Source: Natronosalvus amylolyticus | GTDB lineage: Archaea > Halobacteriota > Halobacteria > Halobacteriales > Natrialbaceae | NCBI RefSeq assembly: GCF_024298845.1 | Contig: NZ_CP101160.1 | Span: 310,001-374,000, forward strand | DNA: 64,000 nucleotides | Direction: 5' to 3' | Part shown: positions 1 to 64,000 of the stretch, one piece after another | Layout of the letters: each line of letters opens with the position of its first letter | Position numbering within the stretch: position 1 is the stretch's first letter | Position numbers and translations under genes: made by a program | The notes under the pieces: generated by a model | Told to the model about the DNA's origin: nothing | The model's input: the letters and a program-made list of their open reading frames with translations, nothing else | Database searches by the model: none

Positions 1-584
1 GCGTTGAACCCAGGTACTGAATCGGAGTACGCTCGCCCTCCGTGTGGGAACCAACCGAGACCGAACGCGAGCGTCGCGAGCATAACGATTGCGGCGACGT
101 AGTAAGGAATCGAGTCGAGTACGATGATGACGACCGTCATCACTTTGTCGAATCGCCCACCTTCTTTGAACGCCATTACGGCCCCGAGAATAATCGTTAC
201 GGCGAACCCAAGCAGAAGGCCGTAGACGCTAACGAAGATCGACCAGGGCATTGCCCGAAACAGGATGTCGAACACCGGTTCTCCGTAATAAATTGAGATG
301 CCGAAATCCTGATACAGCAACAGATCGCGCATGTATTGGTAGTATGCGATGTGTAATGGTACATCCGGCGTAATACCCGTATGGAGTTCGATAAGCCGAT
401 TGACCTCTTCGGGGTCCCTGCCGCCGCCACCCGAGGCGAAGTCGCCCCCGCCCCCAGTCATGAATTCCTGTCGCAACGAGTCGATCGGACCGCCTGGCAT
501 GAGGCGGTACATAACGAACGTCAGACTGGTTGCAGCGAATATCGTTATGATAGCCTGTCCTATACGCTTCGCGAAGTACCTCAT
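1..584 (-). CDS. Dipeptide/oligopeptide ABC transporter permease (DppB-like), 3' end cut by window edge
   Basis: Inner-membrane permease subunit of a peptide-type ABC importer. The reading frame runs off the left edge, so only about 194 N-terminal residues are visible. It begins MRYFAKRIGQ, followed by a hydrophobic helix and MYRLMPGGP, which is the typical opening of DppB/OppB permeases. A long extracytoplasmic stretch and further hydrophobic helices (for example VYGLLLGFAVTII) follow. An in-frame ATG at 608 would add eight residues; 584 is preferred because it matches the family start. The binding protein (1651-3588) lies upstream on the same strand and the fused ATPase lies at 5526. The second permease is probably outside the window. 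The importer may take up oligosaccharides rather than peptides, since the binding-protein family covers both. Confidence 0.88.
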   Translation of the reverse strand, partial: MRYFAKRIGQAIITIFAATSLTFVMYRLMPGGPIDSLRQEFMTGGGGDFASGGGGRDPEEVNRLIELHTGITPDVPLHIAYYQYMRDLLLYQDFGISIYYGEPVFDILFRAMPWSIFVSVYGLLLGFAVTIILGAVMAFKEGGRFDKVMTVVIIVLDSIPYYVAAIVMLATLAFGLGWFPHGGRAYSDSVPGFN

Positions 585-743
585 TACTATCCATACGATT
601 CGGTTCATCCTCTATATGTGTTTTGGTGTCATCACACACATTCAACAACAGCCTGATAATTTGTCCGGACTAACTCGTCTCGTGGCACTCGTTTCACTTT
701 TCACAGTCCCCGATAATCCGTACACACCGTCCCAATAGGCAAT

Positions 744-752
744 AGATTAATA
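744..752 (+). promoter_or_regulatory. TATA-like box for the halocyanin-like gene
   Basis: An AT-rich box is centred about 27 bases before the ATG at 776. No Shine-Dalgarno sequence is visible, so a leaderless transcript is likely. Confidence 0.4.
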
Positions 753-775
753 GTGGTTACCTGTGACACACTGGT

Positions 776-1183
776 ATGCACCGGAGAAAATACGTTTTCA
801 CCGCAGCTGGATTGCTTACCCTTACTGCTGGGTGTATGGGAGACAGTGACCAGGAGGAAACCCTCGAGGAATTACCAGAATCGGCCACGGTAGAAGTCGA
901 TGACGGGGCCTATTCACCGTTACATTCACACGTTGGTACCGATGGCACCGTCACCTGGGAAAATACCGGCGACACCTCACACCGGATAGATGCATTCCAG
1001 TTTCATGCTGGTTCGGCCGGATGGACGTTTTCGACGGAACTCGAGCCAGGGGAATCTGCCACCCATACGTTCGAAGCGGAGGGACTGTACGATTTCACTG
1101 ATCAAGCCCATGGTCAGTTCGCGATGTGCGGTCGAATCCGTGTCGGACACGTCGAAGAAGGCTCGAGTTTGCCCTGTGAGTGA
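776..1183 (+). CDS. Halocyanin-like cupredoxin lipoprotein with altered copper site
   Basis: Small (135 aa) exported cupredoxin-fold lipoprotein. The N-terminal signal ends in a lipobox (LTAGC, lipidated Cys20). The body has the plastocyanin/halocyanin layout: a first ligand His in GDTSHRI (His69), then the C-terminal ligand loop. Aligned on the family pattern Y-x3-C-x2-H-x4-M-x-G, this protein has Asp109 where the ligand Cys should be. His112 and Met117 are kept, and a Cys (118) follows the Met. A normal blue type 1 copper centre is therefore unlikely; another metal or a non-blue copper site is possible. It is transcribed opposite to the flanking ABC genes and sits between permease and binding protein, so it looks inserted into that operon. 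Confidence 0.85.
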   Translation: MHRRKYVFTAAGLLTLTAGCMGDSDQEETLEELPESATVEVDDGAYSPLHSHVGTDGTVTWENTGDTSHRIDAFQFHAGSAGWTFSTELEPGESATHTFEAEGLYDFTDQAHGQFAMCGRIRVGHVEEGSSLPCE

Positions 1184-1650
1184 TCGCGTCTCAACAAAAG
1201 AGGCGACAGACCCTACGCAAATATCTGGGAGAAAGCACGACTCGCTTACGGTGACGATGAAGCCGTACATTTCGAACGGTAGCGTCATCTGGGAGTGAGT
1301 GGTTTGATCCATCTTGTTTTCCAAGAGGCTAATTACGGATCGAGCGTCGCTCGACGCTGCTAAACGAACGCGGGGCGGTCCGAGACGTACGGCTGCATGG
1401 TTACAATCGATGGTAATTCCTTGGTATAGACCGCCTCTTTATCCATATTGTAACCCAAGTCGTGTCGGCCGGGCAATCTCTGACCAGCACCAATGTTTTC
1501 AGATCTATCGAGATCCATCGCTGAGCGGCGACGGAACATCGGTGCGTAATTTAAACAAAAAACGAACAACACTTCCGGCGTGTCGAAACTGGTATCCCGC
1601 CAGTTGTGTGACGATGGTTGATTGCTTACCCTGGCGGTCGGCTGTGTGGA
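1184..1650. other. Intergenic stretch without a recognisable gene
   Basis: No reading frame here has a recognisable start, composition or family match. The only structure seen is a tight inverted repeat with 7-base arms at 1343-1358. The stretch separates the convergent halocyanin-like and binding-protein genes and may hold their terminators. Confidence 0.5.
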
Positions 1651-3588
1651 TTACCGTTCGCGACCCTGCATCACACCGAAGCGGTGAACCAGATGCTGGG
1701 TCCGGTCTGGCACTTCGTGGTAGAAGGGGTGATCGTCGGGGAAGGCGAAGTCACGCGTGTTGCCCCACAGCGCGTTGACCTGCGGGAAGAGGTCGGGACG
1801 TGGCAGGTCGTAGTTGAAGTACGTCGCGAAATCCTTGATGATCTCGATTGAGGCTTCTTCGTCCTGCGTGTTGACGAACTCGTCCCACATCTCGATGAGA
1901 TTGACCTCCTTGGTCGGTCCCTCAAGATAGATATCGCCCGGATTTTCGGGAATTTCGACGACGATCGGTCGACCGTTGTTGGGCGAGACCTCGAGGCCCT
2001 CGTCGAGCCAGGCTTCGTGATCGTCGGTACCCAACGTGTAGAGGTGCAGGAAGAAGGGATTCACCGGCGAGAAGTAGTCTCGTGGGTCGCCCCTGCCCCA
2101 GCCAGTTGCCCAGAGAGTAACGTCGATATCCCCTGTTCCGTCTTGCAGGTTGGGAACGAGGTAGCCGAAGTCTCTGGTCAGGTAATCGGGCTCGAGGCCG
2201 AATCCTTGCCAAACGTCGTTGATCGCGGAGGCCAACGTCGTAAAGAGGCTGCCGGTTGGAGAGACGAAGTCGAATTCGACGGTTTCACCGTCGCCGTTCT
2301 CCCACAAACCGTCCCCGTTACGTTCGTAGCCGCCCTCGCGCATGAATTCGGCGGCGAGTTCCTCGTCACCCTCGATTGGGTAATCGTAGAGTTGGTCGAC
2401 GAAGTCCGGCCCGAGGAATCGAGCTTCAGCGGCCGCGTCCATACCACTCTGGTCTTGTTTGATGAAGCCACCTTCACCCTGCCAGAAGTCCACGAGGAAC
2501 GTCAGGTCGAGGACTGTCAACATTGCCCGGCGCACCCATCGGTTCGCCATATGATCGTTCAGATAGCGGAAATAAAGATTTCGCGACCCGAGCGCGCGAC
2601 TCTCGGTGATCGTCTGCAGGTGATCCGGCGACACACCCCGAAGCTCTTCCGGGAATCGGTTCGTTCCGATGTCGATTAAATCGTTCTCTATCAGCTGGTC
2701 ACAGGCAGCCCCATCACAGGTGTGTGCGACAAGTTCGTCGTAAGCGAAGCTATCCGCCCACGGGTGAAGTTCGTTCTTCTCGAACGTCACCGACCTCTCG
2801 TCCCAGTCGACTGGCGCCCAGACGGATGAACTCATACCGTTATCGATGAAGTCCTGGATCGTGATTCGAGTGTTCGTGATGTCAGCCGAAATTTCTTCGC
2901 GCTCGGAATCCGTACTGACGTCCTCGAGTCGTTCTAACCACTCACGTTCGTAGCCCTTGTTCAACGCCAACCGCTCGGTGATGTTCCCCCAGCCCTGAAT
3001 CAGCGGGTTGGTGGGACTGTCTGCCACTATTTCCCACTCCCACTCATTGACGAGATTAACTTCTTCAGCCCAGCGCTGATCTGGGGGATTCTGTAGCTGG
3101 TTCACCTGGAACCAGGTGTAGAAGTCTTCGGCGGTGATTGGGTCCCCGTCGGCCCAGAAGTATTCGTCTTCTTTGACCTTGTGGTGCCAGGTGAGCGTAT
3201 CCGCGTCGTAGTAGCTCCCCTCACCGTCGTAGATAATCCATTCGGGTTCATCCATCGAGGTGGTGATGAGCGCAGGATACTCCCTGACGATCCAGTGATA
3301 TCCGGTGTTGAGCCCAAACCGGTTCATGTTCACTTCTTCAGGAGTGGTCCCGGCCATCACGTCAACGGTCGAATCCATCAGGTCTTCGGGACCAAGATCG
3401 GAGGTGTCGTCGACACCATTTCCGTTCCCGTTTCCGTTTCCGTTCCCGTTCCCGTTCCCGTTCCCATCATCTGGACTGCTCGCGCACCCGGCAATTCCAG
3501 TTGCCATGCCAGCAGTCGTCAACGCAAGGAGCTGTCTTCGCGACACTCCGTGCTTGTTAATCTCAAGCGTCCGCTTGTCACTAGTCAT
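1651..3588 (-). CDS. ABC transporter substrate-binding lipoprotein, family 5 (peptide/oligosaccharide)
   Basis: Extracellular solute-binding protein (645 aa) of the DppA/OppA type. The start at 3588 (MTSDKRT) is preferred over 3603 because a purine-rich GAAGGGTG lies just upstream. The N-terminus has a twin-arginine motif (SRRQLL) and a lipobox ending GIAGC, so the protein should be exported folded by Tat and lipid-anchored. A flexible Gly-Asn linker of 17 residues follows. The body has typical family 5 features: TLTWHHKVKEDEYFWADGDPITAEDF near the start, then membrane-proximal lobes over about 600 residues. The permease at 1-584 lies downstream on the same strand, interrupted by an opposite-strand gene. 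Substrate is not predictable; the catabolic neighbours suggest a sugar-derived or amide-containing compound. Confidence 0.92.
   Translation of the reverse strand: MTSDKRTLEINKHGVSRRQLLALTTAGMATGIAGCASSPDDGNGNGNGNGNGNGNGNGVDDTSDLGPEDLMDSTVDVMAGTTPEEVNMNRFGLNTGYHWIVREYPALITTSMDEPEWIIYDGEGSYYDADTLTWHHKVKEDEYFWADGDPITAEDFYTWFQVNQLQNPPDQRWAEEVNLVNEWEWEIVADSPTNPLIQGWGNITERLALNKGYEREWLERLEDVSTDSEREEISADITNTRITIQDFIDNGMSSSVWAPVDWDERSVTFEKNELHPWADSFAYDELVAHTCDGAACDQLIENDLIDIGTNRFPEELRGVSPDHLQTITESRALGSRNLYFRYLNDHMANRWVRRAMLTVLDLTFLVDFWQGEGGFIKQDQSGMDAAAEARFLGPDFVDQLYDYPIEGDEELAAEFMREGGYERNGDGLWENGDGETVEFDFVSPTGSLFTTLASAINDVWQGFGLEPDYLTRDFGYLVPNLQDGTGDIDVTLWATGWGRGDPRDYFSPVNPFFLHLYTLGTDDHEAWLDEGLEVSPNNGRPIVVEIPENPGDIYLEGPTKEVNLIEMWDEFVNTQDEEASIEIIKDFATYFNYDLPRPDLFPQVNALWGNTRDFAFPDDHPFYHEVPDRTQHLVHRFGVMQGRER
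3415..3465 (-). repeat. Hexanucleotide microsatellite encoding a (Gly-Asn) linker
   Basis: Tandem 6-base units encode 17 alternating Gly and Asn residues directly after the lipobox of the binding protein. Copy number may vary by replication slippage in multiples of six, which changes linker length without breaking the frame. Confidence 0.85.
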
Positions 3589-3880
3589 GCTACACCCTTC
3601 CAATGTAAGTACTCCTATTTATCACTATCTGTACTTTACACGGAAGTTCTATCTGATTGTTTATTTGTGGCCGTCTCCGCGGTTGTTTGAGGTAACAATT
3701 CAGCACTCTTTCGCCTCAGACGGCAACCGGTCAGACTGACCAGTCCGACGTCGAGTTACGTCCTGGATCCGAACTCAGATAGGACGCGGACTGGCACGGT
3801 ATCGACGAAATCGAACGTCGGCCGACACCCACGTGGTCGTCTCAGGAATGCACAACTCGAGTGAACGACCCACCGGTAGA

Positions 3881-4930
3881 TCACTCGGCAAAATCTCGAA
3901 GGGCAGTTTCGGCGGTCCTTCGAAGGGGAACTTCCGTTTCCGGATCGGCGATCAGTTCCTCGAGTACGGCGTCGGACCGATCAGTCTCCATATGGGCCAA
4001 CGCCCAAACGACACCGGCGCTGACGGCGAAACTATCATCTAACAACTCGATCAGAACCGCTTCGATTGGCTCGAGCGCTGCCGGAGAGATCGCTGCAACG
4101 TTCGCTACAATTCCCACCACTGCTGCCCGTATAGTGGGGTTGGGATTGTCCAGTTGAGCGAACAGCAGCGGGAGGTGGGGCTCGAGCCGTTCAGTAGTAT
4201 TTTCTGGATCTGCGTCGGCAAGCCTGGCTATCGTCGTCACGGCCCCCTCTCTCGCACGCACGCTGGACGAACGTTCCCCTGCGTCCTCGACCAACGTCTG
4301 GTATCCTCGCATTTGCTCGGCTGGAAGGGACCGTTCGACGGACATGTTGGGGTCGTACGTGATATCGGGGAGCGACTCGTCAGAATCCCCAATGAGGGTA
4401 AGTAGCGGTTCAATCGCCGTCATCGCCATACTCGGTTCCTCCTCGGCGATTGCTTCTATCACGGTAACGGCATCGACCGTGGTCGACTCGATGTCCGAAT
4501 CTAGTAGCGGGAGTAACTGCGGAACCGCCATCGTTACGACGGATGGGTCGGCAGCGGCTATCTGTCGGACAACGCCAGCAGCACTTTGTCGAACGGTCGC
4601 CGATCGGTCTGTCAGGCAGTCGAGGACGGCATCCAGATGGGGGGTGAGTGCGTCCGGACGAACGCTCCCTACCTTCTCCATAACGAGCGCTGCTTTGGTC
4701 CGCACGGTCGGGCGATCGCTCTCCAGAAGGGAAGAGATCACCGGTACAGTATCGGTTACCCGCTCGGGCGTGGATTTCGAAATCAAGTATAGTATCGACA
4801 TAGCCCGGTCTCGGTCAGCATCGTCTCCGGACTCGAGCGCGTTTAGAATGGGTCCTATAGGCACGTTGTCCGGATCGGTCCGCGCCCGTTGATGCAGTTC
4901 GTCGAGCGGTAATTGCTCGTCGTTCGTCAT
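3881..4930 (-). CDS. HEAT-repeat protein
   Basis: Soluble 349-residue alpha-helical repeat protein. About eight HEAT/PBS-lyase-like units of roughly 35-40 residues are visible, each with the pattern aD.n..VR..A...L..i (for example SDRPTVRTKAALVMEKVG and RSATVRQSAAGVVRQIA). Such scaffolds mediate protein-protein contacts, and no catalytic motif is present. The start at 4930 (MTNDEQLPLDEL) is preferred to upstream in-frame starts, which would add a non-conserved tail. It lies downstream of a small membrane protein gene on the same strand, 79 bases away, and between parts of the ABC importer. Function unknown. Confidence 0.85.
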   Translation of the reverse strand: MTNDEQLPLDELHQRARTDPDNVPIGPILNALESGDDADRDRAMSILYLISKSTPERVTDTVPVISSLLESDRPTVRTKAALVMEKVGSVRPDALTPHLDAVLDCLTDRSATVRQSAAGVVRQIAAADPSVVTMAVPQLLPLLDSDIESTTVDAVTVIEAIAEEEPSMAMTAIEPLLTLIGDSDESLPDITYDPNMSVERSLPAEQMRGYQTLVEDAGERSSSVRAREGAVTTIARLADADPENTTERLEPHLPLLFAQLDNPNPTIRAAVVGIVANVAAISPAALEPIEAVLIELLDDSFAVSAGVVWALAHMETDRSDAVLEELIADPETEVPLRRTAETALRDFAE

Positions 4931-5009
4931 GGCAGTATACTTGGTCAACGTGCCGGTAGGACATAATGCCACCGGCGCATTCGAGGACGGAAATTTGCCT
5001 CGCGACCGC

Positions 5010-5252
5010 TTACATCTGGTTTCGACAGAGGTAGAGAACGGTTCCCGAAACCAGAATCATCACGCTTAGGCCGATCAGGTTCAACTGGACGATCACGTAT
5101 GACTCCGAACCTGCATCGACGACGGCCAGTGAGATCAGGCTGAGTAAAAACATGACAAAAGAGATAACAAACAGAATGAATATGAGCGGTCGAAAGAGAC
5201 AAAGTGCCTCTAGAAAGCTATCGGCCTTGCCTCGTTCCGTTCGTTTCATCAT
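5010..5252 (-). CDS. Small two-helix membrane protein
   Basis: 80-residue protein with a short charged N-terminus (MMKRTERGKADSF) and two strongly hydrophobic segments separated by a short acidic loop, so a two-pass membrane protein. A GGGGGA sequence directly upstream of the ATG at 5252 supports this start; 5249 is a possible alternative Met. No family is recognised. It is on the same strand as, and just upstream of, the HEAT-repeat gene and may be co-transcribed with it. Confidence 0.6.
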   Translation of the reverse strand: MMKRTERGKADSFLEALCLFRPLIFILFVISFVMFLLSLISLAVVDAGSESYVIVQLNLIGLSVMILVSGTVLYLCRNQM

Positions 5253-5525
5253 TTCCCCCTGCTGGAATCTGAACGAACAGGGGAGTGATTCAGTGGAGGT
5301 TGCTGGGGAATAGGCGGTAGCCAACTCCAGAGAGAACATCCAAGGCGTGCCAACCGGCTATACTGATCATCCATTGAACACAAATAGGGTACTCCTGTGT
5401 AAATCTTTTTCGACACCACTGTTTGCAACGATACCAGTCCCCGGCCGAATATACAAAAGATATATAATCAGTTCGCTCTTCACAATACACATCGTTACCA
5501 CCCAACAAGCTCGAGTGAGATATTA

Positions 5526-7733
5526 ATGGCAACTATAGATACGACAGCAGACCGTTCACGGAATAGCGGCGATCCAATTGTAGAAATGCGCGATACAACG
5601 GTCCAGTTCGGTATGGACCGAGGGGTTTCGCGTGTACTCGATGGGGTCAGTATGGATATCGAACGGGAGGAAATTCTCGGCATTGTCGGAGAGTCCGGAT
5701 CGGGGAAATCGATGTTCGCTTCGGCATTGCTCGATGCGGTGGTTCCACCGGGAGAACTCTCGGGAGAGATTACGTACCACCCGAGAGATGGCGAGCCGGT
5801 CGACGTTCTCAACCTCTCGTCTGAGGAGCTTCGGTTGCTCCGGTGGGAGGAGATTTCGATGGTGTTCCAGGGTGCGATGAGCTCGTGGAATCCAACGTTA
5901 AAAATCAAAGGGCACTTCATCGAAACGCTCCAGGCACACAGTTTCGACGTCGATGAAGGAATGGAACGAGCACACCAGTTGCTCTCAGACCTGTATCTCG
6001 ACTCCGACCGGGTGCTCGATTCGTATCCACACGAACTGAGTGGTGGGATGAAACAGCGGGCGCTAATTGCGTTGAGTATGGTTCTCGAGCCCGAGGTGCT
6101 CGTGATGGACGAACCGACGGCGGCGCTCGACTTGCTCATGCAGCGGTCAATCCTGAAACTGCTCAAAGAGGTCAAAGAAAAGTACGAAATCACGCTTATC
6201 TTCATCACGCACGACCTGCCGCTAGTCGCTGAACTGGCTGACAGGCTTGCGGTGATGTACGCCTTCGAGTTCGTCGAGGTCGGCTCGACAGACGACATTC
6301 TCAGCGGTGCTTCACATCCGTACACTCGCGCGTTGTTGAATTCGACGCCCAACCTTTCGACCAGTGTCAATACGATGACGGCGATCGAAGGCTCGAGCCC
6401 CGACCCGGTGGATACGCCCGAGGGCTGTTCGTACCATCCCCGTTGTTCGCTGGCAACGGAGGATTGCCGAACCACTGCGCCAGACTTCCACGATTCCGGG
6501 CCTGGCCATCTGACGGCGTGTTATCACTGGCAAGATGCAGCAGACGAGATACCGTTCAATCGGGAGATTTCAAATCCTGATGACTCATCTGTGTCGTCTA
6601 TCAGTTCGGACGTCCGTCCACGCCGCGATCCGGACGAGGAACCGGTTTTGGAACTCGAAGACCTCGAAGTTCACTTCGGAATGAACGAGGGACTTTTCAA
6701 TTTCTGGCGTGAATCCCAAACTGTTCGAGCGGTCGACGGCATTTCGCTCACGATTCCGGAAAACGAATCCGTCGCGTTGATAGGCGAGTCGGGATGTGGA
6801 AAAACGACCTTCGGGAAAACCGCTATCGGCCTCCAGCGACCGACCGGTGGCAGCGTCAAGTACCGAGGACAAGACATCTGGGACGCTAACGATGGAACGG
6901 GAAAAATCGATATCGCGTGGCGGAACATCCGCCGAGCTTTACAGATTATTCACCAGGACCCCGGGAGTTCGCTCAATCCCAACAAGCGAGTTGAACACCT
7001 GCTGAACATTCCACTGAAAAAGTGGCAGCGCGAACTCAACCACGAAGACCGGCGAGCACGCATCCTGGGCATGCTCGAACACGTCGGAATGAGCCCGCCT
7101 GAAGACTATGCTAACCGCTTTCCACATCAACTCTCGGGCGGAGAAAAACAGCGTGTCGCATTAATCCGTGCACTCTTAATGAACCCCGACGTTATTCTCG
7201 CTGATGAGTCTATCAGTGCGCTCGACGTCTCACTGCGTATCGAGATGATGGATCTCTTCCTCGAGTTGCAAAACCAGTTCAACACCTCGTTTATTTTCAT
7301 CTCGCACGACCTCTCGAACGCTCGGTATCTGACGGAGAAGTCCGACGGGCTCATCGGTATCATGTATCTGGGTGAACTCGTCGAAATCGGTCCGGCCAAA
7401 CAGATCATCGAAGATCCGCGTCACCCGTACACGAAAGCGCTGCGGTGGGCAACGCCAGACCTGCTTCCGGATAACGACGAAGGGGAGATGCCGATGACAA
7501 AAATTGACATTCCGGATCCAAAGGACCCACCATCGGGTTGCCGGTTCCACACGCGCTGTCCGGAAGCCCGTGAGGCCTGTGCTCGAGCGTCGCCGGAGGC
7601 CATCGAAGTGAATCCCGAGCAACACGTTGCCTGCTTCCGAGAAGACGACACACACGAGTACTGGCAAAGTGAGCCGTGGTCGGAAGAAACGGCTGCAGAC
7701 GACGCCGCTTCGGGAGCCGAGGCTGACGACTGA
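5526..7733 (+). CDS. Fused peptide-type ABC transporter ATPase (DppD-DppF fusion)
   Basis: 735-residue double ATP-binding subunit that powers the peptide-type importer at the membrane. The first half (about 15-330) has Walker A GESGSGKS, signature LSGGMKQR, Walker B VLVMDEP and the oligopeptide-transporter C-terminal segment with CSYHPRC. The second half (about 375-715) repeats these as GESGCGKT, LSGGEKQR and VILADES, with GCRFHTRC near the end. Each half corresponds to one of the two separate ATPases (DppD, DppF) of bacterial systems, so one polypeptide supplies both sites. The C-terminal tail is acidic. It is transcribed away from the rest of the importer genes. A TATA-like stretch lies at 5461-5468, implying a leader of about 35 bases. 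Confidence 0.95.
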   Translation: MATIDTTADRSRNSGDPIVEMRDTTVQFGMDRGVSRVLDGVSMDIEREEILGIVGESGSGKSMFASALLDAVVPPGELSGEITYHPRDGEPVDVLNLSSEELRLLRWEEISMVFQGAMSSWNPTLKIKGHFIETLQAHSFDVDEGMERAHQLLSDLYLDSDRVLDSYPHELSGGMKQRALIALSMVLEPEVLVMDEPTAALDLLMQRSILKLLKEVKEKYEITLIFITHDLPLVAELADRLAVMYAFEFVEVGSTDDILSGASHPYTRALLNSTPNLSTSVNTMTAIEGSSPDPVDTPEGCSYHPRCSLATEDCRTTAPDFHDSGPGHLTACYHWQDAADEIPFNREISNPDDSSVSSISSDVRPRRDPDEEPVLELEDLEVHFGMNEGLFNFWRESQTVRAVDGISLTIPENESVALIGESGCGKTTFGKTAIGLQRPTGGSVKYRGQDIWDANDGTGKIDIAWRNIRRALQIIHQDPGSSLNPNKRVEHLLNIPLKKWQRELNHEDRRARILGMLEHVGMSPPEDYANRFPHQLSGGEKQRVALIRALLMNPDVILADESISALDVSLRIEMMDLFLELQNQFNTSFIFISHDLSNARYLTEKSDGLIGIMYLGELVEIGPAKQIIEDPRHPYTKALRWATPDLLPDNDEGEMPMTKIDIPDPKDPPSGCRFHTRCPEAREACARASPEAIEVNPEQHVACFREDDTHEYWQSEPWSEETAADDAASGAEADD

Positions 7734-7946
7734 ATTTTCACTGTTCTTCGTATCTGACCGACAATCGTAAAACGTGCTGGCCTGTTCGTCCGAACCGGTT
7801 TACCGGCTGTTGGGAAGGGTGAATACGAACTCTCGTTTCGAGTACCCACTCACTCGGTACTCAGTGGCTTCCCAAACCTGAACGAATGAGTGAAACTGAT
7901 TGCTGTTGTTCGGTTTTCACGCATCAGTCGACCTTTGGGAAGGTAC

Positions 7947-9071
7947 TCAGCGAACGGTTTCGAAGACGCGGAGTAGGTTTCCGCCGAGTATCTTCCTGAT
8001 TTCGTCGTCGGAGTATCCCCGGGTAACCAGTCCACGGGTGAGATTGGGGAGTTTCGTGTGACGGTGGAGGCCGCGTGGAAACGGTTCGTAGTGGTCGATC
8101 GGGCCGCGACCGTACACGGCCGGGAAGTCGGGCCTGAAGTTGCGATACGCAGCGTACGGAGGCGTCGTTCCGCGGTCGAGTGATTGGTCACTCATATCAC
8201 TCCCGAACGCAACGTGATCAACCCCAGCGACGTCGACGACGTGGTCGACGTGATCGAGAACGTCGTGAATCGTCGACTCCTGGACCTCGTGGGTGTCCGG
8301 GTGTGACTTCACGGTCGGCGGGAAGACACTAACGCCGACAACGCCGCCCCCTGCCCCGATGGCTTCGATCTGCTCATCAGTTTTGTTTCGCTCGAGGTTA
8401 CTCAACGCTCGAGCGCCGGCGTGGGTACAGACGACAGGTTCAGCCGAGTGTTCGATTGCCTCCATCGTCGTTCGATCCCCACAGTGTGAGAGGTCGATCA
8501 CGATTCCAAGCCGGTTGAGTTCCTCCACGAGATTTTGCCCAAAGTTAGAAAGTCCGGGGTCGACGCGCTCACAGCAGCCAGCACCGACGTAATTGAGCGA
8601 ATTATACGTGAGTTGTATCACTCGAACGCCCAGTCGGTCGAACGCCTGGAGGAACTCCAGTCCACCCTCGAGAATCATTCGATCCATCGGAATTATCGGC
8701 ATCGTATCCTGTAACGCAAGCAAGATGGCCGTTTTGTCGGCACGTTTTGCGGCACGGATATCGGCAGCAGATTCCGCCATCGTGAACGCATCGTCGTGTT
8801 CGGCGACCAGGCCTCGGATTCGTTCTACCTTGCGTGTTGCTTCCGGGTAGGCGACTCTGCTCGCCGCGGTGATGGCTGCTGCGGTCACACCACCGCGCTG
8901 CAGGTGATCTCGATAGGTCGGATCATCGAGGTACGCAGTCGTTGGAACACAGCCGTCGATTACAATGGCTTCCTCGTGTAGTGTTTTGGCGCGACGTTCC
9001 TCGGCCGTGGACAGGTCGAAAAGCCCCTCGTCCATCGAGTCAGCGTACTGCTCGTATACAGAATCGTCCAT
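7947..9071 (-). CDS. Peptidase M19 (membrane dipeptidase) family protein with incomplete metal site
   Basis: 374-residue TIM-barrel amidohydrolase of the renal dipeptidase family. Seen family signatures: LEGG with bridging Glu135, LTYNSLNYVGAGC, DLSHCG with His196, CTHAGARAL with His217 and FGSDMSD with Asp292. The first strand normally carries a DGHND-type HxD pair; here it reads DGCVPTT, so Cys41 and Pro43 replace both ligands. The protein may bind one metal, use other ligands, or have changed activity. Bacterial M19 relatives hydrolyse dipeptides or D-amino acid amides. It faces the aldolase gene at 9209 divergently, suggesting a shared control region. Confidence 0.88.
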   Translation of the reverse strand: MDDSVYEQYADSMDEGLFDLSTAEERRAKTLHEEAIVIDGCVPTTAYLDDPTYRDHLQRGGVTAAAITAASRVAYPEATRKVERIRGLVAEHDDAFTMAESAADIRAAKRADKTAILLALQDTMPIIPMDRMILEGGLEFLQAFDRLGVRVIQLTYNSLNYVGAGCCERVDPGLSNFGQNLVEELNRLGIVIDLSHCGDRTTMEAIEHSAEPVVCTHAGARALSNLERNKTDEQIEAIGAGGGVVGVSVFPPTVKSHPDTHEVQESTIHDVLDHVDHVVDVAGVDHVAFGSDMSDQSLDRGTTPPYAAYRNFRPDFPAVYGRGPIDHYEPFPRGLHRHTKLPNLTRGLVTRGYSDDEIRKILGGNLLRVFETVR

Positions 9072-9175
9072 ATACGGTGCGCTCGCTCGAGTTACCTATA
9101 CGTTTCTCTCTACCCGAGCTGTTGCAGGTTTCTCGCTGATCGGGTCTGGTTCGCGGCTGGCCTCGAGTCGACCGG

Positions 9176-9184
9176 ATACTATTT
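9176..9184 (+). promoter_or_regulatory. TATA-like box for the HpcH/HpaI aldolase gene
   Basis: A TATA-like sequence is centred about 28 bases before the ATG at 9209 in the divergent spacer with the M19 gene. A leaderless transcript is likely. Confidence 0.4.
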
Positions 9185-9208
9185 GTACCGGGTGATACAT
9201 TCCCTGGC

Positions 9209-9955
9209 ATGGAACCGAGACAGTCATTCGCCGAACTAGTGAACAGTGATAAGACGGCCATGGGAACCAATCTGAAAAGCGGGTCGCCGGTGCTTGCCGA
9301 AGCACTCGGGTACAGCGATCTCGATTTCTTGCTGGTGGACCGCCAACACGGCTCGCCGTTGATGGAAGGGCTCGAGGAAATCGTCCGTGCGGCAGACCTG
9401 CAAGACGTCCCTGTAGTGGTTCGAACACCAGTAGACGACACGAGCATGATCACGTACCTTCTCGATAATGGCGTACGTGGAATCATGCTTCCGATGGTCG
9501 AAGACGTCGAAACCGTACGCGAAGCGAGTTCTCACATGCGGTACAAAGACGGGAGAAGCCTCGGCTCGTACTCTCGCGCCGCCCGATTCGGTGCCGTTCC
9601 CAAGCCCCGTTACGCCGACTACGTCAACGAGGAACTCGCCTTGCTCCCGATGATCGAAACCACTGCTGGGCTGGATCTCGTGGACGAACTCTCGAGTATG
9701 CCAGAAGTCACGGCGCTCGCAATCGGGCCTGGCGACCTTGCGTGGTCACTCGGTGTCCCCTACGACAGTGAGGCACACCACGAAGCGCTCGACGAGATCT
9801 TCGAGGTGGCTGCCTCGAACGACTGCCCAGTCGGAACGTTCGCCCCTGCAGTAGCCCACGTCGAGCAGTTCATCGATCGAGCAGCGTATCTGATCCACAG
9901 CTCAGATGCATCCATCACGATGAACTACTTCGACGAATTGCTCGACGACGTATAA
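9209..9955 (+). CDS. HpcH/HpaI family aldolase
   Basis: 248-residue metal-dependent class II pyruvate aldolase family member, cytoplasmic. These enzymes split 2-keto-3-deoxy acids (for example 4-hydroxy-2-oxoheptanedioate or 2-keto-3-deoxyrhamnonate) into pyruvate plus an aldehyde. Visible motifs: GTNLKSGSPVLAEAL at the N-terminus, LLVDRQHGS around the catalytic His, VRTPVDD, NGVRGIMLPMVED, and the metal-binding region LLPMIETTAGL and IGPGDLAWSLG. The usual EH pair before the active-site loop is QH here. Within the island it is the best candidate for the final carbon-carbon cleavage of a deoxy-keto acid. Confidence 0.9.
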   Translation: MEPRQSFAELVNSDKTAMGTNLKSGSPVLAEALGYSDLDFLLVDRQHGSPLMEGLEEIVRAADLQDVPVVVRTPVDDTSMITYLLDNGVRGIMLPMVEDVETVREASSHMRYKDGRSLGSYSRAARFGAVPKPRYADYVNEELALLPMIETTAGLDLVDELSSMPEVTALAIGPGDLAWSLGVPYDSEAHHEALDEIFEVAASNDCPVGTFAPAVAHVEQFIDRAAYLIHSSDASITMNYFDELLDDV

Positions 9956-10072
9956 TCTGTCGGTTGGGCTGATGCCCCAGGCTTCGGTGGACTGACGGGC
10001 ACTGGAACCTGAATCTGTACACGCGTCTTCCAAACCAGCGAAGTTTTACCGTCTCCGTGAGAAGGCGTACCC

Positions 10073-10291
10073 ATGCAACTCACGCTAACCGACTGGACAA
10101 TATTCGTTTACAATATCGGCGTCGTGCTGAGTGGGGGATACGTGGTCTTCGCCTTCGATATTCAGGACCGAACGCTATTGTTTGTGACGATGCTTATCTT
10201 CGCCCTGTTCTGGACCCTGTATTTCAAGTTCTATATGGTCTCAAGACTGTCCAGTCAGTTGGATTCGGAGACGGAAGGGGTAGAAACGTGA
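10073..10291 (+). CDS. Small two-helix membrane protein
   Basis: 72-residue protein with two hydrophobic segments (about residues 8-29 and 34-55) and a charged C-terminal tail, so a two-pass membrane protein. No family recognised. It is isolated between the aldolase and the convergent M20 amidohydrolase, ten bases from the latter's stop. The clean hydrophobic pattern supports it being real. Confidence 0.6.
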   Translation: MQLTLTDWTIFVYNIGVVLSGGYVVFAFDIQDRTLLFVTMLIFALFWTLYFKFYMVSRLSSQLDSETEGVET

Positions 10292-10300
10292 GAGGTGTAC

Positions 10301-11719
10301 TCACCCCGCAGTGATGTCGAACGGTGGCTCTGTACCCTCATCCACCGGTGACTCGTAAGAGCGGTCTCCAGTCGAATCCCGAAAGGCCGACTGGGCGAGC
10401 TCGAGTCTCGAGGGAGTGTCGAGCAACAAAATAGCGGTCCCGGCGAGGACTTTTGCTGCGTAAATACCCCCTTCGATACCGAAATCTCCGTTGGCAGCAA
10501 CCGCCTGCCAGCTATGAGCGGGGGTACCGACTGGCCAGGTCGCCGCTCGGAACTGTCCGGTCGGGACGATCCAGCTAACGTCGCCTACGTCGGTCGAGCC
10601 GCCGGAAATCGAGTTATCGTCATGCGCTGGAACTGGGACGCCATACAGTGGGTCCTGGCTCATCGCACGGACGTGTTCGTCGGGGACATCTTCGAGGGTC
10701 GTCTCGAGTTGGGTTTCAGCGAGCGTCCCCTGTAGCTCCTCGGCGAACGCCAGGTCCTCGTCTGCGAATTCGATCGAACCGAGTTCGGTCATCGTCTCCC
10801 AGATGGCATCGGTGATGACCCGATTTGGGAGGTAATCCCAGCACCCGGTCACATCTCGTCGAGTGAGATCGGTGCGCGTCATGCGCGCTGCGCCGGCAGC
10901 GATATCGCCAAGCCAGTCGCTGGCAAATTCGACCTCACCCCTGGTCGGGGCCCGAACGTAGTACCAGACGGTCGCCGACGAAGGGACCACGTTCGGCGCT
11001 TCACCGCCATCGGTGATCACGTAGTGGATGCGCGTCGAGTCGGGGAGGTGCTCCCGGGCGTACTCGACGCCGGTGTTGAGCAGCGAAACGGCATCAAGCG
11101 CGCTTCGACCCGATTCCGGGCTGACGCTGGCGTGTGCTGCAATTCCATCGTAGCAAAACTGTATAGAGTCCATCGCGAGCGTTCGACCGAACCGTGGTGT
11201 ACTCACGTCTCCGGGATGCCAGGTGAGCGCCGCATCGAGGTCGTCGAAGGCACCCGCTCGAGCCATAAACACCTTGCCGACGAGTGTTTCTTCGGCCGGA
11301 CAGCCGAAGAATTTGATCGTCCCTTCCAGATCTCCATCCTCGATTTTCCGTTTTACACCGAGGGCTGCGCCAACACCGGCCACACCGAAGAGATTGTGAC
11401 CACAGCCATGTCCCGGTTCGCCTTCCTCGACCGGGTCGCGCTCCGCACAGACGCGTTGTGAAAGGCCGGGGAGTGCATCGTACTCCCCCAGGATACCGAC
11501 GGTCGCGTCGCCCTCACCGTACGTCGCGATAAACGCCGTCGGCATACCGCCGATGCCGACCTCGAGGTCGAATCCTTCGTCGGCTAACGCTTCTCGTAAT
11601 AGTGCGGCAGAGCGTTCTTCGTGCAGCCCCAGTTCCGGTGATTCCCATATCTCTCGAGCCATTCGCTCGAGTATCGGTCGGTCTCGTTCTATCGCATCGA
11701 AAACCTCGTGAAACGTCAC
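10301..11719 (-). CDS. M20 family amidohydrolase (AbgB-like)
   Basis: 472-residue metallo-amidohydrolase resembling p-aminobenzoyl-glutamate hydrolase subunit B and IAA-amino acid hydrolases, which cleave N-acyl or amide bonds. Visible metal-site motifs: ILGEYDALPG (Asp), GHGCGHNLFG (His), CPAEET (catalytic Glu pair), LTWHPGD, and the dimerisation lid beginning with IQFCYDGIAAHAS. The start codon at 11719 is GTG. The N-terminal helix (ERMAREIWESPELGLHE) is standard for the family. The gene is convergent with the small membrane gene and followed upstream by a long spacer. The substrate is unknown; removal of an N-acyl group fits the island. Confidence 0.92.
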   Translation of the reverse strand: MTFHEVFDAIERDRPILERMAREIWESPELGLHEERSAALLREALADEGFDLEVGIGGMPTAFIATYGEGDATVGILGEYDALPGLSQRVCAERDPVEEGEPGHGCGHNLFGVAGVGAALGVKRKIEDGDLEGTIKFFGCPAEETLVGKVFMARAGAFDDLDAALTWHPGDVSTPRFGRTLAMDSIQFCYDGIAAHASVSPESGRSALDAVSLLNTGVEYAREHLPDSTRIHYVITDGGEAPNVVPSSATVWYYVRAPTRGEVEFASDWLGDIAAGAARMTRTDLTRRDVTGCWDYLPNRVITDAIWETMTELGSIEFADEDLAFAEELQGTLAETQLETTLEDVPDEHVRAMSQDPLYGVPVPAHDDNSISGGSTDVGDVSWIVPTGQFRAATWPVGTPAHSWQAVAANGDFGIEGGIYAAKVLAGTAILLLDTPSRLELAQSAFRDSTGDRSYESPVDEGTEPPFDITAG

Positions 11720-12362
11720 GACCGGGTGTTTAGCGGCGAGATGTATAAACGTTTGAGACGGATTACCATCGGTTTCGAACGGATTTCTGGTAGACTACCA
11801 CTGACTAACTCTCACTGGACGATACGGTTCACTAAGAGAAAACGGATATAGTGTCATGATAGCATGTAACAAATTGCTGTTTAGCTGGGGAAAACACATA
11901 CCGTACTGCTTTTTTCCGTTCCGCTCCCCGAGGACTCTGTTACAAATATAGGTTTGTAATGGTAAGTAGAATCATCTGCAACACAGTCTCACTCATGGGT
12001 TTCTCGCCGAGTATCCTACACCATCTTTTACCGTACTTATCCACCAATTTAGTTTACTATGGGAAAACAGCCGACTTGCAGTAATCGTTCGGCTTCCCCA
12101 GGGACACCGACCGGTTGGTGAGACACTCGGCACAAACAGTTATGCCAATTACAGTCCAGGTACGACTATGATCGTGTTTCGAAACTGGGCTTTCGAAGTT
12201 TCGTCGGCAGTTTGCCCCGAGCAATGTAATTCTCTGTACCAATCCCATCCAAAAACCGTCCCCAACCGTCAATTTTGCGAGCGATCACGTTCGAGCCTCG
12301 TCCAATGCCACACTGGCACGGGCGAACCGGTGGAAGCCACTTCCACCGAGGTGACCCTGTAA
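11720..12362. other. Long divergent intergenic region, AT-rich
   Basis: 643 bases between the divergent M20 and ceramidase-like genes, visibly more AT-rich than flanking genes at 11850-12060. No convincing coding frame was found. A T-run lies near 11910. Two short inverted repeats lie immediately before the downstream gene (12306-12318 and 12329-12347). Confidence 0.5.
12306..12347 (+). promoter_or_regulatory. Two inverted repeats upstream of the ceramidase-like gene
   Basis: One repeat has TGCCA/TGGCA arms around CAC (12306-12318). The second has 8-base arms GGTGGAAG/CTTCCACC around CCA (12329-12347). The second ends directly against the GAGGTGA ribosome-binding site at 12348-12354. This placement could allow a regulator or an RNA hairpin to control translation. 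Confidence 0.4.
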
Positions 12363-13709
12363 ATGCCTCCACACGAAGCGCGTATCTCGGCTTGCAGTGT
12401 CACAACGGATATCACGCCGTCGAGCCCAGTCCCCATGAGCGGCTACGGCGCACGAAGCGGGCTTTCAACGGGTGTAAATGATCCCCTCTCGGCCACCGCG
12501 CTCGTGCTGGACGATGGAGCGAGTACTATCGCAATCGTTTCTATCGACGTCCTCAACGTCTCGAGAGAACTGACTCGAGCCGTACGGCGGTCGCTCGAAG
12601 GAAACGGTCTCCATCTCGACGAACTGCTCCTCGCGGCAACACACACTCACGCGGGACCGTACGTCCCGTCGCGGGCGCTCGATGCATCACCAGTGTTACG
12701 TACTGAAATCGACGTTTCTGCGTATCTCACGGAGCTACAGGCGTCGCTCGTCGACGCCATCACCGAGGCCTACGAGGAGCTCGAAACGGCGAGCGTGCGG
12801 ATCGGTCACGCACACGAAGAGAACGTCCAGGTGAACAGGCGTGCGGAGGGCGGCGTCGGTGGAAACGTCCGTGTGCCGGATGGACCAATCGATCCCGATG
12901 TGACAGCACTGCTCGTCGAAACCGGACCCGGAGATCGAACCCTCGTCTACTCATTTGCGTGTCACCCGGTCTGTACAACCGGGGAAGAAACACTGCTATC
13001 AGCAGACTGGCCCGGGTACGCACGGAAGCGAATCGAAGACGAGCATCCCGATCTCGAGGTACTCTACCTCAACGGTGCAGCGGGCGATATCAATCCTCGA
13101 GACGCGGGCACATCTCGGTCTGGTGCTGAAGTATACGAGTACATGGAGCACGTTGGGTCACAGGTTGGTGACGCTGCGCTTCGCGCACTTGCGGATGCCG
13201 AATCAGGACCCACTCAGCAGATAGAGCGGTCACCGATTCGAATCGATTCGGCAACCGTTACGTTCCCGGTCAAAGCAACACCTCCTGTCGATGTGCTCCA
13301 GAAGCGAATCGAATCCCTCGAATCAACCCTCCAGCGTCTCGAAGCCGACGGTGATGAAACAGGCTACGCGAAGGTCAACTGGGACAAACGCTACGCCGAG
13401 GAGTTGCTGGCTATCGCAGAATGGGACGCCACCTGTCTCCCGAATCGGCTTCCCTACGTCACGATCGGTGACCTCGGAATCCTTGGAATGCCTGGGGAGG
13501 TGCTCGTCCGCCACGGCCTCGAGTTACAAGATCGTGCTGACGTAACGACGTTGATACCGGCCGGATACGTCAACGATTACGTCGGCTACCTGCCGACGCT
13601 CGCCGATCTCGAAAATATCGGCTACGAGGTTCGAACGATGAAACTCGCACCGGAAGCGATCGTCGAGTTCCGGGAGAAAGCACTGGGTCTCGTTGCACCG
13701 GAGCGATAG
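12363..13709 (+). CDS. Neutral/alkaline ceramidase-like family protein (first copy)
   Basis: 448-residue protein of the neutral/alkaline ceramidase N-terminal fold. Zinc-site motifs are clear: ATHTHAGPYVPS (His pair), FACHPVCTTGE, and LSADWPGYARKRIE. The nucleophile motif of true ceramidases (GDVSPN) reads GDINPR here, so the catalytic Ser is absent and ceramide hydrolysis is not supported. Archaea also lack sphingolipids. A strong Shine-Dalgarno GAGGTGA at 12348 sets the start. Related proteins often sit in sugar-utilisation loci next to Gfo/Idh/MocA and DegT genes, as here, so a metal-dependent hydrolase or epimerase acting on a polyol or sugar is plausible. A paralogue lies at 47059. Confidence 0.85.
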   Translation: MPPHEARISACSVTTDITPSSPVPMSGYGARSGLSTGVNDPLSATALVLDDGASTIAIVSIDVLNVSRELTRAVRRSLEGNGLHLDELLLAATHTHAGPYVPSRALDASPVLRTEIDVSAYLTELQASLVDAITEAYEELETASVRIGHAHEENVQVNRRAEGGVGGNVRVPDGPIDPDVTALLVETGPGDRTLVYSFACHPVCTTGEETLLSADWPGYARKRIEDEHPDLEVLYLNGAAGDINPRDAGTSRSGAEVYEYMEHVGSQVGDAALRALADAESGPTQQIERSPIRIDSATVTFPVKATPPVDVLQKRIESLESTLQRLEADGDETGYAKVNWDKRYAEELLAIAEWDATCLPNRLPYVTIGDLGILGMPGEVLVRHGLELQDRADVTTLIPAGYVNDYVGYLPTLADLENIGYEVRTMKLAPEAIVEFREKALGLVAPER

Positions 13710-13774
13710 CAGTTCCGGGTCGGTTTACCCTGGAGCTGTGGGAGCCACATATCCTCCTAGACAACCGTTCACAG

Positions 13775-14563
13775 CTAATCTGTGGTCGACACCGACTGCG
13801 CCAGCCCAGTTCCATCGGCACCGTGACAGAGGTACGACAGCCTCGTTTCAGCGTGAGTGAGCGAGTCAATCGGGTCACTCGTCATGCTGTGTTCGTACAC
13901 GATCCATTCGACGTCCGAGTTTCTGGCCGTTTCTACACATCCGTTCACGTCGAGCTCACCAGCTCCAAGTTCGACGTTGAGCGTCGCGGCACCACCGGGA
14001 ACCGAATCGGTGAGGTGGACGAGCGGTACTCGACCAGCGTGCTGTGAGAGGAGTGAAAGCGGATCGACGCCAGCATACTGCGCGAGGCCGGTATCGATTT
14101 CGAGCGAAATCGACTGATCCAGCGAGGCAGTGAACACGTTGAATGCGACCTCGTTTTCGAGCGTATCGAATTCGATCATATCGTTGTGATACAGGAGTTC
14201 GAACCCGTCCGATTGCAACCGATTGGCAACTGTTTCGAGCCGATCGACAAACGCTTCGACCGCTTCGACCGATGTAAACGACTCGACGTGCCGCCCAGAT
14301 TCGATCAGACGTCGACAACCGATGGTCTCGTAGGCCGCAATGATATCGTCGTACTTCTGCTCGAGGGCGTCGAGTTGGACGTGCGCGCCGATCGGCTCGA
14401 GGTCGGCGTCATCGAGCGCGTCGGCGATTTCGACCGGTGTGGCGCCTTCTATTCCGGCAAATTCGACACCGTCGAGTGCAGTCTCGCCGACTCGAGCGAT
14501 CGTGTCCTGGAGACCCTCCGGGAGAGATTCCAGCGTCTGTAACTGAATTGCGGTTCGTACCAT
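13775..14563 (-). CDS. Sugar phosphate isomerase/epimerase family TIM-barrel protein (first copy)
   Basis: 262-residue xylose isomerase-like TIM barrel (AP endonuclease family 2 fold), related to IolE/IolI inosose enzymes and 3-keto-sugar processing enzymes. The metal-site pattern is visible: FAGIEG, LLYHNDMIEF (His and Asp), SLEIDTGLAQYAG (Glu, Asp), VPLVHLTDSV (His, Asp) and EWIVYEHS (final Glu). The start at 14563 (MVRTAIQLQTL) matches the paralogue at 37462 (MVRTAIQLFTL) and removes an unsupported extension. It is convergent with the ceramidase-like gene. The expected role is isomerisation, dehydration or epimerisation of a sugar or cyclitol intermediate. Confidence 0.88.
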   Translation of the reverse strand: MVRTAIQLQTLESLPEGLQDTIARVGETALDGVEFAGIEGATPVEIADALDDADLEPIGAHVQLDALEQKYDDIIAAYETIGCRRLIESGRHVESFTSVEAVEAFVDRLETVANRLQSDGFELLYHNDMIEFDTLENEVAFNVFTASLDQSISLEIDTGLAQYAGVDPLSLLSQHAGRVPLVHLTDSVPGGAATLNVELGAGELDVNGCVETARNSDVEWIVYEHSMTSDPIDSLTHAETRLSYLCHGADGTGLAQSVSTTD

Positions 14564-14769
14564 ACTCTTGCTCGGTGACCAAACGGTCACATAGCATATA
14601 GTCATTACGCCCGAACGTCAATGAACTTCCATCTGCGTTGTTCGGGCAGGGGTATTTGGAGTTTTACATCGGTGGGAACAAAACAGTTTTACCATGTGCA
14701 TGTGGAGAACAAACATGCGCGTCGCATCAACCGAACCACCCGAAACCAACCTCACGCATCGGTGATTAC

Positions 14770-16023
14770 ATGACGGAGTCACCATCATCCGGACGGGACG
14801 ATGAGGGTCCACTGGTGACCGCAACGGACGTTCGGAAGGCCAGAAAACGGCTCGACGACAGGTCTATCGTGCAGCGGACGCCGATCGATAACAGTCGGTC
14901 GATAAGCCGTCTCGTTGGCGGCGATGTCCGACTCAAGATGGAGCATTTACAGCGGACCGGTTCGTTCAAAACCCGCGGCGCGTACAACAAGCTACAGCGA
15001 CTGCGTGATCGTGACGAGGTCGAACGCGTCGTGGCTGCAAGTGCGGGCAATCACGCCCAGGGCGTCGCACTGGCCGCCCAGAAGACCGGGCTGCCGGCAA
15101 CTATCGTGATGCCAAAGAACGCACCACAGGCGAAAGTCGATGCTACTCGAGGGTACGGGGCGGAAGTAGTCCTCGAAGGTATCGACTTTCCAGCAGCAGT
15201 GGCTCACGCACGCGAGCTTTCGGAACGAGCGGGGTCTGAGTTCGTACACGCCTTCGACGACCCCGACATCGTCGCTGGGCAGGGAACCCTCGGGTTCGAA
15301 ATCCTCGAGGACGTTCCCGACGTTGATACCATCATCGCCCCGATTGGCGGTGGCGGATTGATCGGTGGCATCGGGGCCGCAGTCGCCGAATCTAACCCCG
15401 ACGTTCGGCTGGTTGGCGTGCAAGCCGAATCCATGGCAACCGTCCCTGATAGTCTCCAGAAGGGGCGTCCACAGTCGACCGACGGGTCGACCATCGCCGA
15501 TGGAATTGCTACGGGCGGTATCTCGAATCTTACATTCGACCTGATCGAGGCGCACGTCGACGAGGTCGTCACTGTTACCGACGAAGAACTGGCACACGGC
15601 ATCCTCGTCTTACTCGAGCGAGCGAAACAACTCGTTGAGGGAGCAGGTGCTGCCCCGGTCGCAGCGATTCTGGGTGGCCACGTCGACGTCGACGATGAAA
15701 CCGTCGTGGCCCTCCTCTCAGGTGGGAACCTCGACATGACGATGCTCGACACCCTGATGACGTACGAACTCACGTCTCGCAGCCAACACATCCGTCTCGA
15801 GGTCCGTATCCAGGACGAACCCGGCGTCATGGGAGAACTGGCAAACGTCATCGCCGCCCAAAGTGCCAACATTCGAACCGTCGATCACGTTCGGTCCGAC
15901 GACCGACTCGACGTTGGCGAAGCGTTTCTCGAGTTTCTCGTCGAGACGAGTGGCCGCGGCCACGAGATGCATATCCGCGACGCTATCGCCGAAACCGGCT
16001 ACGAAGTACAGCGCGTGAACTAA
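14770..16023 (+). CDS. ilvA: Threonine/serine ammonia-lyase with ACT domain
   Basis: 417-residue PLP enzyme that deaminates threonine to 2-oxobutyrate (or serine to pyruvate) in the cytoplasm. The PLP lysine lies in RTGSFKTRGAYNK; the phosphate-binding glycine loop is PIGGGGLIGG; ASAGNHAQG is the substrate loop. Residues from about 335 form an ACT regulatory domain (RLEVRIQDEPGVMGELANVIA). The start at 14770 is supported by GGTGA seven bases upstream; a frame open from 14638 adds no family sequence. The gene may be biosynthetic or catabolic. RidA at 23023, which hydrolyses the enamine made by such enzymes, supports active flux. The ilvA symbol is by family only. Confidence 0.9.
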   Translation: MTESPSSGRDDEGPLVTATDVRKARKRLDDRSIVQRTPIDNSRSISRLVGGDVRLKMEHLQRTGSFKTRGAYNKLQRLRDRDEVERVVAASAGNHAQGVALAAQKTGLPATIVMPKNAPQAKVDATRGYGAEVVLEGIDFPAAVAHARELSERAGSEFVHAFDDPDIVAGQGTLGFEILEDVPDVDTIIAPIGGGGLIGGIGAAVAESNPDVRLVGVQAESMATVPDSLQKGRPQSTDGSTIADGIATGGISNLTFDLIEAHVDEVVTVTDEELAHGILVLLERAKQLVEGAGAAPVAAILGGHVDVDDETVVALLSGGNLDMTMLDTLMTYELTSRSQHIRLEVRIQDEPGVMGELANVIAAQSANIRTVDHVRSDDRLDVGEAFLEFLVETSGRGHEMHIRDAIAETGYEVQRVN

Positions 16024-16107
16024 TCCGACTCGAGTAGTTCCAGGCCCATGTGGATCTGGAACAACGAAACCATCCAACCAATCCCCCACAAACCACTATC
16101 AGACATC

Positions 16108-17112
16108 ATGACAAGCAATCCAACTGCCGTATTCACCGACGTCGAGACGTCAACGATCGAAGACCGACCCGTTCCCGACCCGGGTCCCGAACAGGTACTC
16201 ATCCGTTCGGACCGGACGCTCGTGAGTACCGGAACCGAACTGACGATTCTCTCTGGAGACGTGCCGCCTGGATCGGACTGGGATCAGCACATCGAGTATC
16301 CGTTCACACCCGGATACAACAATATCGGAACCGTCGTCGAAGTCGGCGATGACGTCGAAACCGTCACGGAAGGACAACGCGTTGCGACGTATGGTTCCCA
16401 CGCACGCTACGTCTGTACCGGCGCGAGTGCCTGCCGACCGATTCCCGATGGCGTAACCGACGACGAGGCAGTCTTCTTTACGATCGCCGAAATCGTGAGC
16501 AACGGTATCCGTCGAAGTGAGCTCACGTGGGGCGAGTCGGCCGTCGTGTACGGACTCGGGTTGCTCGGCCAGCTAGCCGTGCGACTCTGTCATGCAGCCG
16601 GTGCGCGCCCCGTTATCGGCGTCGACGTCGCCGATTCGAGACTCGAGTACCTGCCCGATGAACCCGGTATCGTCGGCGTCAACCCGCTCGAGGAGGACGC
16701 CGAAGAAATCGTTCGAAACGCAAACGGCGGCAGCCTGGCAGACGTCGTTTTCGAACTCACGGGCAATCCGGACGTCATCATCAATGAGTTCGACGTGCTG
16801 CGGGATCAGGGGCGTTTCGTCGTCCTGAGCAGCCCACGCGGCGAAACGCCGATGGACTTCCACGATTACTGTAACCTGCCGAGTTACACCATCATCGGCG
16901 CACACAACTCTTCACACCCGTCCGTCGCAACGCCAGATACTCCCTGGACCCAGCACCGACACGCGGAGATTTACTTCGACCTCGTGAACGACGGCACGCT
17001 CGAGGTCGAATCGCTCGTCAGTCACACCGAACCCTACGAGGAAGCACCACGGCTGTACGACGAACTGCTCGAGGACCGTTCGAAAGCGATGGGCGTCGTC
17101 CTCGAGTGGTAG
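16108..17112 (+). CDS. MDR-family dehydrogenase lacking catalytic zinc ligands
   Basis: 334-residue medium-chain dehydrogenase/reductase. The GroES-like half starts TAVFTDVETSTIEDRP and the Rossmann half carries VYGLGLLGQLAVRLCHAAG. The usual catalytic-zinc Cys and GHE His positions read LVSTGTEL and PGYNNIG, and no structural four-Cys zinc lobe is seen, so it should be zinc-independent. This subfamily (BchC-like or related) occurs beside Gfo/Idh/MocA genes in sugar loci and probably oxidises a hydroxyl group with NAD(P). The start at 16108 (MTSNPTAVF) removes an upstream extension. It converges on the Gfo/Idh/MocA pair with a MITE-like repeat between them. Confidence 0.88.
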   Translation: MTSNPTAVFTDVETSTIEDRPVPDPGPEQVLIRSDRTLVSTGTELTILSGDVPPGSDWDQHIEYPFTPGYNNIGTVVEVGDDVETVTEGQRVATYGSHARYVCTGASACRPIPDGVTDDEAVFFTIAEIVSNGIRRSELTWGESAVVYGLGLLGQLAVRLCHAAGARPVIGVDVADSRLEYLPDEPGIVGVNPLEEDAEEIVRNANGGSLADVVFELTGNPDVIINEFDVLRDQGRFVVLSSPRGETPMDFHDYCNLPSYTIIGAHNSSHPSVATPDTPWTQHRHAEIYFDLVNDGTLEVESLVSHTEPYEEAPRLYDELLEDRSKAMGVVLEW

Positions 17113-17117
17113 ACACC

Positions 17118-17203
17118 CTATTCTAGACAGTGAAACGGTTTACACACCGACCGCGACGCCCGCTTGCGAGAGGGTGTGCAATGACGTACACTGGCTACTA
17201 TAC
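17118..17203. repeat. 86-bp MITE-like palindrome-ended repeat, copy A (diverged ends)
   Basis: It shares length and most interior bases with copy B at 22852: the CAGTGAAACG left arm, the TTTACACACCGACCGCGACG core, and GAGAGGGTGTGCAATGAC before the right arm CACTGGCTACTATA. The outermost left arm has diverged. It lies in the spacer between convergent genes. Confidence 0.8.
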
Positions 17204-17268
17204 CACTCTGTTGAAGGAATCGGACGCAGACCGTGATACCGACGAAAACCGCACCGAGTGGTTCGAAT

Positions 17269-18297
17269 TCAGTACGAGACTGTAACGGGTTCTCCGCGTT
17301 CGGCTGACTCGTAGGCAGCCTCGACGACGGCGACCGCATCCACTCCCTCTGAGCCGGTGATTTTCGGCTGTCGGTCGTTCCGAACGGCCTCGACGAAATC
17401 CGCGACAAGTCCACCGTTGGGGTCGTCCCCCCAGTACAGTGACTGAACGCCGGAACCGTCTTCACCGCCCTCGGTGAATTTGGTCTTTTGAGCGAAGCAG
17501 TCGACGTCGATGGTTGCATCCGTGCCAACGAGGCTGACGGTCGCATCGCCCCAGAAGTCCCAACTGTCCGGACGGCTCCAGGAGCCATCCAGCGAAAACT
17601 GGGTGCCATCGGTAAGCGTCATCGAGAGGAGATTGACGTCGTCAACTGGAATGTCGTGAAAACGCGTCCCGACTTCGGCGTAGACTTCGGAGACGCGCTC
17701 GCCCGTGAGCCAGTGGACCAGGTCGACGATATGAACCGTGTGGTCCATCACTGCACCGCCGCCGGAAGCATCGGGGTCGACGAACCAGCTACCCGGCATC
17801 TTCCCACGGTTCGTCCCACTGATCATCTGCAAGTTACCGACGGTTCCGTTCTCGAGGGCGTCTTTCGCTTCGAGTACCGGAAGGCTGAATCGCAGTGGCA
17901 TGGCGACGCCAAGGTGTATCCCGGCTTCCGTACAGGTATCGACGATCTCTCGAGCCACATCCGGGTCGGAAGCGAGTGGTTTCTCCGAGAGGACGTGCAC
18001 GCCGGCTTCGGCGGCTCGTGTTGCCCACCCGTGGTGGTCGACGTTCGTCGAGCAGATGATGACGCCGTCGGCCCGCTCGAGCAACGAATCGGCGTCGAGG
18101 AAGTCAACGTCGTGGTTCGCAGCGAACTCGCGGCCACGTGTGTCGTCCTCGTCTGTGACGCCAACCAGCGTGGCACCCTCGAGAGCAGCTAACTGACCAG
18201 CATACGCACCGGCGTGGAGGTGGGCGGTGGACAGCAGACCGATTCGTACGGTATCTGATCCTGCGTTCGCTACGTTCCCACTCTCTTTTGCGGTCAT
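17269..18297 (-). CDS. Gfo/Idh/MocA family oxidoreductase (operon gene 2)
   Basis: 342-residue NAD(P)-dependent sugar or cyclitol dehydrogenase family protein. The N-terminal Rossmann fold begins VRIGLLSTAHLHAGAYAG, with the family EKP motif in VLSEKPLA. The C-terminal half has GGGAVMDHTVHIVDLVHW, matching the catalytic GG..xDxxxHxxD pattern. The ATG at 18297 overlaps the TGA of the upstream Gfo/Idh/MocA gene by four bases, showing translational coupling, so the two probably form a complex or act in sequence. The dinucleotide loop lacks the classic GxGxxG, which may affect cofactor preference. Confidence 0.92.
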   Translation of the reverse strand: MTAKESGNVANAGSDTVRIGLLSTAHLHAGAYAGQLAALEGATLVGVTDEDDTRGREFAANHDVDFLDADSLLERADGVIICSTNVDHHGWATRAAEAGVHVLSEKPLASDPDVAREIVDTCTEAGIHLGVAMPLRFSLPVLEAKDALENGTVGNLQMISGTNRGKMPGSWFVDPDASGGGAVMDHTVHIVDLVHWLTGERVSEVYAEVGTRFHDIPVDDVNLLSMTLTDGTQFSLDGSWSRPDSWDFWGDATVSLVGTDATIDVDCFAQKTKFTEGGEDGSGVQSLYWGDDPNGGLVADFVEAVRNDRQPKITGSEGVDAVAVVEAAYESAERGEPVTVSY

Positions 18298-19271
18298 GCT
18301 TTCACCTCCTCGAGCGCGACTGGACGTCCCTCTTCAGCCGAGCGGTTTGCCGCCACCGAGAGTCGAAGCGTCTCGATTCCGTCTTCGACGGTGACTGGTG
18401 GTTCCGTTCCTGCCTCGATGCTTTCGACGAAGGCCTCGAGTTCACGCTGATATCCGCCGGCCGAGAGTGGGCTTGAACTGGTCGTTTCCTGCTCTGTCAA
18501 CGTCATCGTTGTCGGTTGCTCACCGTCGAACTCCAGCAAGCCGTCGTCGCCGGCGAGTTCGAACGAGTGGGTGAGTTCCTGTCCTGCTGGCAGTCCCCAG
18601 GAGGCCTCGACGTATCCGACACCTCCGTCGGCGAATCGAAGGGTGACGTGCCCGTGCTCGCCCTCGTCCCAGCGCGTACGGCGGGCGAACACGTGTTCAA
18701 CCTCGCCACCGACCCAGCGGAGAAAATCGAGGTCGTGAATCGCGAGGTCGAGCAAGACCCCACCGCTGCGGTCCCGGTCGGCGTACCAGTTACCATGGCC
18801 CCAATCGGGGAACGCCGAGAGTCGACGGGCTCGTGCGACGCCAAGGTCCCCGATACCGCCGTCTTCGACGACGCCGCGGGCCTGTGCGTACTGCGGGAAG
18901 AATCGAAGCACGTGTCCCACCATCACTGCTATGTCCGCATCCGAAGCCGCGTCGGCGATAGCCCGTGCGTCCTCGAGCGTCCCAGCGACCGGCTTTTCAC
19001 AAAACACGTCAATACCAGCCCCAGCAGCCGTTTCTACCACGGGTCGATGGGTGGGTGTTGGTGAACAGACGTCGATCACGTCGACCGTGACCTCTTCGAT
19101 CAGATCGTCGACCGTCGAAAAGGAGTCGGCCTCGAGTTGGTGTTGCTCGATAAACTCGTCTGCGGTGCTCGGAGAGGCAACCGCGACGATGTTCGCCCCG
19201 TCGATGCTGTGGTACGCGTTGGCGTGGGTCTCGGCCATGAAACCACTACCCACGATGCCAATGTTGACCAT
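18294..19271 (-). CDS. Gfo/Idh/MocA family oxidoreductase (operon gene 1)
   Basis: 325-residue NAD(P)-dependent dehydrogenase. N-terminal GIVGSGFMAETHANAY is a canonical dinucleotide-binding loop, VFCEKPVAG holds the catalytic Lys of the EKP motif, and GGVLLDLAIHDLDFLRW supplies the catalytic Asp-His pair. It is similar to myo-inositol and 1,5-anhydro sugar dehydrogenases. It is the first gene of a two-gene operon and its stop overlaps the next start. Together with the TIM-barrel isomerases it fits oxidation at a ring hydroxyl followed by isomerisation or elimination, as in 3-keto-glycoside or inositol breakdown. The exact substrate is unknown. Confidence 0.93.
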   Translation of the reverse strand: MVNIGIVGSGFMAETHANAYHSIDGANIVAVASPSTADEFIEQHQLEADSFSTVDDLIEEVTVDVIDVCSPTPTHRPVVETAAGAGIDVFCEKPVAGTLEDARAIADAASDADIAVMVGHVLRFFPQYAQARGVVEDGGIGDLGVARARRLSAFPDWGHGNWYADRDRSGGVLLDLAIHDLDFLRWVGGEVEHVFARRTRWDEGEHGHVTLRFADGGVGYVEASWGLPAGQELTHSFELAGDDGLLEFDGEQPTTMTLTEQETTSSSPLSAGGYQRELEAFVESIEAGTEPPVTVEDGIETLRLSVAANRSAEEGRPVALEEVKA

Positions 19272-19438
19272 ACGTCACACATCGACCGACGGGGTAAAAA
19301 CTGTGCCGACCGCGCGGTTCGTCCGGTGGCCCACGTTCAACGCCCAGCGTTGAGAGATTGCGCTGGCAACGGCAAGCCACGAGTCGAACGTGTCGGCCAC
19401 CGCGTCGCCGAAATTGGTAGTATAGTAATAGTTAATTA

Positions 19439-20962
19439 CTATTTAGCCGATACTAATGGTGTCGAAGCCGCCAAAAACGCCCGGTCTTCCTGCTCCACAC
19501 CGAGGACGTAGAGCAACGCGACGTAGGTTGCCAAGCCGATCACGCCGCCCAGGAGAACGACCGCGGTCCCGGAGAGATAGAAGCCAACCCCGTACATCGC
19601 CGCGGCCGTTCCAATGCCGGCAAAGATTGGTTTGAGATACGCTCGAGTGTACGGGAACAACCCCTCGAGGTACCAGATTTCCACCAGACGGGCGATGTTA
19701 TTGAGTGCACTAACTGTCGCTGTGGCAAACGCGGCACCAACCAGGCCGAACTCGAGGATAAAGTAGTAGTTGAGCGCGACGTTCAACACGCCGAATACCC
19801 ACTGGTTCACCAGCAGAACGTACTGGTGGTCTGAGATCATCAACAGGTAGCCACTGGGACCAACTGCATTGTTGAGTATCTGGCTGACGACGAAGAAGGC
19901 CAACACCGCCGCCCCTGCAGTGAACTCTTCACCGAAAAGACCCAACATCTCCCTGCTGTAGAGGACCGCGACCAGCGCGAGATACAGCGATACGGTAAAC
20001 GCCCAGCGGGTGACCACGCTAAAGATGGTGTTCAGATTCTCGCGGTCACCCTTCGAGTAAAGACGCGAGGCAACGGGCGGAAATAACTGATTCACGCCGG
20101 CGAGTGGGAGGGCCAACAGCGCTGCAAGCAAGAGCGTCACGTTGTAGATGCCCACGGCCGTCGAAGAGAGGAAAAAACCGACCATCAACACGTCTACACG
20201 ACTTCGAAGGATGCCACCGGCGTCTTTCAAAACGAGCGGCACCGAGAGATTGTAATACTCGAAGACGTCACCCGTGTCGGTTTTCGAACGGCGCACCGAC
20301 GGTGTGAGAGCGAATCGAGTGAGAAAAAAGTAGACGGCGACGGCAACCACGATGACGCTCGCAAATACGAGCGATGCCATCAGGCCGTAAAACGAAAGTC
20401 CGAGCGCCAGCGCGAACCCCACGGCGAGAAGCCGTACCACTGGTTTCACGAACTGGTTGACGAAGACCGAGTACTCCAGACGCTCGAGGCTGCGAAACGT
20501 CCCGGTGACGACGGCCGCCATCGTGTCGAACACGAGCAAAATGGCGAACAGTCTGAGTACATCAGTAAGCAACGGATCGCCCAGTGTATATCGGGTGACG
20601 ACCGGGGCAAAGAGAAACAACAGCGCTGCAATCGTGACGCTCGCGACGAACGAGGTCAGGTACGCCAGCCCAACCATGAACCGCTGTTTCGGCTTGTCGT
20701 TTTCGTACTGCGGGACGAACTTGAGCAACGCCGCCGTCGAACCCAGGTTCGTAAAGACGAGCGCGATGACGACGAGCGTCTGTGCGTAGGCATACACACC
20801 GTACAGACTCGTCCCGAGCGCTCGAGTCAGAATAAAATTGAGCAGTAATTCGAGCATGTCGAGGACGATTTTCCCGATAATAAAGAGCGAGGCACCTCTC
20901 GAGATCGACTGTAGCGAACCGACTGTCACGTCGGTTGTACTATCCGCTTTTTCCGTTTCCAT
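19439..20962 (-). CDS. Polysaccharide flippase (MOP/oligosaccharide flippase family)
   Basis: 507-residue integral membrane protein with about 12-14 hydrophobic helices, of the Wzx/AglR-like flippase family. The N-terminal region (SISRGASLFIIGKIVLDMLELLLNFILTRALG) and the following YGVYAYAQTLV segment are typical. It would move lipid-linked glycans across the membrane, as in S-layer glycosylation. The start at 20962 (METEKADSTT) is preferred over an upstream frame opening. No glycosyltransferase gene lies nearby, so it may act on glycans built elsewhere or may be an orphan. Confidence 0.9.
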   Translation of the reverse strand: METEKADSTTDVTVGSLQSISRGASLFIIGKIVLDMLELLLNFILTRALGTSLYGVYAYAQTLVVIALVFTNLGSTAALLKFVPQYENDKPKQRFMVGLAYLTSFVASVTIAALLFLFAPVVTRYTLGDPLLTDVLRLFAILLVFDTMAAVVTGTFRSLERLEYSVFVNQFVKPVVRLLAVGFALALGLSFYGLMASLVFASVIVVAVAVYFFLTRFALTPSVRRSKTDTGDVFEYYNLSVPLVLKDAGGILRSRVDVLMVGFFLSSTAVGIYNVTLLLAALLALPLAGVNQLFPPVASRLYSKGDRENLNTIFSVVTRWAFTVSLYLALVAVLYSREMLGLFGEEFTAGAAVLAFFVVSQILNNAVGPSGYLLMISDHQYVLLVNQWVFGVLNVALNYYFILEFGLVGAAFATATVSALNNIARLVEIWYLEGLFPYTRAYLKPIFAGIGTAAAMYGVGFYLSGTAVVLLGGVIGLATYVALLYVLGVEQEDRAFLAASTPLVSAK

Positions 20963-21111
20963 CGAAGTATGTTCCCGATTCCGTGGGAGACACATATAGA
21001 TTCGTACTTCCATCTGTGAGAAAGGCGCCGCATCGACGTGCACGAACGGATTCGATCAGCACGACGGATTCGATCAGCACGGAACCGTTCAGGAGGGATA
21101 CTCGCGGCCGT

Positions 21112-21927
21112 CTATCGAGGAGCGGACAACGGGTTGGCATCGAAGCCGATGCGTGACATCGTCGTCCGATGCTCGAGCGATTCCCTCGCCGACTCGACCC
21201 ACGCTGGCGGGTCATCCGGGAGCCCTGGGTCGTCAACGAGAACGACCGATAATTCGCTGGTGACCGTCGTTCCGTCTACCGTTTCGTATTCGAACCGATA
21301 GGATTCCAGGTAGCCGTGCTCGGTAATGACCATCCGTAGCGAGCCGTTTTCGTACCCGTACTGTGGCGTTTCGTTTGACTCGAGGACGTACCGGGTTACG
21401 CCATCATCGGTTGTGGCCGTGACGGTGATGTTTTCCATCTCCGTGAGTCCCTGCTCCAGCACTCGATGTTCCGTAAAATGGTATTTCGTCCGTTGCTGAC
21501 TGTAGTACTGGGGCTCATACGTCGAGTTCTCGTCAGCCGGTCCACCAATCCGAGTATATATTGTGGTCTCGTTTGCCCACACATCCATTCCGTCGGTGTG
21601 TGCGTGCGCGGTACCGTCTCCGTCAACGGTCGCGGTAAACGAATGCTCTCTGTCGGTAGTTCCGTTCGGATGCATTTCCGTTCGCGTGTGCTCGAGCGTG
21701 TACGAGTAATTTGCGAGGAAGTCAACGTACGCCTGCCGAACCTCGTACCGGTCCGTTACCGTCTCCTCAGTTATCCCCTGTAAACCGTTTTCAGTCTCTA
21801 CCGGCGTTGGACCATCGACACCGTAGGGATCCCTGTCAGTGTCGTCTCCCGACCCGACAAGTCCGCCACAGCCACTCAAAAGGACGACGGCGACAAGTAC
21901 AACGCAGATTCGTATACGGCGTGTCAT
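21112..21927 (-). CDS. Haloarchaeal lipoprotein of unknown function
   Basis: 271-residue exported lipoprotein: a Sec-type signal followed by lipobox LLSGCGG, then a Gly/Asp-rich linker and a beta-rich domain with many Thr/Asn, resembling the widespread haloarchaeal DUF7537-type family. The start at 21927 (MTRRIRICVVL) is fixed by the signal peptide; the frame is open upstream without family sequence. Such proteins share distant similarity with LolA/outer lipid-binding folds, but no function is established. Confidence 0.8.
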   Translation of the reverse strand: MTRRIRICVVLVAVVLLSGCGGLVGSGDDTDRDPYGVDGPTPVETENGLQGITEETVTDRYEVRQAYVDFLANYSYTLEHTRTEMHPNGTTDREHSFTATVDGDGTAHAHTDGMDVWANETTIYTRIGGPADENSTYEPQYYSQQRTKYHFTEHRVLEQGLTEMENITVTATTDDGVTRYVLESNETPQYGYENGSLRMVITEHGYLESYRFEYETVDGTTVTSELSVVLVDDPGLPDDPPAWVESARESLEHRTTMSRIGFDANPLSAPR

Positions 21928-22081
21928 ATGTCCTGGTGAGCCGCTAGATTCTCTCAGTAATGATAAACGTTCGGGTGAATGACCATTACAGTGGTACGGA
22001 AACCTGCAATCGATCTCGAAGGGTTTCCGGCCCACCGCGGAACAGGTCTTGAAAACCGCGGTGAGTTTCTCTCGGGCGGCG

Positions 22082-22780
22082 TCACTCGAGATACTCGACC
22101 GAGGAATCGTGCAGGCTGGTAAACCCTTCAGCGTACGTGGCACCGGCCTGTCTGCCGACGGCGTGTGCGGTTGCTCGCATGCTCTCGACGAAATCCGTAA
22201 ACTCGGCGTCGATACCCCCGTGTTCCTCGAGCCAGGCGACCTGCGATTCGTGTTCCAGGGCGGCCTGTTCTTTCGTTTCTTCGTGATCGGTGACGTCGAC
22301 GATGACCGTCGGTTCGAACGACGATGTCGGTTTGCCGAAGTAGTACACGTTCGTCGGGTCACACGGTGGGTGCTCGCGCTCGAGCAGCGGCAGCGAAACC
22401 ATATAGTACGCATCAGTCACCAGTCGCGAGGTTGCACGATGGTCCGGGTGCATGTCGTCGGCGAAGTGGGTGAGGATGATGTCGGGTGCCTGTTCGCGGA
22501 TACAATCGACGAGTTTGAGACGGTTCTCGAGGGTGTAGACGACACGTCCGTCCTCGAAATCGAGGAACGTGACCTCGGCACCGAGCACTGCTGCTGCATT
22601 GCGGGCTTCCTCCTCGCGTGTCGCCGCGAGTTCGTCTTGTGTCGTGTCGAAACCGCCGAACTCGCCTCGAGTCATGTACGCGATAGTAACGTCGTCTCCG
22701 CGTGCAGCGTGTTTGGCAAGCGTTCCGCCACAGAAAATTTCGGCATCGTCGGGGTGGGCAACGACGGCAAGGACGTGCAT
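22082..22780 (-). CDS. PIG-L family deacetylase (LmbE-like)
   Basis: 232-residue zinc-dependent N-deacetylase family protein, cytoplasmic. The metal motif AHPDDAE follows the start directly and the second motif MHPDHRA supplies the remaining His. Relatives remove acetyl groups from GlcNAc-type residues, for example in GlcNAc-PI, mycothiol precursors and diacetylchitobiose. The start at 22780 (MHVLAVVAHPDD) is preferred because the family begins this way; a frame open from 22807 adds nine residues. In this island the likely substrate is an N-acetylated amino sugar or aminocyclitol, which would expose an amine for the transaminases. Confidence 0.93.
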   Translation of the reverse strand: MHVLAVVAHPDDAEIFCGGTLAKHAARGDDVTIAYMTRGEFGGFDTTQDELAATREEEARNAAAVLGAEVTFLDFEDGRVVYTLENRLKLVDCIREQAPDIILTHFADDMHPDHRATSRLVTDAYYMVSLPLLEREHPPCDPTNVYYFGKPTSSFEPTVIVDVTDHEETKEQAALEHESQVAWLEEHGGIDAEFTDFVESMRATAHAVGRQAGATYAEGFTSLHDSSVEYLE

Positions 22781-22851
22781 ACACCATGGTGCGTCCGACC
22801 GGAACATAACGTTTCTCCCTCGACTCGGCCAGCTAACGCTCGAGGTAATTT

Positions 22852-22937
22852 CTATAGTAGCCAGTGAAACGATTTACACACCGACCGCGACGCCAGCTTG
22901 CGAGAGGGTGTGCAATGACTTTCACTGGCTACTATAG
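22852..22937. repeat. 86-bp MITE-like repeat, copy B (intact)
   Basis: The termini are perfect 18-base inverted repeats (CTATAGTAGCCAGTGAAA and its complement). No transposase is encoded. Copies at 17118 and 35029 have the same length, and decayed copies lie at 32108 and 42820. The size and terminal repeats fit a non-autonomous element moved in trans. Confidence 0.85.
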
Positions 22938-23022
22938 GGTTCACTCCGACGAACACTTCCAGTGACGGACCGACGGTAAAGCATATGCGTAGGGACGTCA
23001 AACACACTTCGTACACAACACC

Positions 23023-23397
23023 ATGGAAGAGATTCACACCGACAATGCCCCAGCAGCGATCGGACCGTACTCGCAGGGAATGATCGACGGCGACCGAATA
23101 TTCGTCTCCGGGCAGGGTCCCGTAGACCCTCAAACCGGTGACATCGTTAGCCAAGACATCAAAGAACAGACGGCCAGAACGATCGAGAACGTCGAAGCCG
23201 TCCTCGAGGCCGCCGATAGTTCACTCGAAGATATCGTCAAAACAACCGTGTTCGTGACCGACATGGCGAACTACGCTGCTATCAACGAGGTGTACGCGGA
23301 GTACATGAGCGAGCCGTTTCCGGCCCGTAGCGCGGTCGAAGTGGCGGCGCTCCCTATCGACATCGGCGTCGAGATAGAGGTGATCGCGACGCGATGA
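23023..23397 (+). CDS. ridA: RidA family enamine/imine deaminase
   Basis: 124-residue trimeric RidA (YjgF/YER057c/UK114) protein that hydrolyses reactive enamine/imine intermediates released by PLP enzymes such as threonine dehydratase. Family marks: AIGPYSQGMIDGDRIFVSGQ at the N-terminus and the substrate-binding Arg in FPARSAVEVAALP. The stop codon overlaps the next gene's start (ATGA at 23394), so it is translationally coupled to the zinc alcohol dehydrogenase. The window holds several PLP enzymes that could feed it. Confidence 0.93.
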   Translation: MEEIHTDNAPAAIGPYSQGMIDGDRIFVSGQGPVDPQTGDIVSQDIKEQTARTIENVEAVLEAADSSLEDIVKTTVFVTDMANYAAINEVYAEYMSEPFPARSAVEVAALPIDIGVEIEVIATR

Positions 23398-24452
23398 GTA
23401 CCGACGTTACAGCCGACCGCGATGAGGGCCCCCAGCAAGCGATCATCACGGACGGCACGGGCTCGGTATGGACCGAAGAACAAGAAATCCCGGAACCGGC
23501 ACCCGGTGAAGCACTGGTCCGGGTGACGGCGATAGGCATCTGTGGCAGCGATATCGGTCTCATCGGCGGCGAGGGGCCGCCGTGGATGGACCTTCCGGTC
23601 GTTCTCGGTCACGAGGTAGCCGGCGAAGTCGTCGAACTCGGTGAAGGCGTCGAAGACCTCGAGGTCGGCCAACGCGTCGCACTCCACGGCTTCATTTATT
23701 GTGGGACCTGTGGCGCCTGTCGAGACGGCCGATACTACCAGTGTGACGACTTACAGGAGATCGGGTTTACCGTCGACGGCGGCTACCGAAAGTACGCCGC
23801 CTGGCCTGCGTACACGCTCACACCACTCCCTGACGACGTCTCCGACGTACAGGCCAGTCAGATCGATTCGGCTGGCTGTACGCTGCACGCAATGCAGCGC
23901 ATTCAAACGTCATTTACCGATACAGCAGCGGTTCTCGGACCCGGGTCGCTCGGGCTCTACGGCGTCCAACTGCTCCGCGCCCAGGGTGTCAAAGACATCA
24001 TCCTGACTGGGACGCGAGACGAACGTCTCGAGGCTGGTGAAGCACTCGGCGCGACACGAACGGTCAACGTCTACGAGGAAGATCCCGTCGAAGCGATTAT
24101 GGACTTTACCGACGGTCGTGGCGTCGACGTCTGCGTCGAAGCCGCGGGTGCGGGCGACGTGCTGGAAACGTGTCTCCAGAGCGCGGCCAAGCAGGGGAAA
24201 ATCGTGCTAACAGGCGTGTTCGGCGAGAACAAAGAGATCGACCCCGACCACATCGTCGCGAAGGAACTCGAGATAGTCGGCGGCGTGACGTCGTCTCACG
24301 CTGTCGAAGAGGTGATAGAACTCTTCCGACGCGGCGACCTGACGACCGAGGGCGTCGTCACCCACGAGTTCCCCCTCGAGGACTATGAGGAAGCACTGGA
24401 CACCGTTCGCGAACGTCGCGACGGGGTCGTGAAAGCGGTACTGCGTCCGTAG
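23394..24452 (+). CDS. Zinc-dependent alcohol dehydrogenase (sorbitol/threonine DH type)
   Basis: 352-residue MDR dehydrogenase with both zinc sites. Catalytic ligands are seen in GICGSDIG and LGHEVAGEV; the structural four-Cys lobe is CGTCGACRDGRYYQC. The cofactor loop is GPGSLGLYGVQLL. It is expected to oxidise a polyol or secondary alcohol with NAD(P). It is translationally coupled to the upstream RidA gene and separated by one base from the downstream GATase1-like gene, so the three form an operon. Confidence 0.94.
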   Translation: MSTDVTADRDEGPQQAIITDGTGSVWTEEQEIPEPAPGEALVRVTAIGICGSDIGLIGGEGPPWMDLPVVLGHEVAGEVVELGEGVEDLEVGQRVALHGFIYCGTCGACRDGRYYQCDDLQEIGFTVDGGYRKYAAWPAYTLTPLPDDVSDVQASQIDSAGCTLHAMQRIQTSFTDTAAVLGPGSLGLYGVQLLRAQGVKDIILTGTRDERLEAGEALGATRTVNVYEEDPVEAIMDFTDGRGVDVCVEAAGAGDVLETCLQSAAKQGKIVLTGVFGENKEIDPDHIVAKELEIVGGVTSSHAVEEVIELFRRGDLTTEGVVTHEFPLEDYEEALDTVRERRDGVVKAVLRP

Positions 24453-24453
24453 T

Positions 24454-25218
24454 ATGGCTTCAGAGAACCGTGAAACGGACGACGGTGACGGTCCGCGGGT
24501 GTTGCTCGCTGGGGAGTCCTGGCAGACACTTTCGTTCGAGATCAAAGGTCGGAACGTCCTCACCGATTCGACCTACGAGGAAGCAGGCGACCATCTGATC
24601 GCCGCACTCGAGGCTGCAGGAGCCACTGTCGATTTTCAACCGTGTCACGTCGCCGAAACGGAATTTCCCCGCTCTCGAGAGGCCCTCGACGTGTACGACC
24701 TCGTTATACTCAGTGACATCGGGGCAGACACGCTCCAGATCACCCCACGCGTCGCTGCTGGCGAAACCGATGTGGACCGGTGTCGGCTGCTCGAGTCGTA
24801 CGTTCACGACGGGGGCGCAGTCGGTATGATCGGCGGCTACATGAGCTTCGCTGGGGTGGGCGGACAGGCACGCTACGCCCATACCGCGCTGGCGGACGTT
24901 CTTCCCGTCCACATTTCTTCCCACGACGATCGAATCGAGGTCCCAGGAGGGATTGCACCGTTGCGAACGGGTGGCCCGACGTCCATTCCAGATGAATGGC
25001 CTTCGATACTCGGGTACAACCGACTCGAAGCGAAGTCGGAAGCCGATGTCTGGGCCGCCGTCGGAAACGACCCGCTCCTCGTCGTCGGCGAACACGGCAA
25101 CGGCCAGGCGTTCGCCTTTGCAACCGACTGTGCCCCACACTGGGCACCGCTCGAGTTCCTCGAGTGGGTGCGCTTGCCCGACGTCTGGGAAGCGATCATC
25201 GAACAGGTTGTTGCGTAA
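24454..25218 (+). CDS. GATase1-like (ThuA/DUF1355-type) protein
   Basis: 254-residue class I glutamine amidotransferase-like flavodoxin fold. Visible: RVLLAGESWQT, VYDLVILSDIGADTL and the nucleophile-elbow region GGAVGMIGGYMSFAG. The usual catalytic Cys in the elbow is absent (GMIGGY), so amidotransferase chemistry is unlikely. Relatives occur in sugar catabolic loci and some act on keto-sugars. It is the third gene of the RidA-dehydrogenase operon, starting one base after the preceding stop. Confidence 0.85.
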   Translation: MASENRETDDGDGPRVLLAGESWQTLSFEIKGRNVLTDSTYEEAGDHLIAALEAAGATVDFQPCHVAETEFPRSREALDVYDLVILSDIGADTLQITPRVAAGETDVDRCRLLESYVHDGGAVGMIGGYMSFAGVGGQARYAHTALADVLPVHISSHDDRIEVPGGIAPLRTGGPTSIPDEWPSILGYNRLEAKSEADVWAAVGNDPLLVVGEHGNGQAFAFATDCAPHWAPLEFLEWVRLPDVWEAIIEQVVA

Positions 25219-25306
25219 TCCACAGCCTGGAAGGATCGCCAAAATTTCCCGAAACTGCCACGCAGAAATTCACTTTAGAGATCGCTGCACAACGAGTAAC
25301 TGAACG

Positions 25307-25314
25307 TTTATAAG
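25307..25314 (+). promoter_or_regulatory. TATA-like box for the universal stress protein gene
   Basis: TTTATAAG is centred about 27 bases upstream of the ATG at 25337, consistent with a leaderless transcript. Confidence 0.45.
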
Positions 25315-25336
25315 ATACGACCCGAAACGGATCGGT

Positions 25337-25792
25337 ATGGAACGAGCACTGATCGTCCTTGACGATGGAGATTCCGAAAGCGCCCTGCTGCGCGAGGCGG
25401 GCGAGTTAGCTGCAGGCGTCGATGCCGAACTACTATTGTTGGCACTGTTATCGACCGAAGACGTCGAATCCGACCTGGAAACGCTCGAGGCAATTGCCAA
25501 CGTCGAACACACAGAGTACAGCGAAGATACCGTTCGAAAATCGGCCGCCAGGGCAGCTGATTCGCTCGTGGAAGAGGTTTTCGACGATCTGGAGGTCTCC
25601 CACCGATCGGTGGTGACCGTCTCCGACGAGGACCGTGCGGAGGCGATACTCGAAACGGCCTCCGAGTACGACTGTGACCACGTGTTCATCAGTGGACGTA
25701 AGCGGTCACCAACCGGAAAGGTGGTTTTCGGGGATACGACACAGGACGTGTTGCTCAACTTCGACGGTCGCGTCACCGTGGAACTGACGTAA
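25337..25792 (+). CDS. Universal stress protein, UspA family
   Basis: 151-residue cytoplasmic Usp-fold protein. It ends with the nucleotide-binding signature SGRKRSPTGKVVFGDTTQDVLLN, where the spaced glycines bind ATP in family members. The N-terminal beta strand (ALIVLDDGDSESALLREAGELA) is typical. Haloarchaea have dozens of such genes, so its position within the catabolic region may not be meaningful. It is followed after 15 bases by the AAC(3)-family gene. Confidence 0.92.
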   Translation: MERALIVLDDGDSESALLREAGELAAGVDAELLLLALLSTEDVESDLETLEAIANVEHTEYSEDTVRKSAARAADSLVEEVFDDLEVSHRSVVTVSDEDRAEAILETASEYDCDHVFISGRKRSPTGKVVFGDTTQDVLLNFDGRVTVELT

Positions 25793-25807
25793 CCACGAGA
25801 GAGTGAA

Positions 25808-26629
25808 ATGACCGACGACGAGACTATACCAGCGGAGTCGACAGTCACCGGTGATGACCTCGTGGCGGACCTGCGAGCCCTGGGTCTCCAGTCTGGCGAC
25901 GAACTCGTCGTCCACAGTTCGCTCTCGAGTCTCGGTTGGGTCGATGGCGGTGCCGACACCGTCGTCGACGCTTTGAAAACGGTGGTTGGCGTCGAAGGTA
26001 CTGTCGTCGTGCCGACATTCACTCCGTTCGTCGTTCGCGAGGAGCCCTTCGACCGCGAGGGAACCCCATCCCAAACCGGTGCCGTTACCGAAACGCTTCG
26101 GACTCGACCGAATTCTATCCGGAGCGACCACCCCACGCACTCGGTTGCCGCTCTCGGTCCGGCAGCCGAAGCGCTCACGGCTGGTCACGAACTCGATCAA
26201 TCGCTGGGTCGAGACAGTCCGCTCCATCGACTCGCTCAGCGGGGTGGAAAGGTACTCCTGCTCGGTATCGGTCACGAACGGAATTCGACCCTCCACGTCG
26301 CGGAGGCGCTCGCAGAATTGCCGTACAAGACCGGGACGAACGAAGTACTTGTTCGAAAAGAGAGCGGAGACATCGGAACCGTTCACGCGTCGAAGGTCGG
26401 TTGTGGAAAGGGGTTCCCGGTGCTCGAGGCAGTCGCGGACGAGGCGGGCATTCTCACCCGTGGTCGTGTCGGCCAGGCACCGGCACAGGTAGGGGAGGGT
26501 GCAGCGCTTCTCGAAGTTGCACTGGACGTTCTCGACTCCGATCCTGGCTTCTTGCTGTGTGACGAGCCAGGATGCTGGTGGTGCCCAGAAGCCCGCGAGG
26601 CGCTCTCCGCGGTCGATAGTAGCAATTAA
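25808..26629 (+). CDS. AAC(3)-family N-acetyltransferase
   Basis: 273-residue member of the antibiotic/aminoglycoside 3-N-acetyltransferase family, which transfers acetyl from acetyl-CoA to an amine. Motifs: LVVHSSLSSLG, SDHPTHSVAALGP with the conserved His, and LLGIGHERNSTLHVAE. Environmental members acetylate amino sugars or are of unknown substrate; antibiotic resistance cannot be inferred. It lies 15 bases after the universal stress protein gene. In a region with a deacetylase and amino-sugar-type transaminases, an amino sugar or aminocyclitol is the natural candidate substrate. Confidence 0.88.
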   Translation: MTDDETIPAESTVTGDDLVADLRALGLQSGDELVVHSSLSSLGWVDGGADTVVDALKTVVGVEGTVVVPTFTPFVVREEPFDREGTPSQTGAVTETLRTRPNSIRSDHPTHSVAALGPAAEALTAGHELDQSLGRDSPLHRLAQRGGKVLLLGIGHERNSTLHVAEALAELPYKTGTNEVLVRKESGDIGTVHASKVGCGKGFPVLEAVADEAGILTRGRVGQAPAQVGEGAALLEVALDVLDSDPGFLLCDEPGCWWCPEAREALSAVDSSN

Positions 26630-26852
26630 ACATTCCACCACCTATCGCGACTCATCTGTCGGGAGGATGTCCAATGGCTTTCGATCACTTCTGACGATCG
26701 TGGCTCGAGTTTCGAGGACGGGTTTCCCGGTACAGCGCTCGACTCGAGTTGCCGTTTCGACCGTTATTGCGCCCCTCCTCGAACACATTGGACAGCTGCT
26801 CGGGGACACAATCACGATAAGCGAGTTTGTCAGTCAGAGATCCACTGGTATT

Positions 26853-28310
26853 CTATCGACAGCGCCTCCGTTTGGAGAGGTTTCGTACCGTCACGGTGCT
26901 CTCTTCGTCCATGACGATCGCTTCGCCGGAGACGTCGATGGACGGGTTGTTCACTTTGCCGCTGGCGTTCTGGAGGCTAATCCCGTTTCGATCAGCACCC
27001 GACTGGGTGAGACAAAAGTTGTTTATAGTGACGTCACAGTTTCCGAGGTTCAGTGCAGAGCCGACCCCTGCCTCGCCGGAGACACGGACGTTGTTGAGCC
27101 TGAGTGTGTCGCCACCCTGGAGGTATCGGACGGCGTGTCGACCGTCACGATTGAGTTCGAATCTGCTGTTGACGACCTCGAGCGAGCCGTCATTGCTCGG
27201 ATGCTCGAGGATACCCTCTCCGTTGGGGTGGTCGTGGACGACGTCGATGTTTTCGTAGGTGCCGTCGAAGCCGTACCAGACCCAGCCTGCTCGACTCGTG
27301 ATCGCGCCCCACGGCGTTGCTGGTATTTCGCCAGCCTCAGTGATGACGGTGCAGTTTTTCGCGTAGCTACCTGGGGTTCCAAGCCGAATTGCGGTGACGT
27401 TATTGTTTTCGAAATGGCAGTTTTCGACGCGGACGCGGCCGTCGCCGTGGATTGCTCCACCCGTCCCAGGCGCCGAGGCGTAGATGGCGTTGTCCGAAAA
27501 GTTCGAGAACTCACAGTTATCGAACAGCAGGTCCCCCGCGTGGAGGAGATTGACCCACGCAGCCCCCTTTCTACTGTGTGATTCGACCCCGTCGGGTGCC
27601 CGAACGTTCTCGACGACACCTGTTCCATCCTCGTTGAGAACACCAGGGATGACACAAAATGGGTCGGGTAAAACAGCACCAGGATCGTATGCTGGGTCAC
27701 TGGGGTGTGCAATTTCGACGTAATCGCCCGTCACCTTGCCATCGAAGTGGAGGTTTCGCAGTGACAGGTTTTCTTCAGCAACCGCCGTGATTCCAGTCGA
27801 AGTGTCGTGAGCCGTCTGGTCGATGCGGAAGTTCTCGATGGATACCTCTCGGCCCCAGATTGTGAGAATATTGTGTCGTCCGCCATCAGGCGGGGTAAGG
27901 GTAACGTCTCCTCGTCCCTCGAGGGCCAGTTTTCCGACCCGTCCGACTTCGTCACCATCGCCGAAATCCCAACGAGCGAACCCATCACCACCTGGTCCGT
28001 TCTCGAGGAGATACTCTCCTTCGGGGAACAGTAGTCGTAGCGAATCGTGTTCGTCAACGATTGTCAGGATATCGTTAATCGGTTCCGTCCCGGTGTTGTC
28101 CGCACCGAGGTCTTCGACGACGTCGAGCACGACGTCGTATTCGTCTTCGGTAGCACTAACGCCCGAAACTCCGGTTGCGAGACCCGCTATGAGTCCGGCA
28201 CCTGCCAATCGAAGGCAGGTTCGACGATCGATAGACTGGCTCGCATCATGGGATATCTGTCCGTCTGTACCACTCGAGACCGTGCTTCGTGAAGTGTTGT
28301 CTACTGGCAT
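26853..28310 (-). CDS. Tat-exported right-handed beta-helix protein, short paralogue
   Basis: 485-residue secreted protein. A twin-arginine-type signal (IDRRTCLRLAGAGLIAGLA) is followed by a right-handed parallel beta-helix rich in N-x-x-F/N-x-x-I steps (for example VENCHFENNNVTAIRLGTPGS). It is closely similar over its whole helix to the protein at 43001 and shares long identical stretches such as RAPDGVESHSRKGA. It stops right after the helix (VRNLSKRRRCR), lacking the C-terminal domain and PGF-CTERM anchor of that paralogue, so it may be released. Beta-helix proteins commonly bind or cleave polysaccharide. The start at 28310 is ATG; 28322 is a GTG alternative. Confidence 0.88.
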   Translation of the reverse strand: MPVDNTSRSTVSSGTDGQISHDASQSIDRRTCLRLAGAGLIAGLATGVSGVSATEDEYDVVLDVVEDLGADNTGTEPINDILTIVDEHDSLRLLFPEGEYLLENGPGGDGFARWDFGDGDEVGRVGKLALEGRGDVTLTPPDGGRHNILTIWGREVSIENFRIDQTAHDTSTGITAVAEENLSLRNLHFDGKVTGDYVEIAHPSDPAYDPGAVLPDPFCVIPGVLNEDGTGVVENVRAPDGVESHSRKGAAWVNLLHAGDLLFDNCEFSNFSDNAIYASAPGTGGAIHGDGRVRVENCHFENNNVTAIRLGTPGSYAKNCTVITEAGEIPATPWGAITSRAGWVWYGFDGTYENIDVVHDHPNGEGILEHPSNDGSLEVVNSRFELNRDGRHAVRYLQGGDTLRLNNVRVSGEAGVGSALNLGNCDVTINNFCLTQSGADRNGISLQNASGKVNNPSIDVSGEAIVMDEESTVTVRNLSKRRRCR

Positions 28311-28612
28311 GCCTGTCAGCACCTACCACATAGAAGATTCGGTAAATAACTCTATTTGAATTATGTTGACAACAAATAGCTTCATATGTGCAGTTTTTAA
28401 ATATCCAACCAGGTATTTGTCATCGAGACAACTGCTAATAGAGTCTGCTATCGTCACTGACCGATGGTAGCGCAACCGTCACACAACGTGTTGCAGACAA
28501 TATACTCGCCACACGCGACTGATTGACGGCAACCTCCGTAGGCTCCATCGCGACTCACCGCTGGCACTCCGCCGGTACGTAGAATTATATGCTCCGGGTT
28601 AGTGGCATAGGT
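28311..28612. other. Divergent intergenic region with a palindrome
   Basis: 302 AT-rich bases between the beta-helix and sulfatase genes. A perfect 11-base palindrome TGTTGACAACA lies at 28364-28374; the same TGTTGACA core occurs upstream of the paralogue at 45201. A TATA-like box at 28583 serves the sulfatase. No gene seen. Confidence 0.5.
28583..28590 (+). promoter_or_regulatory. TATA-like box for sulfatase gene 1
   Basis: AATTATAT is centred about 26 bases upstream of the ATG at 28613, consistent with a leaderless transcript starting at the start codon. Confidence 0.45.
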
Positions 28613-30085
28613 ATGGCGAATCGACCGAACATCCTGTTTATCATGACCGACCAGCACCGCGGCGATTGTATCGGTGCAGACCCCGATTCACCGCGCGATT
28701 CGGACGGCCGGCCGCTGGTCCACACACCCAATATCGACAACCTGATCCAGAACGGGGCCATGTTCACTCGGGCATATACCCCCTCCCCCTCGTGTATTCC
28801 TGCGCGTCGGTCACTGCTCACCGGACAGACACCGTTCACCAACGGTGCCCCCGGTTGGGTTACCACGCCGTGGGAGTTCGAACACGTGCTTCCCCAGGAG
28901 CTACGAGACGCGGGCTATCAGACGAAACTCACCGGAAAGATTCACTCGATTCCGATCCGCAACCACGTCGGCTTCGAGGACATGGAACAACACGAGGCGC
29001 TGTTTTCCCATCCTGACGACGATTACACGCGCTGGCTCGAGCAAGAGAGCGACGGCCTGTACGATGAACTGTCCCACGGTCTCGGACGAAACGCCTGGGA
29101 TCCACGCCCGTGGCACCTCGAGGAACACCACCACCCCACGAACTGGACCACCTGGCGGGCCCTCGAGTTCCTCGATCAACGGGACGACACGCGGCCGTTC
29201 TTCCTCAACCTCTCGTACGTTCGTCCGCACACGCCGTTCGACCCGCCACAGGTGTACTGGGATATGTACGTCGACCGTGAAACGCCTGACCCGTACATGG
29301 GCGACTGGGTCGACGACGAACACGGCGACAAAATACCGGACTATCCCGCAATCGATGCCTGGGTCGCCGATCTCCCACCGACCATCGTCCATCGTGCGAG
29401 GGCAGCCTACTACGGCCTCATCACCCACATAGACCACCAAATAAAACGGGTATTGGATAAATTGATGATGATGGGCGAACTCGATAACACCTTCATCATC
29501 TTCCTCTCAGACCACGGCGAGATGCTCGGTGACCACCACATGTGGCGCAAGACCTACGCGTACGAAGGGTCCGCCCGTGTACCCCTCCTGATGCGCTTCC
29601 CCGATTCGATGGAACTGCCGCGAAAACAGCTCATCGGCCGACCGGTAGGCCTCGAAGACGTGATGCCGACGTTACTCGACGTCGCCGGTGTCGACGTTCC
29701 GGAGACCGTCGAGGGAGGAAACCTGCTCGAGTTGGTTGACGACCCCGGCCGCGAAGACTGGCGCGAATGGTATCACGGTGAGCACGCCGCCGGGAGCTAC
29801 GATCCGGAGAATGGCACGCAGTATCTAATCGACGGGCGGTTCAAGTACGTCTGGAATCCCGTTACTGGCAGCGAACTCCTGTTCGACCTCGAGGAGGACC
29901 CCGGAGAAGAACGCGACCTGACGAACGACGGCGCCTACGAAGCGGACCTCGAGCGCGGTCGAGAGACGATGGTCGAGCGCCTTTCGGGGCGACCGGAGGG
30001 ATTCGTCGAAAACGGCGAGCTATCCCCGACCGGCACCGGACCGGACGATCTCGGAGACCCGGATGACTGTCAATCGAGCAGTTAG
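28613..30085 (+). CDS. Type I sulfatase (first copy)
   Basis: 490-residue sulfatase of the alkaline phosphatase superfamily that hydrolyses a sulfate ester. The formylglycine motif C-x-P-x-R is present as SCIPARRSLLTG (Cys61). The metal-site start is FIMTDQHRGD, with Gln in place of the second Asp, as in choline-sulfatase and phosphonate-hydrolase-like members. The second metal motif is IFLSDHGEMLGDHHMWRKT. No signal peptide is seen, so it acts in the cytoplasm on an imported compound. No formylglycine-generating enzyme is encoded in the window. The start at 28613 is supported by the TATA-like box. Confidence 0.94.
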   Translation: MANRPNILFIMTDQHRGDCIGADPDSPRDSDGRPLVHTPNIDNLIQNGAMFTRAYTPSPSCIPARRSLLTGQTPFTNGAPGWVTTPWEFEHVLPQELRDAGYQTKLTGKIHSIPIRNHVGFEDMEQHEALFSHPDDDYTRWLEQESDGLYDELSHGLGRNAWDPRPWHLEEHHHPTNWTTWRALEFLDQRDDTRPFFLNLSYVRPHTPFDPPQVYWDMYVDRETPDPYMGDWVDDEHGDKIPDYPAIDAWVADLPPTIVHRARAAYYGLITHIDHQIKRVLDKLMMMGELDNTFIIFLSDHGEMLGDHHMWRKTYAYEGSARVPLLMRFPDSMELPRKQLIGRPVGLEDVMPTLLDVAGVDVPETVEGGNLLELVDDPGREDWREWYHGEHAAGSYDPENGTQYLIDGRFKYVWNPVTGSELLFDLEEDPGEERDLTNDGAYEADLERGRETMVERLSGRPEGFVENGELSPTGTGPDDLGDPDDCQSSS

Positions 30086-30204
30086 GACGGGATTCGACAG
30101 TCAGTCACCGCTTCACCGATGAGGGGGCGCTCGAGTGAGTGTCGCAGGTGAAGCCGACCGCATACGATGATTAAGGCGGAAGAAACGAAGAAGTGCGGAA
30201 TACC

Positions 30205-30209
30205 TTTAC
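30205..30209 (+). promoter_or_regulatory. TATA-like box for the double amidohydrolase gene
   Basis: A short AT-rich TTTAC element lies about 28 bases before the ATG at 30236, suggesting a leaderless transcript. Confidence 0.3.
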
Positions 30210-30235
30210 GTGACTGCTGCTTTCCGAGAGTAGGG

Positions 30236-31930
30236 ATGATAGACAGTCACTTTCACCTGTGGACCGAAGACACGACCACCCCTGACAAGCGGGCCGATAG
30301 AGCAGACCAGGTTCGAGGAGAGATGGCTAAACAGGGCGTCGACCGTATCTGTCTGATCGGAGAGGTTGGGCAGACTATCGAGGCGTGTTACGAGGCGAAT
30401 CGCACCGTCGCAAAATTCCAGGCGGAACATCCGGACATCTTCTATGGCTGGGCGCGGGTCGACCCGCGACTCGGTGAGGAAGCCGTCGAGGAATTTAAGC
30501 GGGCCGTGCAAGAAGACGGCCTGATTGGCCTCAAACACCACTTCATAGGAACGCCGGTCAACATCGCGGATCCGGAATTCTTCCCGCTGGTGGAGGCGGC
30601 CATCGAAATGGACGTCCCGATCATCGCCCACGTAATGGAACGGCATTCCGACGACAAACACCGATGGGACGAAACTGAAGCCTACAGCGAGGACGTCGCC
30701 GCGCTCGCCGAACGATACCCTGAACTAACCCTCATTTCGGGCCACATCGGCGCCGGCGGGTTCTGGGAAAAGCGAATCAAGACCATCGAGAGCTACGACA
30801 ACGTCTACCTCGACACCAGCGGGAGCAATACAGAAACCGACGTGCTCGAGATGGCGGCCGAACGACTCGGCGTCGACCGACTCGTCTACGGCACGGACAC
30901 GTGGCTCCTCCCGGGCGTCGGCAAGTTGGAGGGAGCGGAATTAAACCCCGAGGAGAAGGCAGAAATCGCCTACAATATGGAACGCTTGATTCCCACCTCG
31001 ACGCCGAACAAGCTCTCGGAAGCCGAACTCGAAGATGGAATCGAGCGGTCTGTTGAACATTTCCGGGAACGGGCGAAACCGCGGGAAGAAACAATCGTCG
31101 ACGCGAACGCTTACGTCGGCAACTGGGCATTCCGTGACGTCGACGCAACGCCCGATGACCTTGTCTCGATGATGGACCGCAAGGGAGTGGACAAGGCGGT
31201 CGTCTCCTCGCTCGAGAGCGCGATGTACCGCAACGTCCACGCCGGGAATCGAAGACTCCACGAGGCGCTCGAGGAATCCGGTCACCGTGACCGACTGATT
31301 CCGTTCGCGACGATCAACCCGACATACCCCGGCTGGGAAGCCGATCTCGAGGAGTGCGTCGAGGAGTTCGGGATGCAGGGTGTCCGGTTGTTACCTTTAT
31401 ATCACGATTATGATATCCACGATCCAGCTGTCACAGCCCTCATGGACAAGTGCGTCGACCTTGACGTCCCCGTAATGTTCATCGCGACACTCGAGGACCA
31501 ACGCGGCCGCCATCCGCGTGTGAACCTCCGCGATTTCGAAGGAAATGCGAAACACTGGGGAGAAAGCCACGGCGACGCTATCGTGTCCCAGCTCAGGAAG
31601 AGCCCCGAGACGGATGTCATCATCGCCAATGGGTGGGCAATCGCCGAGCGGGTCAAGCGCGAGACAACCGAGTCCTACCCGAACGGCGTTCGGATGAACA
31701 ATCAGGTCCGCTCGGGCGAGACGGTATTCGTTCTCGATGACCTATTCATGCACTTTGCGTACCAGGGCGAAAACATCGTCGAAACCATTGGCGTCGACCG
31801 CCTCGTGACCGGACCGAAGATGCCACTGCTGGTCTTCGACGCTCACTACAAATACACCGAGAACCTCCCCGTGGAAGACGAGGAACGCGAGCGGGTTGCC
31901 AGCGGAACCATTCTTTCGTTGCTCGAGTAA
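30236..31930 (+). CDS. Double amidohydrolase-2 family protein (second half degenerate)
   Basis: 564-residue protein made of two tandem TIM-barrel amidohydrolase-2 type domains. The first (about 1-270) is intact: MIDSHFHLW gives the HxH metal pair, GLKHHFIG, IIAHVME, LISGHIGAGGF and YGTDTWLLP complete the site. The second (about 285-560) has the same fold cues, but its HxH reads DANAYVGNW and its final Asp region reads TGPKMPLL, so it has lost its metal ligands and is probably structural or regulatory. Enzymes of this family decarboxylate or hydrolyse lactones and amides. The start at 30236 fits both the fold and the promoter. Confidence 0.86.
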   Translation: MIDSHFHLWTEDTTTPDKRADRADQVRGEMAKQGVDRICLIGEVGQTIEACYEANRTVAKFQAEHPDIFYGWARVDPRLGEEAVEEFKRAVQEDGLIGLKHHFIGTPVNIADPEFFPLVEAAIEMDVPIIAHVMERHSDDKHRWDETEAYSEDVAALAERYPELTLISGHIGAGGFWEKRIKTIESYDNVYLDTSGSNTETDVLEMAAERLGVDRLVYGTDTWLLPGVGKLEGAELNPEEKAEIAYNMERLIPTSTPNKLSEAELEDGIERSVEHFRERAKPREETIVDANAYVGNWAFRDVDATPDDLVSMMDRKGVDKAVVSSLESAMYRNVHAGNRRLHEALEESGHRDRLIPFATINPTYPGWEADLEECVEEFGMQGVRLLPLYHDYDIHDPAVTALMDKCVDLDVPVMFIATLEDQRGRHPRVNLRDFEGNAKHWGESHGDAIVSQLRKSPETDVIIANGWAIAERVKRETTESYPNGVRMNNQVRSGETVFVLDDLFMHFAYQGENIVETIGVDRLVTGPKMPLLVFDAHYKYTENLPVEDEERERVASGTILSLLE

Positions 31931-32243
31931 GCGCCGGAACCGTCTCGATCGATTGATAGCTCGTCTTCGAGATTGAATGTTCTCTCGTCCTACCAACTTC
32001 CGCAGACCGACTCGAACGCTAACTGACGGAACTCGAGGCTCGCCTCGGATGCAGCCTATCGTATCGGTACCTGTCCGAAGACGTTCTCGAGGTCGGTGAG
32101 GGTCGGGCTCTTTAGTAGCCACGGCGAGTCATTGCACACCCGATCGACAGTTGGAGGGGGATCGAGGCGGGTAACTCCGTTTCGGTCGACGGGTGGTCTC
32201 GGTGTGCGGTTCACCATCGTGTTCGATCGCTCCGTCAATCTGG
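31931..32243. other. Intergenic stretch with a decayed MITE-like half repeat
   Basis: 313 bases between convergent genes. No gene was found. The repeat half copy at 32108-32141 is the only recognisable element. Confidence 0.5.
32108..32141 (-). repeat. MITE-like repeat, decayed half copy D
   Basis: In reverse orientation it matches the right half of copy B: TTAGTAGCCA, then GTCATTGCACACCC. The remaining half of the element is not recognisable. Confidence 0.65.
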
Positions 32244-33290
32244 TCAGAACTCGCCGTCTCGAACGTGGAATTTCGTGGGTTTCCCCCAGGTGGTTCCGTC
32301 TTGTTCGACCCACGAGGCGACGAGTTCGACGATTTCGTCAATCGGAACTTTCGGCTCCCCAAAGCGTTCGGTACATCGGCTCGCGTCGTTGAGTAGCGCC
32401 GTCTCCTTTTCTTCGCCCTGGAATGTCACCTCGCAGCCGAACTCCTCGGCGAACCGCTCGGCCAGGTCACGAACGGAGAGGATTTTCGGCCCCGTGAGGT
32501 TCAGGATATCTGCCGGCGAGTCGGCCAACTCGAGTGATCGGAAACAAATTGAGTTCGCATCCCCTTGCCAGATCACGTTGACGTAGCCCATATCCAGTGG
32601 AACCGGCTCTTCAGCATAGACTCGCTTCGCAAGATCGAGCAGGACTCCGTAGCGCGCCTCGACAGCATAGTTCAAGCGGAGCAGGCACGTCGACGTCTCG
32701 TTGGCCTTCGAAAAGTGCTGGAACACCCGCTCGCGGCCGAGACACGACTGGGCGTACTCGCCGACCGGCCCAACGTCGTCAGTTTCCGTGCAGCCACCGG
32801 TCTCCGGGGAGACGGGGGGATAGACGTTCCCGGTCGACAACGCGGAGATTCGCGAGTCACTGTATCGGCTGGCTACCCGTCCCGGAAGGTAGGCGTTGAT
32901 GGCCCAGGTCAACGGTTCCTGGCCCGACGACCCGAACTTCATCCCGACCAGGTAGATGACGTTCTCACAGTCCGGGAGAGAATCGAGTGCGCCCTCCTCC
33001 AGGAGATCCGCCTTGATCGTCTTTGCACCCCATGACTGGAGTTTCTCCTCGAGGCCGTCCTCGCTGTAGCGAGATACTGCGTACACGTCCGTGTCGGCGT
33101 TTGCCTCCTCAGTTGCTCGAAGCATTCGTCTGATAAGGGTAGGCCCCATCTTTCCGCCCGCGCCGAGAACGATGACGTCACCCTCGAGTTGCCGCGCGAA
33201 TTCGACGTCTTCGGGATACGGCTCCGACAGGAGGGCTTCCAGTTGCTCTTCGCTCGAGACCGTTTCAGGTACCGCATTTTGCGTTTTCAT
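32244..33290 (-). CDS. NAD-dependent epimerase/dehydratase family protein without the usual Lys
   Basis: 348-residue extended short-chain dehydrogenase fold. The NAD-binding loop is VIVLGAGGKMGPTLIRR. The expected catalytic YxxxK reads YAQSC, so the Lys is absent; the upstream Ser/Thr position is in ALSTGNVYP. The protein may still bind nucleotide, but normal SDR catalysis is doubtful unless another residue substitutes. C-terminal features ADILNLTGPKILSVRDLAERFAEEFG are typical of sugar epimerases. It lies downstream of the DegT aminotransferase on the same strand, 220 bases away. Confidence 0.88.
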   Translation of the reverse strand: MKTQNAVPETVSSEEQLEALLSEPYPEDVEFARQLEGDVIVLGAGGKMGPTLIRRMLRATEEANADTDVYAVSRYSEDGLEEKLQSWGAKTIKADLLEEGALDSLPDCENVIYLVGMKFGSSGQEPLTWAINAYLPGRVASRYSDSRISALSTGNVYPPVSPETGGCTETDDVGPVGEYAQSCLGRERVFQHFSKANETSTCLLRLNYAVEARYGVLLDLAKRVYAEEPVPLDMGYVNVIWQGDANSICFRSLELADSPADILNLTGPKILSVRDLAERFAEEFGCEVTFQGEEKETALLNDASRCTERFGEPKVPIDEIVELVASWVEQDGTTWGKPTKFHVRDGEF

Positions 33291-33510
33291 AGCTTACTCG
33301 TGAGTATTCGACTCTTCTCGAGAGTTACGCAGATAAAATATAAATATGTCGGTTGCTGGGATTCTGGTCGGGTATAGCGCGACCACCCGAGACAGTGTGT
33401 TGCAGAAACTCGCTGGACGGGCGAATCGTACTCGGTGTGTTGTAACGCTGTAACGGCGCATTCGCCCACCATCGTTCGGTTTCGGGGGCACCGTCTGAAA
33501 CCCGAGGTGG

Positions 33511-34818
33511 TCAATCGTTGACTCGAGTTGCGGCCGCAGGCTCGCCACCGGTGTCCAAGAGTTCATGCCGGTGTTCGACCACTTTCCTGTAGGCGTCGGC
33601 ATGCTGTTCGATAACCTCCGGTTCATAGCGCTTGAACCACGGAATCGTAAAGCAGTGCTCTTGAATCCCCTCAGCGACCGGGAGATCCCCCTCCGATTCA
33701 CGAACATCTCGGTGTGCGTTCGCGATTCGGGTCGGTTTTCCGTGCCCGTACACGTCGGCTTTCTGGAGGAGCGGGTGCGTGTGCAACGCGTAGTTACATC
33801 CCGGAAGACAGGTAGAGCCTTCAGCCGTCACCGCCTCAGCGAAGCGCTCGACCGACAACCCGTCGAGTTTTTCAGCGTCGTACAGTCCCTTCGGCGAGTA
33901 CCATCCGCCCATGGTGCTGTCTTCGTGTTCTGGATGGTGGATCGAGATTCCTGATACGTCGTCGAGCAGTTCCCAGAAGTAACCCATCGCCTCCTGAATC
34001 TCCGCCATGCGGTCGTCGTAGTGTTTCAGTTGGACGCGACCGACCGCGGCACTGATCTGATGCATACGGTGTTTCTGGCCGCCGAAGGGAAGCCCGCCGA
34101 ACTGAGCAAGTTCGTCTCGCTCGAGGTCCTCACCGTGGCGCGTGTAGTGACCGAACGCTACGGCTCGCTCGTAGATTTCGCGGTCGTCAGTGGCGAGAAT
34201 CCCGCCTTCACCGACGGGGAACGACTTGCGGCTCATAAGGGACATCGCACCGACATCCCCGATCGTCCCGAGTTTCCTGCCTTTGTACAAACCACCGTGG
34301 GCGTGGGAGACATCCTCGATCACCGCGATATCGTGCGCATGCGCAATCTCGACGATCTCGTCCATGTCGGCTGGATGGCCGTAGTTGTGAACGACGACGA
34401 CTGCTTTCGTGTGTTCGCTGATGCGGTCCTCGAAGCTCTCAGGATCGATACACAGAGAATCCGGTTGGATGTCTGCGAACACCGGTGTCGCGCCCAGCGA
34501 CAGACAGGGGAGTATGGCCGCCCAGTAGGTGACGCTCGGACCAATTACTTCATCCCCCACGCCGACTCCGACCCCGTACATCGCACCCAGCAGCGAAGCC
34601 GTCCCGGAACTGAATCCGAGCGTGTACGCCGAGCCCTGCCAGTCGGCGAACTCGTCCTCGAACTGCTTCGTGATTCCGGTGTCAGACATCGTCCCCGCCC
34701 GAAGGACCTCGAGAGCCGCCTCCTCATCCTCCTCGGTGATGATTGGCCACGAGAACACATGCTCGTCCTCGAGGGTGACTGTTTTCGGGCCGCCGATGAT
34801 CGCGAGTTCGTCGCTCAT
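33511..34818 (-). CDS. DegT/DnrJ/EryC1/StrS family aminotransferase (first copy)
   Basis: 435-residue PLP-dependent sugar aminotransferase family protein. The PLP lysine is in MSRKSFPVGEGGIL; the cofactor Asp is in IAVIEDVSHAHGG; the phosphate-binding loop is GFSSGTASLLGA. Family members swap a keto group for an amine on sugars or cyclitols, and the reverse reaction is possible. The N-terminus LAIIGGPKTV is shared with the second copy at 41563 (LAINGGPKAA), placing both in the subgroup seen in sugar-utilisation loci. The start at 34818 is ATG; a GTG at 34836 is the alternative. Confidence 0.93.
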   Translation of the reverse strand: MSDELAIIGGPKTVTLEDEHVFSWPIITEEDEEAALEVLRAGTMSDTGITKQFEDEFADWQGSAYTLGFSSGTASLLGAMYGVGVGVGDEVIGPSVTYWAAILPCLSLGATPVFADIQPDSLCIDPESFEDRISEHTKAVVVVHNYGHPADMDEIVEIAHAHDIAVIEDVSHAHGGLYKGRKLGTIGDVGAMSLMSRKSFPVGEGGILATDDREIYERAVAFGHYTRHGEDLERDELAQFGGLPFGGQKHRMHQISAAVGRVQLKHYDDRMAEIQEAMGYFWELLDDVSGISIHHPEHEDSTMGGWYSPKGLYDAEKLDGLSVERFAEAVTAEGSTCLPGCNYALHTHPLLQKADVYGHGKPTRIANAHRDVRESEGDLPVAEGIQEHCFTIPWFKRYEPEVIEQHADAYRKVVEHRHELLDTGGEPAAATRVND

Positions 34819-35286
34819 GATACGCTCGGCCTCCACATCGGTTGCACTGTCATGGGTAACTACCGTGTATCTACGGCCGGTGATCGCAATATAGGTAACG
34901 GTGTTTCAGGATTTGATGGGGTGTGAAAGACGCTCTGATTACCGATACCGTCGCGGATATCGATTTAAAAAGTCTCCACGATATACCAGGTGAGTCGGTC
35001 GGTGGTCCGCGCCTCGTTCATACGGTGGCTATAGTAGCCAGTGAAACGATTTAGACACCTATCACGACGCCGTCTTGCAATAGGGTGTGCAATGAGTTTC
35101 AATAGCCACTATAGAACACCACCTTTTCAGGCTAACACTAGAGCGCAGGACCAAACACTCTCGGCGATCCCGATGACTGCATCACCCCGAGTTACCATCA
35201 CCGGAAACTCGTCTCCGAAGTGAACACACTAGGACATCGCACAGAAAAGCTAACTTGCTACGCGGTGACTCATCTCACAGACGACG
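34819..35286. other. Intergenic stretch carrying a full MITE-like repeat
   Basis: 468 bases between the divergent DegT and DUF7260-like genes. Apart from the 86-bp repeat at 35029, no gene or strong signal was found. Confidence 0.5.
35029..35114. repeat. 86-bp MITE-like repeat, copy C
   Basis: Same length as copies A and B. The left end CTATAGTAGCCAGTGAAACG is intact; the right end TTTCAATAGCCACTATAG has two differences from a perfect inverted repeat. The core keeps GGGTGTGCAATGA. Confidence 0.85.
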
Positions 35287-36093
35287 ATGACTCCATCCCA
35301 GTCGAGACGTTACAGTGACGACGCGCTCACCTGCCTCGAGCAAGAGGCTAATTTGCTCCAGGAAGAACAACGAGCGTTCCGCCGGTTCAGAAAATTCGTC
35401 GCCACCCAGACGGGCGATACAGAACCAGTTGCTACCCACGGCACTTCGGTTGCAGCCCATCATACTCCGGTTGCCATCCACGGACACTCGATGGCAACAC
35501 CATCCAGTCATACGACGGGCTTGCATCACATCAGAGATCGCTACCACGAACTCGTTATGGACGTGATCGAACCCGGTGGAGAGAGCCAGAACTCGATAGA
35601 TAGTCACCTCGAGGGAGAACTCACCGCCGAACTGTCGGCAGCACTCCGGCACAATACGGTGTTCACGCCACAACTCCGTGGCTCCTTGCTCGCAACGATT
35701 ACGGCGGCTCACAACGCTCGAGAGGACGTCCTCGAGTTTATCCGGAGAGAGCGAGAGGCAGTGGCTCGACAGCGGGCCGAACTCGACGCACTCGACGACG
35801 AATTTTCTGCTATCGAAACCAGATACGGTGAAACGGACCGCGTTACCGACCTCGTCTCCCTGTACGAATCCCTCGAGGCGGTCGAAAGTCGATGTGAGGC
35901 GGTCGTTCAGACACGACAGCGCCAGTTGCAAACGCTGTCGTTTTCGGGACCGATAGAACGACAGGACATCCACGAGTACCTGTACCGAGACCTCGACGTG
36001 ACGTATCCGGTACTGGCTGAAACCACTGGAGTGGCAACGAAAAGCCACACCCTCAAAGAACGGATCGAACGACGAATCGCGACCATCGAGTGA
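35287..36093 (+). CDS. Haloarchaeal coiled-coil protein (DUF7260-like)
   Basis: 268-residue soluble protein resembling a haloarchaea-specific family of unknown function. An N-terminal helix (ALTCLEQEANLLQEEQRAFRRF) is followed by a His-rich segment around residues 48-80 (several HGxS repeats) and then long charged helices predicted to form coiled coils (FIRREREAVARQRAELDALDDEF). The C-terminal part (RQDIHEYLYRDLDVTYPVLAE) matches the family's conserved end. The His-rich insertion is unusual and could bind metal. It stands alone; no functional link to its neighbours is visible. Confidence 0.75.
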   Translation: MTPSQSRRYSDDALTCLEQEANLLQEEQRAFRRFRKFVATQTGDTEPVATHGTSVAAHHTPVAIHGHSMATPSSHTTGLHHIRDRYHELVMDVIEPGGESQNSIDSHLEGELTAELSAALRHNTVFTPQLRGSLLATITAAHNAREDVLEFIRREREAVARQRAELDALDDEFSAIETRYGETDRVTDLVSLYESLEAVESRCEAVVQTRQRQLQTLSFSGPIERQDIHEYLYRDLDVTYPVLAETTGVATKSHTLKERIERRIATIE

Positions 36094-36259
36094 CTCGATA
36101 TTGTGTGCCGCTGGCCCGTACTATATCGGCAGAGCATACCGACGACGCTGATACGTATTCGAAACGGCGTACCATCCACGCAACAATCAATCTCATTCTC
36201 GAGCGCACCAACGACAGCCCTGGTATCGACACAGCGGGTTTTCCTCGAGACGACTGGGC

Positions 36260-37249
36260 TTACTCGAAGGGGAGGAGCGGAGAGCTGTCGGTCTCTTCGA
36301 ACACCCGGGCGCGGGTTCGCTCTTCGTACGCGAACATCGTTTCGAGGTCGAACGCCGCTTCGACGTCAGCGACGGATAGCCCCGGTTCGAGAGATTCGAT
36401 GACGATGTTCCCAACCTCGGGAAGTTCGTGAAAGGTCACTCGCCCACCGTACTCATCACGAATCGAGTCCATGGCGTCCCGGTTCTGAAAGCTTCCGTAG
36501 GTTCGAGAGTCGGTGTTGAGTGCGGCGAATGAGGTTCGAGCGGTCGCGCCGCCGGAAAACGTGATCTTGGGGTTACCCATCCCTGATGACGTTTCGGCGA
36601 TTCGAGCGCCGGTGGGAGTGATAACTCGAGCGACGTACTTATCGCAGGTAACGTGGTGGTAGCCGTAGTACTTCGCCCAGGTGAGAAAGTGCTGGTACGC
36701 TCCGGCAGTCGTCGGATGAAACACGATGTCCGCTCGTTCTTCGGCGAAACGGACCCCGAGTTCGGGATATCGTTCATCCCAGCAAACGGCCGCCCCAACC
36801 CGGCCGAACTCGGTGTCCCAGACTCCTACGTGTTCGCCGGGAGCGGTCCCCTCGTCCATTTCGCCGATAGTCGGTGCCGCTTTGTGGGCGACGCCAACGA
36901 TAGCACCGTCAGGTCCGATCAGGACGACGGCGTTGTACAATCGGTCCCCTGTACGCTGGATCATCGGGAGCCAGACGTAGCTGTCCAGGGTGTTCGCTTT
37001 CTCCGCGACCGCATCAGTTGCCGGGCCCGGTACGGGTTCGGCTACTTCCGTCCGAGACAGTCCGTCTCCGCGATATCGTAACTGGAGGATGTACTCTGGG
37101 AAACAGACGAAGTCGGGATCGTACTTTTTCGCATCGTCCAGCAACTCGAGAACGAGGGCCAGGTTCGTTGCGACACGATCACCGTCAACCGCGTCGGTTG
37201 GTGGGTCGAGAGCGTACGAAAGTACGTTAGCTGTTCGCATGCCCTTCAT
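36260..37249 (-). CDS. Carbon-nitrogen hydrolase (nitrilase superfamily)
   Basis: 329-residue cytoplasmic amidase/carbamoylase-type enzyme. The catalytic triad is visible: Glu in VCFPEYIL, Lys in VAHKAAPTIGE, and Cys in AAVCWDERYPELG. It would hydrolyse an amide, nitrile or N-carbamoyl bond and release ammonia. Starts at 37249 or 37240 are both possible (MKGMRTANVLSY); a GTG at 37264 is less likely. Placed next to the second isomerase-sulfatase operon, it may remove an N-substituent from the same substrate family. Confidence 0.9.
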   Translation of the reverse strand: MKGMRTANVLSYALDPPTDAVDGDRVATNLALVLELLDDAKKYDPDFVCFPEYILQLRYRGDGLSRTEVAEPVPGPATDAVAEKANTLDSYVWLPMIQRTGDRLYNAVVLIGPDGAIVGVAHKAAPTIGEMDEGTAPGEHVGVWDTEFGRVGAAVCWDERYPELGVRFAEERADIVFHPTTAGAYQHFLTWAKYYGYHHVTCDKYVARVITPTGARIAETSSGMGNPKITFSGGATARTSFAALNTDSRTYGSFQNRDAMDSIRDEYGGRVTFHELPEVGNIVIESLEPGLSVADVEAAFDLETMFAYEERTRARVFEETDSSPLLPFE

Positions 37250-37433
37250 TTCGATAATGGGCACTTAGCTTTTCGCGTGTAAGGATATGCCAGCGTATTG
37301 GTTGCATCGAACGCCGTTTGTCTCGGCCCTAGATCCAGACTCATCAGAGAACAGTATATTGTCGAGCGAGAGCTCCGTGATAGTCAATCGGTGATCTGTG
37401 ACGACAATGACCCCAGTCACTGGTCCAAAAGTA

Positions 37434-37440
37434 CTTTATC
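37434..37440 (+). promoter_or_regulatory. TATA-like box for the isomerase-sulfatase operon
   Basis: CTTTATC is centred about 25 bases before the ATG at 37462, consistent with a leaderless transcript. Confidence 0.4.
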
Positions 37441-37461
37441 CCAGCTCGTCTCCTGTGGCAT

Positions 37462-38262
37462 ATGGTACGCACCGCCATACAGCTGTTCACGTTGAAAGAC
37501 CTTGACGAACTGACCTGGGAACTCGTTTCACGCGTGGGCCAAACCTCGTTCGATGGCGTAGAGATGTACAAAGCAGACTTCGACGCTTTCGAAGCGGACG
37601 ATGGAATCGAACGAACGAAACAGGCACTCACAACGGGTTCTCTCGAGGTTTGTAGCGCACACGCTCGTGCCGAAACAATCGAGGAAGAATTCGACGATAT
37701 CGTGGCCGCTTGCGAGGCCGTCGGCATCTCGAGGCTGGTTATTCCCACCTACGATGGAGTGGCCTTCGAAACGCTCGAGGGAATCGAAACCGCCGCCGAC
37801 CGTCTCGGCGCAATCGCGGACTCCCTCGCCGAGTACGACATCGACCTGCTCTATCACAACCACACCTTCGAGTTCGGGACCGTCACGGGGGAAGACGGAC
37901 CCGAAGTCGCGTTCGAGGTCTTCGTCGACCGAGCCGACGGTCGCTTCGGTTTCCAGCCCGACGTTGGGCTCGCAACTCACGCTGGCTACGACGCACTGAA
38001 GCTACTTGACGTCGTGTCCGGACAAGCTCCGCTGGTTCATCTGACAGACACGGTTCCCGACGACGACTATCTCCTTCACGCCGACGTTGGAACGGGCGCG
38101 GTCGACGTCGATGCCTGTGCTGAGCGGGCCGTCAAAAACGGCGCCGAGTGGCTCATTTGTGAAAATGGACGAACTGACGATGCGGTAGCGTCCCTCGAAC
38201 ACGGAAGCGAAGCCTTCGCCGAGTTGCGTTCGCGAGTGGGAGACCTGTCCGACAGCCAATGA
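37462..38262 (+). CDS. Sugar phosphate isomerase/epimerase family TIM-barrel protein (second copy)
   Basis: 266-residue paralogue of the protein at 13775, with the same start (MVRTAIQLFTL) and metal motifs: LLYHNHTFEFG, GFQPDVGLATHAG, APLVHLTDTVP and EWLICENG. Its role should be isomerisation, epimerisation or dehydration of a keto-sugar or inosose-like compound. Its TGA overlaps the ATG of the following sulfatase by four bases (38259), so both are made together. This links the isomerase directly to a sulfated substrate. Confidence 0.9.
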   Translation: MVRTAIQLFTLKDLDELTWELVSRVGQTSFDGVEMYKADFDAFEADDGIERTKQALTTGSLEVCSAHARAETIEEEFDDIVAACEAVGISRLVIPTYDGVAFETLEGIETAADRLGAIADSLAEYDIDLLYHNHTFEFGTVTGEDGPEVAFEVFVDRADGRFGFQPDVGLATHAGYDALKLLDVVSGQAPLVHLTDTVPDDDYLLHADVGTGAVDVDACAERAVKNGAEWLICENGRTDDAVASLEHGSEAFAELRSRVGDLSDSQ

Positions 38263-39806
38263 CCGAGACACCCGCGAAGATACTCTACATCGATGTCGAT
38301 TCGCTACGCCCTGACCATCTGGGCTGTTACGGGTACGACCGTGACACCGCTCCTGTCGTGGATGCACTGGCTCGTTCGGGAATGCGATTTACCAACTACT
38401 ACGCGACGGATGCACCCTGTCTCCCCTCGAGGACGGCACTGTTCTCCTCGCGGTTCGGCATTCACACGGGTGCGATAAACCACGGCGGTATCACAGCGGA
38501 TGCGCGGCCGCTTGGCGAGCATCGAAACTTCCGGAACCTCGACGGTTGGAAGTCTTGGATGGGAGCGCTTCGCCAGGAAGGGTACTACACGGCCTCACTG
38601 AGTCCCTTCGTCCAGCGACACCAGGCATGGACCGTGGCTGCAGGATTTAACGAGATACAGGACGCGGTCGGGACCGATGAGCGAGTGGGTCTGTGGCAGC
38701 CAAACGCCGACGAGATTCTGCCGTACGTCGACGATTGGCTCGATCGCCACGCCACCCGCGACCGCTGGTTCCTCCACGTCAATTTCTGGGACCCACACAC
38801 GCCGTACGCGACTCCACCCGAGTTCGGCGACCCCTTCGCGGATGAGCCAGCTCCCGAGTGGCTCACCCAGGATATCATCGACGAACAGCGGACCCATGCC
38901 GGACCACACAGCGCCCGAGACACGTTTCACTTCTCTAATCGGAGCCCACGTTTCGACGAAGGGAACGATCTCGCTCGAGTCCCCGTGGAGTTCGATATCG
39001 ACTCCAGAGATGCGTTCAAGACCTGGGTTGACGGTTACGATACCGGCGTTCGATACATGGATTATCACCTGGGACTTCTTCTCGATCGCCTCAAAGAAGA
39101 AGGCGTCTACGACGAAACGCTGATCATCATCTCGGCCGACCACGGCGAAGGACTGGGCGAACTCAACGTCTATGGCGACCACCATCTGGCTGACGAGACG
39201 ACCTGTAACGTCCCGCTGATTATCTCCGGTCCGGGTATCGAATCCGGTGTGAACGATGACTTTCACTACCAGATCGACCTCGCACCGACCGTGATGGAAC
39301 TCGTTGGCGGTGAACCGGGTGCTCGCTGGGACGGGAACTCGTTCGCTCCGGCTTGCACAACTGCGGTTGCCGACCGAGATGTCGGTCGTGAGTATCTCGT
39401 GCTCAGTCAGGGAGCGTGGGCGTGTCAGCGCGGGGTTCGCTGGGACGACTGGTTGCTCTTGCGAACCTACCACGATGGGTTCAAGAGCATCCTGGGGGAC
39501 GTCATGCTGTTCGACCTCGAAACGGATCCCCACGAAACGACCAACCTCGCGAACGAACGACCCGAAATCGTCGAAACGGGGCTGTCGAAACTCGGACAAT
39601 GGCACGAAAAACGGATGCTCGAGGCCGCACGGGACCAGCGGGGTGGGAATCCGAAAACCCCGAACGGGACCACCGACCCGATGTGGGTCGACATCGCGAA
39701 CGGCGGTCCGTATCACACCCGTGGCCACCTCGACTCGTATGCCAAGCACCTTCGCGAAACCGGTCGCAAAGAGCGGGCAGCGACCCTCGAGCACCGTCAC
39801 CGGTGA
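38259..39806 (+). CDS. Type I sulfatase (second copy)
   Basis: 515-residue sulfatase. The formylglycine motif is PCLPSRTALFSS (Cys54). The N-terminal metal motif is YIDVDSLRPDHLGCYG, and the second is IISADHGEGLGELNVYGDH. No signal peptide is seen, so it acts inside the cell. It differs in its metal motif and length from the first sulfatase (28613) and belongs to another subgroup, so the two may remove different sulfates. Translationally coupled to the upstream isomerase. Confidence 0.94.
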   Translation: MTETPAKILYIDVDSLRPDHLGCYGYDRDTAPVVDALARSGMRFTNYYATDAPCLPSRTALFSSRFGIHTGAINHGGITADARPLGEHRNFRNLDGWKSWMGALRQEGYYTASLSPFVQRHQAWTVAAGFNEIQDAVGTDERVGLWQPNADEILPYVDDWLDRHATRDRWFLHVNFWDPHTPYATPPEFGDPFADEPAPEWLTQDIIDEQRTHAGPHSARDTFHFSNRSPRFDEGNDLARVPVEFDIDSRDAFKTWVDGYDTGVRYMDYHLGLLLDRLKEEGVYDETLIIISADHGEGLGELNVYGDHHLADETTCNVPLIISGPGIESGVNDDFHYQIDLAPTVMELVGGEPGARWDGNSFAPACTTAVADRDVGREYLVLSQGAWACQRGVRWDDWLLLRTYHDGFKSILGDVMLFDLETDPHETTNLANERPEIVETGLSKLGQWHEKRMLEAARDQRGGNPKTPNGTTDPMWVDIANGGPYHTRGHLDSYAKHLRETGRKERAATLEHRHR

Positions 39807-39972
39807 CGATTCGATCGGAAATTAAGCAGTGAAATTTCCTAGAATGAAAGCTGGTCCTCAAGGATCCCAGGTCGACAGAACGTCGAATAAACCGACCCGA
39901 TACTGACAGATTCGTTACCATACATTGAAGCACTCGCGCGATGTGTTTGCAGTAGACATACAAGTGACTAGC

Positions 39973-40254
39973 ATGACCGAGAGAGATGTACCTGCGCAGC
40001 CGACAACGGAATATTATTACGATGGACAGGTCACTCCCAGCGTGGCCGTCGTAATGGCCATCGCCGACCACGAAGGGTGTGACCCAGAAGCGTTCGACTT
40101 CACGTTGTACGAGTACGTCGACCCCGACGCGCTCGACGCTCTGGTGGGAGAACACCGACAACTCGGTTGTGAGGCAACCGAGGTGGACATCATCGTCGAC
40201 GAGTACCACGTGTCCGTGCAAACGGAATCGGTCATCGTCACTGATCGGGTATAG
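39973..40254 (+). CDS. Stand-alone HalOD1 output domain protein
   Basis: 93-residue protein matching the haloarchaeal output domain HalOD1, usually found C-terminal in signalling regulators (SVAVVMAIADHEGCDPEAFDFTLYEYVDPDALDALV). Stand-alone copies are common and of unknown function. The start at 39973 (MTERDVPAQ) is preferred; an upstream in-frame start at 39925 lacks family sequence. It may regulate nearby genes, but nothing in the sequence shows this. Confidence 0.78.
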   Translation: MTERDVPAQPTTEYYYDGQVTPSVAVVMAIADHEGCDPEAFDFTLYEYVDPDALDALVGEHRQLGCEATEVDIIVDEYHVSVQTESVIVTDRV

Positions 40255-40317
40255 TGACGGCGTCACCTGGTCCAGGCTACGAAAGTATCGTAAAATTCGA
40301 TCGTTGTACGCGCTCGT

Positions 40318-41406
40318 TTATATCGAGTTCAATAGCGGTTCGACGTACTCGGGTGAGTACCGAAGGCACCGATAGACGTTGCCCATCGAACCCTCCTCAC
40401 CGAACGGACTAACGAAGTCCCAGACGACCTCGCCGTCGGGAGTGACCTCGAAGAGGTGCGCTTTCGTTCCTTCACAGATCAGTGTGTTGCCGTTCGGGAG
40501 CCGTTGTGCGCCGGAAATGAACGGCGCGTAGAAGTCCTCCTTTGGCGAGCCCCTGTACTCCCAGACGATTTCCTCGGTAAGTGGGTCCACTTCGATCACG
40601 CGCGACCAGCCGCGCTCGGTGCCGTTGTCGAAGATGAGCAGGTTGCCGTTCTCGAGCATGTACGGGAGGTGCTGGCCGTCGAGTTCGCTCGGCCCCCACG
40701 CCCAGACGATTTCGCCGCTCGGATAATCGATGACGCCGATGACGTCCACGCTCCGATAGGAGAAGACGATGTTTCCGGGCTCGAAGCGAACGGGGCCGTC
40801 ACCCTCGAGTTCCTTTCGGTAGGTTTCGTTCTCGGGGATGATCTGGAGCGTGTTGTTGTGCGCCCAGTCGAAGGCGTAATCAGTCGCGATGCGTTCTTCG
40901 ACGAATGCCCAGTCGTCTGCAGAAAGCAGTTGTCGAAGCTCGTCGTAGTGGTCTTCGCCGAACCACTCCCAGTGCAGGTTCTTCTCGCGGTCGGTTTCGA
41001 CGATGTACGGATTGCGCCTGAGTTCGGGCCCGATTTCGGGAACCATGTTGTCGGTGATGGTGTGGAGCATGAGGTGGTCGTTGTCCATCACCTGATAGTC
41101 GTGATCGATACGGCAGTGATAGGACCAGACCACGTTGCTCTCGGGGTCGAGTTCCCGGAGTCCCGCCTCCTCGATATTCGATCGGTCTCGAGTCGGATAG
41201 AGGAGGTTGCCGTTGGGTAACAATCGAGTGTGTGATTGCACCGCGGTCTCGACTTCCCATCGGTGAACCGGTTCACCGTCCATATCGACCAGGTAGATTT
41301 TCCCTTTCCCGTCCGGTGCTTTTTCGGGGAATTCGTACGTTTCGTTGAAAAGCGTATAGCCTTCGTAACACTTCTCGGATTCGTGGATAGTGACTCCTGT
41401 TGGCAT
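40318..41406 (-). CDS. Arylsulfotransferase (ASST) family beta-propeller protein
   Basis: 362-residue protein of the arylsulfotransferase family, a beta-propeller with repeated NGN-type blades (LLPNGNLLYPT, MLENGNLLIFDNG, RLPNGNTLICEG). Bacterial relatives transfer sulfate from a phenolic ester to another phenol through a catalytic His; which His here would serve is not clear. No signal peptide is seen, unlike periplasmic bacterial members. Its presence beside two sulfatases suggests a role in sulfate transfer or in sensing a sulfated compound, but the family also contains proteins without demonstrated activity. Confidence 0.85.
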   Translation of the reverse strand: MPTGVTIHESEKCYEGYTLFNETYEFPEKAPDGKGKIYLVDMDGEPVHRWEVETAVQSHTRLLPNGNLLYPTRDRSNIEEAGLRELDPESNVVWSYHCRIDHDYQVMDNDHLMLHTITDNMVPEIGPELRRNPYIVETDREKNLHWEWFGEDHYDELRQLLSADDWAFVEERIATDYAFDWAHNNTLQIIPENETYRKELEGDGPVRFEPGNIVFSYRSVDVIGVIDYPSGEIVWAWGPSELDGQHLPYMLENGNLLIFDNGTERGWSRVIEVDPLTEEIVWEYRGSPKEDFYAPFISGAQRLPNGNTLICEGTKAHLFEVTPDGEVVWDFVSPFGEEGSMGNVYRCLRYSPEYVEPLLNSI

Positions 41407-41562
41407 GCGTGCTTTCTCGTAATGGTACCGATTCCACCGGTATAAGCGTATGCCTCAGAGCTGCTATCGTTTTCGCTCGAGTGACCATGACCGATGGACT
41501 CATGTACCACTCTACGAATGTACAATCAATCCGGCACACCAGCAGTGGGTGCCACCGAATCA

Positions 41563-42789
41563 ATGACCAAGCTAGCAATCAACGGCGGACCGAAGGCCGC
41601 GTCGGATCTCGAGATTCCACGATGGCCTCAGTGCACAGAGAAGAGCAAAGAGTACGTGATGGACAGCCTCGAGTCCGAAAAGTGGTGTCGGATCATCGAC
41701 GGCGCGGACTGGGTCGATCGATTCGAGGAGGAGTTTGCAGACCTCCACGACGCCGAACACGCCATCGCCGTGAGCAACGGGACCGTCGCGATCGAACTCG
41801 CGCTTCGAGCCTCAGGCCTGCAGCCAGGTGATGAGGTTCTCGTTCCAGCCTACACGTTCATCGCAACCGCGAGCGCCGTGGCCTGCATGGGCGGTGTACC
41901 GAAATTCGTCGACGTCGATCCGGACACGTTCAACATCGATCCCGAATCAGTCCGCGAAAATATCACCGAGGATACGGTCGGCATCGTCGGCGTTCACTTC
42001 GGTGGGTATCCTATGGACATGGACGAGTTGCTCCCAATCGTCGAGGAGCACGGTCTCTTTTTCATCGAAGACGCGGCCCACGCGCAAGGGTCTGCCTGGC
42101 GCGGTCAGAAGGTCGGCACGTTCGGTGATTTTGGGACGTTCTCGTTCCAGCAGTCGAAATCCGTTGCCGGCGGTGAAGGCGGTATCGTCGTGACGGACGA
42201 CGAGGTACTCGCAGAAGAGGCGAGTCTCGTTCACAACATCGGTCGGCCAGTGGGTGCAGGGTACAAACACACCATGCTCTCGTCGAACTATCGACTCCCC
42301 GAACTGCAAGGCGCACTGCTTTCTGCCCAGCTCGAGAAACTGCCTGCCGAAAACGAGCGCCGTCAGGAAAACGAAGCCCGACTCGTCGACGAACTCGAGA
42401 CCATCGAAGGTATTCACACCCTTCGCGAGGACGACCGGATCACCGACAGAGGCTACTGCGTGTACAACTTCCGCTACGACGCGGAGGCGTTCGGTGGTCC
42501 CTCACGTGACCGATTCCTCGAGGCACTTCGAGCAGAGGGCGTCCCAGCCAGTTCAGGCTACGGACTTCCACTGTACAAACAGCCGGCGTTTTCCCGAGCC
42601 CAACTTGGGTCGATGGTACCGCCAGGAACCGACATTCCGGTCAACCGTCACCTGCACTTGCCCGGTGTCGAGGAGATTATGGAGACGAATATCAGACTCT
42701 CCCACACGGCCTTACTCGCTGAGGACGAGAGTATTCTCTCGATTCCGCGAGCGATCGAGAAGATCAAACGGAACGTCGGCGAACTTTAA
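41563..42789 (+). CDS. DegT/DnrJ/EryC1/StrS family aminotransferase (second copy)
   Basis: 408-residue PLP-dependent aminotransferase. The PLP Lys is in SFQQSKSVAGGEGGI, the cofactor Asp in FFIEDAAHAQGS, and the phosphate loop in VSNGTVAIELALRA. The N-terminus (LAINGGPKAAS) resembles the copy at 33511. The start at 41563 (MTKLAIN) is preferred over 41494, which adds non-family residues. It would act on a sugar or cyclitol keto/amine pair. It sits between the ASST and beta-helix genes. Confidence 0.93.
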   Translation: MTKLAINGGPKAASDLEIPRWPQCTEKSKEYVMDSLESEKWCRIIDGADWVDRFEEEFADLHDAEHAIAVSNGTVAIELALRASGLQPGDEVLVPAYTFIATASAVACMGGVPKFVDVDPDTFNIDPESVRENITEDTVGIVGVHFGGYPMDMDELLPIVEEHGLFFIEDAAHAQGSAWRGQKVGTFGDFGTFSFQQSKSVAGGEGGIVVTDDEVLAEEASLVHNIGRPVGAGYKHTMLSSNYRLPELQGALLSAQLEKLPAENERRQENEARLVDELETIEGIHTLREDDRITDRGYCVYNFRYDAEAFGGPSRDRFLEALRAEGVPASSGYGLPLYKQPAFSRAQLGSMVPPGTDIPVNRHLHLPGVEEIMETNIRLSHTALLAEDESILSIPRAIEKIKRNVGEL

Positions 42790-42819
42790 CTCGTTATTTT
42801 CGAAACACATGGTTTGCAG

Positions 42820-42901
42820 CGATAGCAGCCATTGAAACTCCTCCACACGCTACCGTAAGACGGTCCCGAGAGAGGTGTAAACCGGTATACTGGACACTAT
42901 T
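42820..42901. repeat. MITE-like repeat, decayed copy E
   Basis: Both ends are recognisable: GATAGCAGCCATTGAAAC at the left against CTATAGTAGCCAGTGAAAC, and GAGAGAGGTGTAAA before TGGACACTAT at the right. The centre has diverged. It lies in the spacer between convergent genes. Confidence 0.6.
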
Positions 42902-43000
42902 TGTATCCCACAGCGTCTCGAGAGGATTCGAACGGTGAACCCGTTTCCGAGCCACCGAATTCGTACTCTTCGGTCGGGTCGAGTATGTGATCAAACCGGA

Positions 43001-45148
43001 TTACTGCTCGTCGCTATCCGATCGAAGGCGACGGATCATCGCTCCGCTCGTGGCTGCAAGGGCACCGAGCGTGATGATGCCGGTGAATCCCGGCGAGCCG
43101 TCGTCATCGGCCGAAACCGCCTGGTCAGAGTCCGTTCCAGTATCATCATCCTCCACAACGGTATCGGCTTCGTCGTTGTCAGTAGTTTCCTCGTCACTCG
43201 AGTCGTCTGTTTCTCCCTCCGAGGAATCATCGTCGCCACCCGAATCAGCGTCGTCTGTTTCCTCCTCCGAGGCGTCGTCTCCCTCGAGAATTTCGAGGTC
43301 GAAGACGTACTCGTCGGACAGCGTCGAAATCTTCAGCCCTTCGTATACCGCACCAGGCCTGGAGATATCACCATCGAGGTAGAAGGTCACGGTCGTCGAT
43401 TCACCTGGCTCGAGCGTCACCTCCTCCCATGCGACATCACTACCGAGGAAGTCCTCGAAGAAATCGCTCCACACGCCGACGGGAGCCGTGGCGGTTTCGT
43501 CACCGTGATTCGTCACCGTCGCCGACCCAATCTGATACGGTCCTTCCTGGTAGGGAACTGCTTCCTCCATATCGACGTCTGAGAGGCGGAAATCGTGGTC
43601 CGCTTCCACACCGTCGCCGTCCCCTTCAGCGTCTCCAGTGACCGTTTCGTCACGGCCGCTGCCGTCGGGACGCGACGGCGTCGGTCCAGCCGAGACACTG
43701 TCGAAGTCGTGGTTCGGATCCGCGCTCGGGCAGTCACCCGCGTCGTGCAGGTTGGTCACCGCCACGTCGGTTGACCCGCTGGCGACGAACTGGTCGCCGG
43801 TAACGTCGACGACGCTGTCTGCGATCGTCCCAGTAACGCTCGAGAGCGAAAAGCCGTCGCGTCCGCTTCCAGTCTGATGGATGCAGACGTTCTCGGCATC
43901 GAGTTCACAGCTACCGAGTCGTATCGCAGCATCACCACTGGCCTCACCGGTAATGCTCAGGTTCTCGAGAGTGAGTTGGCTGCCGCCATCGACGTAGCGA
44001 ATTGCATTCGCGCCACCGTTGTTCAGCTCGATACGAGAGTCCCGAACCTCGAGCCAGCCGTCGTGACTCCCCTCCTCGACGATGCCCTGCCCATTGGGGT
44101 GGTTGTGAATAACGTCGATATCCTCGTAGCTGCCTTCGAAGTCGTACCAGACCCACCCAGCTCGACTCGTAATCGCGCCCCAGGGCGTCGCCGGTATCTC
44201 GTCGGCTTCAGTGACCACCGTACAGTGTTTCGCATAGCTTCCCGGCGTCCCGAGCCGTATTGCGGTGACGTTGTTGTTCTTGAAGTAACAGTTTTCGACG
44301 CGAACAGATCCGCCATTTCCATGGGCAAGCCCCGGAGGCGAGCCGTAAATAGCGTTGTCCGAAAAGTTCGAGAACTCACAGGCTTCGAACAGCAGGTCAC
44401 CCGCGTGTAAGAAGTTAACCCAGACGGCCCCCTTTCTGCTGTGTGATTCGACACCATCCGGTGCGCGAACGTTTTCGATTCGGCCGACGCCGTCTTCGTT
44501 GAGTAAACCGGGGATTAGACAGGTTGGATCCTCCGGAACGACGCTCTCGTCGTAGTCGTCGCTCTGCCAGTGTGGTGTCTCGACGTAGTCGCCCGTCACT
44601 TTTCCGTCGAAGTGGATATTACTGACCAACAAGTTTTCTTCGGCCACCGTGGTAATGCCCGTCGACGTATCGTGACCGGTTTGATCGATTCGGAAGTTCC
44701 TAACAGTAATGTCTCGACCCCACAACGTGAGGATACTGTGCCGACCGCCGTCCAGCGGCCGTAAGACCGTATCCTCCTGCCCGACGAGTGCGAGTTTCCC
44801 GACTCGAGCGACCTCCTCACCCTCACCGAAATCCCAGCGGGCAAATCCGTCACCGCCCTCACCCTCGTGAATCACGTATTCACCCGATGGGAACGTGACC
44901 TTCACGCTATCGTGTTCGACGGCGTCGGCGAGTGCATCGTTAATCGGTTCCCCGCCGGTGTTATCTGCACCGAGATCGTCGACGATATCGAGGATGACAT
45001 CGTAGTCGTCGTCCGCCGTAACTGACCCCGTCATAGCTAATCCAGCCGCTACTGCGGCGGTTCCAGCCAAAAAGGCGCGTCGATTCGTGCCGCTTTCGGG
45101 TTTGGTTCGATACGTGTCACTGTCCGAGACTGCTGACTGTCGTCTCAT
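43001..45148 (-). CDS. Tat-exported beta-helix surface protein with PGF-CTERM anchor, long paralogue
   Basis: 715-residue secreted protein. The signal has a twin-arginine motif (NRRAFLAGTAAVAAGLA). Residues about 45-480 form a parallel beta-helix nearly co-linear with the protein at 26853. Residues about 500-620 form a beta-sandwich domain (TVTNHGDETATAPVG, LEPGESTTVTFYL) of the CARDB/cell-adhesion type. An Asp/Glu/Ser/Thr-rich stalk and a C-terminal PGFTG-hydrophobic helix-Arg tail match the PGF-CTERM signal used by archaeosortase, which replaces it with a membrane lipid anchor. It is therefore the cell-bound counterpart of the short paralogue and may bind or process extracellular polysaccharide. 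Confidence 0.9.
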   Translation of the reverse strand: MRRQSAVSDSDTYRTKPESGTNRRAFLAGTAAVAAGLAMTGSVTADDDYDVILDIVDDLGADNTGGEPINDALADAVEHDSVKVTFPSGEYVIHEGEGGDGFARWDFGEGEEVARVGKLALVGQEDTVLRPLDGGRHSILTLWGRDITVRNFRIDQTGHDTSTGITTVAEENLLVSNIHFDGKVTGDYVETPHWQSDDYDESVVPEDPTCLIPGLLNEDGVGRIENVRAPDGVESHSRKGAVWVNFLHAGDLLFEACEFSNFSDNAIYGSPPGLAHGNGGSVRVENCYFKNNNVTAIRLGTPGSYAKHCTVVTEADEIPATPWGAITSRAGWVWYDFEGSYEDIDVIHNHPNGQGIVEEGSHDGWLEVRDSRIELNNGGANAIRYVDGGSQLTLENLSITGEASGDAAIRLGSCELDAENVCIHQTGSGRDGFSLSSVTGTIADSVVDVTGDQFVASGSTDVAVTNLHDAGDCPSADPNHDFDSVSAGPTPSRPDGSGRDETVTGDAEGDGDGVEADHDFRLSDVDMEEAVPYQEGPYQIGSATVTNHGDETATAPVGVWSDFFEDFLGSDVAWEEVTLEPGESTTVTFYLDGDISRPGAVYEGLKISTLSDEYVFDLEILEGDDASEEETDDADSGGDDDSSEGETDDSSDEETTDNDEADTVVEDDDTGTDSDQAVSADDDGSPGFTGIITLGALAATSGAMIRRLRSDSDEQ

Positions 45149-45200
45149 CTTATCACTGCATGTATGAGATTAACACAGCATCATAACTGTTTTCGCGCCA

Positions 45201-45229
45201 TGTTGACAGTCCACAAGTACCGGTTGTGG
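45201..45229. promoter_or_regulatory. Inverted repeat upstream of the beta-helix gene
   Basis: A TGTTGACA core at 45201 is followed by CCACAA/TTGTGG arms with a 7-base spacer at 45211-45229. The same TGTTGACA core precedes the paralogue at 28364. It could be a shared operator. Confidence 0.35.
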
Positions 45230-45312
45230 AAGTGCAGTACGTTGATATATGGGCGGCTTCGAGCATCCGCATCTCTGCAACGAAGAACCGGACCTATCCC
45301 CTGCAACGAAGA

Positions 45313-45320
45313 ACTTAATA
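45313..45320 (+). promoter_or_regulatory. TATA-like box for the class III aminotransferase gene
   Basis: CTTAATAG is centred about 29 bases before the ATG at 45346, consistent with a leaderless transcript. Confidence 0.4.
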
Positions 45321-45345
45321 GAGAGTGGAGTCACTGTTTTCCGTA

Positions 45346-46686
45346 ATGTCTAGAGGTTCACCGCTGGCGTCGAGCGACCGGTCGACAAGCCAGTCGCAGA
45401 AACTCGTCGAACGGGCGTCGAAGGTCATCCCGAGTGCGACCCAGACCGGTAGCAAACAACCGACGCAGTTCGTGCAAGGCGTTTCGCCTTCACACATCGT
45501 TCGCGGCGACGGAAGTCGACTGTGGGATGCCGACGGAAACGAGTACATCGACTGTAACGCCGCACTTGGCCCCATATTGCTTGGTCACAACTATCCGGCG
45601 GTGACCGACGCCGTGAAAGCACAACTTGACGAGGGGACGATGTTCACCATGGAGCATCCCCTCCACGTCGAGGTCGCCGAACTGTTCACCGATGTCGTTC
45701 CCTGCGCGGAGATGGTTCGCTTCGCCAAGAGCGGAAACGACGTCACGACCCTCGCTGCAAAAGTGGCTCGAGCGTACACGGACCGAGACGTCATCGCGAC
45801 CCAGGGGTATCATGGCTGGCCCGACGTCTGGATGAGCAACAAACCGGGCCTCGACGCTGGAATTCCCGACGCCGTCGGCGAATATACCGAAGAGTTCGAG
45901 TACAACGATATCGAGAGCGTCGAGCAGATTTTTGAGGAGCACCCCGACAACGTCGCTGCAATCGTGACGACCCCGGTCAATCTCGAGGAGCCAGAAGACG
46001 GCTTCCTCGAGAAACTTCGGGACCTCGCCGACCGCGAAGGGGCGGTACTCGTTTTCGACGAGGTGCTGACCGGATTCCGATTCGCACTGGGCGGCGCTCA
46101 GGAGTACTTTGGTGTAACCCCCGATCTCGCGTGTTTCGCCAAGGGGATGGCAAACGGGTTCCCGATCTCCGCGCTTGCGGGCAAGCGAAAGTTCATGGAG
46201 GTCATCGGCCGCAACGATTTCTTCTACTCGATGACGTACGCCGGCGATGCGGCGTCCCTGGCGGCGACAAAGGCTTCAATCACCGTCCAACGAGAAGAGA
46301 ACGTCCACGAACACATCTTTCGAGTGGGCGAGTCGCTGATGCACAGTTACAACGAAATCGCCGGCGAACTCGGCCTGGATGGTCGGACACGCGCCCACGG
46401 ATTCCCACCACGTTTCGTCATCCAGTTCTTCGACGAAGACGGAGACCACGACCAATTGGTACGGAGTCTGTTCATGCAAGAGGCACACAAACGTGGCGTC
46501 CTCTACACTGGTGGCCATATTCCGACCTACAGCCACACTGACGAAGATGTCGATACGATACTGAGCGTGTATCACGAGTGTCTCGAGGTTCTCGCTGACG
46601 CCCTCGAGAACGACGACGTCGCAGATCGACTCGAGGGAGACCCAGTTGGTGCAACGCTCCGGCAACGAACCGGCGAAAACGAGTGA
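45346..46686 (+). CDS. Class III aminotransferase (glutamate-1-semialdehyde aminomutase-like)
   Basis: 446-residue PLP enzyme of the fold-type I class III aminotransferases. Visible: LWDADGNEYIDCNAALGP, LVFDEVLTGFRFALGG with the cofactor Asp, and the PLP lysine in CFAKGMANGFPISALAG. The sequence is closest in pattern to GSA-aminomutase-like proteins, but its place in a catabolic island and FAKSGNDVTTLAAKVAR (similar to GSEA motifs) suggest transamination of an amino acid or amino sugar derivative rather than haem synthesis. The start at 45346 (MSRGSPLASSD) fits the TATA-like box; an upstream Met at 45325 is less likely. Confidence 0.9.
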   Translation: MSRGSPLASSDRSTSQSQKLVERASKVIPSATQTGSKQPTQFVQGVSPSHIVRGDGSRLWDADGNEYIDCNAALGPILLGHNYPAVTDAVKAQLDEGTMFTMEHPLHVEVAELFTDVVPCAEMVRFAKSGNDVTTLAAKVARAYTDRDVIATQGYHGWPDVWMSNKPGLDAGIPDAVGEYTEEFEYNDIESVEQIFEEHPDNVAAIVTTPVNLEEPEDGFLEKLRDLADREGAVLVFDEVLTGFRFALGGAQEYFGVTPDLACFAKGMANGFPISALAGKRKFMEVIGRNDFFYSMTYAGDAASLAATKASITVQREENVHEHIFRVGESLMHSYNEIAGELGLDGRTRAHGFPPRFVIQFFDEDGDHDQLVRSLFMQEAHKRGVLYTGGHIPTYSHTDEDVDTILSVYHECLEVLADALENDDVADRLEGDPVGATLRQRTGENE

Positions 46687-46697
46687 CCTACCCCTGC

Positions 46698-46742
46698 CTA
46701 CTCACTCACCGCTTGCGCCGTTCGCTCTTTGAGGACGGGGGC
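46698..46742 (-). pseudogene. C-terminal remnant of an IS1341/IS200-IS605-type TnpB
   Basis: The minus strand encodes APVLKERTAQAVSE followed by a stop, which is the characteristic C-terminus of haloarchaeal TnpB (OrfB) proteins. An in-frame stop lies directly before it and no further TnpB sequence is recognisable, so only the last 14 codons survive. Confidence 0.6.
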
Positions 46743-47058
46743 TTAGTGGTTCGTCAAGCCTGAGTATGTAAGCCGAACCGATAGCAGTTGTCGGGTTCGG
46801 TTTACACGGCAACGCTTGACGGCGTACTTGGCGCCCTCTCTTTCAGCTAACTGGGGTTCGTGAACGGAATGGGTTCTCGAGGCAGCACCCGGTTTTTCCG
46901 AGGGTTCGAAAGTTCCCACACCCCAATGGTCTCTACAGGAGGTAGCTGTAGAGCGACATAACGCCCAATGAAACGCACAAGCTATCACCCATCGGTCGGG
47001 GATCTGTAACGAGCGGTGTCCGTACCTTTAATATTCGTGCCGCCAGACCAACGGTAAC
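46743..47058. other. Intergenic remainder without gene; TATA-like box at 47028
   Basis: No reading frame here looks coding. TTTAATAT at 47028-47035 is about 27 bases before the ATG at 47059 and probably directs the ceramidase-like operon as a leaderless transcript. Confidence 0.45.
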
Positions 47059-48393
47059 ATGGCGAATCCTCCTCACAGGCACGGAGCAGAGACGCGTACA
47101 ACTGCTGCCGGACTCGATAGATCGGCCGACCTCCGATGTGACGGCGGGGCGGTACCACCAGCGTGGCAGGTCGGGACGGCGACCGTCGACATTACACCCG
47201 ACGAAACTGAGCCACACCGTTTGATCGGTTTTGGGGCCCGTGACGGGCATATGGACGGTGTCGAACACGATATTTCAGCTCGCGCGGTCGCGTTCGAAGA
47301 CCAGACGGGGCGACGGCTGGTTTTGCTCTCGTTCGAACTCTTGTTCGTGTTCGAAACGCAGCGTGAGTATCTCGAGGCGGAGTGTGCAAAACGATGGGGA
47401 CTCGAGCCGGAATCTCTCGTTATCAACCCGAGTCACACGCACTACGGACCGGATTACGACATCCACCGCGAAGGCCTCCAAGAGGATTACGACCGAGATG
47501 ACGACCTCGTCGCAGAGTATCGAGAGTTCGTCGACGAACGACTGCTCGAGGTGATCGGCGCTGCCCTCGACGATTTCGAGCCGGCGTCGCTCTCGTACTA
47601 CCACGCCAAACTGGCGATCGCGATGAACCGCCGACGACCGACCGAAGACGGCATCGGCTTCGATCCGACGCCCGACGGTCCGGTCGATCACGACCTGCCC
47701 GTTCTGGCCGTCGAAACCGCAGATGGAACGACGAAAGCGCTGTTGTTCGGCTATGCGTGCCACCCAACTGCAGGCATGGCATTTTCGAACGAGGTCAACG
47801 GTGACTGGCCGGGCTACGCGATGGAACACCTCGAAGAAGCGTATCCCGATGCCACCGCCGTGTTCGTTATCGGCTGTGCGGGAGATCAGAAGGCCTACCC
47901 GCAGGGAAGTCGAGAACTGGTAAAACAACACGCCCGAACGGCAGCAACGGCCGTCGAACGAGCCCTGGTGACCGAACCGAAACCGGTGAGAGGGCCGCTC
48001 AAGCTCGCCGCCGGAAGCGTGACGCTCGACATCGAAAACCCCATCGAAGACGAAGACGGGAACGAGGCAGGCGGCACCGAAGTGACGGGACATCGGCCGT
48101 ATCCAATACAGGCTGTTGGATTCGGGACGGATCTGACGCTCCTCTCGCTTTCAGGGGAAGTGGTCGCCGATTTTGCACTGGAACTCAAGGAGACGCTCGA
48201 CTCACCCCTGTGGGTCGCAGGGTACGCCAACAACACCGGCTATCTTCCGACGAAACGAATCCTCGCCGAAGGGGGATACGAGTCGTGGCAGTCCTTCGAG
48301 GACGGACTCTACGCCCCTTCCACCGCCGAGCGGATTCTCGACAAGTCAGTTGCACTCGCTGAGCGCGTCGGGGCCCGGCGGAGGGAGCTATGA
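47059..48393 (+). CDS. Neutral/alkaline ceramidase-like family protein (second copy)
   Basis: 444-residue relative of the protein at 12363. Zinc-site motifs are PSHTHYGPDYD, YACHPTAGMAF and NGDWPGYAMEHLE. The region equivalent to the ceramidase GDVSPN nucleophile motif reads GCAGDQKAYPQG, so no catalytic Ser is present. It has an N-terminal extension with WQVGTATVDITPDE leading into the fold. Its stop overlaps the start of the DUF4432 gene by four bases (48390), coupling it to a mutarotase-like protein; this supports a sugar substrate rather than a lipid. Confidence 0.87.
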   Translation: MANPPHRHGAETRTTAAGLDRSADLRCDGGAVPPAWQVGTATVDITPDETEPHRLIGFGARDGHMDGVEHDISARAVAFEDQTGRRLVLLSFELLFVFETQREYLEAECAKRWGLEPESLVINPSHTHYGPDYDIHREGLQEDYDRDDDLVAEYREFVDERLLEVIGAALDDFEPASLSYYHAKLAIAMNRRRPTEDGIGFDPTPDGPVDHDLPVLAVETADGTTKALLFGYACHPTAGMAFSNEVNGDWPGYAMEHLEEAYPDATAVFVIGCAGDQKAYPQGSRELVKQHARTAATAVERALVTEPKPVRGPLKLAAGSVTLDIENPIEDEDGNEAGGTEVTGHRPYPIQAVGFGTDLTLLSLSGEVVADFALELKETLDSPLWVAGYANNTGYLPTKRILAEGGYESWQSFEDGLYAPSTAERILDKSVALAERVGARRREL

Positions 48394-49496
48394 GCGACTC
48401 GAGACTCGGCGGAGACAGCCATCGAACCGAACCCGGGCCACGCATCTCTACGGACTTTACCTATCGCGACATCGACGCTGCTGTCCTCGAGAACCGATCT
48501 CTTCGGGTGGTAGTACTGACCGGAAAAGGCGGCGACATCGTCGAGTTTCGGGATAAACGGACCGACGTCGACGTTCTGTGGCGGACGCCACACGCGTGGA
48601 CTGCCCCCGAGGATCGGTACGTTCCGGGTATCGACTCGAGCTGGAACGAGCACTATCCTGGGGGCTGGCAGGTCAACCTCCCCATCGCCGGTGGTGGGAT
48701 GGAAATCGATGGTGGGAGCTACGGACTGCACGGAGAAAGCGCACTCTTGCCGTGGGAAGGTACCGTGGTCCGCGACGACGGCGAAGCCGTGACACTTCGA
48801 CTGACGGTCGAACTCATCCGCTACCCGTTTCTCGTCGAACGCGAACTGACGCTTCGAGCGGGCGAGTCCAAACTCCACATCGACGAATCGGTGACCAATC
48901 AGGGCGGGGTCCCCCTCGAGTACGTCTGGCAACAGCACATCACGCTCGGCGAACCGTTGCTCTCGCCTGCTTCACGACTCGACCTGCCCGACGCGACCGG
49001 AGTCAACCCGGCGTACGGCGACGGCTTTCCAAACGCTCGCCTCGAGGGTGACGTGACCTACGACTGGCCACACGCACCCGGAAAGGACGGCGGTACCGTC
49101 GACCTCCGAGAGATTCCGCCGCGCTCGGCGGGTGTCCACGACCAGTCATTTGCGGTCGATATGGCCGACGGCTGGTACGCGCTGACGAATCCCGACCTGA
49201 ACCTCGGCTTCGCCCTTCGATTCCCACTCGAGCCGTTCGAGTGCCTGTGGTACTGGCAACCCTTCGGCGGCTACCACGAGTATCCCTGGTTCAACCGAAA
49301 CTACAACGTCGGCCTCGAGCCCACGACTCGCTCGCCTGCCGAACAACGAACCAGTGAGACGGGTCAGGACGGAAAAGCGGTCATGAACGTCATCGACCCC
49401 GGAGAAACCGTCGAGGCGTCGTTTACCGCAATCACCTACGGCGACCTCGAGAGAGTAACGGACGTGACGCCCGAGGGTAATGTAAAAGACGAGTGA
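48390..49496 (+). CDS. DUF4432 / aldose 1-epimerase-like protein
   Basis: 368-residue beta-sandwich protein of the galactose-mutarotase-like superfamily. Visible: RVVVLTGKGGDIVEFRDK, HYPGGWQVNLPIAGG, YGLHGESALLPWE and FECLWYWQPFGGYHEYPWFNRNYNVGLEP, which correspond to the sugar-binding core. These proteins interconvert or bind aldose anomers or keto-sugars. Translationally coupled to the upstream ceramidase-like gene, so both likely serve one step or substrate. Confidence 0.88.
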   Translation: MSDSRLGGDSHRTEPGPRISTDFTYRDIDAAVLENRSLRVVVLTGKGGDIVEFRDKRTDVDVLWRTPHAWTAPEDRYVPGIDSSWNEHYPGGWQVNLPIAGGGMEIDGGSYGLHGESALLPWEGTVVRDDGEAVTLRLTVELIRYPFLVERELTLRAGESKLHIDESVTNQGGVPLEYVWQQHITLGEPLLSPASRLDLPDATGVNPAYGDGFPNARLEGDVTYDWPHAPGKDGGTVDLREIPPRSAGVHDQSFAVDMADGWYALTNPDLNLGFALRFPLEPFECLWYWQPFGGYHEYPWFNRNYNVGLEPTTRSPAEQRTSETGQDGKAVMNVIDPGETVEASFTAITYGDLERVTDVTPEGNVKDE

Positions 49497-49512
49497 ATTC
49501 GACGGAAGGAAA

Positions 49513-50406
49513 TCAGTAGTACGGACTATATGCCTCGAGAAACGCGTCGCCATTGACGACGTGTTCGGCGAGCGCTCTGGAGTTTGGAGTGATCGGTTGT
49601 CCGTACTCGAGCGCAGCGTCGATGCCCAACAATAGGGAAGCAGCATCGAGGACTCGCTTTCCTGTCACCGTCGACCGGGTTTCGATAACCTCGAGATAGG
49701 CGTCGAGATACGAACGATACATATCATCCATATCTGCTGGTTCGCTGCCGACCTCGACGACCGACGTCTGGTTGCCGACGCTGAGAAAACTGAACTGCTT
49801 TTTCGTTCCGGGACTGTCGAGTCGAACGGTGACATACGTGCCGTCGGTGAAGACGATTTCGACGGTTCGACCGGGATCGTTCGCCGGTGAGACCGTTGCC
49901 CAATCGGTATCGACAATTTGACAAACGGTATCGATCAGATGAGAGCCATAATAGAACGGATCATCGTATCCGACACAGTAGAGCGCCCGACTCGAACAGT
50001 CGGGCTCGAACGTCGTTATGGCCGAGTGATAGGGTACCGCAGAACCGCCAAAGAGTGGAGTTTCGTTGGCTGCTTGCCCGATGGCCTGTATATCCTCTTT
50101 TGAGCCGGCGATCGGCTTGTCTATCAACGTCGGTATTCCGGCCTCGAGAAACGGGATGGCGAGGGGTCGGTGTGTCTCCCAGTCCACAGTAAGTATCATG
50201 ACGCCGTCGACGTCACCAATCATCTCGTGTGGATCGGCATACTGACGCGCTGCATACTGGTCACAAATCGACTGGGTATACGATTCGTCTCGAACACTGC
50301 CGCCGTCCCAAACGGCACTGAGCGTAGCTTCCTCGTGGCTTGCCAAGCGCTTGGCGAAAGATTCGCCGTGACTCGTATCTAATCCGACGATACCAATATC
50401 AACCAT
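49513..50406 (-). CDS. Gfo/Idh/MocA family oxidoreductase (third copy)
   Basis: 297-residue, somewhat short member. The N-terminus is GIVGLDTSHGESFAKRL, a variant subgroup in which the dinucleotide loop reads GLDTSH rather than GxGxxG. The EKP motif reads IDKPIAG (Asp for Glu, Lys kept), and the C-terminal site is FYYGSHLIDTVCQIV. It probably binds NAD(P) and oxidises or reduces a sugar derivative. It is convergent with the ceramidase-like/DUF4432 operon. Confidence 0.87.
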   Translation of the reverse strand: MVDIGIVGLDTSHGESFAKRLASHEEATLSAVWDGGSVRDESYTQSICDQYAARQYADPHEMIGDVDGVMILTVDWETHRPLAIPFLEAGIPTLIDKPIAGSKEDIQAIGQAANETPLFGGSAVPYHSAITTFEPDCSSRALYCVGYDDPFYYGSHLIDTVCQIVDTDWATVSPANDPGRTVEIVFTDGTYVTVRLDSPGTKKQFSFLSVGNQTSVVEVGSEPADMDDMYRSYLDAYLEVIETRSTVTGKRVLDAASLLLGIDAALEYGQPITPNSRALAEHVVNGDAFLEAYSPYY

Positions 50407-50956
50407 CTACTCTCAGTGGGGGTGACTCGTACTTAAACTTTGACCGAGTTGGACAGTAACAAGCCGTCTACCACCAGTAAACAGCCGGCTGTGCGAGGAA
50501 ACGCGTTCCAGACAATAAATTATTGTGTTTTCAGCCGTTATGCAGCCTCAGAGTTGGGTTCACAGATATCTCGGTGCTAATCGAGGCGCCGTCTCGTTTA
50601 CTGCAGGAAATCACTGGTATGTGTCGACATGGCAATAATGCCTGCAGGCCATTCCAGTGACTGCACAAATCTGCAGGTGCGTGGAACCAGTAGCGAGGTC
50701 CTCTTGAGCCATATCTCAGCAAATGAGGGAGTGTCCAGCAAGCCGGACACAATAGCCGATTAGCTGTACTTCCGTGCAATACACGATGCGGGTCTACTGG
50801 CCCAAAAAGTCATTTTGTTCCCCAGAGGGAAACGTAGCGGTGCAGGAACCCGCAAAATGTCTCAGCCTCACTTCACTGAGTGAGAATGCCCACTACACCT
50901 GCTCGTTTGCGGTCAGTGACAGAACGGTTAATGCGTTCGGGCTATTTGCCACTGGT
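50407..50956. other. Intergenic stretch without recognisable gene
   Basis: 550 bases of mixed composition. The only structure noticed is a small TGTCC/GGACA inverted repeat near 50728-50746. Open frames here have no recognisable family and no credible start, and may represent decayed DNA. Confidence 0.5.
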
Positions 50957-51304
50957 ATGAAGCGTTACGAAACCGACGTTCGAGATGGCGTGTTGTTCCT
51001 CGAGACAGACGACGGATGGATCGAAATAGGGTCACTGGACGGTATTTGTGAGTTGATCGGCGGTGAAACCTACGTTCTCGAGTACGATGAGCAACAACGG
51101 TCGGTTTCCTGGCTCGATACCGACGAGGAGGGGAAGCTCTCCTTTGACGTACGTGAAACGTTGACAAAGATGAGTTACGACCAGGAGTTCGTGGCGAACA
51201 TCGAGTCCGTGGATGCCGATACGATGGACGGCGAGTATTCGATGCGCGCCTCGGTATTTGCTGATCTCATGACTGCCATCTGGGAGGCAAAAGGCGATCT
51301 GTAA
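50957..51304 (+). CDS. Small conserved-looking haloarchaeal protein, unknown function
   Basis: 115-residue acidic soluble protein, start MKRYETDVRDGVLFLETDDGWIEIG. No catalytic motif or membrane segment is seen. The start at 50957 is preferred because the reading frame upstream (open from 50774) has non-acidic, non-haloarchaeal composition, and a TATA-like TTAAT stretch lies about 28 bases upstream. It stands alone between unrelated genes. Confidence 0.65.
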   Translation: MKRYETDVRDGVLFLETDDGWIEIGSLDGICELIGGETYVLEYDEQQRSVSWLDTDEEGKLSFDVRETLTKMSYDQEFVANIESVDADTMDGEYSMRASVFADLMTAIWEAKGDL

Positions 51305-51701
51305 TCGACGACAACACAGTGGTAAACCAAAGATGAGACGGAAACAACTGGGGCCCATCGTTTACCCAGTGAAAACAAACGGAAAGAAGTTCGTGGAATC
51401 CGCCTTTCCTCACTCGTCGAAATCCCCTGACGGCTAGCGGATGCGAGTGCTACCCCGCCCCTGATTCATAACATCTGTACCCTTGTTATGGTGGCCATCC
51501 TTCAGCCGGTATTACGTTCCACATCAAAAGGACCGTGATTTGTTTCAAACATACAACTTTGTAATCTGTGTCCAACAGAAACTGAACCGAGATTTGCATA
51601 ATTACTGTAAACTACGATACGTAGGGTTTGCTGTCGCTTCTTCCCGGTGAGCGCCCAAATAGGGTCGTCAATCACCAATAAAAAAGGTACAGAGGACCGG
51701 C
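51305..51701. other. Intergenic stretch without recognisable gene
   Basis: 397 bases between convergent genes, AT-rich at 51470-51620. No coding frame, repeat or RNA gene was recognised. Confidence 0.5.
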
Positions 51702-54500
51702 TCACTCGAGCAACGAACGCATCGAATTGACGCCGAGTGCTCCCGCACCGATAGCCGTCGCACCGATGATAAAAAGTGGGTTCAACACGCCCAACAGCGC
51801 GACTGGAATCGCGATACCATTGTAGACGAACGCCAGGCGATTGTTCTGTTGGACACGACGACGAGCGCCTTCGGCGAGGTCGAACGCTGTTTCGATCGCT
51901 GTCAGGTCGTCCTCGGCAACCGTAATGTCAGACGCATCGGATGCCAGATCCGTACCACCACCGAGTGAGATACCCAGTGCAGCCTCCGCCAGCGCGGGCG
52001 CGTCGTTCGTGCCATCGCCGACCATCGCGACGGTGGAATCTGTGCCGAGTTTGCTAATCGCTGCAACTTTGCCTTCGGGAGGCACCCCAGCAAACACCCT
52101 CGAAACGTCCGGGTGGCTGGCAAACGGTTCAGTCGCCGACCGCTCGTCACCGGTGAGGACGATAACCTCCATGCCTCGAGTGCTGAGACGCTCGATGGTG
52201 TCTTCCCAGTTTGTTCGCGGCTGATCACCAACGACCACGAGTCCGCACGCACGTCCGTTCTGTCCGACGACGATAGGCAGCCGTCCGGCCCCTCGTTCGG
52301 ACTGAACCTGTCGTTCGAGGCCATCCTCGAGCTCCCATCCCTGATCGAGGAACAGGTCGGGATGGCCCACGAGCGTTTCATCACCATCGACGATACCGCC
52401 AACACCGTTTGAATAGCTCCGAAAGTCAGATACCTCTTCGATCGCTACCGATTCCGACCGCGGTTCTCCGCCATCTGGTTGAGGTGCGTTCCCGTCCGAG
52501 TCTGTTGTGTTCACGTCTGGCGTTGCATTCGCGTCTGTCGTACTCGGCCCGTATGCTCGAGCAATGGCGTCGGCGGCCGGGTGGGCAGCTCGTTGCTCGA
52601 GGCGGCCTGCTGCTTCGAGAACCGGTTGCGGTGCGTCTGCAGAAAGGACGGTCATCTGTCCACGAGTGAGCGTTCCAGTCTTGTCGAAAACGACAGTATC
52701 GACCTCCCGTAGCCGGTCGAATACCGTTTCGTCGAAAATGACGATGCCCCGCTCGAGAGCTTCCTCCAGGGTCGTCGCAATCGAGAGCGGCGTCGCAAAG
52801 CCAAGCAACCAGGGCGAGGCGATCATGAAGACGGCGAGAAAGCCAAGAATTGCGGTACCAACACTCCCGCTCAACACCAACGTCCCGACACCGCCGAGTA
52901 CGGCAAAACCGACGATTGGAGTTAGCAGTCGACCAGCGAGACGGTCGGCACGTCGCTGGACGCCGTGTGTGGCACTCTGGAGTTGCCACACCGTCGTCGT
53001 CAGTCTGTCGATACTGCTCTTTGCGGTTGGACCGACGCGAACGATTGCGGCATCGGTGGTAACGATTGAACCGCCGACCACGTCGTCGCCAGGTTCTTTG
53101 ATAATTGGAACTGACTCGCCAGTAATGATCGCCTCGTCGACCGTACAGGTACCCTCGGCCAGTTCGCCGTCGACGGGAATCCGTTCTCCCTGTTTGACGA
53201 GAAGTCGGTCGTCCGGCTCGAGTTCGCCGACATCGACTGTGTCGGTCGAACCGTCGTCTGCTAATCGGCGAGCACTGTCAACCTGGGAAACGGTGAGTTC
53301 GGTAAGTCTATCCAGAGCTTTCTGTTTGACCGACGATTCGTACAGGATACCGCCGGTCACGATCGCTGCGATAGCCAACACGAAATCGTAGTAGATATGC
53401 CCGCTGTTGCCGACGACGACGGCGAGTGAACTGTAGAGATACGCGCTGACGATAGCCAGCGCAGCGAGTAAGTCGGTGTTCGGCTGGCGAAGCTTGAGAC
53501 TAATGTAGGCACCCCGCAACACGGGCATACCAGCGAAATAGAGGACGATACCGGTGAGCACGAAATAGACGCGGGAAAACAACACGCCACCGTCAGTGAA
53601 CAGGACGGTAAAGCCCTCGAGCGGGCCAGCAGGATACAGTTCCGCCAGGTGGGCTGGATAGAGAACTGTAATATACGGTATTAACAGAAAGGAGCCGAAA
53701 ACGACGCTGAGGATGTACCGCATGTCCATCGCGTCGTCCGAACGTCGTTTCCGAATCCCCGACATCTCTCGAGCGCGCCGAGTCGTACTTGTGGACTCGT
53801 TCGGGTTCGGACTGTTTTCGGGTCCGACGACTCGTCGAACGGTGTTCTCGTCCGTTTCCGACGATTCCGTCACGGTGTCGCGGAGATAGGCGGTGTATCC
53901 AAGTCGACTCAGAGCATCCTCGAGGTCGGATTTCGGAAGCTGTGCCGGGTCGTGGTCGACACGAATCGACTCCGTGACGTAACTCGCTTCGGCATCGAAG
54001 ATACCGTCATGCTCGCACGCAACGGACTCGAGGTACTGCTCACAGGTGACGGCGTGCATCCCGTCGACACGAAGGAAGGTCTGGATCGGCGCTGGGTGGC
54101 TTTCGGTATCCGTAGTTGGATCCGCCTCCTCTGCGTCGGTACCCGTCGCTTCGACGCCTGCTTCGAATTCGATGGACGAGGCCTCCTCTTGCGTATCAAC
54201 CTGTCCAGTTGCTCCCGTAACCGAGGACTCCCCGTCCGACGCTGGATCGGTATCCACCGATTCCGATTCGTCTGTGCCACCCACTGGTGCTCCCTTGGGC
54301 GCGACAGTCGGTTCCATTTCTGGCTCCGGAATCGAGGGAGGAGGGCCTTCGGCCAACGGTCCAAGCGAGTTATACAGGGTCTGACAGCCACTCGAGCAGA
54401 CTTGCTCACCGCTCCCGACGTGCAATTCGCCCGCAGAATCTGGACAGGGACGCCCACAAAATGCACAGCGGTCGACTTCGCCTCCCGGGGCGTTACCCAT
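51702..54500 (-). CDS. P1B-type heavy-metal ATPase, CcoI/FixI-like, with altered metal motifs
   Basis: 932-residue membrane pump. Order: N-terminal four-Cys metal-binding domain (CAFCGRPCP and VCSSGCQTLY, PF12156-like), an acidic linker, one HMA-like domain (about 145-215), then eight predicted membrane helices with the phosphorylation site DKTGTLTRG and hinge GDGTNDAPAL. Two metal-binding motifs are changed. The HMA motif GMxCxxC reads GMHAVTC, losing its first Cys. The transmembrane CPC motif reads SPW in ASPWLLGFATPL. ATPase catalytic residues are intact. The architecture matches copper pumps serving cytochrome oxidase (CcoI), but selectivity is probably altered. Isolated single gene. Confidence 0.92.
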   Translation of the reverse strand: MGNAPGGEVDRCAFCGRPCPDSAGELHVGSGEQVCSSGCQTLYNSLGPLAEGPPPSIPEPEMEPTVAPKGAPVGGTDESESVDTDPASDGESSVTGATGQVDTQEEASSIEFEAGVEATGTDAEEADPTTDTESHPAPIQTFLRVDGMHAVTCEQYLESVACEHDGIFDAEASYVTESIRVDHDPAQLPKSDLEDALSRLGYTAYLRDTVTESSETDENTVRRVVGPENSPNPNESTSTTRRAREMSGIRKRRSDDAMDMRYILSVVFGSFLLIPYITVLYPAHLAELYPAGPLEGFTVLFTDGGVLFSRVYFVLTGIVLYFAGMPVLRGAYISLKLRQPNTDLLAALAIVSAYLYSSLAVVVGNSGHIYYDFVLAIAAIVTGGILYESSVKQKALDRLTELTVSQVDSARRLADDGSTDTVDVGELEPDDRLLVKQGERIPVDGELAEGTCTVDEAIITGESVPIIKEPGDDVVGGSIVTTDAAIVRVGPTAKSSIDRLTTTVWQLQSATHGVQRRADRLAGRLLTPIVGFAVLGGVGTLVLSGSVGTAILGFLAVFMIASPWLLGFATPLSIATTLEEALERGIVIFDETVFDRLREVDTVVFDKTGTLTRGQMTVLSADAPQPVLEAAGRLEQRAAHPAADAIARAYGPSTTDANATPDVNTTDSDGNAPQPDGGEPRSESVAIEEVSDFRSYSNGVGGIVDGDETLVGHPDLFLDQGWELEDGLERQVQSERGAGRLPIVVGQNGRACGLVVVGDQPRTNWEDTIERLSTRGMEVIVLTGDERSATEPFASHPDVSRVFAGVPPEGKVAAISKLGTDSTVAMVGDGTNDAPALAEAALGISLGGGTDLASDASDITVAEDDLTAIETAFDLAEGARRRVQQNNRLAFVYNGIAIPVALLGVLNPLFIIGATAIGAGALGVNSMRSLLE

Positions 54501-54860
54501 CGGTTCTCACCTGCCTCGAGCGCCCGGTTTGGCGGTCGTCGATCGCGTTCGTGTTCATTGGGCTGGTGTATGATCTCTGGACCCTAAACGGATTCGAATG
54601 TGTGTGGTCTTTCATCGGGATCACTGCGGTCACGTGCCACCGACCGGTCGTGCTTGGTTACGAACGATAATGAGAGGATGCCCTTCAATGGATGTCTATA
54701 ACATAAATAACTCTGATCAAGGGTATATCGACTGGACAGGCCTGGGTTTAGTGCGCCGAGAGCGGACACCATCCGAAGAGGTGGAACGTGGGTTCAATCA
54801 ACCAGGTATCTAATAAGCGCAGTTTGAGAAGCGAGCAGGTCGTAGAGGTAGTTTGGAACA
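54501..54860. other. Intergenic stretch before the transposase remnant
   Basis: 360 bases, AT-rich at 54690-54720. No gene seen. It may contain one end of the decayed insertion element that follows, but no clear terminal repeat was found. Confidence 0.45.
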
Positions 54861-55483
54861 ATGCTTGCAGACCTGTTCAGCGATTTATATGCGGCGGAAT
54901 TTGTATGTGGGGAGCGTGGGCGGACGGCGACGCCCGTCAGGGTGTGTACCCCCACGCGACCAGTTATTCGTTTCGAGAAATACAAGCAGTTCTACGCTTA
55001 ATCGGCGTTGAACGCCCTTATCAATCGCATTGTCATAAATCGTATATATTGGCTCACAGTCCGACAGATCCGCCGACAACGAAGCAGCCAGGGGCCTCAT
55101 TTGATAAGATTATTGTTAAGATAATTTCAATCTAATCTTGGAGTGGATATGCAATTTCAATGGGCTGTAAGCTCATTATCGATATCGAATTTTTCGGGCG
55201 ACGAGGCACCGATCCAGCCGCTGCATTCCTGCAGCGATTGACCGAGAAACAACATCTTGAGTGCGAGATGTTCCTCATCGATGGCTGCGGATATCTGACC
55301 GCCACTTCTCGGTCTGAGTTGTGCGGATCCCTCCACAATATCAAACGATACTTGATCGGAAAGGGATTTTCTACGCTCAAAATGTGGGCCCACAGCTTCG
55401 ATAAACCGTGCGTGAGCAGTCGGGCAAGTATCGGAAATTGTCTTGTGCTTTTTAAACACTTCTCCAAAACATTTCGACTGTAG
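54861..55483 (+). pseudogene. Decayed IS6-family-type transposase
   Basis: Fragments of one transposase lie in successive frames. The ATG at 54861 opens with MLADLFSDLYAAEF and GERGRTATPVRV. A second frame gives YSFREIQAVLRLIGVERPYQS and DPPTTKQP. The third, from about 55160, gives FFGRRGTDPAAAFLQRLTEKQ, FLIDGCGYLTATSR and SSRAS. These match the order of haloarchaeal IS6-type DDE transposases. Frameshifts, an internal stop and loss of the segment holding the first catalytic Asp show it is inactive. The surrounding DNA is AT-rich. Confidence 0.75.
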
Positions 55484-55814
55484 CACTAACTTTACAGACA
55501 TATACCAGCTGAGGTGGTGAACTAGAAAGTGCTGAACACATGCTTTAATCAAATTTCTGACTATTATACCCAAACAGAGCACATCAACTAGTATATAAAT
55601 TGTGTTAGATGTGAGATTGATATTGTTTTTGAGGTTGGTTTCATGTGGATTTACTGCTAGTAATAGCACTCATACACTCATTCCGTAACAACAGAGAAAT
55701 GAGCAACCGCTCCGGTGTCGCCACGACTCGAGTCTTGAACGTTGATATTACAATGGGTGTACTCTGTCACATTCGAAGAATGAGAATCTATGCTAATACC
55801 CGTCAGTAAAGAGT
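55484..55814. other. AT-rich intergenic stretch
   Basis: 331 bases between the transposase remnant and the STAND gene stop. Composition is markedly AT-rich. No gene or clear repeat was seen; it may include the distal end of the dead insertion element. Confidence 0.45.
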
Positions 55815-58800
55815 TTAATTAATAGTATTTATTTCCCGATCAACCCACTCAGAATGGAGGTCGGAGGTTACAGCAGGTGCTTCGCCGAGCAATTCCTGTG
55901 CTCGCTCGAGCCATCTGGAGACTTCGTCCGTGTCGCCTTCCTCGAGGCTGGCCCCGACGAGATACTCGAGCGTCTCCAAGGCCAGGTCGTAGGAATCGCG
56001 GTCCTCGAATTCTTCGAGGGCAATCTGCCAGTGGGCTGTGGCCTCCTCGAGATTACCGTTTGCAGCGGCGATGCGTCCAAGTTGGTTCAAACACCTGGCG
56101 CGTACGTGGTCTTCCTCGAGTTTCCGGACGACAGCGAGCACTTCTTCGGTCTGTTTGCGTGCCTCCGAGAGGTTCTCACAGGCAAGGGCTAGAGTCGCTC
56201 GTTCCAATTTGGTTCGGGCCATGTACGACTGGTTTCCCGTCTCGTCGAAAGTCTCGAGGGCCTCCTCGAAGAACGCATCGGCTGCCTGATAGTCTTCTTG
56301 CTCTCTCGCGACGATTCCGAGCCCCCAGAGGCTATGTCCTCGCTCCCTCGAGTGATCGATCGTCGTCGAGATTTCGAGAGCCGCACCGTGGAAGTCTTCG
56401 GCTTCCTGTGTCGCGCCCCGTTTGGAGGCCGTGAGTCCGAGGTTGTTGAGACAACTCGCCTCGCCGGATCGATAGCCAATTTCGCGCCTGATGGTGAGGC
56501 TCTCCTCGAAGTAGCTCTGGGCCCGGTCGTATGCGCCCTGGTGATACGCGACGGACCCAATGTTATTGAGACTGGTCGCTTCTCCCGCTCGGTCGCCGGT
56601 GTCACGCGCAAACTGGAGAAACACCTCGAAGTGGTCTCGTGCGCGTTCGTACGCGCCCTGTGACCACGCAATCGCGCCGAGATTGGCGTCGGCAACCGAC
56701 GCGAGGTTTCGATCACCGAGTTGGCGTGCACACTCCTGGCACGCCTCGAAAGATTCGCGCGCTCGCTCATAGGAACCGAGTCGCCACTCGACCAGCCCCA
56801 GGCCCTTGAGGTGTCGTGCTTCACCTACCAGATCGTCGTGCGTTCGAGCGGTGGACAGTCCCGTTTCGTGATGTGAAATCGCTTCGTCGTAGGCTCCGCG
56901 CTTGAACGCCACTCGAGCTAGGCCCAGGAGGCCGTCTCTTGCCCCAGCGATATCGGTGTCGGGCACGCGTTCGAAGGCGCGTTCTGCGTGGTCGTAGTAG
57001 CCGCCAGTCAGGAACGCCTCGCCGAGCCAGAGCGGTCGTTCCTCGGCGATCGAACCTGTACACGCTGCTGGGAGGTCGATGCTATCGTGAGCCCCATCAC
57101 CAAAGAGAGGTGTCAGCGTCGACCGCCGTCTGCACAGGTCATAAATGGCTTTCACCGTCTCATCCGCCCACGTTGGTGACTCGTCGATTGCTGGCGTGAA
57201 CCCTACCTGGCCGTCGCCATCGAGTTGCTGTCCGATCCGTTCATAGCGCTCAGGATCTTCGGCGAGTCTCAACAGCGCACTCACCACGGTGCCGAACTGC
57301 TTTGCGGCCTCCTCTTCTCCCTCCACGTCGAGGATGTGGTGGAGGAACACCATCGACCACTCCTCGTGAACGATTCGGTAGCCTCCATCTTGGCCGGGAA
57401 AGAGAACTCGCCCAGACAATTGATCGAGCGCGTCATCGACAGGCCCATACTGGCTCCCCTCACCTCCCGTGCGCACGTCGCCGGCTACAGCGTAGCAGAG
57501 CCCACGGTTGACACGAATTCCCGCCGCATTGAGCGTGTTTACCAGGAGACAAACCGATCGAGCCAGATCGTCAGCCGAAAGGTCGGCGTAGACGCTCGCC
57601 ACCTCCTCCTCGAGTGCGGTCGGTTCCGCCGCCAGCGGATCGGCATACGTCGCGAGTCGATGAATCAGTCGGAGCATCTCGTGTGTCTTGCCATCGTCGG
57701 TAACGGCCTCGTCTCGAACCACGGACCACAGCCGATCGGTGGGGACCTCGACTGACCGTCCAACCGTTCGTTCGAAGTGGTCGACGAGTTTCACACAGTC
57801 CCTCGCCTCGATTCGTGGAACATACGTTATCTCGAGGGCCGACACATCGGTCGCCGGTGCCAGTTGATCTCGCCACTCGCTTTCACGAGAGTCGAGGAGG
57901 ACACTGACACTGTCGTGATGGGTGAGGTGCTCGAGCGCCTCGAAAATGGCGTTCGCGCTCGGACGGACGGCATCTTCTATAACGACGAGTGCGTGGCCGT
58001 CCGCGTTCGTCACAGTCGCGACGAGGTCATCGATAGAGCTGATAGATTGGTCGTGATTGCCAGCACGGTAGAGAACCGGTCCTCGGTCCTCTTCGTACCA
58101 TTGACAGGCCACTTGTTTACAGACGGTGCTCTTTCCGGAGCCCGGTGGCCCGAGGACGACCACACTGTCACCGGAACGCAACTCGTCCGTGATCTCTGCA
58201 GCCAATCCCCTTCTCTCGTCGGTTGATTCTTCGGTTGGTCCTGAACCCGGTCTCGTGATTGCATAGCCGGTGTGTACCTCGGCGAGTGAGAGTCCGGCCC
58301 GCCAGGCCGTCGTCGGCTTCGAAACGGGTTCGTTCCGAAAGTACGCGGCATCGACTCGTGTGAAGCCTTCGCGCTCGAGTGACGGAGGGAGTGACTGACC
58401 GATCATCGGTACTCCGTCTCGCTCGAGCGTTTGAGTGCCCCCGTCTGTGTCGGCGATCAACTCTCCCGTTCGATCCGTTGCGTCGTTTCGATACTGCTCG
58501 TATTGTGCCGTCGCCCACGATATTCCGTGCTCAGTTTTGTTTACGACCAGTCCATGAATCCCACCGTTGTCGTTGTGAATGACGGCGTGGACTGTCGTTG
58601 ACCCGCTCCCCGTCCCGAGTTGATGCTCAAGCAGACCGAGGGTGTACGGCGGGACCTTACCCACGAGGATGTCAAAGTGCTTCGCTTCAGCCAAGAGGGT
58701 CATTCGGCGCGGGAACTCGTTTCGCAACATCCGGAAGACCTCCTGAGAGACGACGATTTCTGCTGGATTTCCTTGGATGACGACGTGTTGGTACAGTACC

Positions 58801-59255
58801 CTGATGGTTCGGGACGCTTCGACTGTCGAGAGCAGTGCTCGATAGGCCTTGGCCTCGGTCAGGTCCTCGTGCATCCGGTCAGACGGACGATAAGGCGTGG
58901 GGTCTGCGGCCAGAAAGCACGCTGCATCCCTGATGATGTCGTGCTCGATATCTGCCTCCGCAGGCAGCGGTTCAAGGACGGCGTGTGCCGCAAAAATATC
59001 GTCGAGCCCATCGAGATACGCAGTCAATTGGTCGCGGGCGAACCGACCGATGATCGTCGCTTCGATCCCATCGTCTCCTCGGTAGAGGAGGTCGAGTTCG
59101 CTCAGTTCATTGACTGCGCGGTGAACCGTCGACCGAGCTTGTCCGGTTTCGTCGATGAGGTCCCTGATATGCGCTGGTGATTGACACAGCCGATCCAATA
59201 ACTCGAGCCGATTAACGAGCGTAACTAGTGTTTCGTTTTTATCGGCTCGAAACAT
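55815..59255 (-). CDS. HTH-FilR1-STAND NTPase-TPR protein
   Basis: 1146-residue multidomain protein. Residues about 5-75 are a winged-helix DNA-binding domain (IRDLIDETGQARSTVHRAVNELSELDLL). About 125-260 match the FilR1-type ligand domain of archaeal regulators (AEIVVSQEVFRML, LVVNKTEHGISWATAQYEQY). About 350-700 are a STAND-type NTPase: Walker A GPPGSGKST near 372, Walker B-like ALVVIEDAV. From about 755 to 1100 come many tetratricopeptide repeats (for example DAISHHETGLSTARTHDDL). TPRs would sense, the NTPase switch, and the HTH act on DNA, giving an energy-dependent transcription switch; a defence role is also possible. Single gene next to a transposase remnant; no known partner is adjacent. 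Confidence 0.85.
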   Translation of the reverse strand: MFRADKNETLVTLVNRLELLDRLCQSPAHIRDLIDETGQARSTVHRAVNELSELDLLYRGDDGIEATIIGRFARDQLTAYLDGLDDIFAAHAVLEPLPAEADIEHDIIRDAACFLAADPTPYRPSDRMHEDLTEAKAYRALLSTVEASRTIRVLYQHVVIQGNPAEIVVSQEVFRMLRNEFPRRMTLLAEAKHFDILVGKVPPYTLGLLEHQLGTGSGSTTVHAVIHNDNGGIHGLVVNKTEHGISWATAQYEQYRNDATDRTGELIADTDGGTQTLERDGVPMIGQSLPPSLEREGFTRVDAAYFRNEPVSKPTTAWRAGLSLAEVHTGYAITRPGSGPTEESTDERRGLAAEITDELRSGDSVVVLGPPGSGKSTVCKQVACQWYEEDRGPVLYRAGNHDQSISSIDDLVATVTNADGHALVVIEDAVRPSANAIFEALEHLTHHDSVSVLLDSRESEWRDQLAPATDVSALEITYVPRIEARDCVKLVDHFERTVGRSVEVPTDRLWSVVRDEAVTDDGKTHEMLRLIHRLATYADPLAAEPTALEEEVASVYADLSADDLARSVCLLVNTLNAAGIRVNRGLCYAVAGDVRTGGEGSQYGPVDDALDQLSGRVLFPGQDGGYRIVHEEWSMVFLHHILDVEGEEEAAKQFGTVVSALLRLAEDPERYERIGQQLDGDGQVGFTPAIDESPTWADETVKAIYDLCRRRSTLTPLFGDGAHDSIDLPAACTGSIAEERPLWLGEAFLTGGYYDHAERAFERVPDTDIAGARDGLLGLARVAFKRGAYDEAISHHETGLSTARTHDDLVGEARHLKGLGLVEWRLGSYERARESFEACQECARQLGDRNLASVADANLGAIAWSQGAYERARDHFEVFLQFARDTGDRAGEATSLNNIGSVAYHQGAYDRAQSYFEESLTIRREIGYRSGEASCLNNLGLTASKRGATQEAEDFHGAALEISTTIDHSRERGHSLWGLGIVAREQEDYQAADAFFEEALETFDETGNQSYMARTKLERATLALACENLSEARKQTEEVLAVVRKLEEDHVRARCLNQLGRIAAANGNLEEATAHWQIALEEFEDRDSYDLALETLEYLVGASLEEGDTDEVSRWLERAQELLGEAPAVTSDLHSEWVDREINTIN

Positions 59256-59356
59256 ATCTTCATTCGATAATTACCGGCGGTCTTTTTATATTCATCGTAC
59301 ACGATAAATTGCGATCGAGACAACGTGCAGTCATCTACGATTGTAACGGTCATCGA

Positions 59357-59376
59357 CCCACGACTGAAGTCATGGG
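59357..59376. repeat. Hairpin resembling an IS200/IS605-type end
   Basis: CCCACGACT-GA-AGTCATGGG forms a 9-base stem with one mismatch, followed by GCTTTCTCCTTG. This is the form of the end hairpins of haloarchaeal TnpA/TnpB elements, but no transposase lies beside it, so it would be a remnant. Confidence 0.45.
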
Positions 59377-59431
59377 CTTTCTCCTTGCATTTCTGTGAAT
59401 ACCCAGTGTCGTAAGTGGTTTCGGTACGAAG

Positions 59432-62400
59432 TCACCGTCGTCGATATCTGATTGTGAAAATTAAGAGCGCTAGCGAGAGGAGAGTCACGGCAATACCGAA
59501 GCCCGGTTGTCCATCGTCGTTTTCATCATCAGCATCATCATCCGACCTGTTGTCAGGATCATCGTCGTCGCCAGCGCCTTCGGAGACGGTTTTTGTTCCC
59601 TCTACTTCGTCTACGAAGCTCTCTCCTTCCGCGATTACGACCCCAAAGTCATACATACCTTCCGCTTCCGGAGCGGAGAGTGTGGTTTTGATGAGATCGC
59701 CATCACCGGCCTCGATGTCGAGCGTTTTTATCTCTGATGTCTCCTCGCCAAGATAGAACTCGACATCCAACGTCCCGTCTCTATCCCCGTCATTTTCGAT
59801 TGTGAGCCAGATATCTACATCCTCTCCGGGTGCGGCAGTGTTCGGGTCGGAATAGATGTCGCTCACGCTCCAATCGGGCTTCGATGGTTCTGGCGCTTCG
59901 ACGATCATCGTCTCGGTTGTCTCTGTTTCATCCACGCTGACGGTATACTCGTACTCACCCGCATCGTCGGGAGCACTCAGGAAGAACGCAGCGTCGCCAG
60001 CCCTTCCGGGGTCCAACTCGAGGGTTTCTGACTGCACTTCACCCTCGAGGTCGATCGTGACGTCTGCGTCGCCTGCTTCGTCGCCCTCGTTGGCGACGGT
60101 GACAAGGACGCGCTCTTCTTCGCCGGGCTCGAGAATTCCATAGTCTGCGTCCACGTAGATGATCGTGAACTCGGGTTGTTCGTCTTCGACAACGGAGAGG
60201 TTTACCATCGCCTCGTCATCGCCCGTCTGGATGAGATAGTTCGCCTTCCCCTCTGTCGTGGGTGTCTCGAAACCGAATTCCAGGGTGTCGTTTTCACCAC
60301 CATCGAGGGTGAGCGATTCAGTATCTACGTCCTTACCCGTCTCGTTTGCATCGTGGTCTTCGAGAGAGGCGACGGTGACGGTTCGCTCAGCCGATAGCGT
60401 TCCCGAGTTCGTAATCGTCGTTGTGAGTGTCACAGCTGCACCGGGTTCGGCCTCGTCTGCAGCGAATGAAACTGCCCCGAGGTCGAACGAGGCGGGGCGA
60501 TCAACGGTTACGTTTCCTGCCTCGACGTCGTCGGCGGTGATGGTGTACGTACCAACATTCCCGATGCTTTCGTTCGTCTTGACCGTCGTGCTCGAGCCGC
60601 CTTCGACCGTTGTGGATTCGTTCGCGAACGCAACCCCATCAACGTAGAAAACCACCGTGTATTCGCCATCTTCGTCACCGTTGTTCTCGAGGGTTGCGCT
60701 CACCGGAACTGAGTCGTTCACGAGGACAGTCGTGTTCTCGAGAGTTGCCTCTGTCACGGAGATATCCGCAGGCTCAGAGGAAGGAGATGATGGTGAGGGT
60801 GATGGCGCAGCTTCGATGGTCACCGATTCGGTCTCACTATGGTTCTCACTCGAGACGGTGATCGTATACTCTCCAGCGTCACCAGTGTCAGTGTCCCAGG
60901 TGAGTGAAACTGTGCCGGGACGCTCACCACTGGCGAGTTCGACATCGGCCTCATCCAGTTCGGCCGATGTCGCGTCACTCGTGAGGGTGAGGCGCTGGTC
61001 ACCATCGCCAGCCCAGTTAGTCACGTTAGCTGTCACTTCGAGTGAGTCTCCCTCCTCGACTGGTGTGTTCGACTCAGTGACGTTTACCTCAAAGAAGGTA
61101 TCAGTTCCCTGCCACTCGAGGACGGGGTAGTCGTCGGTGGCGTGCCAGGTAGCAGCACCTTCGCCGTCAGGGAAGGCGAAGCTGTTCATCGTGTCGGTTG
61201 CGTTCAGGCCAGTCATTTCGACGGTCCGCAACCCATATTCGTCGGTATCGGAGCCTGCGGAAGCGAACTGGGTGGTTGCATCGATGTCCCAGTAGGAGGC
61301 AGAGACGTCGCCCTCATCGTATCCAACCAGTCCCCCGATGGTGCTTCCTGTGTCGTCGACTACTCCGGTGGCATACGACTGAGAGACGTTGCCAGCGTTC
61401 TCTCCGACGAGCCCGCCCACGTTCTCATCACCAGTGACGGGGCTGTTTGCAGTCGTCTCCTCTACGATACCGTTGTTGTTCCATCCAACGAGTCCACCGA
61501 CGCTCTCGGTCCCGCTAACTGCCCCTGTGGCGAACGAACTGTCAATTTCGCTCTGGGTCACCCCGACGAGGCCACCAACGTCCGCTTCGCCCTCGACGGT
61601 GCCTGTCGCAGACGAGGCACTCACTGTACCCCCTGGACCTGCGTTCCCGAGCAAGCCACCGACGTTCGTGCTGTTTTCGGCGTCGACGGAGACGGTCGCG
61701 TGGGAATCCGCGATGTAGCCTATTCCGCCGCCAAGGCCCCCACTGTATCCGACGAGCCCACCAATCTCGGTTCCGTCTTCGACCGTAACCGAACCCTCAG
61801 CCGTGGCGTTGTCGATCTGGCCACTGTTGGACCCGAGAAGGCCGCCGATTTCGGACGGACCGCCAGCGCCAGGTTCGGCGCCGGGGGCTCCCTCGACGTC
61901 CACCGCCGCACTGACGTTCGCTATCGTGCCGTCTGCAGCACCGACGAGCCCGCCGACGTTAGACGTGCCTCGAACAGTCGCGTTCTCGAGGTGGACGTCC
62001 TCGATGGTGGCCGTCCCGTCCGTCCGGCCGAAGAGGCCCACGAGGTCGTCCTCTTCAGTGCGATCGATGTACAGACCCGAAATCGTCGATCCGTCCCCGT
62101 CGAACGACCCTTCGAAGGCGTCAAAGTTGTCTCCAATCGGCTCGAACCCGTCGCCATCGTTGGCACTTTCACTGGCAACGTCGCTGTAGCCGGGCGTGTC
62201 GGCATCGAGGTCGTTCGCCAGGGTGACGTTCGCATCCAGGGCGAATCGAACGTTGTCGAGGTGCCCCCAGTCCTCGATAAGGTATGGGTCGTCCGCGCTC
62301 CCGTCGCCATCGGCAAAGAGGTTTGCGACGGTTAGTTCGAACTCTTCGTCGGCCGACTCCGCATATACCTCGAGTGTGTACGTGTCAGCATCGATGTTGA

Positions 62401-64000
62401 GCGTCGTCTCGCCGTCGAGAATCTCCGTGAGTTCGACGGTGTCCTCACCTTCGAATGAAACGGTGACGGTTCGGTCTTCGACACCCTCGAGGTCCTCCAT
62501 CCCGATGGTGGTCTCACGTTCTTCCTCGAACGGATCACCGGCCAGGTCGAACGCCCCCGTTATTCTCACACTCAATGGGTCACCTCGAGTGATCGTTGCG
62601 TCCTCGACGTCGAGCGTTGTAAGAACGGGCTCGATAGTTACGTCGAAGTCGTCGTCTGCTTCCTGAGCCGTGACCGCGAGGTCGTCGTACGATCCAGCGG
62701 CGAGCGTTGGCGTTTCGCCGTCGAACAGTTCGACGTTGGTTGCCACCCCCTCACTGATTTCAACCGCTGTCGTGCTGGCGTCTTTCCCATCAATATCGTC
62801 GACTGTCAGGTCGACCGTGCCAGTGTAGGAGTCACCAGCCACGTCTTCTGCGTCGGTAACCTCGAGTGTCAACGCATCGCCCTGGTCGATACGCTCGTTC
62901 GTGGATTCGACGGCGAATTCGTTCAGTACCGCCGTGACGACAACTTCGGACGTCGCCCCCACGTCCGTATCGTCGGCCCACACGAGGGTGATGCTCGCTT
63001 TCTGTGCGGTGAGACCAGCCGTCTCGTCTGCTGGCAGAAGTTCAAACTCCACGTCGTCGGTGCCCGCGAAGTCGACTGTCTTCTCGACATCGGTGTCAGT
63101 ACCCTCGAGGTCGCCCCCCGAGACCAAGACGGTCTCCTCGCCATGGAAGTCATCTCCGGCCAGGTCGACTGCATCCGAGACCGTCATCGTGAGTAACTCA
63201 CCTTGCTCGATGCCCTCGTCTTCGACGGCGAAATCCGCGAGCACTGCCTCGAGTGTGACGTCGACCTGGGTCGTCACGTCGGTCTCGGCGGCTTCGATGG
63301 TGACATCATCGTACGCTCCCGCCGAAATCTCTTCTGTGGTCTCTCCCTCGAGTAGCTCAATCCCGCTCACCGAACCGTCGGTGTCGAACTCGACGGCGTC
63401 AGCCGACAGCTCCTGTCCGTCGATATCGTCACCCGTCAGGTCAACCGTGTTCGTGTAGGGGTCACCAGCCTTGTCTTCGGCGTTCTCGAGGTCGACCTCG
63501 AGTGGCTCGCCTTGGTCGATTGCTACGTCGTCGGCGACATCGAAGTCAGCGAGGACGGCTTCGACGGTGAGGTCAAACGTCTCTACCAGGCCGTGGCCCT
63601 CGATGTAGACTTCGACCATCGGGCTCGCTTCGGAGAGGGCCGCCGTCTGATCTGCATCGAGGAGTTTCACGTCGCTTGCGTCCCCATCCTCGAACGTGAC
63701 GTTCTTCGTGAGTGGCTCGTCCAAGAGATCAGCGTCAAAGACGTCTGACTCGAACATAACTTCGCTCTCGTCGTCGAACGAGTCCCCAATCGAGTCTTTG
63801 GCGTCCTCGAGGTCGACCTCGAGTGGCTCGCCCTGCTCGACGGTCACGTCGTCGACGGTGATATCGACGAGCGGTGGTTCCTCACCGAAGACACCGATGA
63901 TGCCGTCTTCGGTGACGTTGCCGGTGACGACCTGTTCGTCGGTATCGACACCGGAGTCATCGATCTCTTCCCACTCGCCGCTGTCGAGTCGCCAGAGCGA
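59432..64000 (-). CDS. Giant PGF-CTERM surface protein with tandem repeats, 5' end cut by window edge
   Basis: At least 1522 residues; the frame is open to the right edge, so the N-terminus is missing. From the visible N-terminal side: a segment LWRLDSGEWEEI...GVFGEEP, then five tandem units of about 105 residues each opening with a (V/I)xxGxxLxxxxxxAxDxAGD motif (around 63840, 63525, 63205, 62890 and 62595). About ten GLUG-type repeats follow (GGLVG...N...A.G.V at 61290-62100), then CARDB-like beta-sandwich domains, an acidic stalk and a C-terminal PGFGI-helix-RYRRR tail of the PGF-CTERM type. It would be an archaeosortase-anchored surface adhesin or S-layer-associated protein. Confidence 0.92.
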   Translation of the reverse strand, partial: SLWRLDSGEWEEIDDSGVDTDEQVVTGNVTEDGIIGVFGEEPPLVDITVDDVTVEQGEPLEVDLEDAKDSIGDSFDDESEVMFESDVFDADLLDEPLTKNVTFEDGDASDVKLLDADQTAALSEASPMVEVYIEGHGLVETFDLTVEAVLADFDVADDVAIDQGEPLEVDLENAEDKAGDPYTNTVDLTGDDIDGQELSADAVEFDTDGSVSGIELLEGETTEEISAGAYDDVTIEAAETDVTTQVDVTLEAVLADFAVEDEGIEQGELLTMTVSDAVDLAGDDFHGEETVLVSGGDLEGTDTDVEKTVDFAGTDDVEFELLPADETAGLTAQKASITLVWADDTDVGATSEVVVTAVLNEFAVESTNERIDQGDALTLEVTDAEDVAGDSYTGTVDLTVDDIDGKDASTTAVEISEGVATNVELFDGETPTLAAGSYDDLAVTAQEADDDFDVTIEPVLTTLDVEDATITRGDPLSVRITGAFDLAGDPFEEERETTIGMEDLEGVEDRTVTVSFEGEDTVELTEILDGETTLNIDADTYTLEVYAESADEEFELTVANLFADGDGSADDPYLIEDWGHLDNVRFALDANVTLANDLDADTPGYSDVASESANDGDGFEPIGDNFDAFEGSFDGDGSTISGLYIDRTEEDDLVGLFGRTDGTATIEDVHLENATVRGTSNVGGLVGAADGTIANVSAAVDVEGAPGAEPGAGGPSEIGGLLGSNSGQIDNATAEGSVTVEDGTEIGGLVGYSGGLGGGIGYIADSHATVSVDAENSTNVGGLLGNAGPGGTVSASSATGTVEGEADVGGLVGVTQSEIDSSFATGAVSGTESVGGLVGWNNNGIVEETTANSPVTGDENVGGLVGENAGNVSQSYATGVVDDTGSTIGGLVGYDEGDVSASYWDIDATTQFASAGSDTDEYGLRTVEMTGLNATDTMNSFAFPDGEGAATWHATDDYPVLEWQGTDTFFEVNVTESNTPVEEGDSLEVTANVTNWAGDGDQRLTLTSDATSAELDEADVELASGERPGTVSLTWDTDTGDAGEYTITVSSENHSETESVTIEAAPSPSPSSPSSEPADISVTEATLENTTVLVNDSVPVSATLENNGDEDGEYTVVFYVDGVAFANESTTVEGGSSTTVKTNESIGNVGTYTITADDVEAGNVTVDRPASFDLGAVSFAADEAEPGAAVTLTTTITNSGTLSAERTVTVASLEDHDANETGKDVDTESLTLDGGENDTLEFGFETPTTEGKANYLIQTGDDEAMVNLSVVEDEQPEFTIIYVDADYGILEPGEEERVLVTVANEGDEAGDADVTIDLEGEVQSETLELDPGRAGDAAFFLSAPDDAGEYEYTVSVDETETTETMIVEAPEPSKPDWSVSDIYSDPNTAAPGEDVDIWLTIENDGDRDGTLDVEFYLGEETSEIKTLDIEAGDGDLIKTTLSAPEAEGMYDFGVVIAEGESFVDEVEGTKTVSEGAGDDDDPDNRSDDDADDENDDGQPGFGIAVTLLSLALLIFTIRYRRR

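What the first reader, a model, noticed from the sequence alone, without database searches (positions are those of the whole stretch)
55815..59255. HTH-FilR1-STAND-TPR fusion: a possible archaeal ATP-driven switch or immune sensor
The protein joins a DNA-binding domain and an archaeal ligand domain to a STAND NTPase and a long TPR array, the architecture of MalT/AfsR-type activators and of Avs/NLR-type immune sensors. In archaea the FilR1 link appears unusual. The adjacent mobile-element remnant fits an accessory or defence role.
Basis: partly seen in the sequence, partly recalled or inferred. Interest (0 to 1): 0.7.

Follow-up and report, generated by a model that had tools for sequence, protein, structure and literature searches.

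The report
Archaeal STAND switch for surface genes
A salt-loving archaeon carries a large DNA-binding, ATP-switch protein built like immune sensors, but its close relatives sit beside giant cell-surface genes that share a tailor-made promoter sequence, so it is most likely a signal-gated gene switch for the cell coat rather than an antiviral alarm.

Summary
One intact 1146-aa ORF joins HVO_A0261-type wHTH, FilR1_middle, nSTAND_NTPase5 and about 13 TPRs. P-loop, Walker B, a sensor-1-like Arg and a winged-helix His are conserved.

The architecture is not rare: 63 of 85 haloarchaeal nSTAND5 proteins collected here have it. The family splits in two. One branch has other N-termini (helical, Mrr nuclease, KAP) and sits among Shango, BREX, restriction-modification and Csx1 genes. 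The HTH-FilR1 branch does not.

In the window protein's own clade the neighbours are exported: giant PGF-CTERM surface proteins and Tat-exported PQQ propellers (adjacent genes 13/26 exported against 35/243 in controls).

New result: a promoter element, core ACAGTGTNNNGACCCRTAACATGAGG, occurs 13 times in 391 haloarchaeal genomes. All 13 lie in five genomes, within about 30 kb of such a gene. In eight of 13 the ATG is 51-52 nt after the site start, in front of non-homologous exported proteins. These five genomes are exactly those whose FilR1-STAND recognition helix reads 'TVHR', as in the window protein.

Best reading: a MalT/PH0952-like ATP-gated transcription activator of surface genes. The immune-sensor reading is not supported for this branch. 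No element was found at the window gene's own locus, so its own target is inferred.

The parts
55815..59255 (-). HTH-FilR1-nSTAND5-TPR gene, 1146 aa
59004..59240 (-). HVO_A0261_N winged HTH (residues 6-84), recognition helix ARSTVHRAVNEL
   Evidence: Pfam PF25213 47.9 bits; helix type shared only with the 6 homologues next to element 1
58482..58895 (-). FilR1_middle domain (residues 121-258)
   Evidence: Pfam PF08350 59.3 bits; pLDDT mostly 70-89
57864..58223 (-). nSTAND_NTPase5 core (residues 345-464)
   Evidence: Pfam PF25199 51.4 bits; fold match EfAvs5 STAND Z 15.3
58125..58151 (-). Walker A GPPGSGKST (369-377)
   Evidence: G369, G372, G374, K375, S376, T377 invariant in 17 homologues
57963..57992 (-). 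Walker B ALVVIEDAVR (422-431)
   Evidence: L423, E427, D428, A429, R431 invariant in 17 homologues
57873..57899 (-). sensor-1-like LLDSRESEW (453-461)
   Evidence: L453, D455, R457, W461 invariant
57336..57446 (-). predicted winged-helix region with MHD-type His630 (VHEEWS)
   Evidence: H630 at least 90% conserved, W633 invariant; helix-hairpin-helix in both models
55836..57026 (-). TPR array, about 13 repeats (744-1140)
   Evidence: Pfam; 26 helices at high pLDDT; MalT domain III 1hz4 Z 24.5, Rap/NprR about Z 24-28
59282..59291 (-). TATA-like box ATATAAAAAG of the STAND gene, 27-36 nt before its ATG
   Evidence: sequence; similar box at the same place in sister genes of L040 and L043
59432..64000 (-). 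giant surface protein gene (GLUG, CARDB, PGF-CTERM tail); runs on outside the window to position 67033, 2533 aa in all
54809..55532 (+). degenerate IS6-family transposase remnant

Best explanation
A signal-gated transcription regulator, most likely an activator, that works like MalT or PH0952. The TPR array and perhaps the FilR1 domain hold the STAND core in a closed, ADP-bound form. An inducer releases it, ATP binds, the protein multimerises, and the N-terminal winged HTH is presented to paired operator sites at promoters of exported surface proteins, switching on giant PGF-CTERM surface proteins and the linked PQQ-propeller/lipoprotein genes. Shown here: domain order, conserved nucleotide-binding motifs, clade-specific linkage to exported genes, and a promoter element that occurs only where FilR1-STANDs with the same recognition-helix type occur. 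Inferred: that this protein family binds the element, the sign of regulation, the inducer, the ADP/ATP cycle, and that the window copy acts on the element sites at C5:189169, 219894 and 222217 rather than on a different site near itself.
For: Domains and intact motifs. Exported neighbours in the close clade: 13/26 adjacent genes against 35/243 control genes, p 7e-5; surface or PQQ homologue within the fetched locus 10/11 against 5/37 control regions, p 4e-6, with queries taken from the close loci so biased upwards. The PQQ orthologues at 60% identity or more are in 5 of 125 genomes and all five lie within 2.5 kb of a FilR1-STAND. Element 1: 13 sites in 5 of 391 genomes, the reversed-pattern control gives none; ATG at +51 or +52 in 8 of 13, in front of PQQ propellers and of 2044-, 2331-, 3119- and 3386-aa surface proteins; absent before the PQQ homologues that have no STAND. 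'TVHR' helices occur in 7 of 62 FilR1-STANDs, all in those five genomes. A second element is shared by the surface genes next to two sister STANDs with 'TINR' helices and found nowhere else in 125 genomes. [quoted passage not shown] FilR1 itself activates promoters (PMC3991700).
Against: No element-1 site at the window locus itself (PWM scan). The neighbouring surface gene is flanked on its other side by a stand-alone HTH-FilR1 regulator, and the homologous surface gene in G031 has the same partner but no STAND nearby, so that regulator may control it. Other FilR1-STAND clades lie next to ordinary genes with no excess of exported neighbours (13/75, p 0.33). Element 1 rests on five related genomes in three genera, some sites orthologous. 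No binding, ATPase or expression data.
Confidence: 0.6

Rival explanations
1. An Avs/NLR-type antiviral sensor: TPRs recognise a viral protein, the STAND oligomerises and the N-terminus acts as effector, or switches on a defence programme.
For: STAND plus repeat layout; best fold match is EfAvs5; the sister branch of the same nSTAND5 family includes an Mrr-nuclease N-terminus (L122) and sits among defence genes; patchy distribution, 3 of 8 genomes of the genus; TPR is the least conserved part in the close clade, 44% against 53-61% elsewhere.
Against: No nuclease, TIR, SIR2 or membrane effector; no PADLOC Avs match; neighbours of the FilR1 branch are exported or ordinary genes, with few defence genes; promoter element linkage; no hit on viral contigs.
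Confidence: 0.12
2. The promoter elements and surface genes are controlled by another factor (for example a stand-alone FilR1 regulator or a general surface-gene regulator), and the STAND gene only travels in the same surface-gene islands, acting elsewhere.
For: A stand-alone HVO_A0261-FilR1 regulator sits divergently beside the window's surface gene and its G031 homologue, with a shared palindrome TTGMGT-N3-ACGCAA between the pair; no element 1 at the window locus.
Against: Element 1 tracks FilR1-STANDs with one helix type in 5 of 5 genomes and is missing from 386 others; no stand-alone FilR1 gene was found beside the element-1 loci.
Confidence: 0.22
3. The conserved 'element' is a site-specific recombination or mobile-element boundary (surface-gene shuffling), not an operator.
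For: Repeated copies within one genome beside variable surface genes; IS remnant and an IS-like hairpin near the STAND gene.
Against: Fixed 51-52 nt spacing to the ATG of non-homologous genes fits a promoter; no recombinase gene was noticed at the loci.
Confidence: 0.05
4. A regulator of a local non-surface target (for example the copper P-type ATPase downstream) in the MalT manner.
For: A P-type ATPase gene lies on the same strand 1.3 kb downstream; in one other genus FilR1-STANDs also have a P-type ATPase about 1.3 kb away.
Against: Between them lies an IS6 remnant; in the other genus the ATPase lies upstream instead; no such link in the close clade.
Confidence: 0.05

Closest known systems
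PH0952 of Pyrococcus horikoshii (STAND with TPR sensor, PMC6468293)
   Same: Archaeal; N-terminal DNA-binding domain, STAND NOD with winged-helix His on ADP, TPR sensor; predicted transcription factor
   Different: [quoted passage not shown] the window protein is nSTAND_NTPase5, with AAA_16 below cut-off. A haloarchaeal HTH-AAA_16-TPR protein that looks more like PH0952 is present separately in the same genome (L010)
MalT of Escherichia coli
   Same: STAND-TPR transcription activator logic; TPR array matches MalT domain III (Z 24.5) and TPR_MalT
   Different: MalT carries a C-terminal LuxR-type HTH; here the wHTH and a FilR1 domain are N-terminal
AfsR/SARP regulators
   Same: DNA-binding domain, STAND and TPR in one chain; TPR similarity
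   Different: No SARP/BTAD region; far below the AfsR model cut-off (80 against 1430 bits)
Avs/AVAST (EfAvs5)
   Same: STAND fold (Z 15.3) plus C-terminal repeats
   Different: No effector enzyme; no defence-island setting for this branch
FilR1 of Methanosaeta harundinacea and stand-alone HVO_A0261-type regulators
   Same: wHTH plus FilR1_middle
   Different: FilR1 ends in a REC domain; here STAND-TPR takes that place

Membership tests
STAND NTPase | Walker A P-loop | tested here: met
   GPPGSGKST, invariant core residues in 17 homologues; 82 of 85 members
STAND NTPase | Walker B acidic strand | tested here: met
   LVVIED, L423/E427/D428 invariant; 79 of 85 by regex
STAND NTPase | sensor-1 Arg after the next strand | tested here: met
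   LLDSRESEW, R457 invariant
STAND NTPase | winged-helix domain with nucleotide-binding His | tested here: met
   H630 at least 90% conserved after a predicted beta-hairpin; by sequence and low-confidence model only
STAND NTPase | GxP motif in the helical domain | tested here: inconclusive
   P480 and P540 near-invariant but not placed securely
STAND NTPase | STAND fold | tested here: inconclusive
   Core matches EfAvs5 STAND at Z 15.3, above AAA+ proteins at 13.4 and less, but the model is low confidence outside the core
STAND NTPase | ADP/ATP-switched multimerisation | not testable with these tools
   needs biochemistry
nSTAND_NTPase5 (PF25199) | score over curated cut-off | tested here: met
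   51.4 against 34 bits; all 24 aligned members match at E 0.01 or better
MalT family | C-terminal LuxR-type HTH | tested here: not met
   HTH is N-terminal, HVO_A0261 type; TPRs run to the C-terminus
MalT family | MalT-like TPR domain | tested here: met
   TPR_MalT 51 bits over 45; 1hz4 Z 24.5
PH0952 type | N-terminal DNA-binding domain, STAND, TPR | tested here: met
PH0952 type | same STAND clade | tested here: inconclusive
   Best NTPase family is nSTAND_NTPase5, AAA_16 under cut-off; PH0952 was not among the best 60 PDB hits; no direct tree
Avs antiviral sensors | N-terminal effector enzyme | tested here: not met
   wHTH-FilR1 instead
Avs antiviral sensors | defence-gene neighbourhood | tested here: not met
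   against for the sister branch
Avs antiviral sensors | match to known Avs models | tested here: not met
   PADLOC: no Avs model matched at E 1 or better
FilR1 response regulators | wHTH plus FilR1_middle | tested here: met
FilR1 response regulators | REC domain | tested here: not met
   no REC match listed

The most novel reading that the evidence does not exclude
An envelope-remodelling immune switch: a STAND sensor of the same family as nuclease-bearing antiviral sensors that answers infection or contact not with cell death but by turning on alternative giant surface proteins through a private promoter code, with each paralogue matched by its recognition helix to its own operator set.
Probability: 0.1. 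Interest if true: 0.85.

Novelty: new variant of a known kind. Interest (0 to 1): 0.6.

Why it matters
It would show one archaeal STAND-TPR chassis used in two ways: with nuclease or helical N-termini in defence islands, and with a wHTH-FilR1 N-terminus as a gene switch. It also offers a concrete, testable operator code (helix type to promoter element) for control of giant haloarchaeal surface proteins, whose regulation is little known. ATP-gated STAND transcription factors in archaea have a structure (PH0952), but the paper read here calls it only a putative regulator and names no target promoter.

Tried and rejected
Viral contigs: no relative. Rfam and tRNA: nothing in the window. PDB profile search of the STAND region gave P-loop matches only, no STAND among the best 60. 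The full-length fold search was filled by TPR proteins, so the NTPase part was folded alone. Careful ML tree not finished; the quick tree is used, with some forks open. Shared neighbour clusters such as P-type ATPase, RaSEA-like radical SAM and HerA genes looked like lineage synteny and were not pursued. A PWM scan of the window locus and of the L041, L042, L048, L069 loci for element 1 gave nothing over threshold. Full-text searches found no paper on FilR1-STAND or haloarchaeal nSTAND; the library is incomplete. Rejected: pseudogene (intact frame, conserved motifs) and chance ORF.

Full report
What is there. The minus-strand ORF 55815-59255 encodes 1146 aa without a stop. From the N-terminus: HVO_A0261_N wHTH, FilR1_middle, a linker ending in a conserved 'WRxGLSLxEVxxGYAxxR' block, the nSTAND_NTPase5 core, a helical and winged-helix region, and about 13 TPRs. 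In 17 homologues the P-loop, Walker B (E427, D428) and sensor-1-like R457 are invariant and H630 is at least 90% conserved. The corresponding His in PH0952 binds the ADP phosphates (PMC6468293; that the two correspond is inferred from the position after the winged-helix hairpin).

Structure. The full model is good for wHTH-FilR1 and TPR, poor between. Residues 285-745 alone give an ordered alpha/beta core. Its best structural match is the STAND of EfAvs5, Z 15.3; AAA+ proteins follow at Z 13.4 and below. The TPR array resembles MalT domain III, Rap and NprR, that is, peptide- or protein-sensing regulators.

Family. The gene lies on a 417-kb contig that also bears a 53% identical paralogue. In its taxonomic family (125 genomes) full-length relatives occur in a minority of genomes, with up to four copies in one. 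nSTAND_NTPase5 over cut-off is found in 76 of 391 Halobacteria genomes. Of 85 members in fetched loci, 63 have HTH and/or FilR1 and 22 do not. The two groups are nearly separate on the tree (3 label changes against 19.7 in shuffles). The others carry a roughly 180-aa helical N-terminus, an Mrr_cat nuclease (L122), a KAP-like part (L063), or, nested in the FilR1 branch, a protein kinase (L164).

Defence test. PADLOC scans of neighbour sets: the non-FilR1 branch gives Shango SngB/SngC, BREX BrxHI, type IIG, IetA, Csx1, SoFic (97 proteins) and BrxC/D by Pfam. The close FilR1 clade gives one Cas6, one CARF and generic helicases (76 proteins). Other FilR1 clades give HerA, one IetA and a homing endonuclease (104 proteins). 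Sets were chosen by simple gene calling and not matched for size, so this is a contrast, not a rate.

Surface linkage. In the close clade the adjacent genes are exported more often than controls (13/26 against 35/243, Fisher p 7e-5; other FilR1 clades 13/75, not significant; non-FilR1 2/26). They include giant secreted proteins with beta-helix, NosD, CARDB, GLUG or PKD domains and PGF-CTERM tails, a Tat-exported PQQ propeller and lipoproteins. The PQQ orthologue at 60% identity or more exists in 5 of 125 genomes and each time lies within 2.5 kb of a FilR1-STAND. The neighbour in the window is a 2533-aa surface protein that runs past the window end.

Promoter element. Comparing upstream regions gave GTCCCAC-N3-GTGAMACAGTGT-N3-GACCCRTAACATGAGGTG. 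The 26-bp core with up to 3 mismatches occurs 13 times in 391 genomes: G000, G113, G031 and G033 three each, G085 once; the reversed pattern never. Distances to the nearest FilR1-STAND run from about 20 bp to about 29 kb. In 8 of 13 the ATG starts 51-52 nt after the site start: PQQ genes (four) and the 3119-aa, 3386-aa, 2044-aa and 2331-aa surface genes. Two 3-mismatch sites, one PQQ site in G033 and the two sites before a 685-aa lipoprotein do not follow this spacing. PQQ homologues without a STAND have no element. Since PQQ and surface genes are not homologous, shared descent of a gene does not explain the shared promoter; G000/G113 and G031/G033 are related pairs, so the independent evidence is smaller than 13 sites.

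Specificity. The residue after the recognition-helix 'T-hydrophobic' is His in 7 of 62 FilR1-STANDs. Those seven (the window protein, its paralogue, two in G031, one each in G033, G113, G085) are exactly in the five element-1 genomes. Two sister STANDs with 'TINR' (L041, L045) have another element, GTCTCANNCCGTGAGATGATGNCCNTTGCG, before their surface genes and nowhere else in 125 genomes; there the surface genes may themselves be homologous, so this is weaker.

What is open. The window gene's own locus has no element 1. Its neighbouring surface gene is flanked by a stand-alone HVO_A0261-FilR1 regulator (L193:3148-3978), as is the homologue in G031 (L218), with a palindrome between. So either the window protein acts on the three element-1 promoters of its replicon, as its helix suggests, or on a site not recognised here.

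Verdict. An ATP-gated STAND-TPR transcription regulator of the MalT/PH0952 working type with a FilR1 effector module, most likely an activator of exported surface genes (0.6). Immune sensing is possible but lacks support in this branch (0.12).

Noticed in passing
L122:1306-4455 (-): Mrr_cat nuclease - nSTAND_NTPase5 - TPR protein: an Avs-like layout in a haloarchaeon.
   Followed up: partly
L164:7025-11008 (+): Protein kinase domain in place of HTH-FilR1 on an nSTAND5-TPR protein nested in the FilR1 branch; part of the sequence is masked.
   Followed up: partly
L109, L118, L106, L123, L134, L128, L135, L132, L143, L061, L152: nSTAND5-TPR proteins with a shared helical N-terminus of about 180 aa, in loci rich in defence genes; the N-terminus was not searched on its own.
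   Followed up: partly
L193:3148-3978 (+) and L218:5039-5812 (-): Stand-alone HVO_A0261-FilR1 regulators divergent from homologous 2533- and 2559-aa surface genes, with a palindrome TTGMGT-TTC-ACGCAA between.
   Followed up: partly
G031:C1:1714094 and G113:C19:27391: Second surface-gene promoter element with TCTCA-N5-TGAGA dyads, next to FilR1-STANDs with TINR helices.
   Followed up: partly
L010:6866-10741 (-), own genome C1: HTH-AAA_16-TPR protein, more like PH0952 than like the window protein; several relatives in L062, L065, L066, L067.
   Followed up: no
about 121 nt upstream of the window STAND start, and 125 nt upstream of L047: Hairpin CCCATGACTTCAGTCGTGGG / CCCACGACTAACGTCGTGGG, possibly an IS or MITE end.
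   Followed up: no
L008:15088-17145 (+): 685-aa lipoprotein with many IPGSTW/IPGSSW repeats and a DUF6517 region, behind an element-1 site.
   Followed up: no
L049:2662-4839 (+): 725-aa protein that looks like Mrr nuclease, membrane part and propeller beside a truncated FilR1-STAND.
   Followed up: no
window 51702-54500 (-): Heavy-metal P-type ATPase gene (HMA, E1-E2 ATPase).
   Followed up: no
L185:423-2084, L186:9142-10716, L187:976-2493: PQQ-propeller plus small lipoprotein gene pairs without a STAND gene and without element 1.
   Followed up: partly
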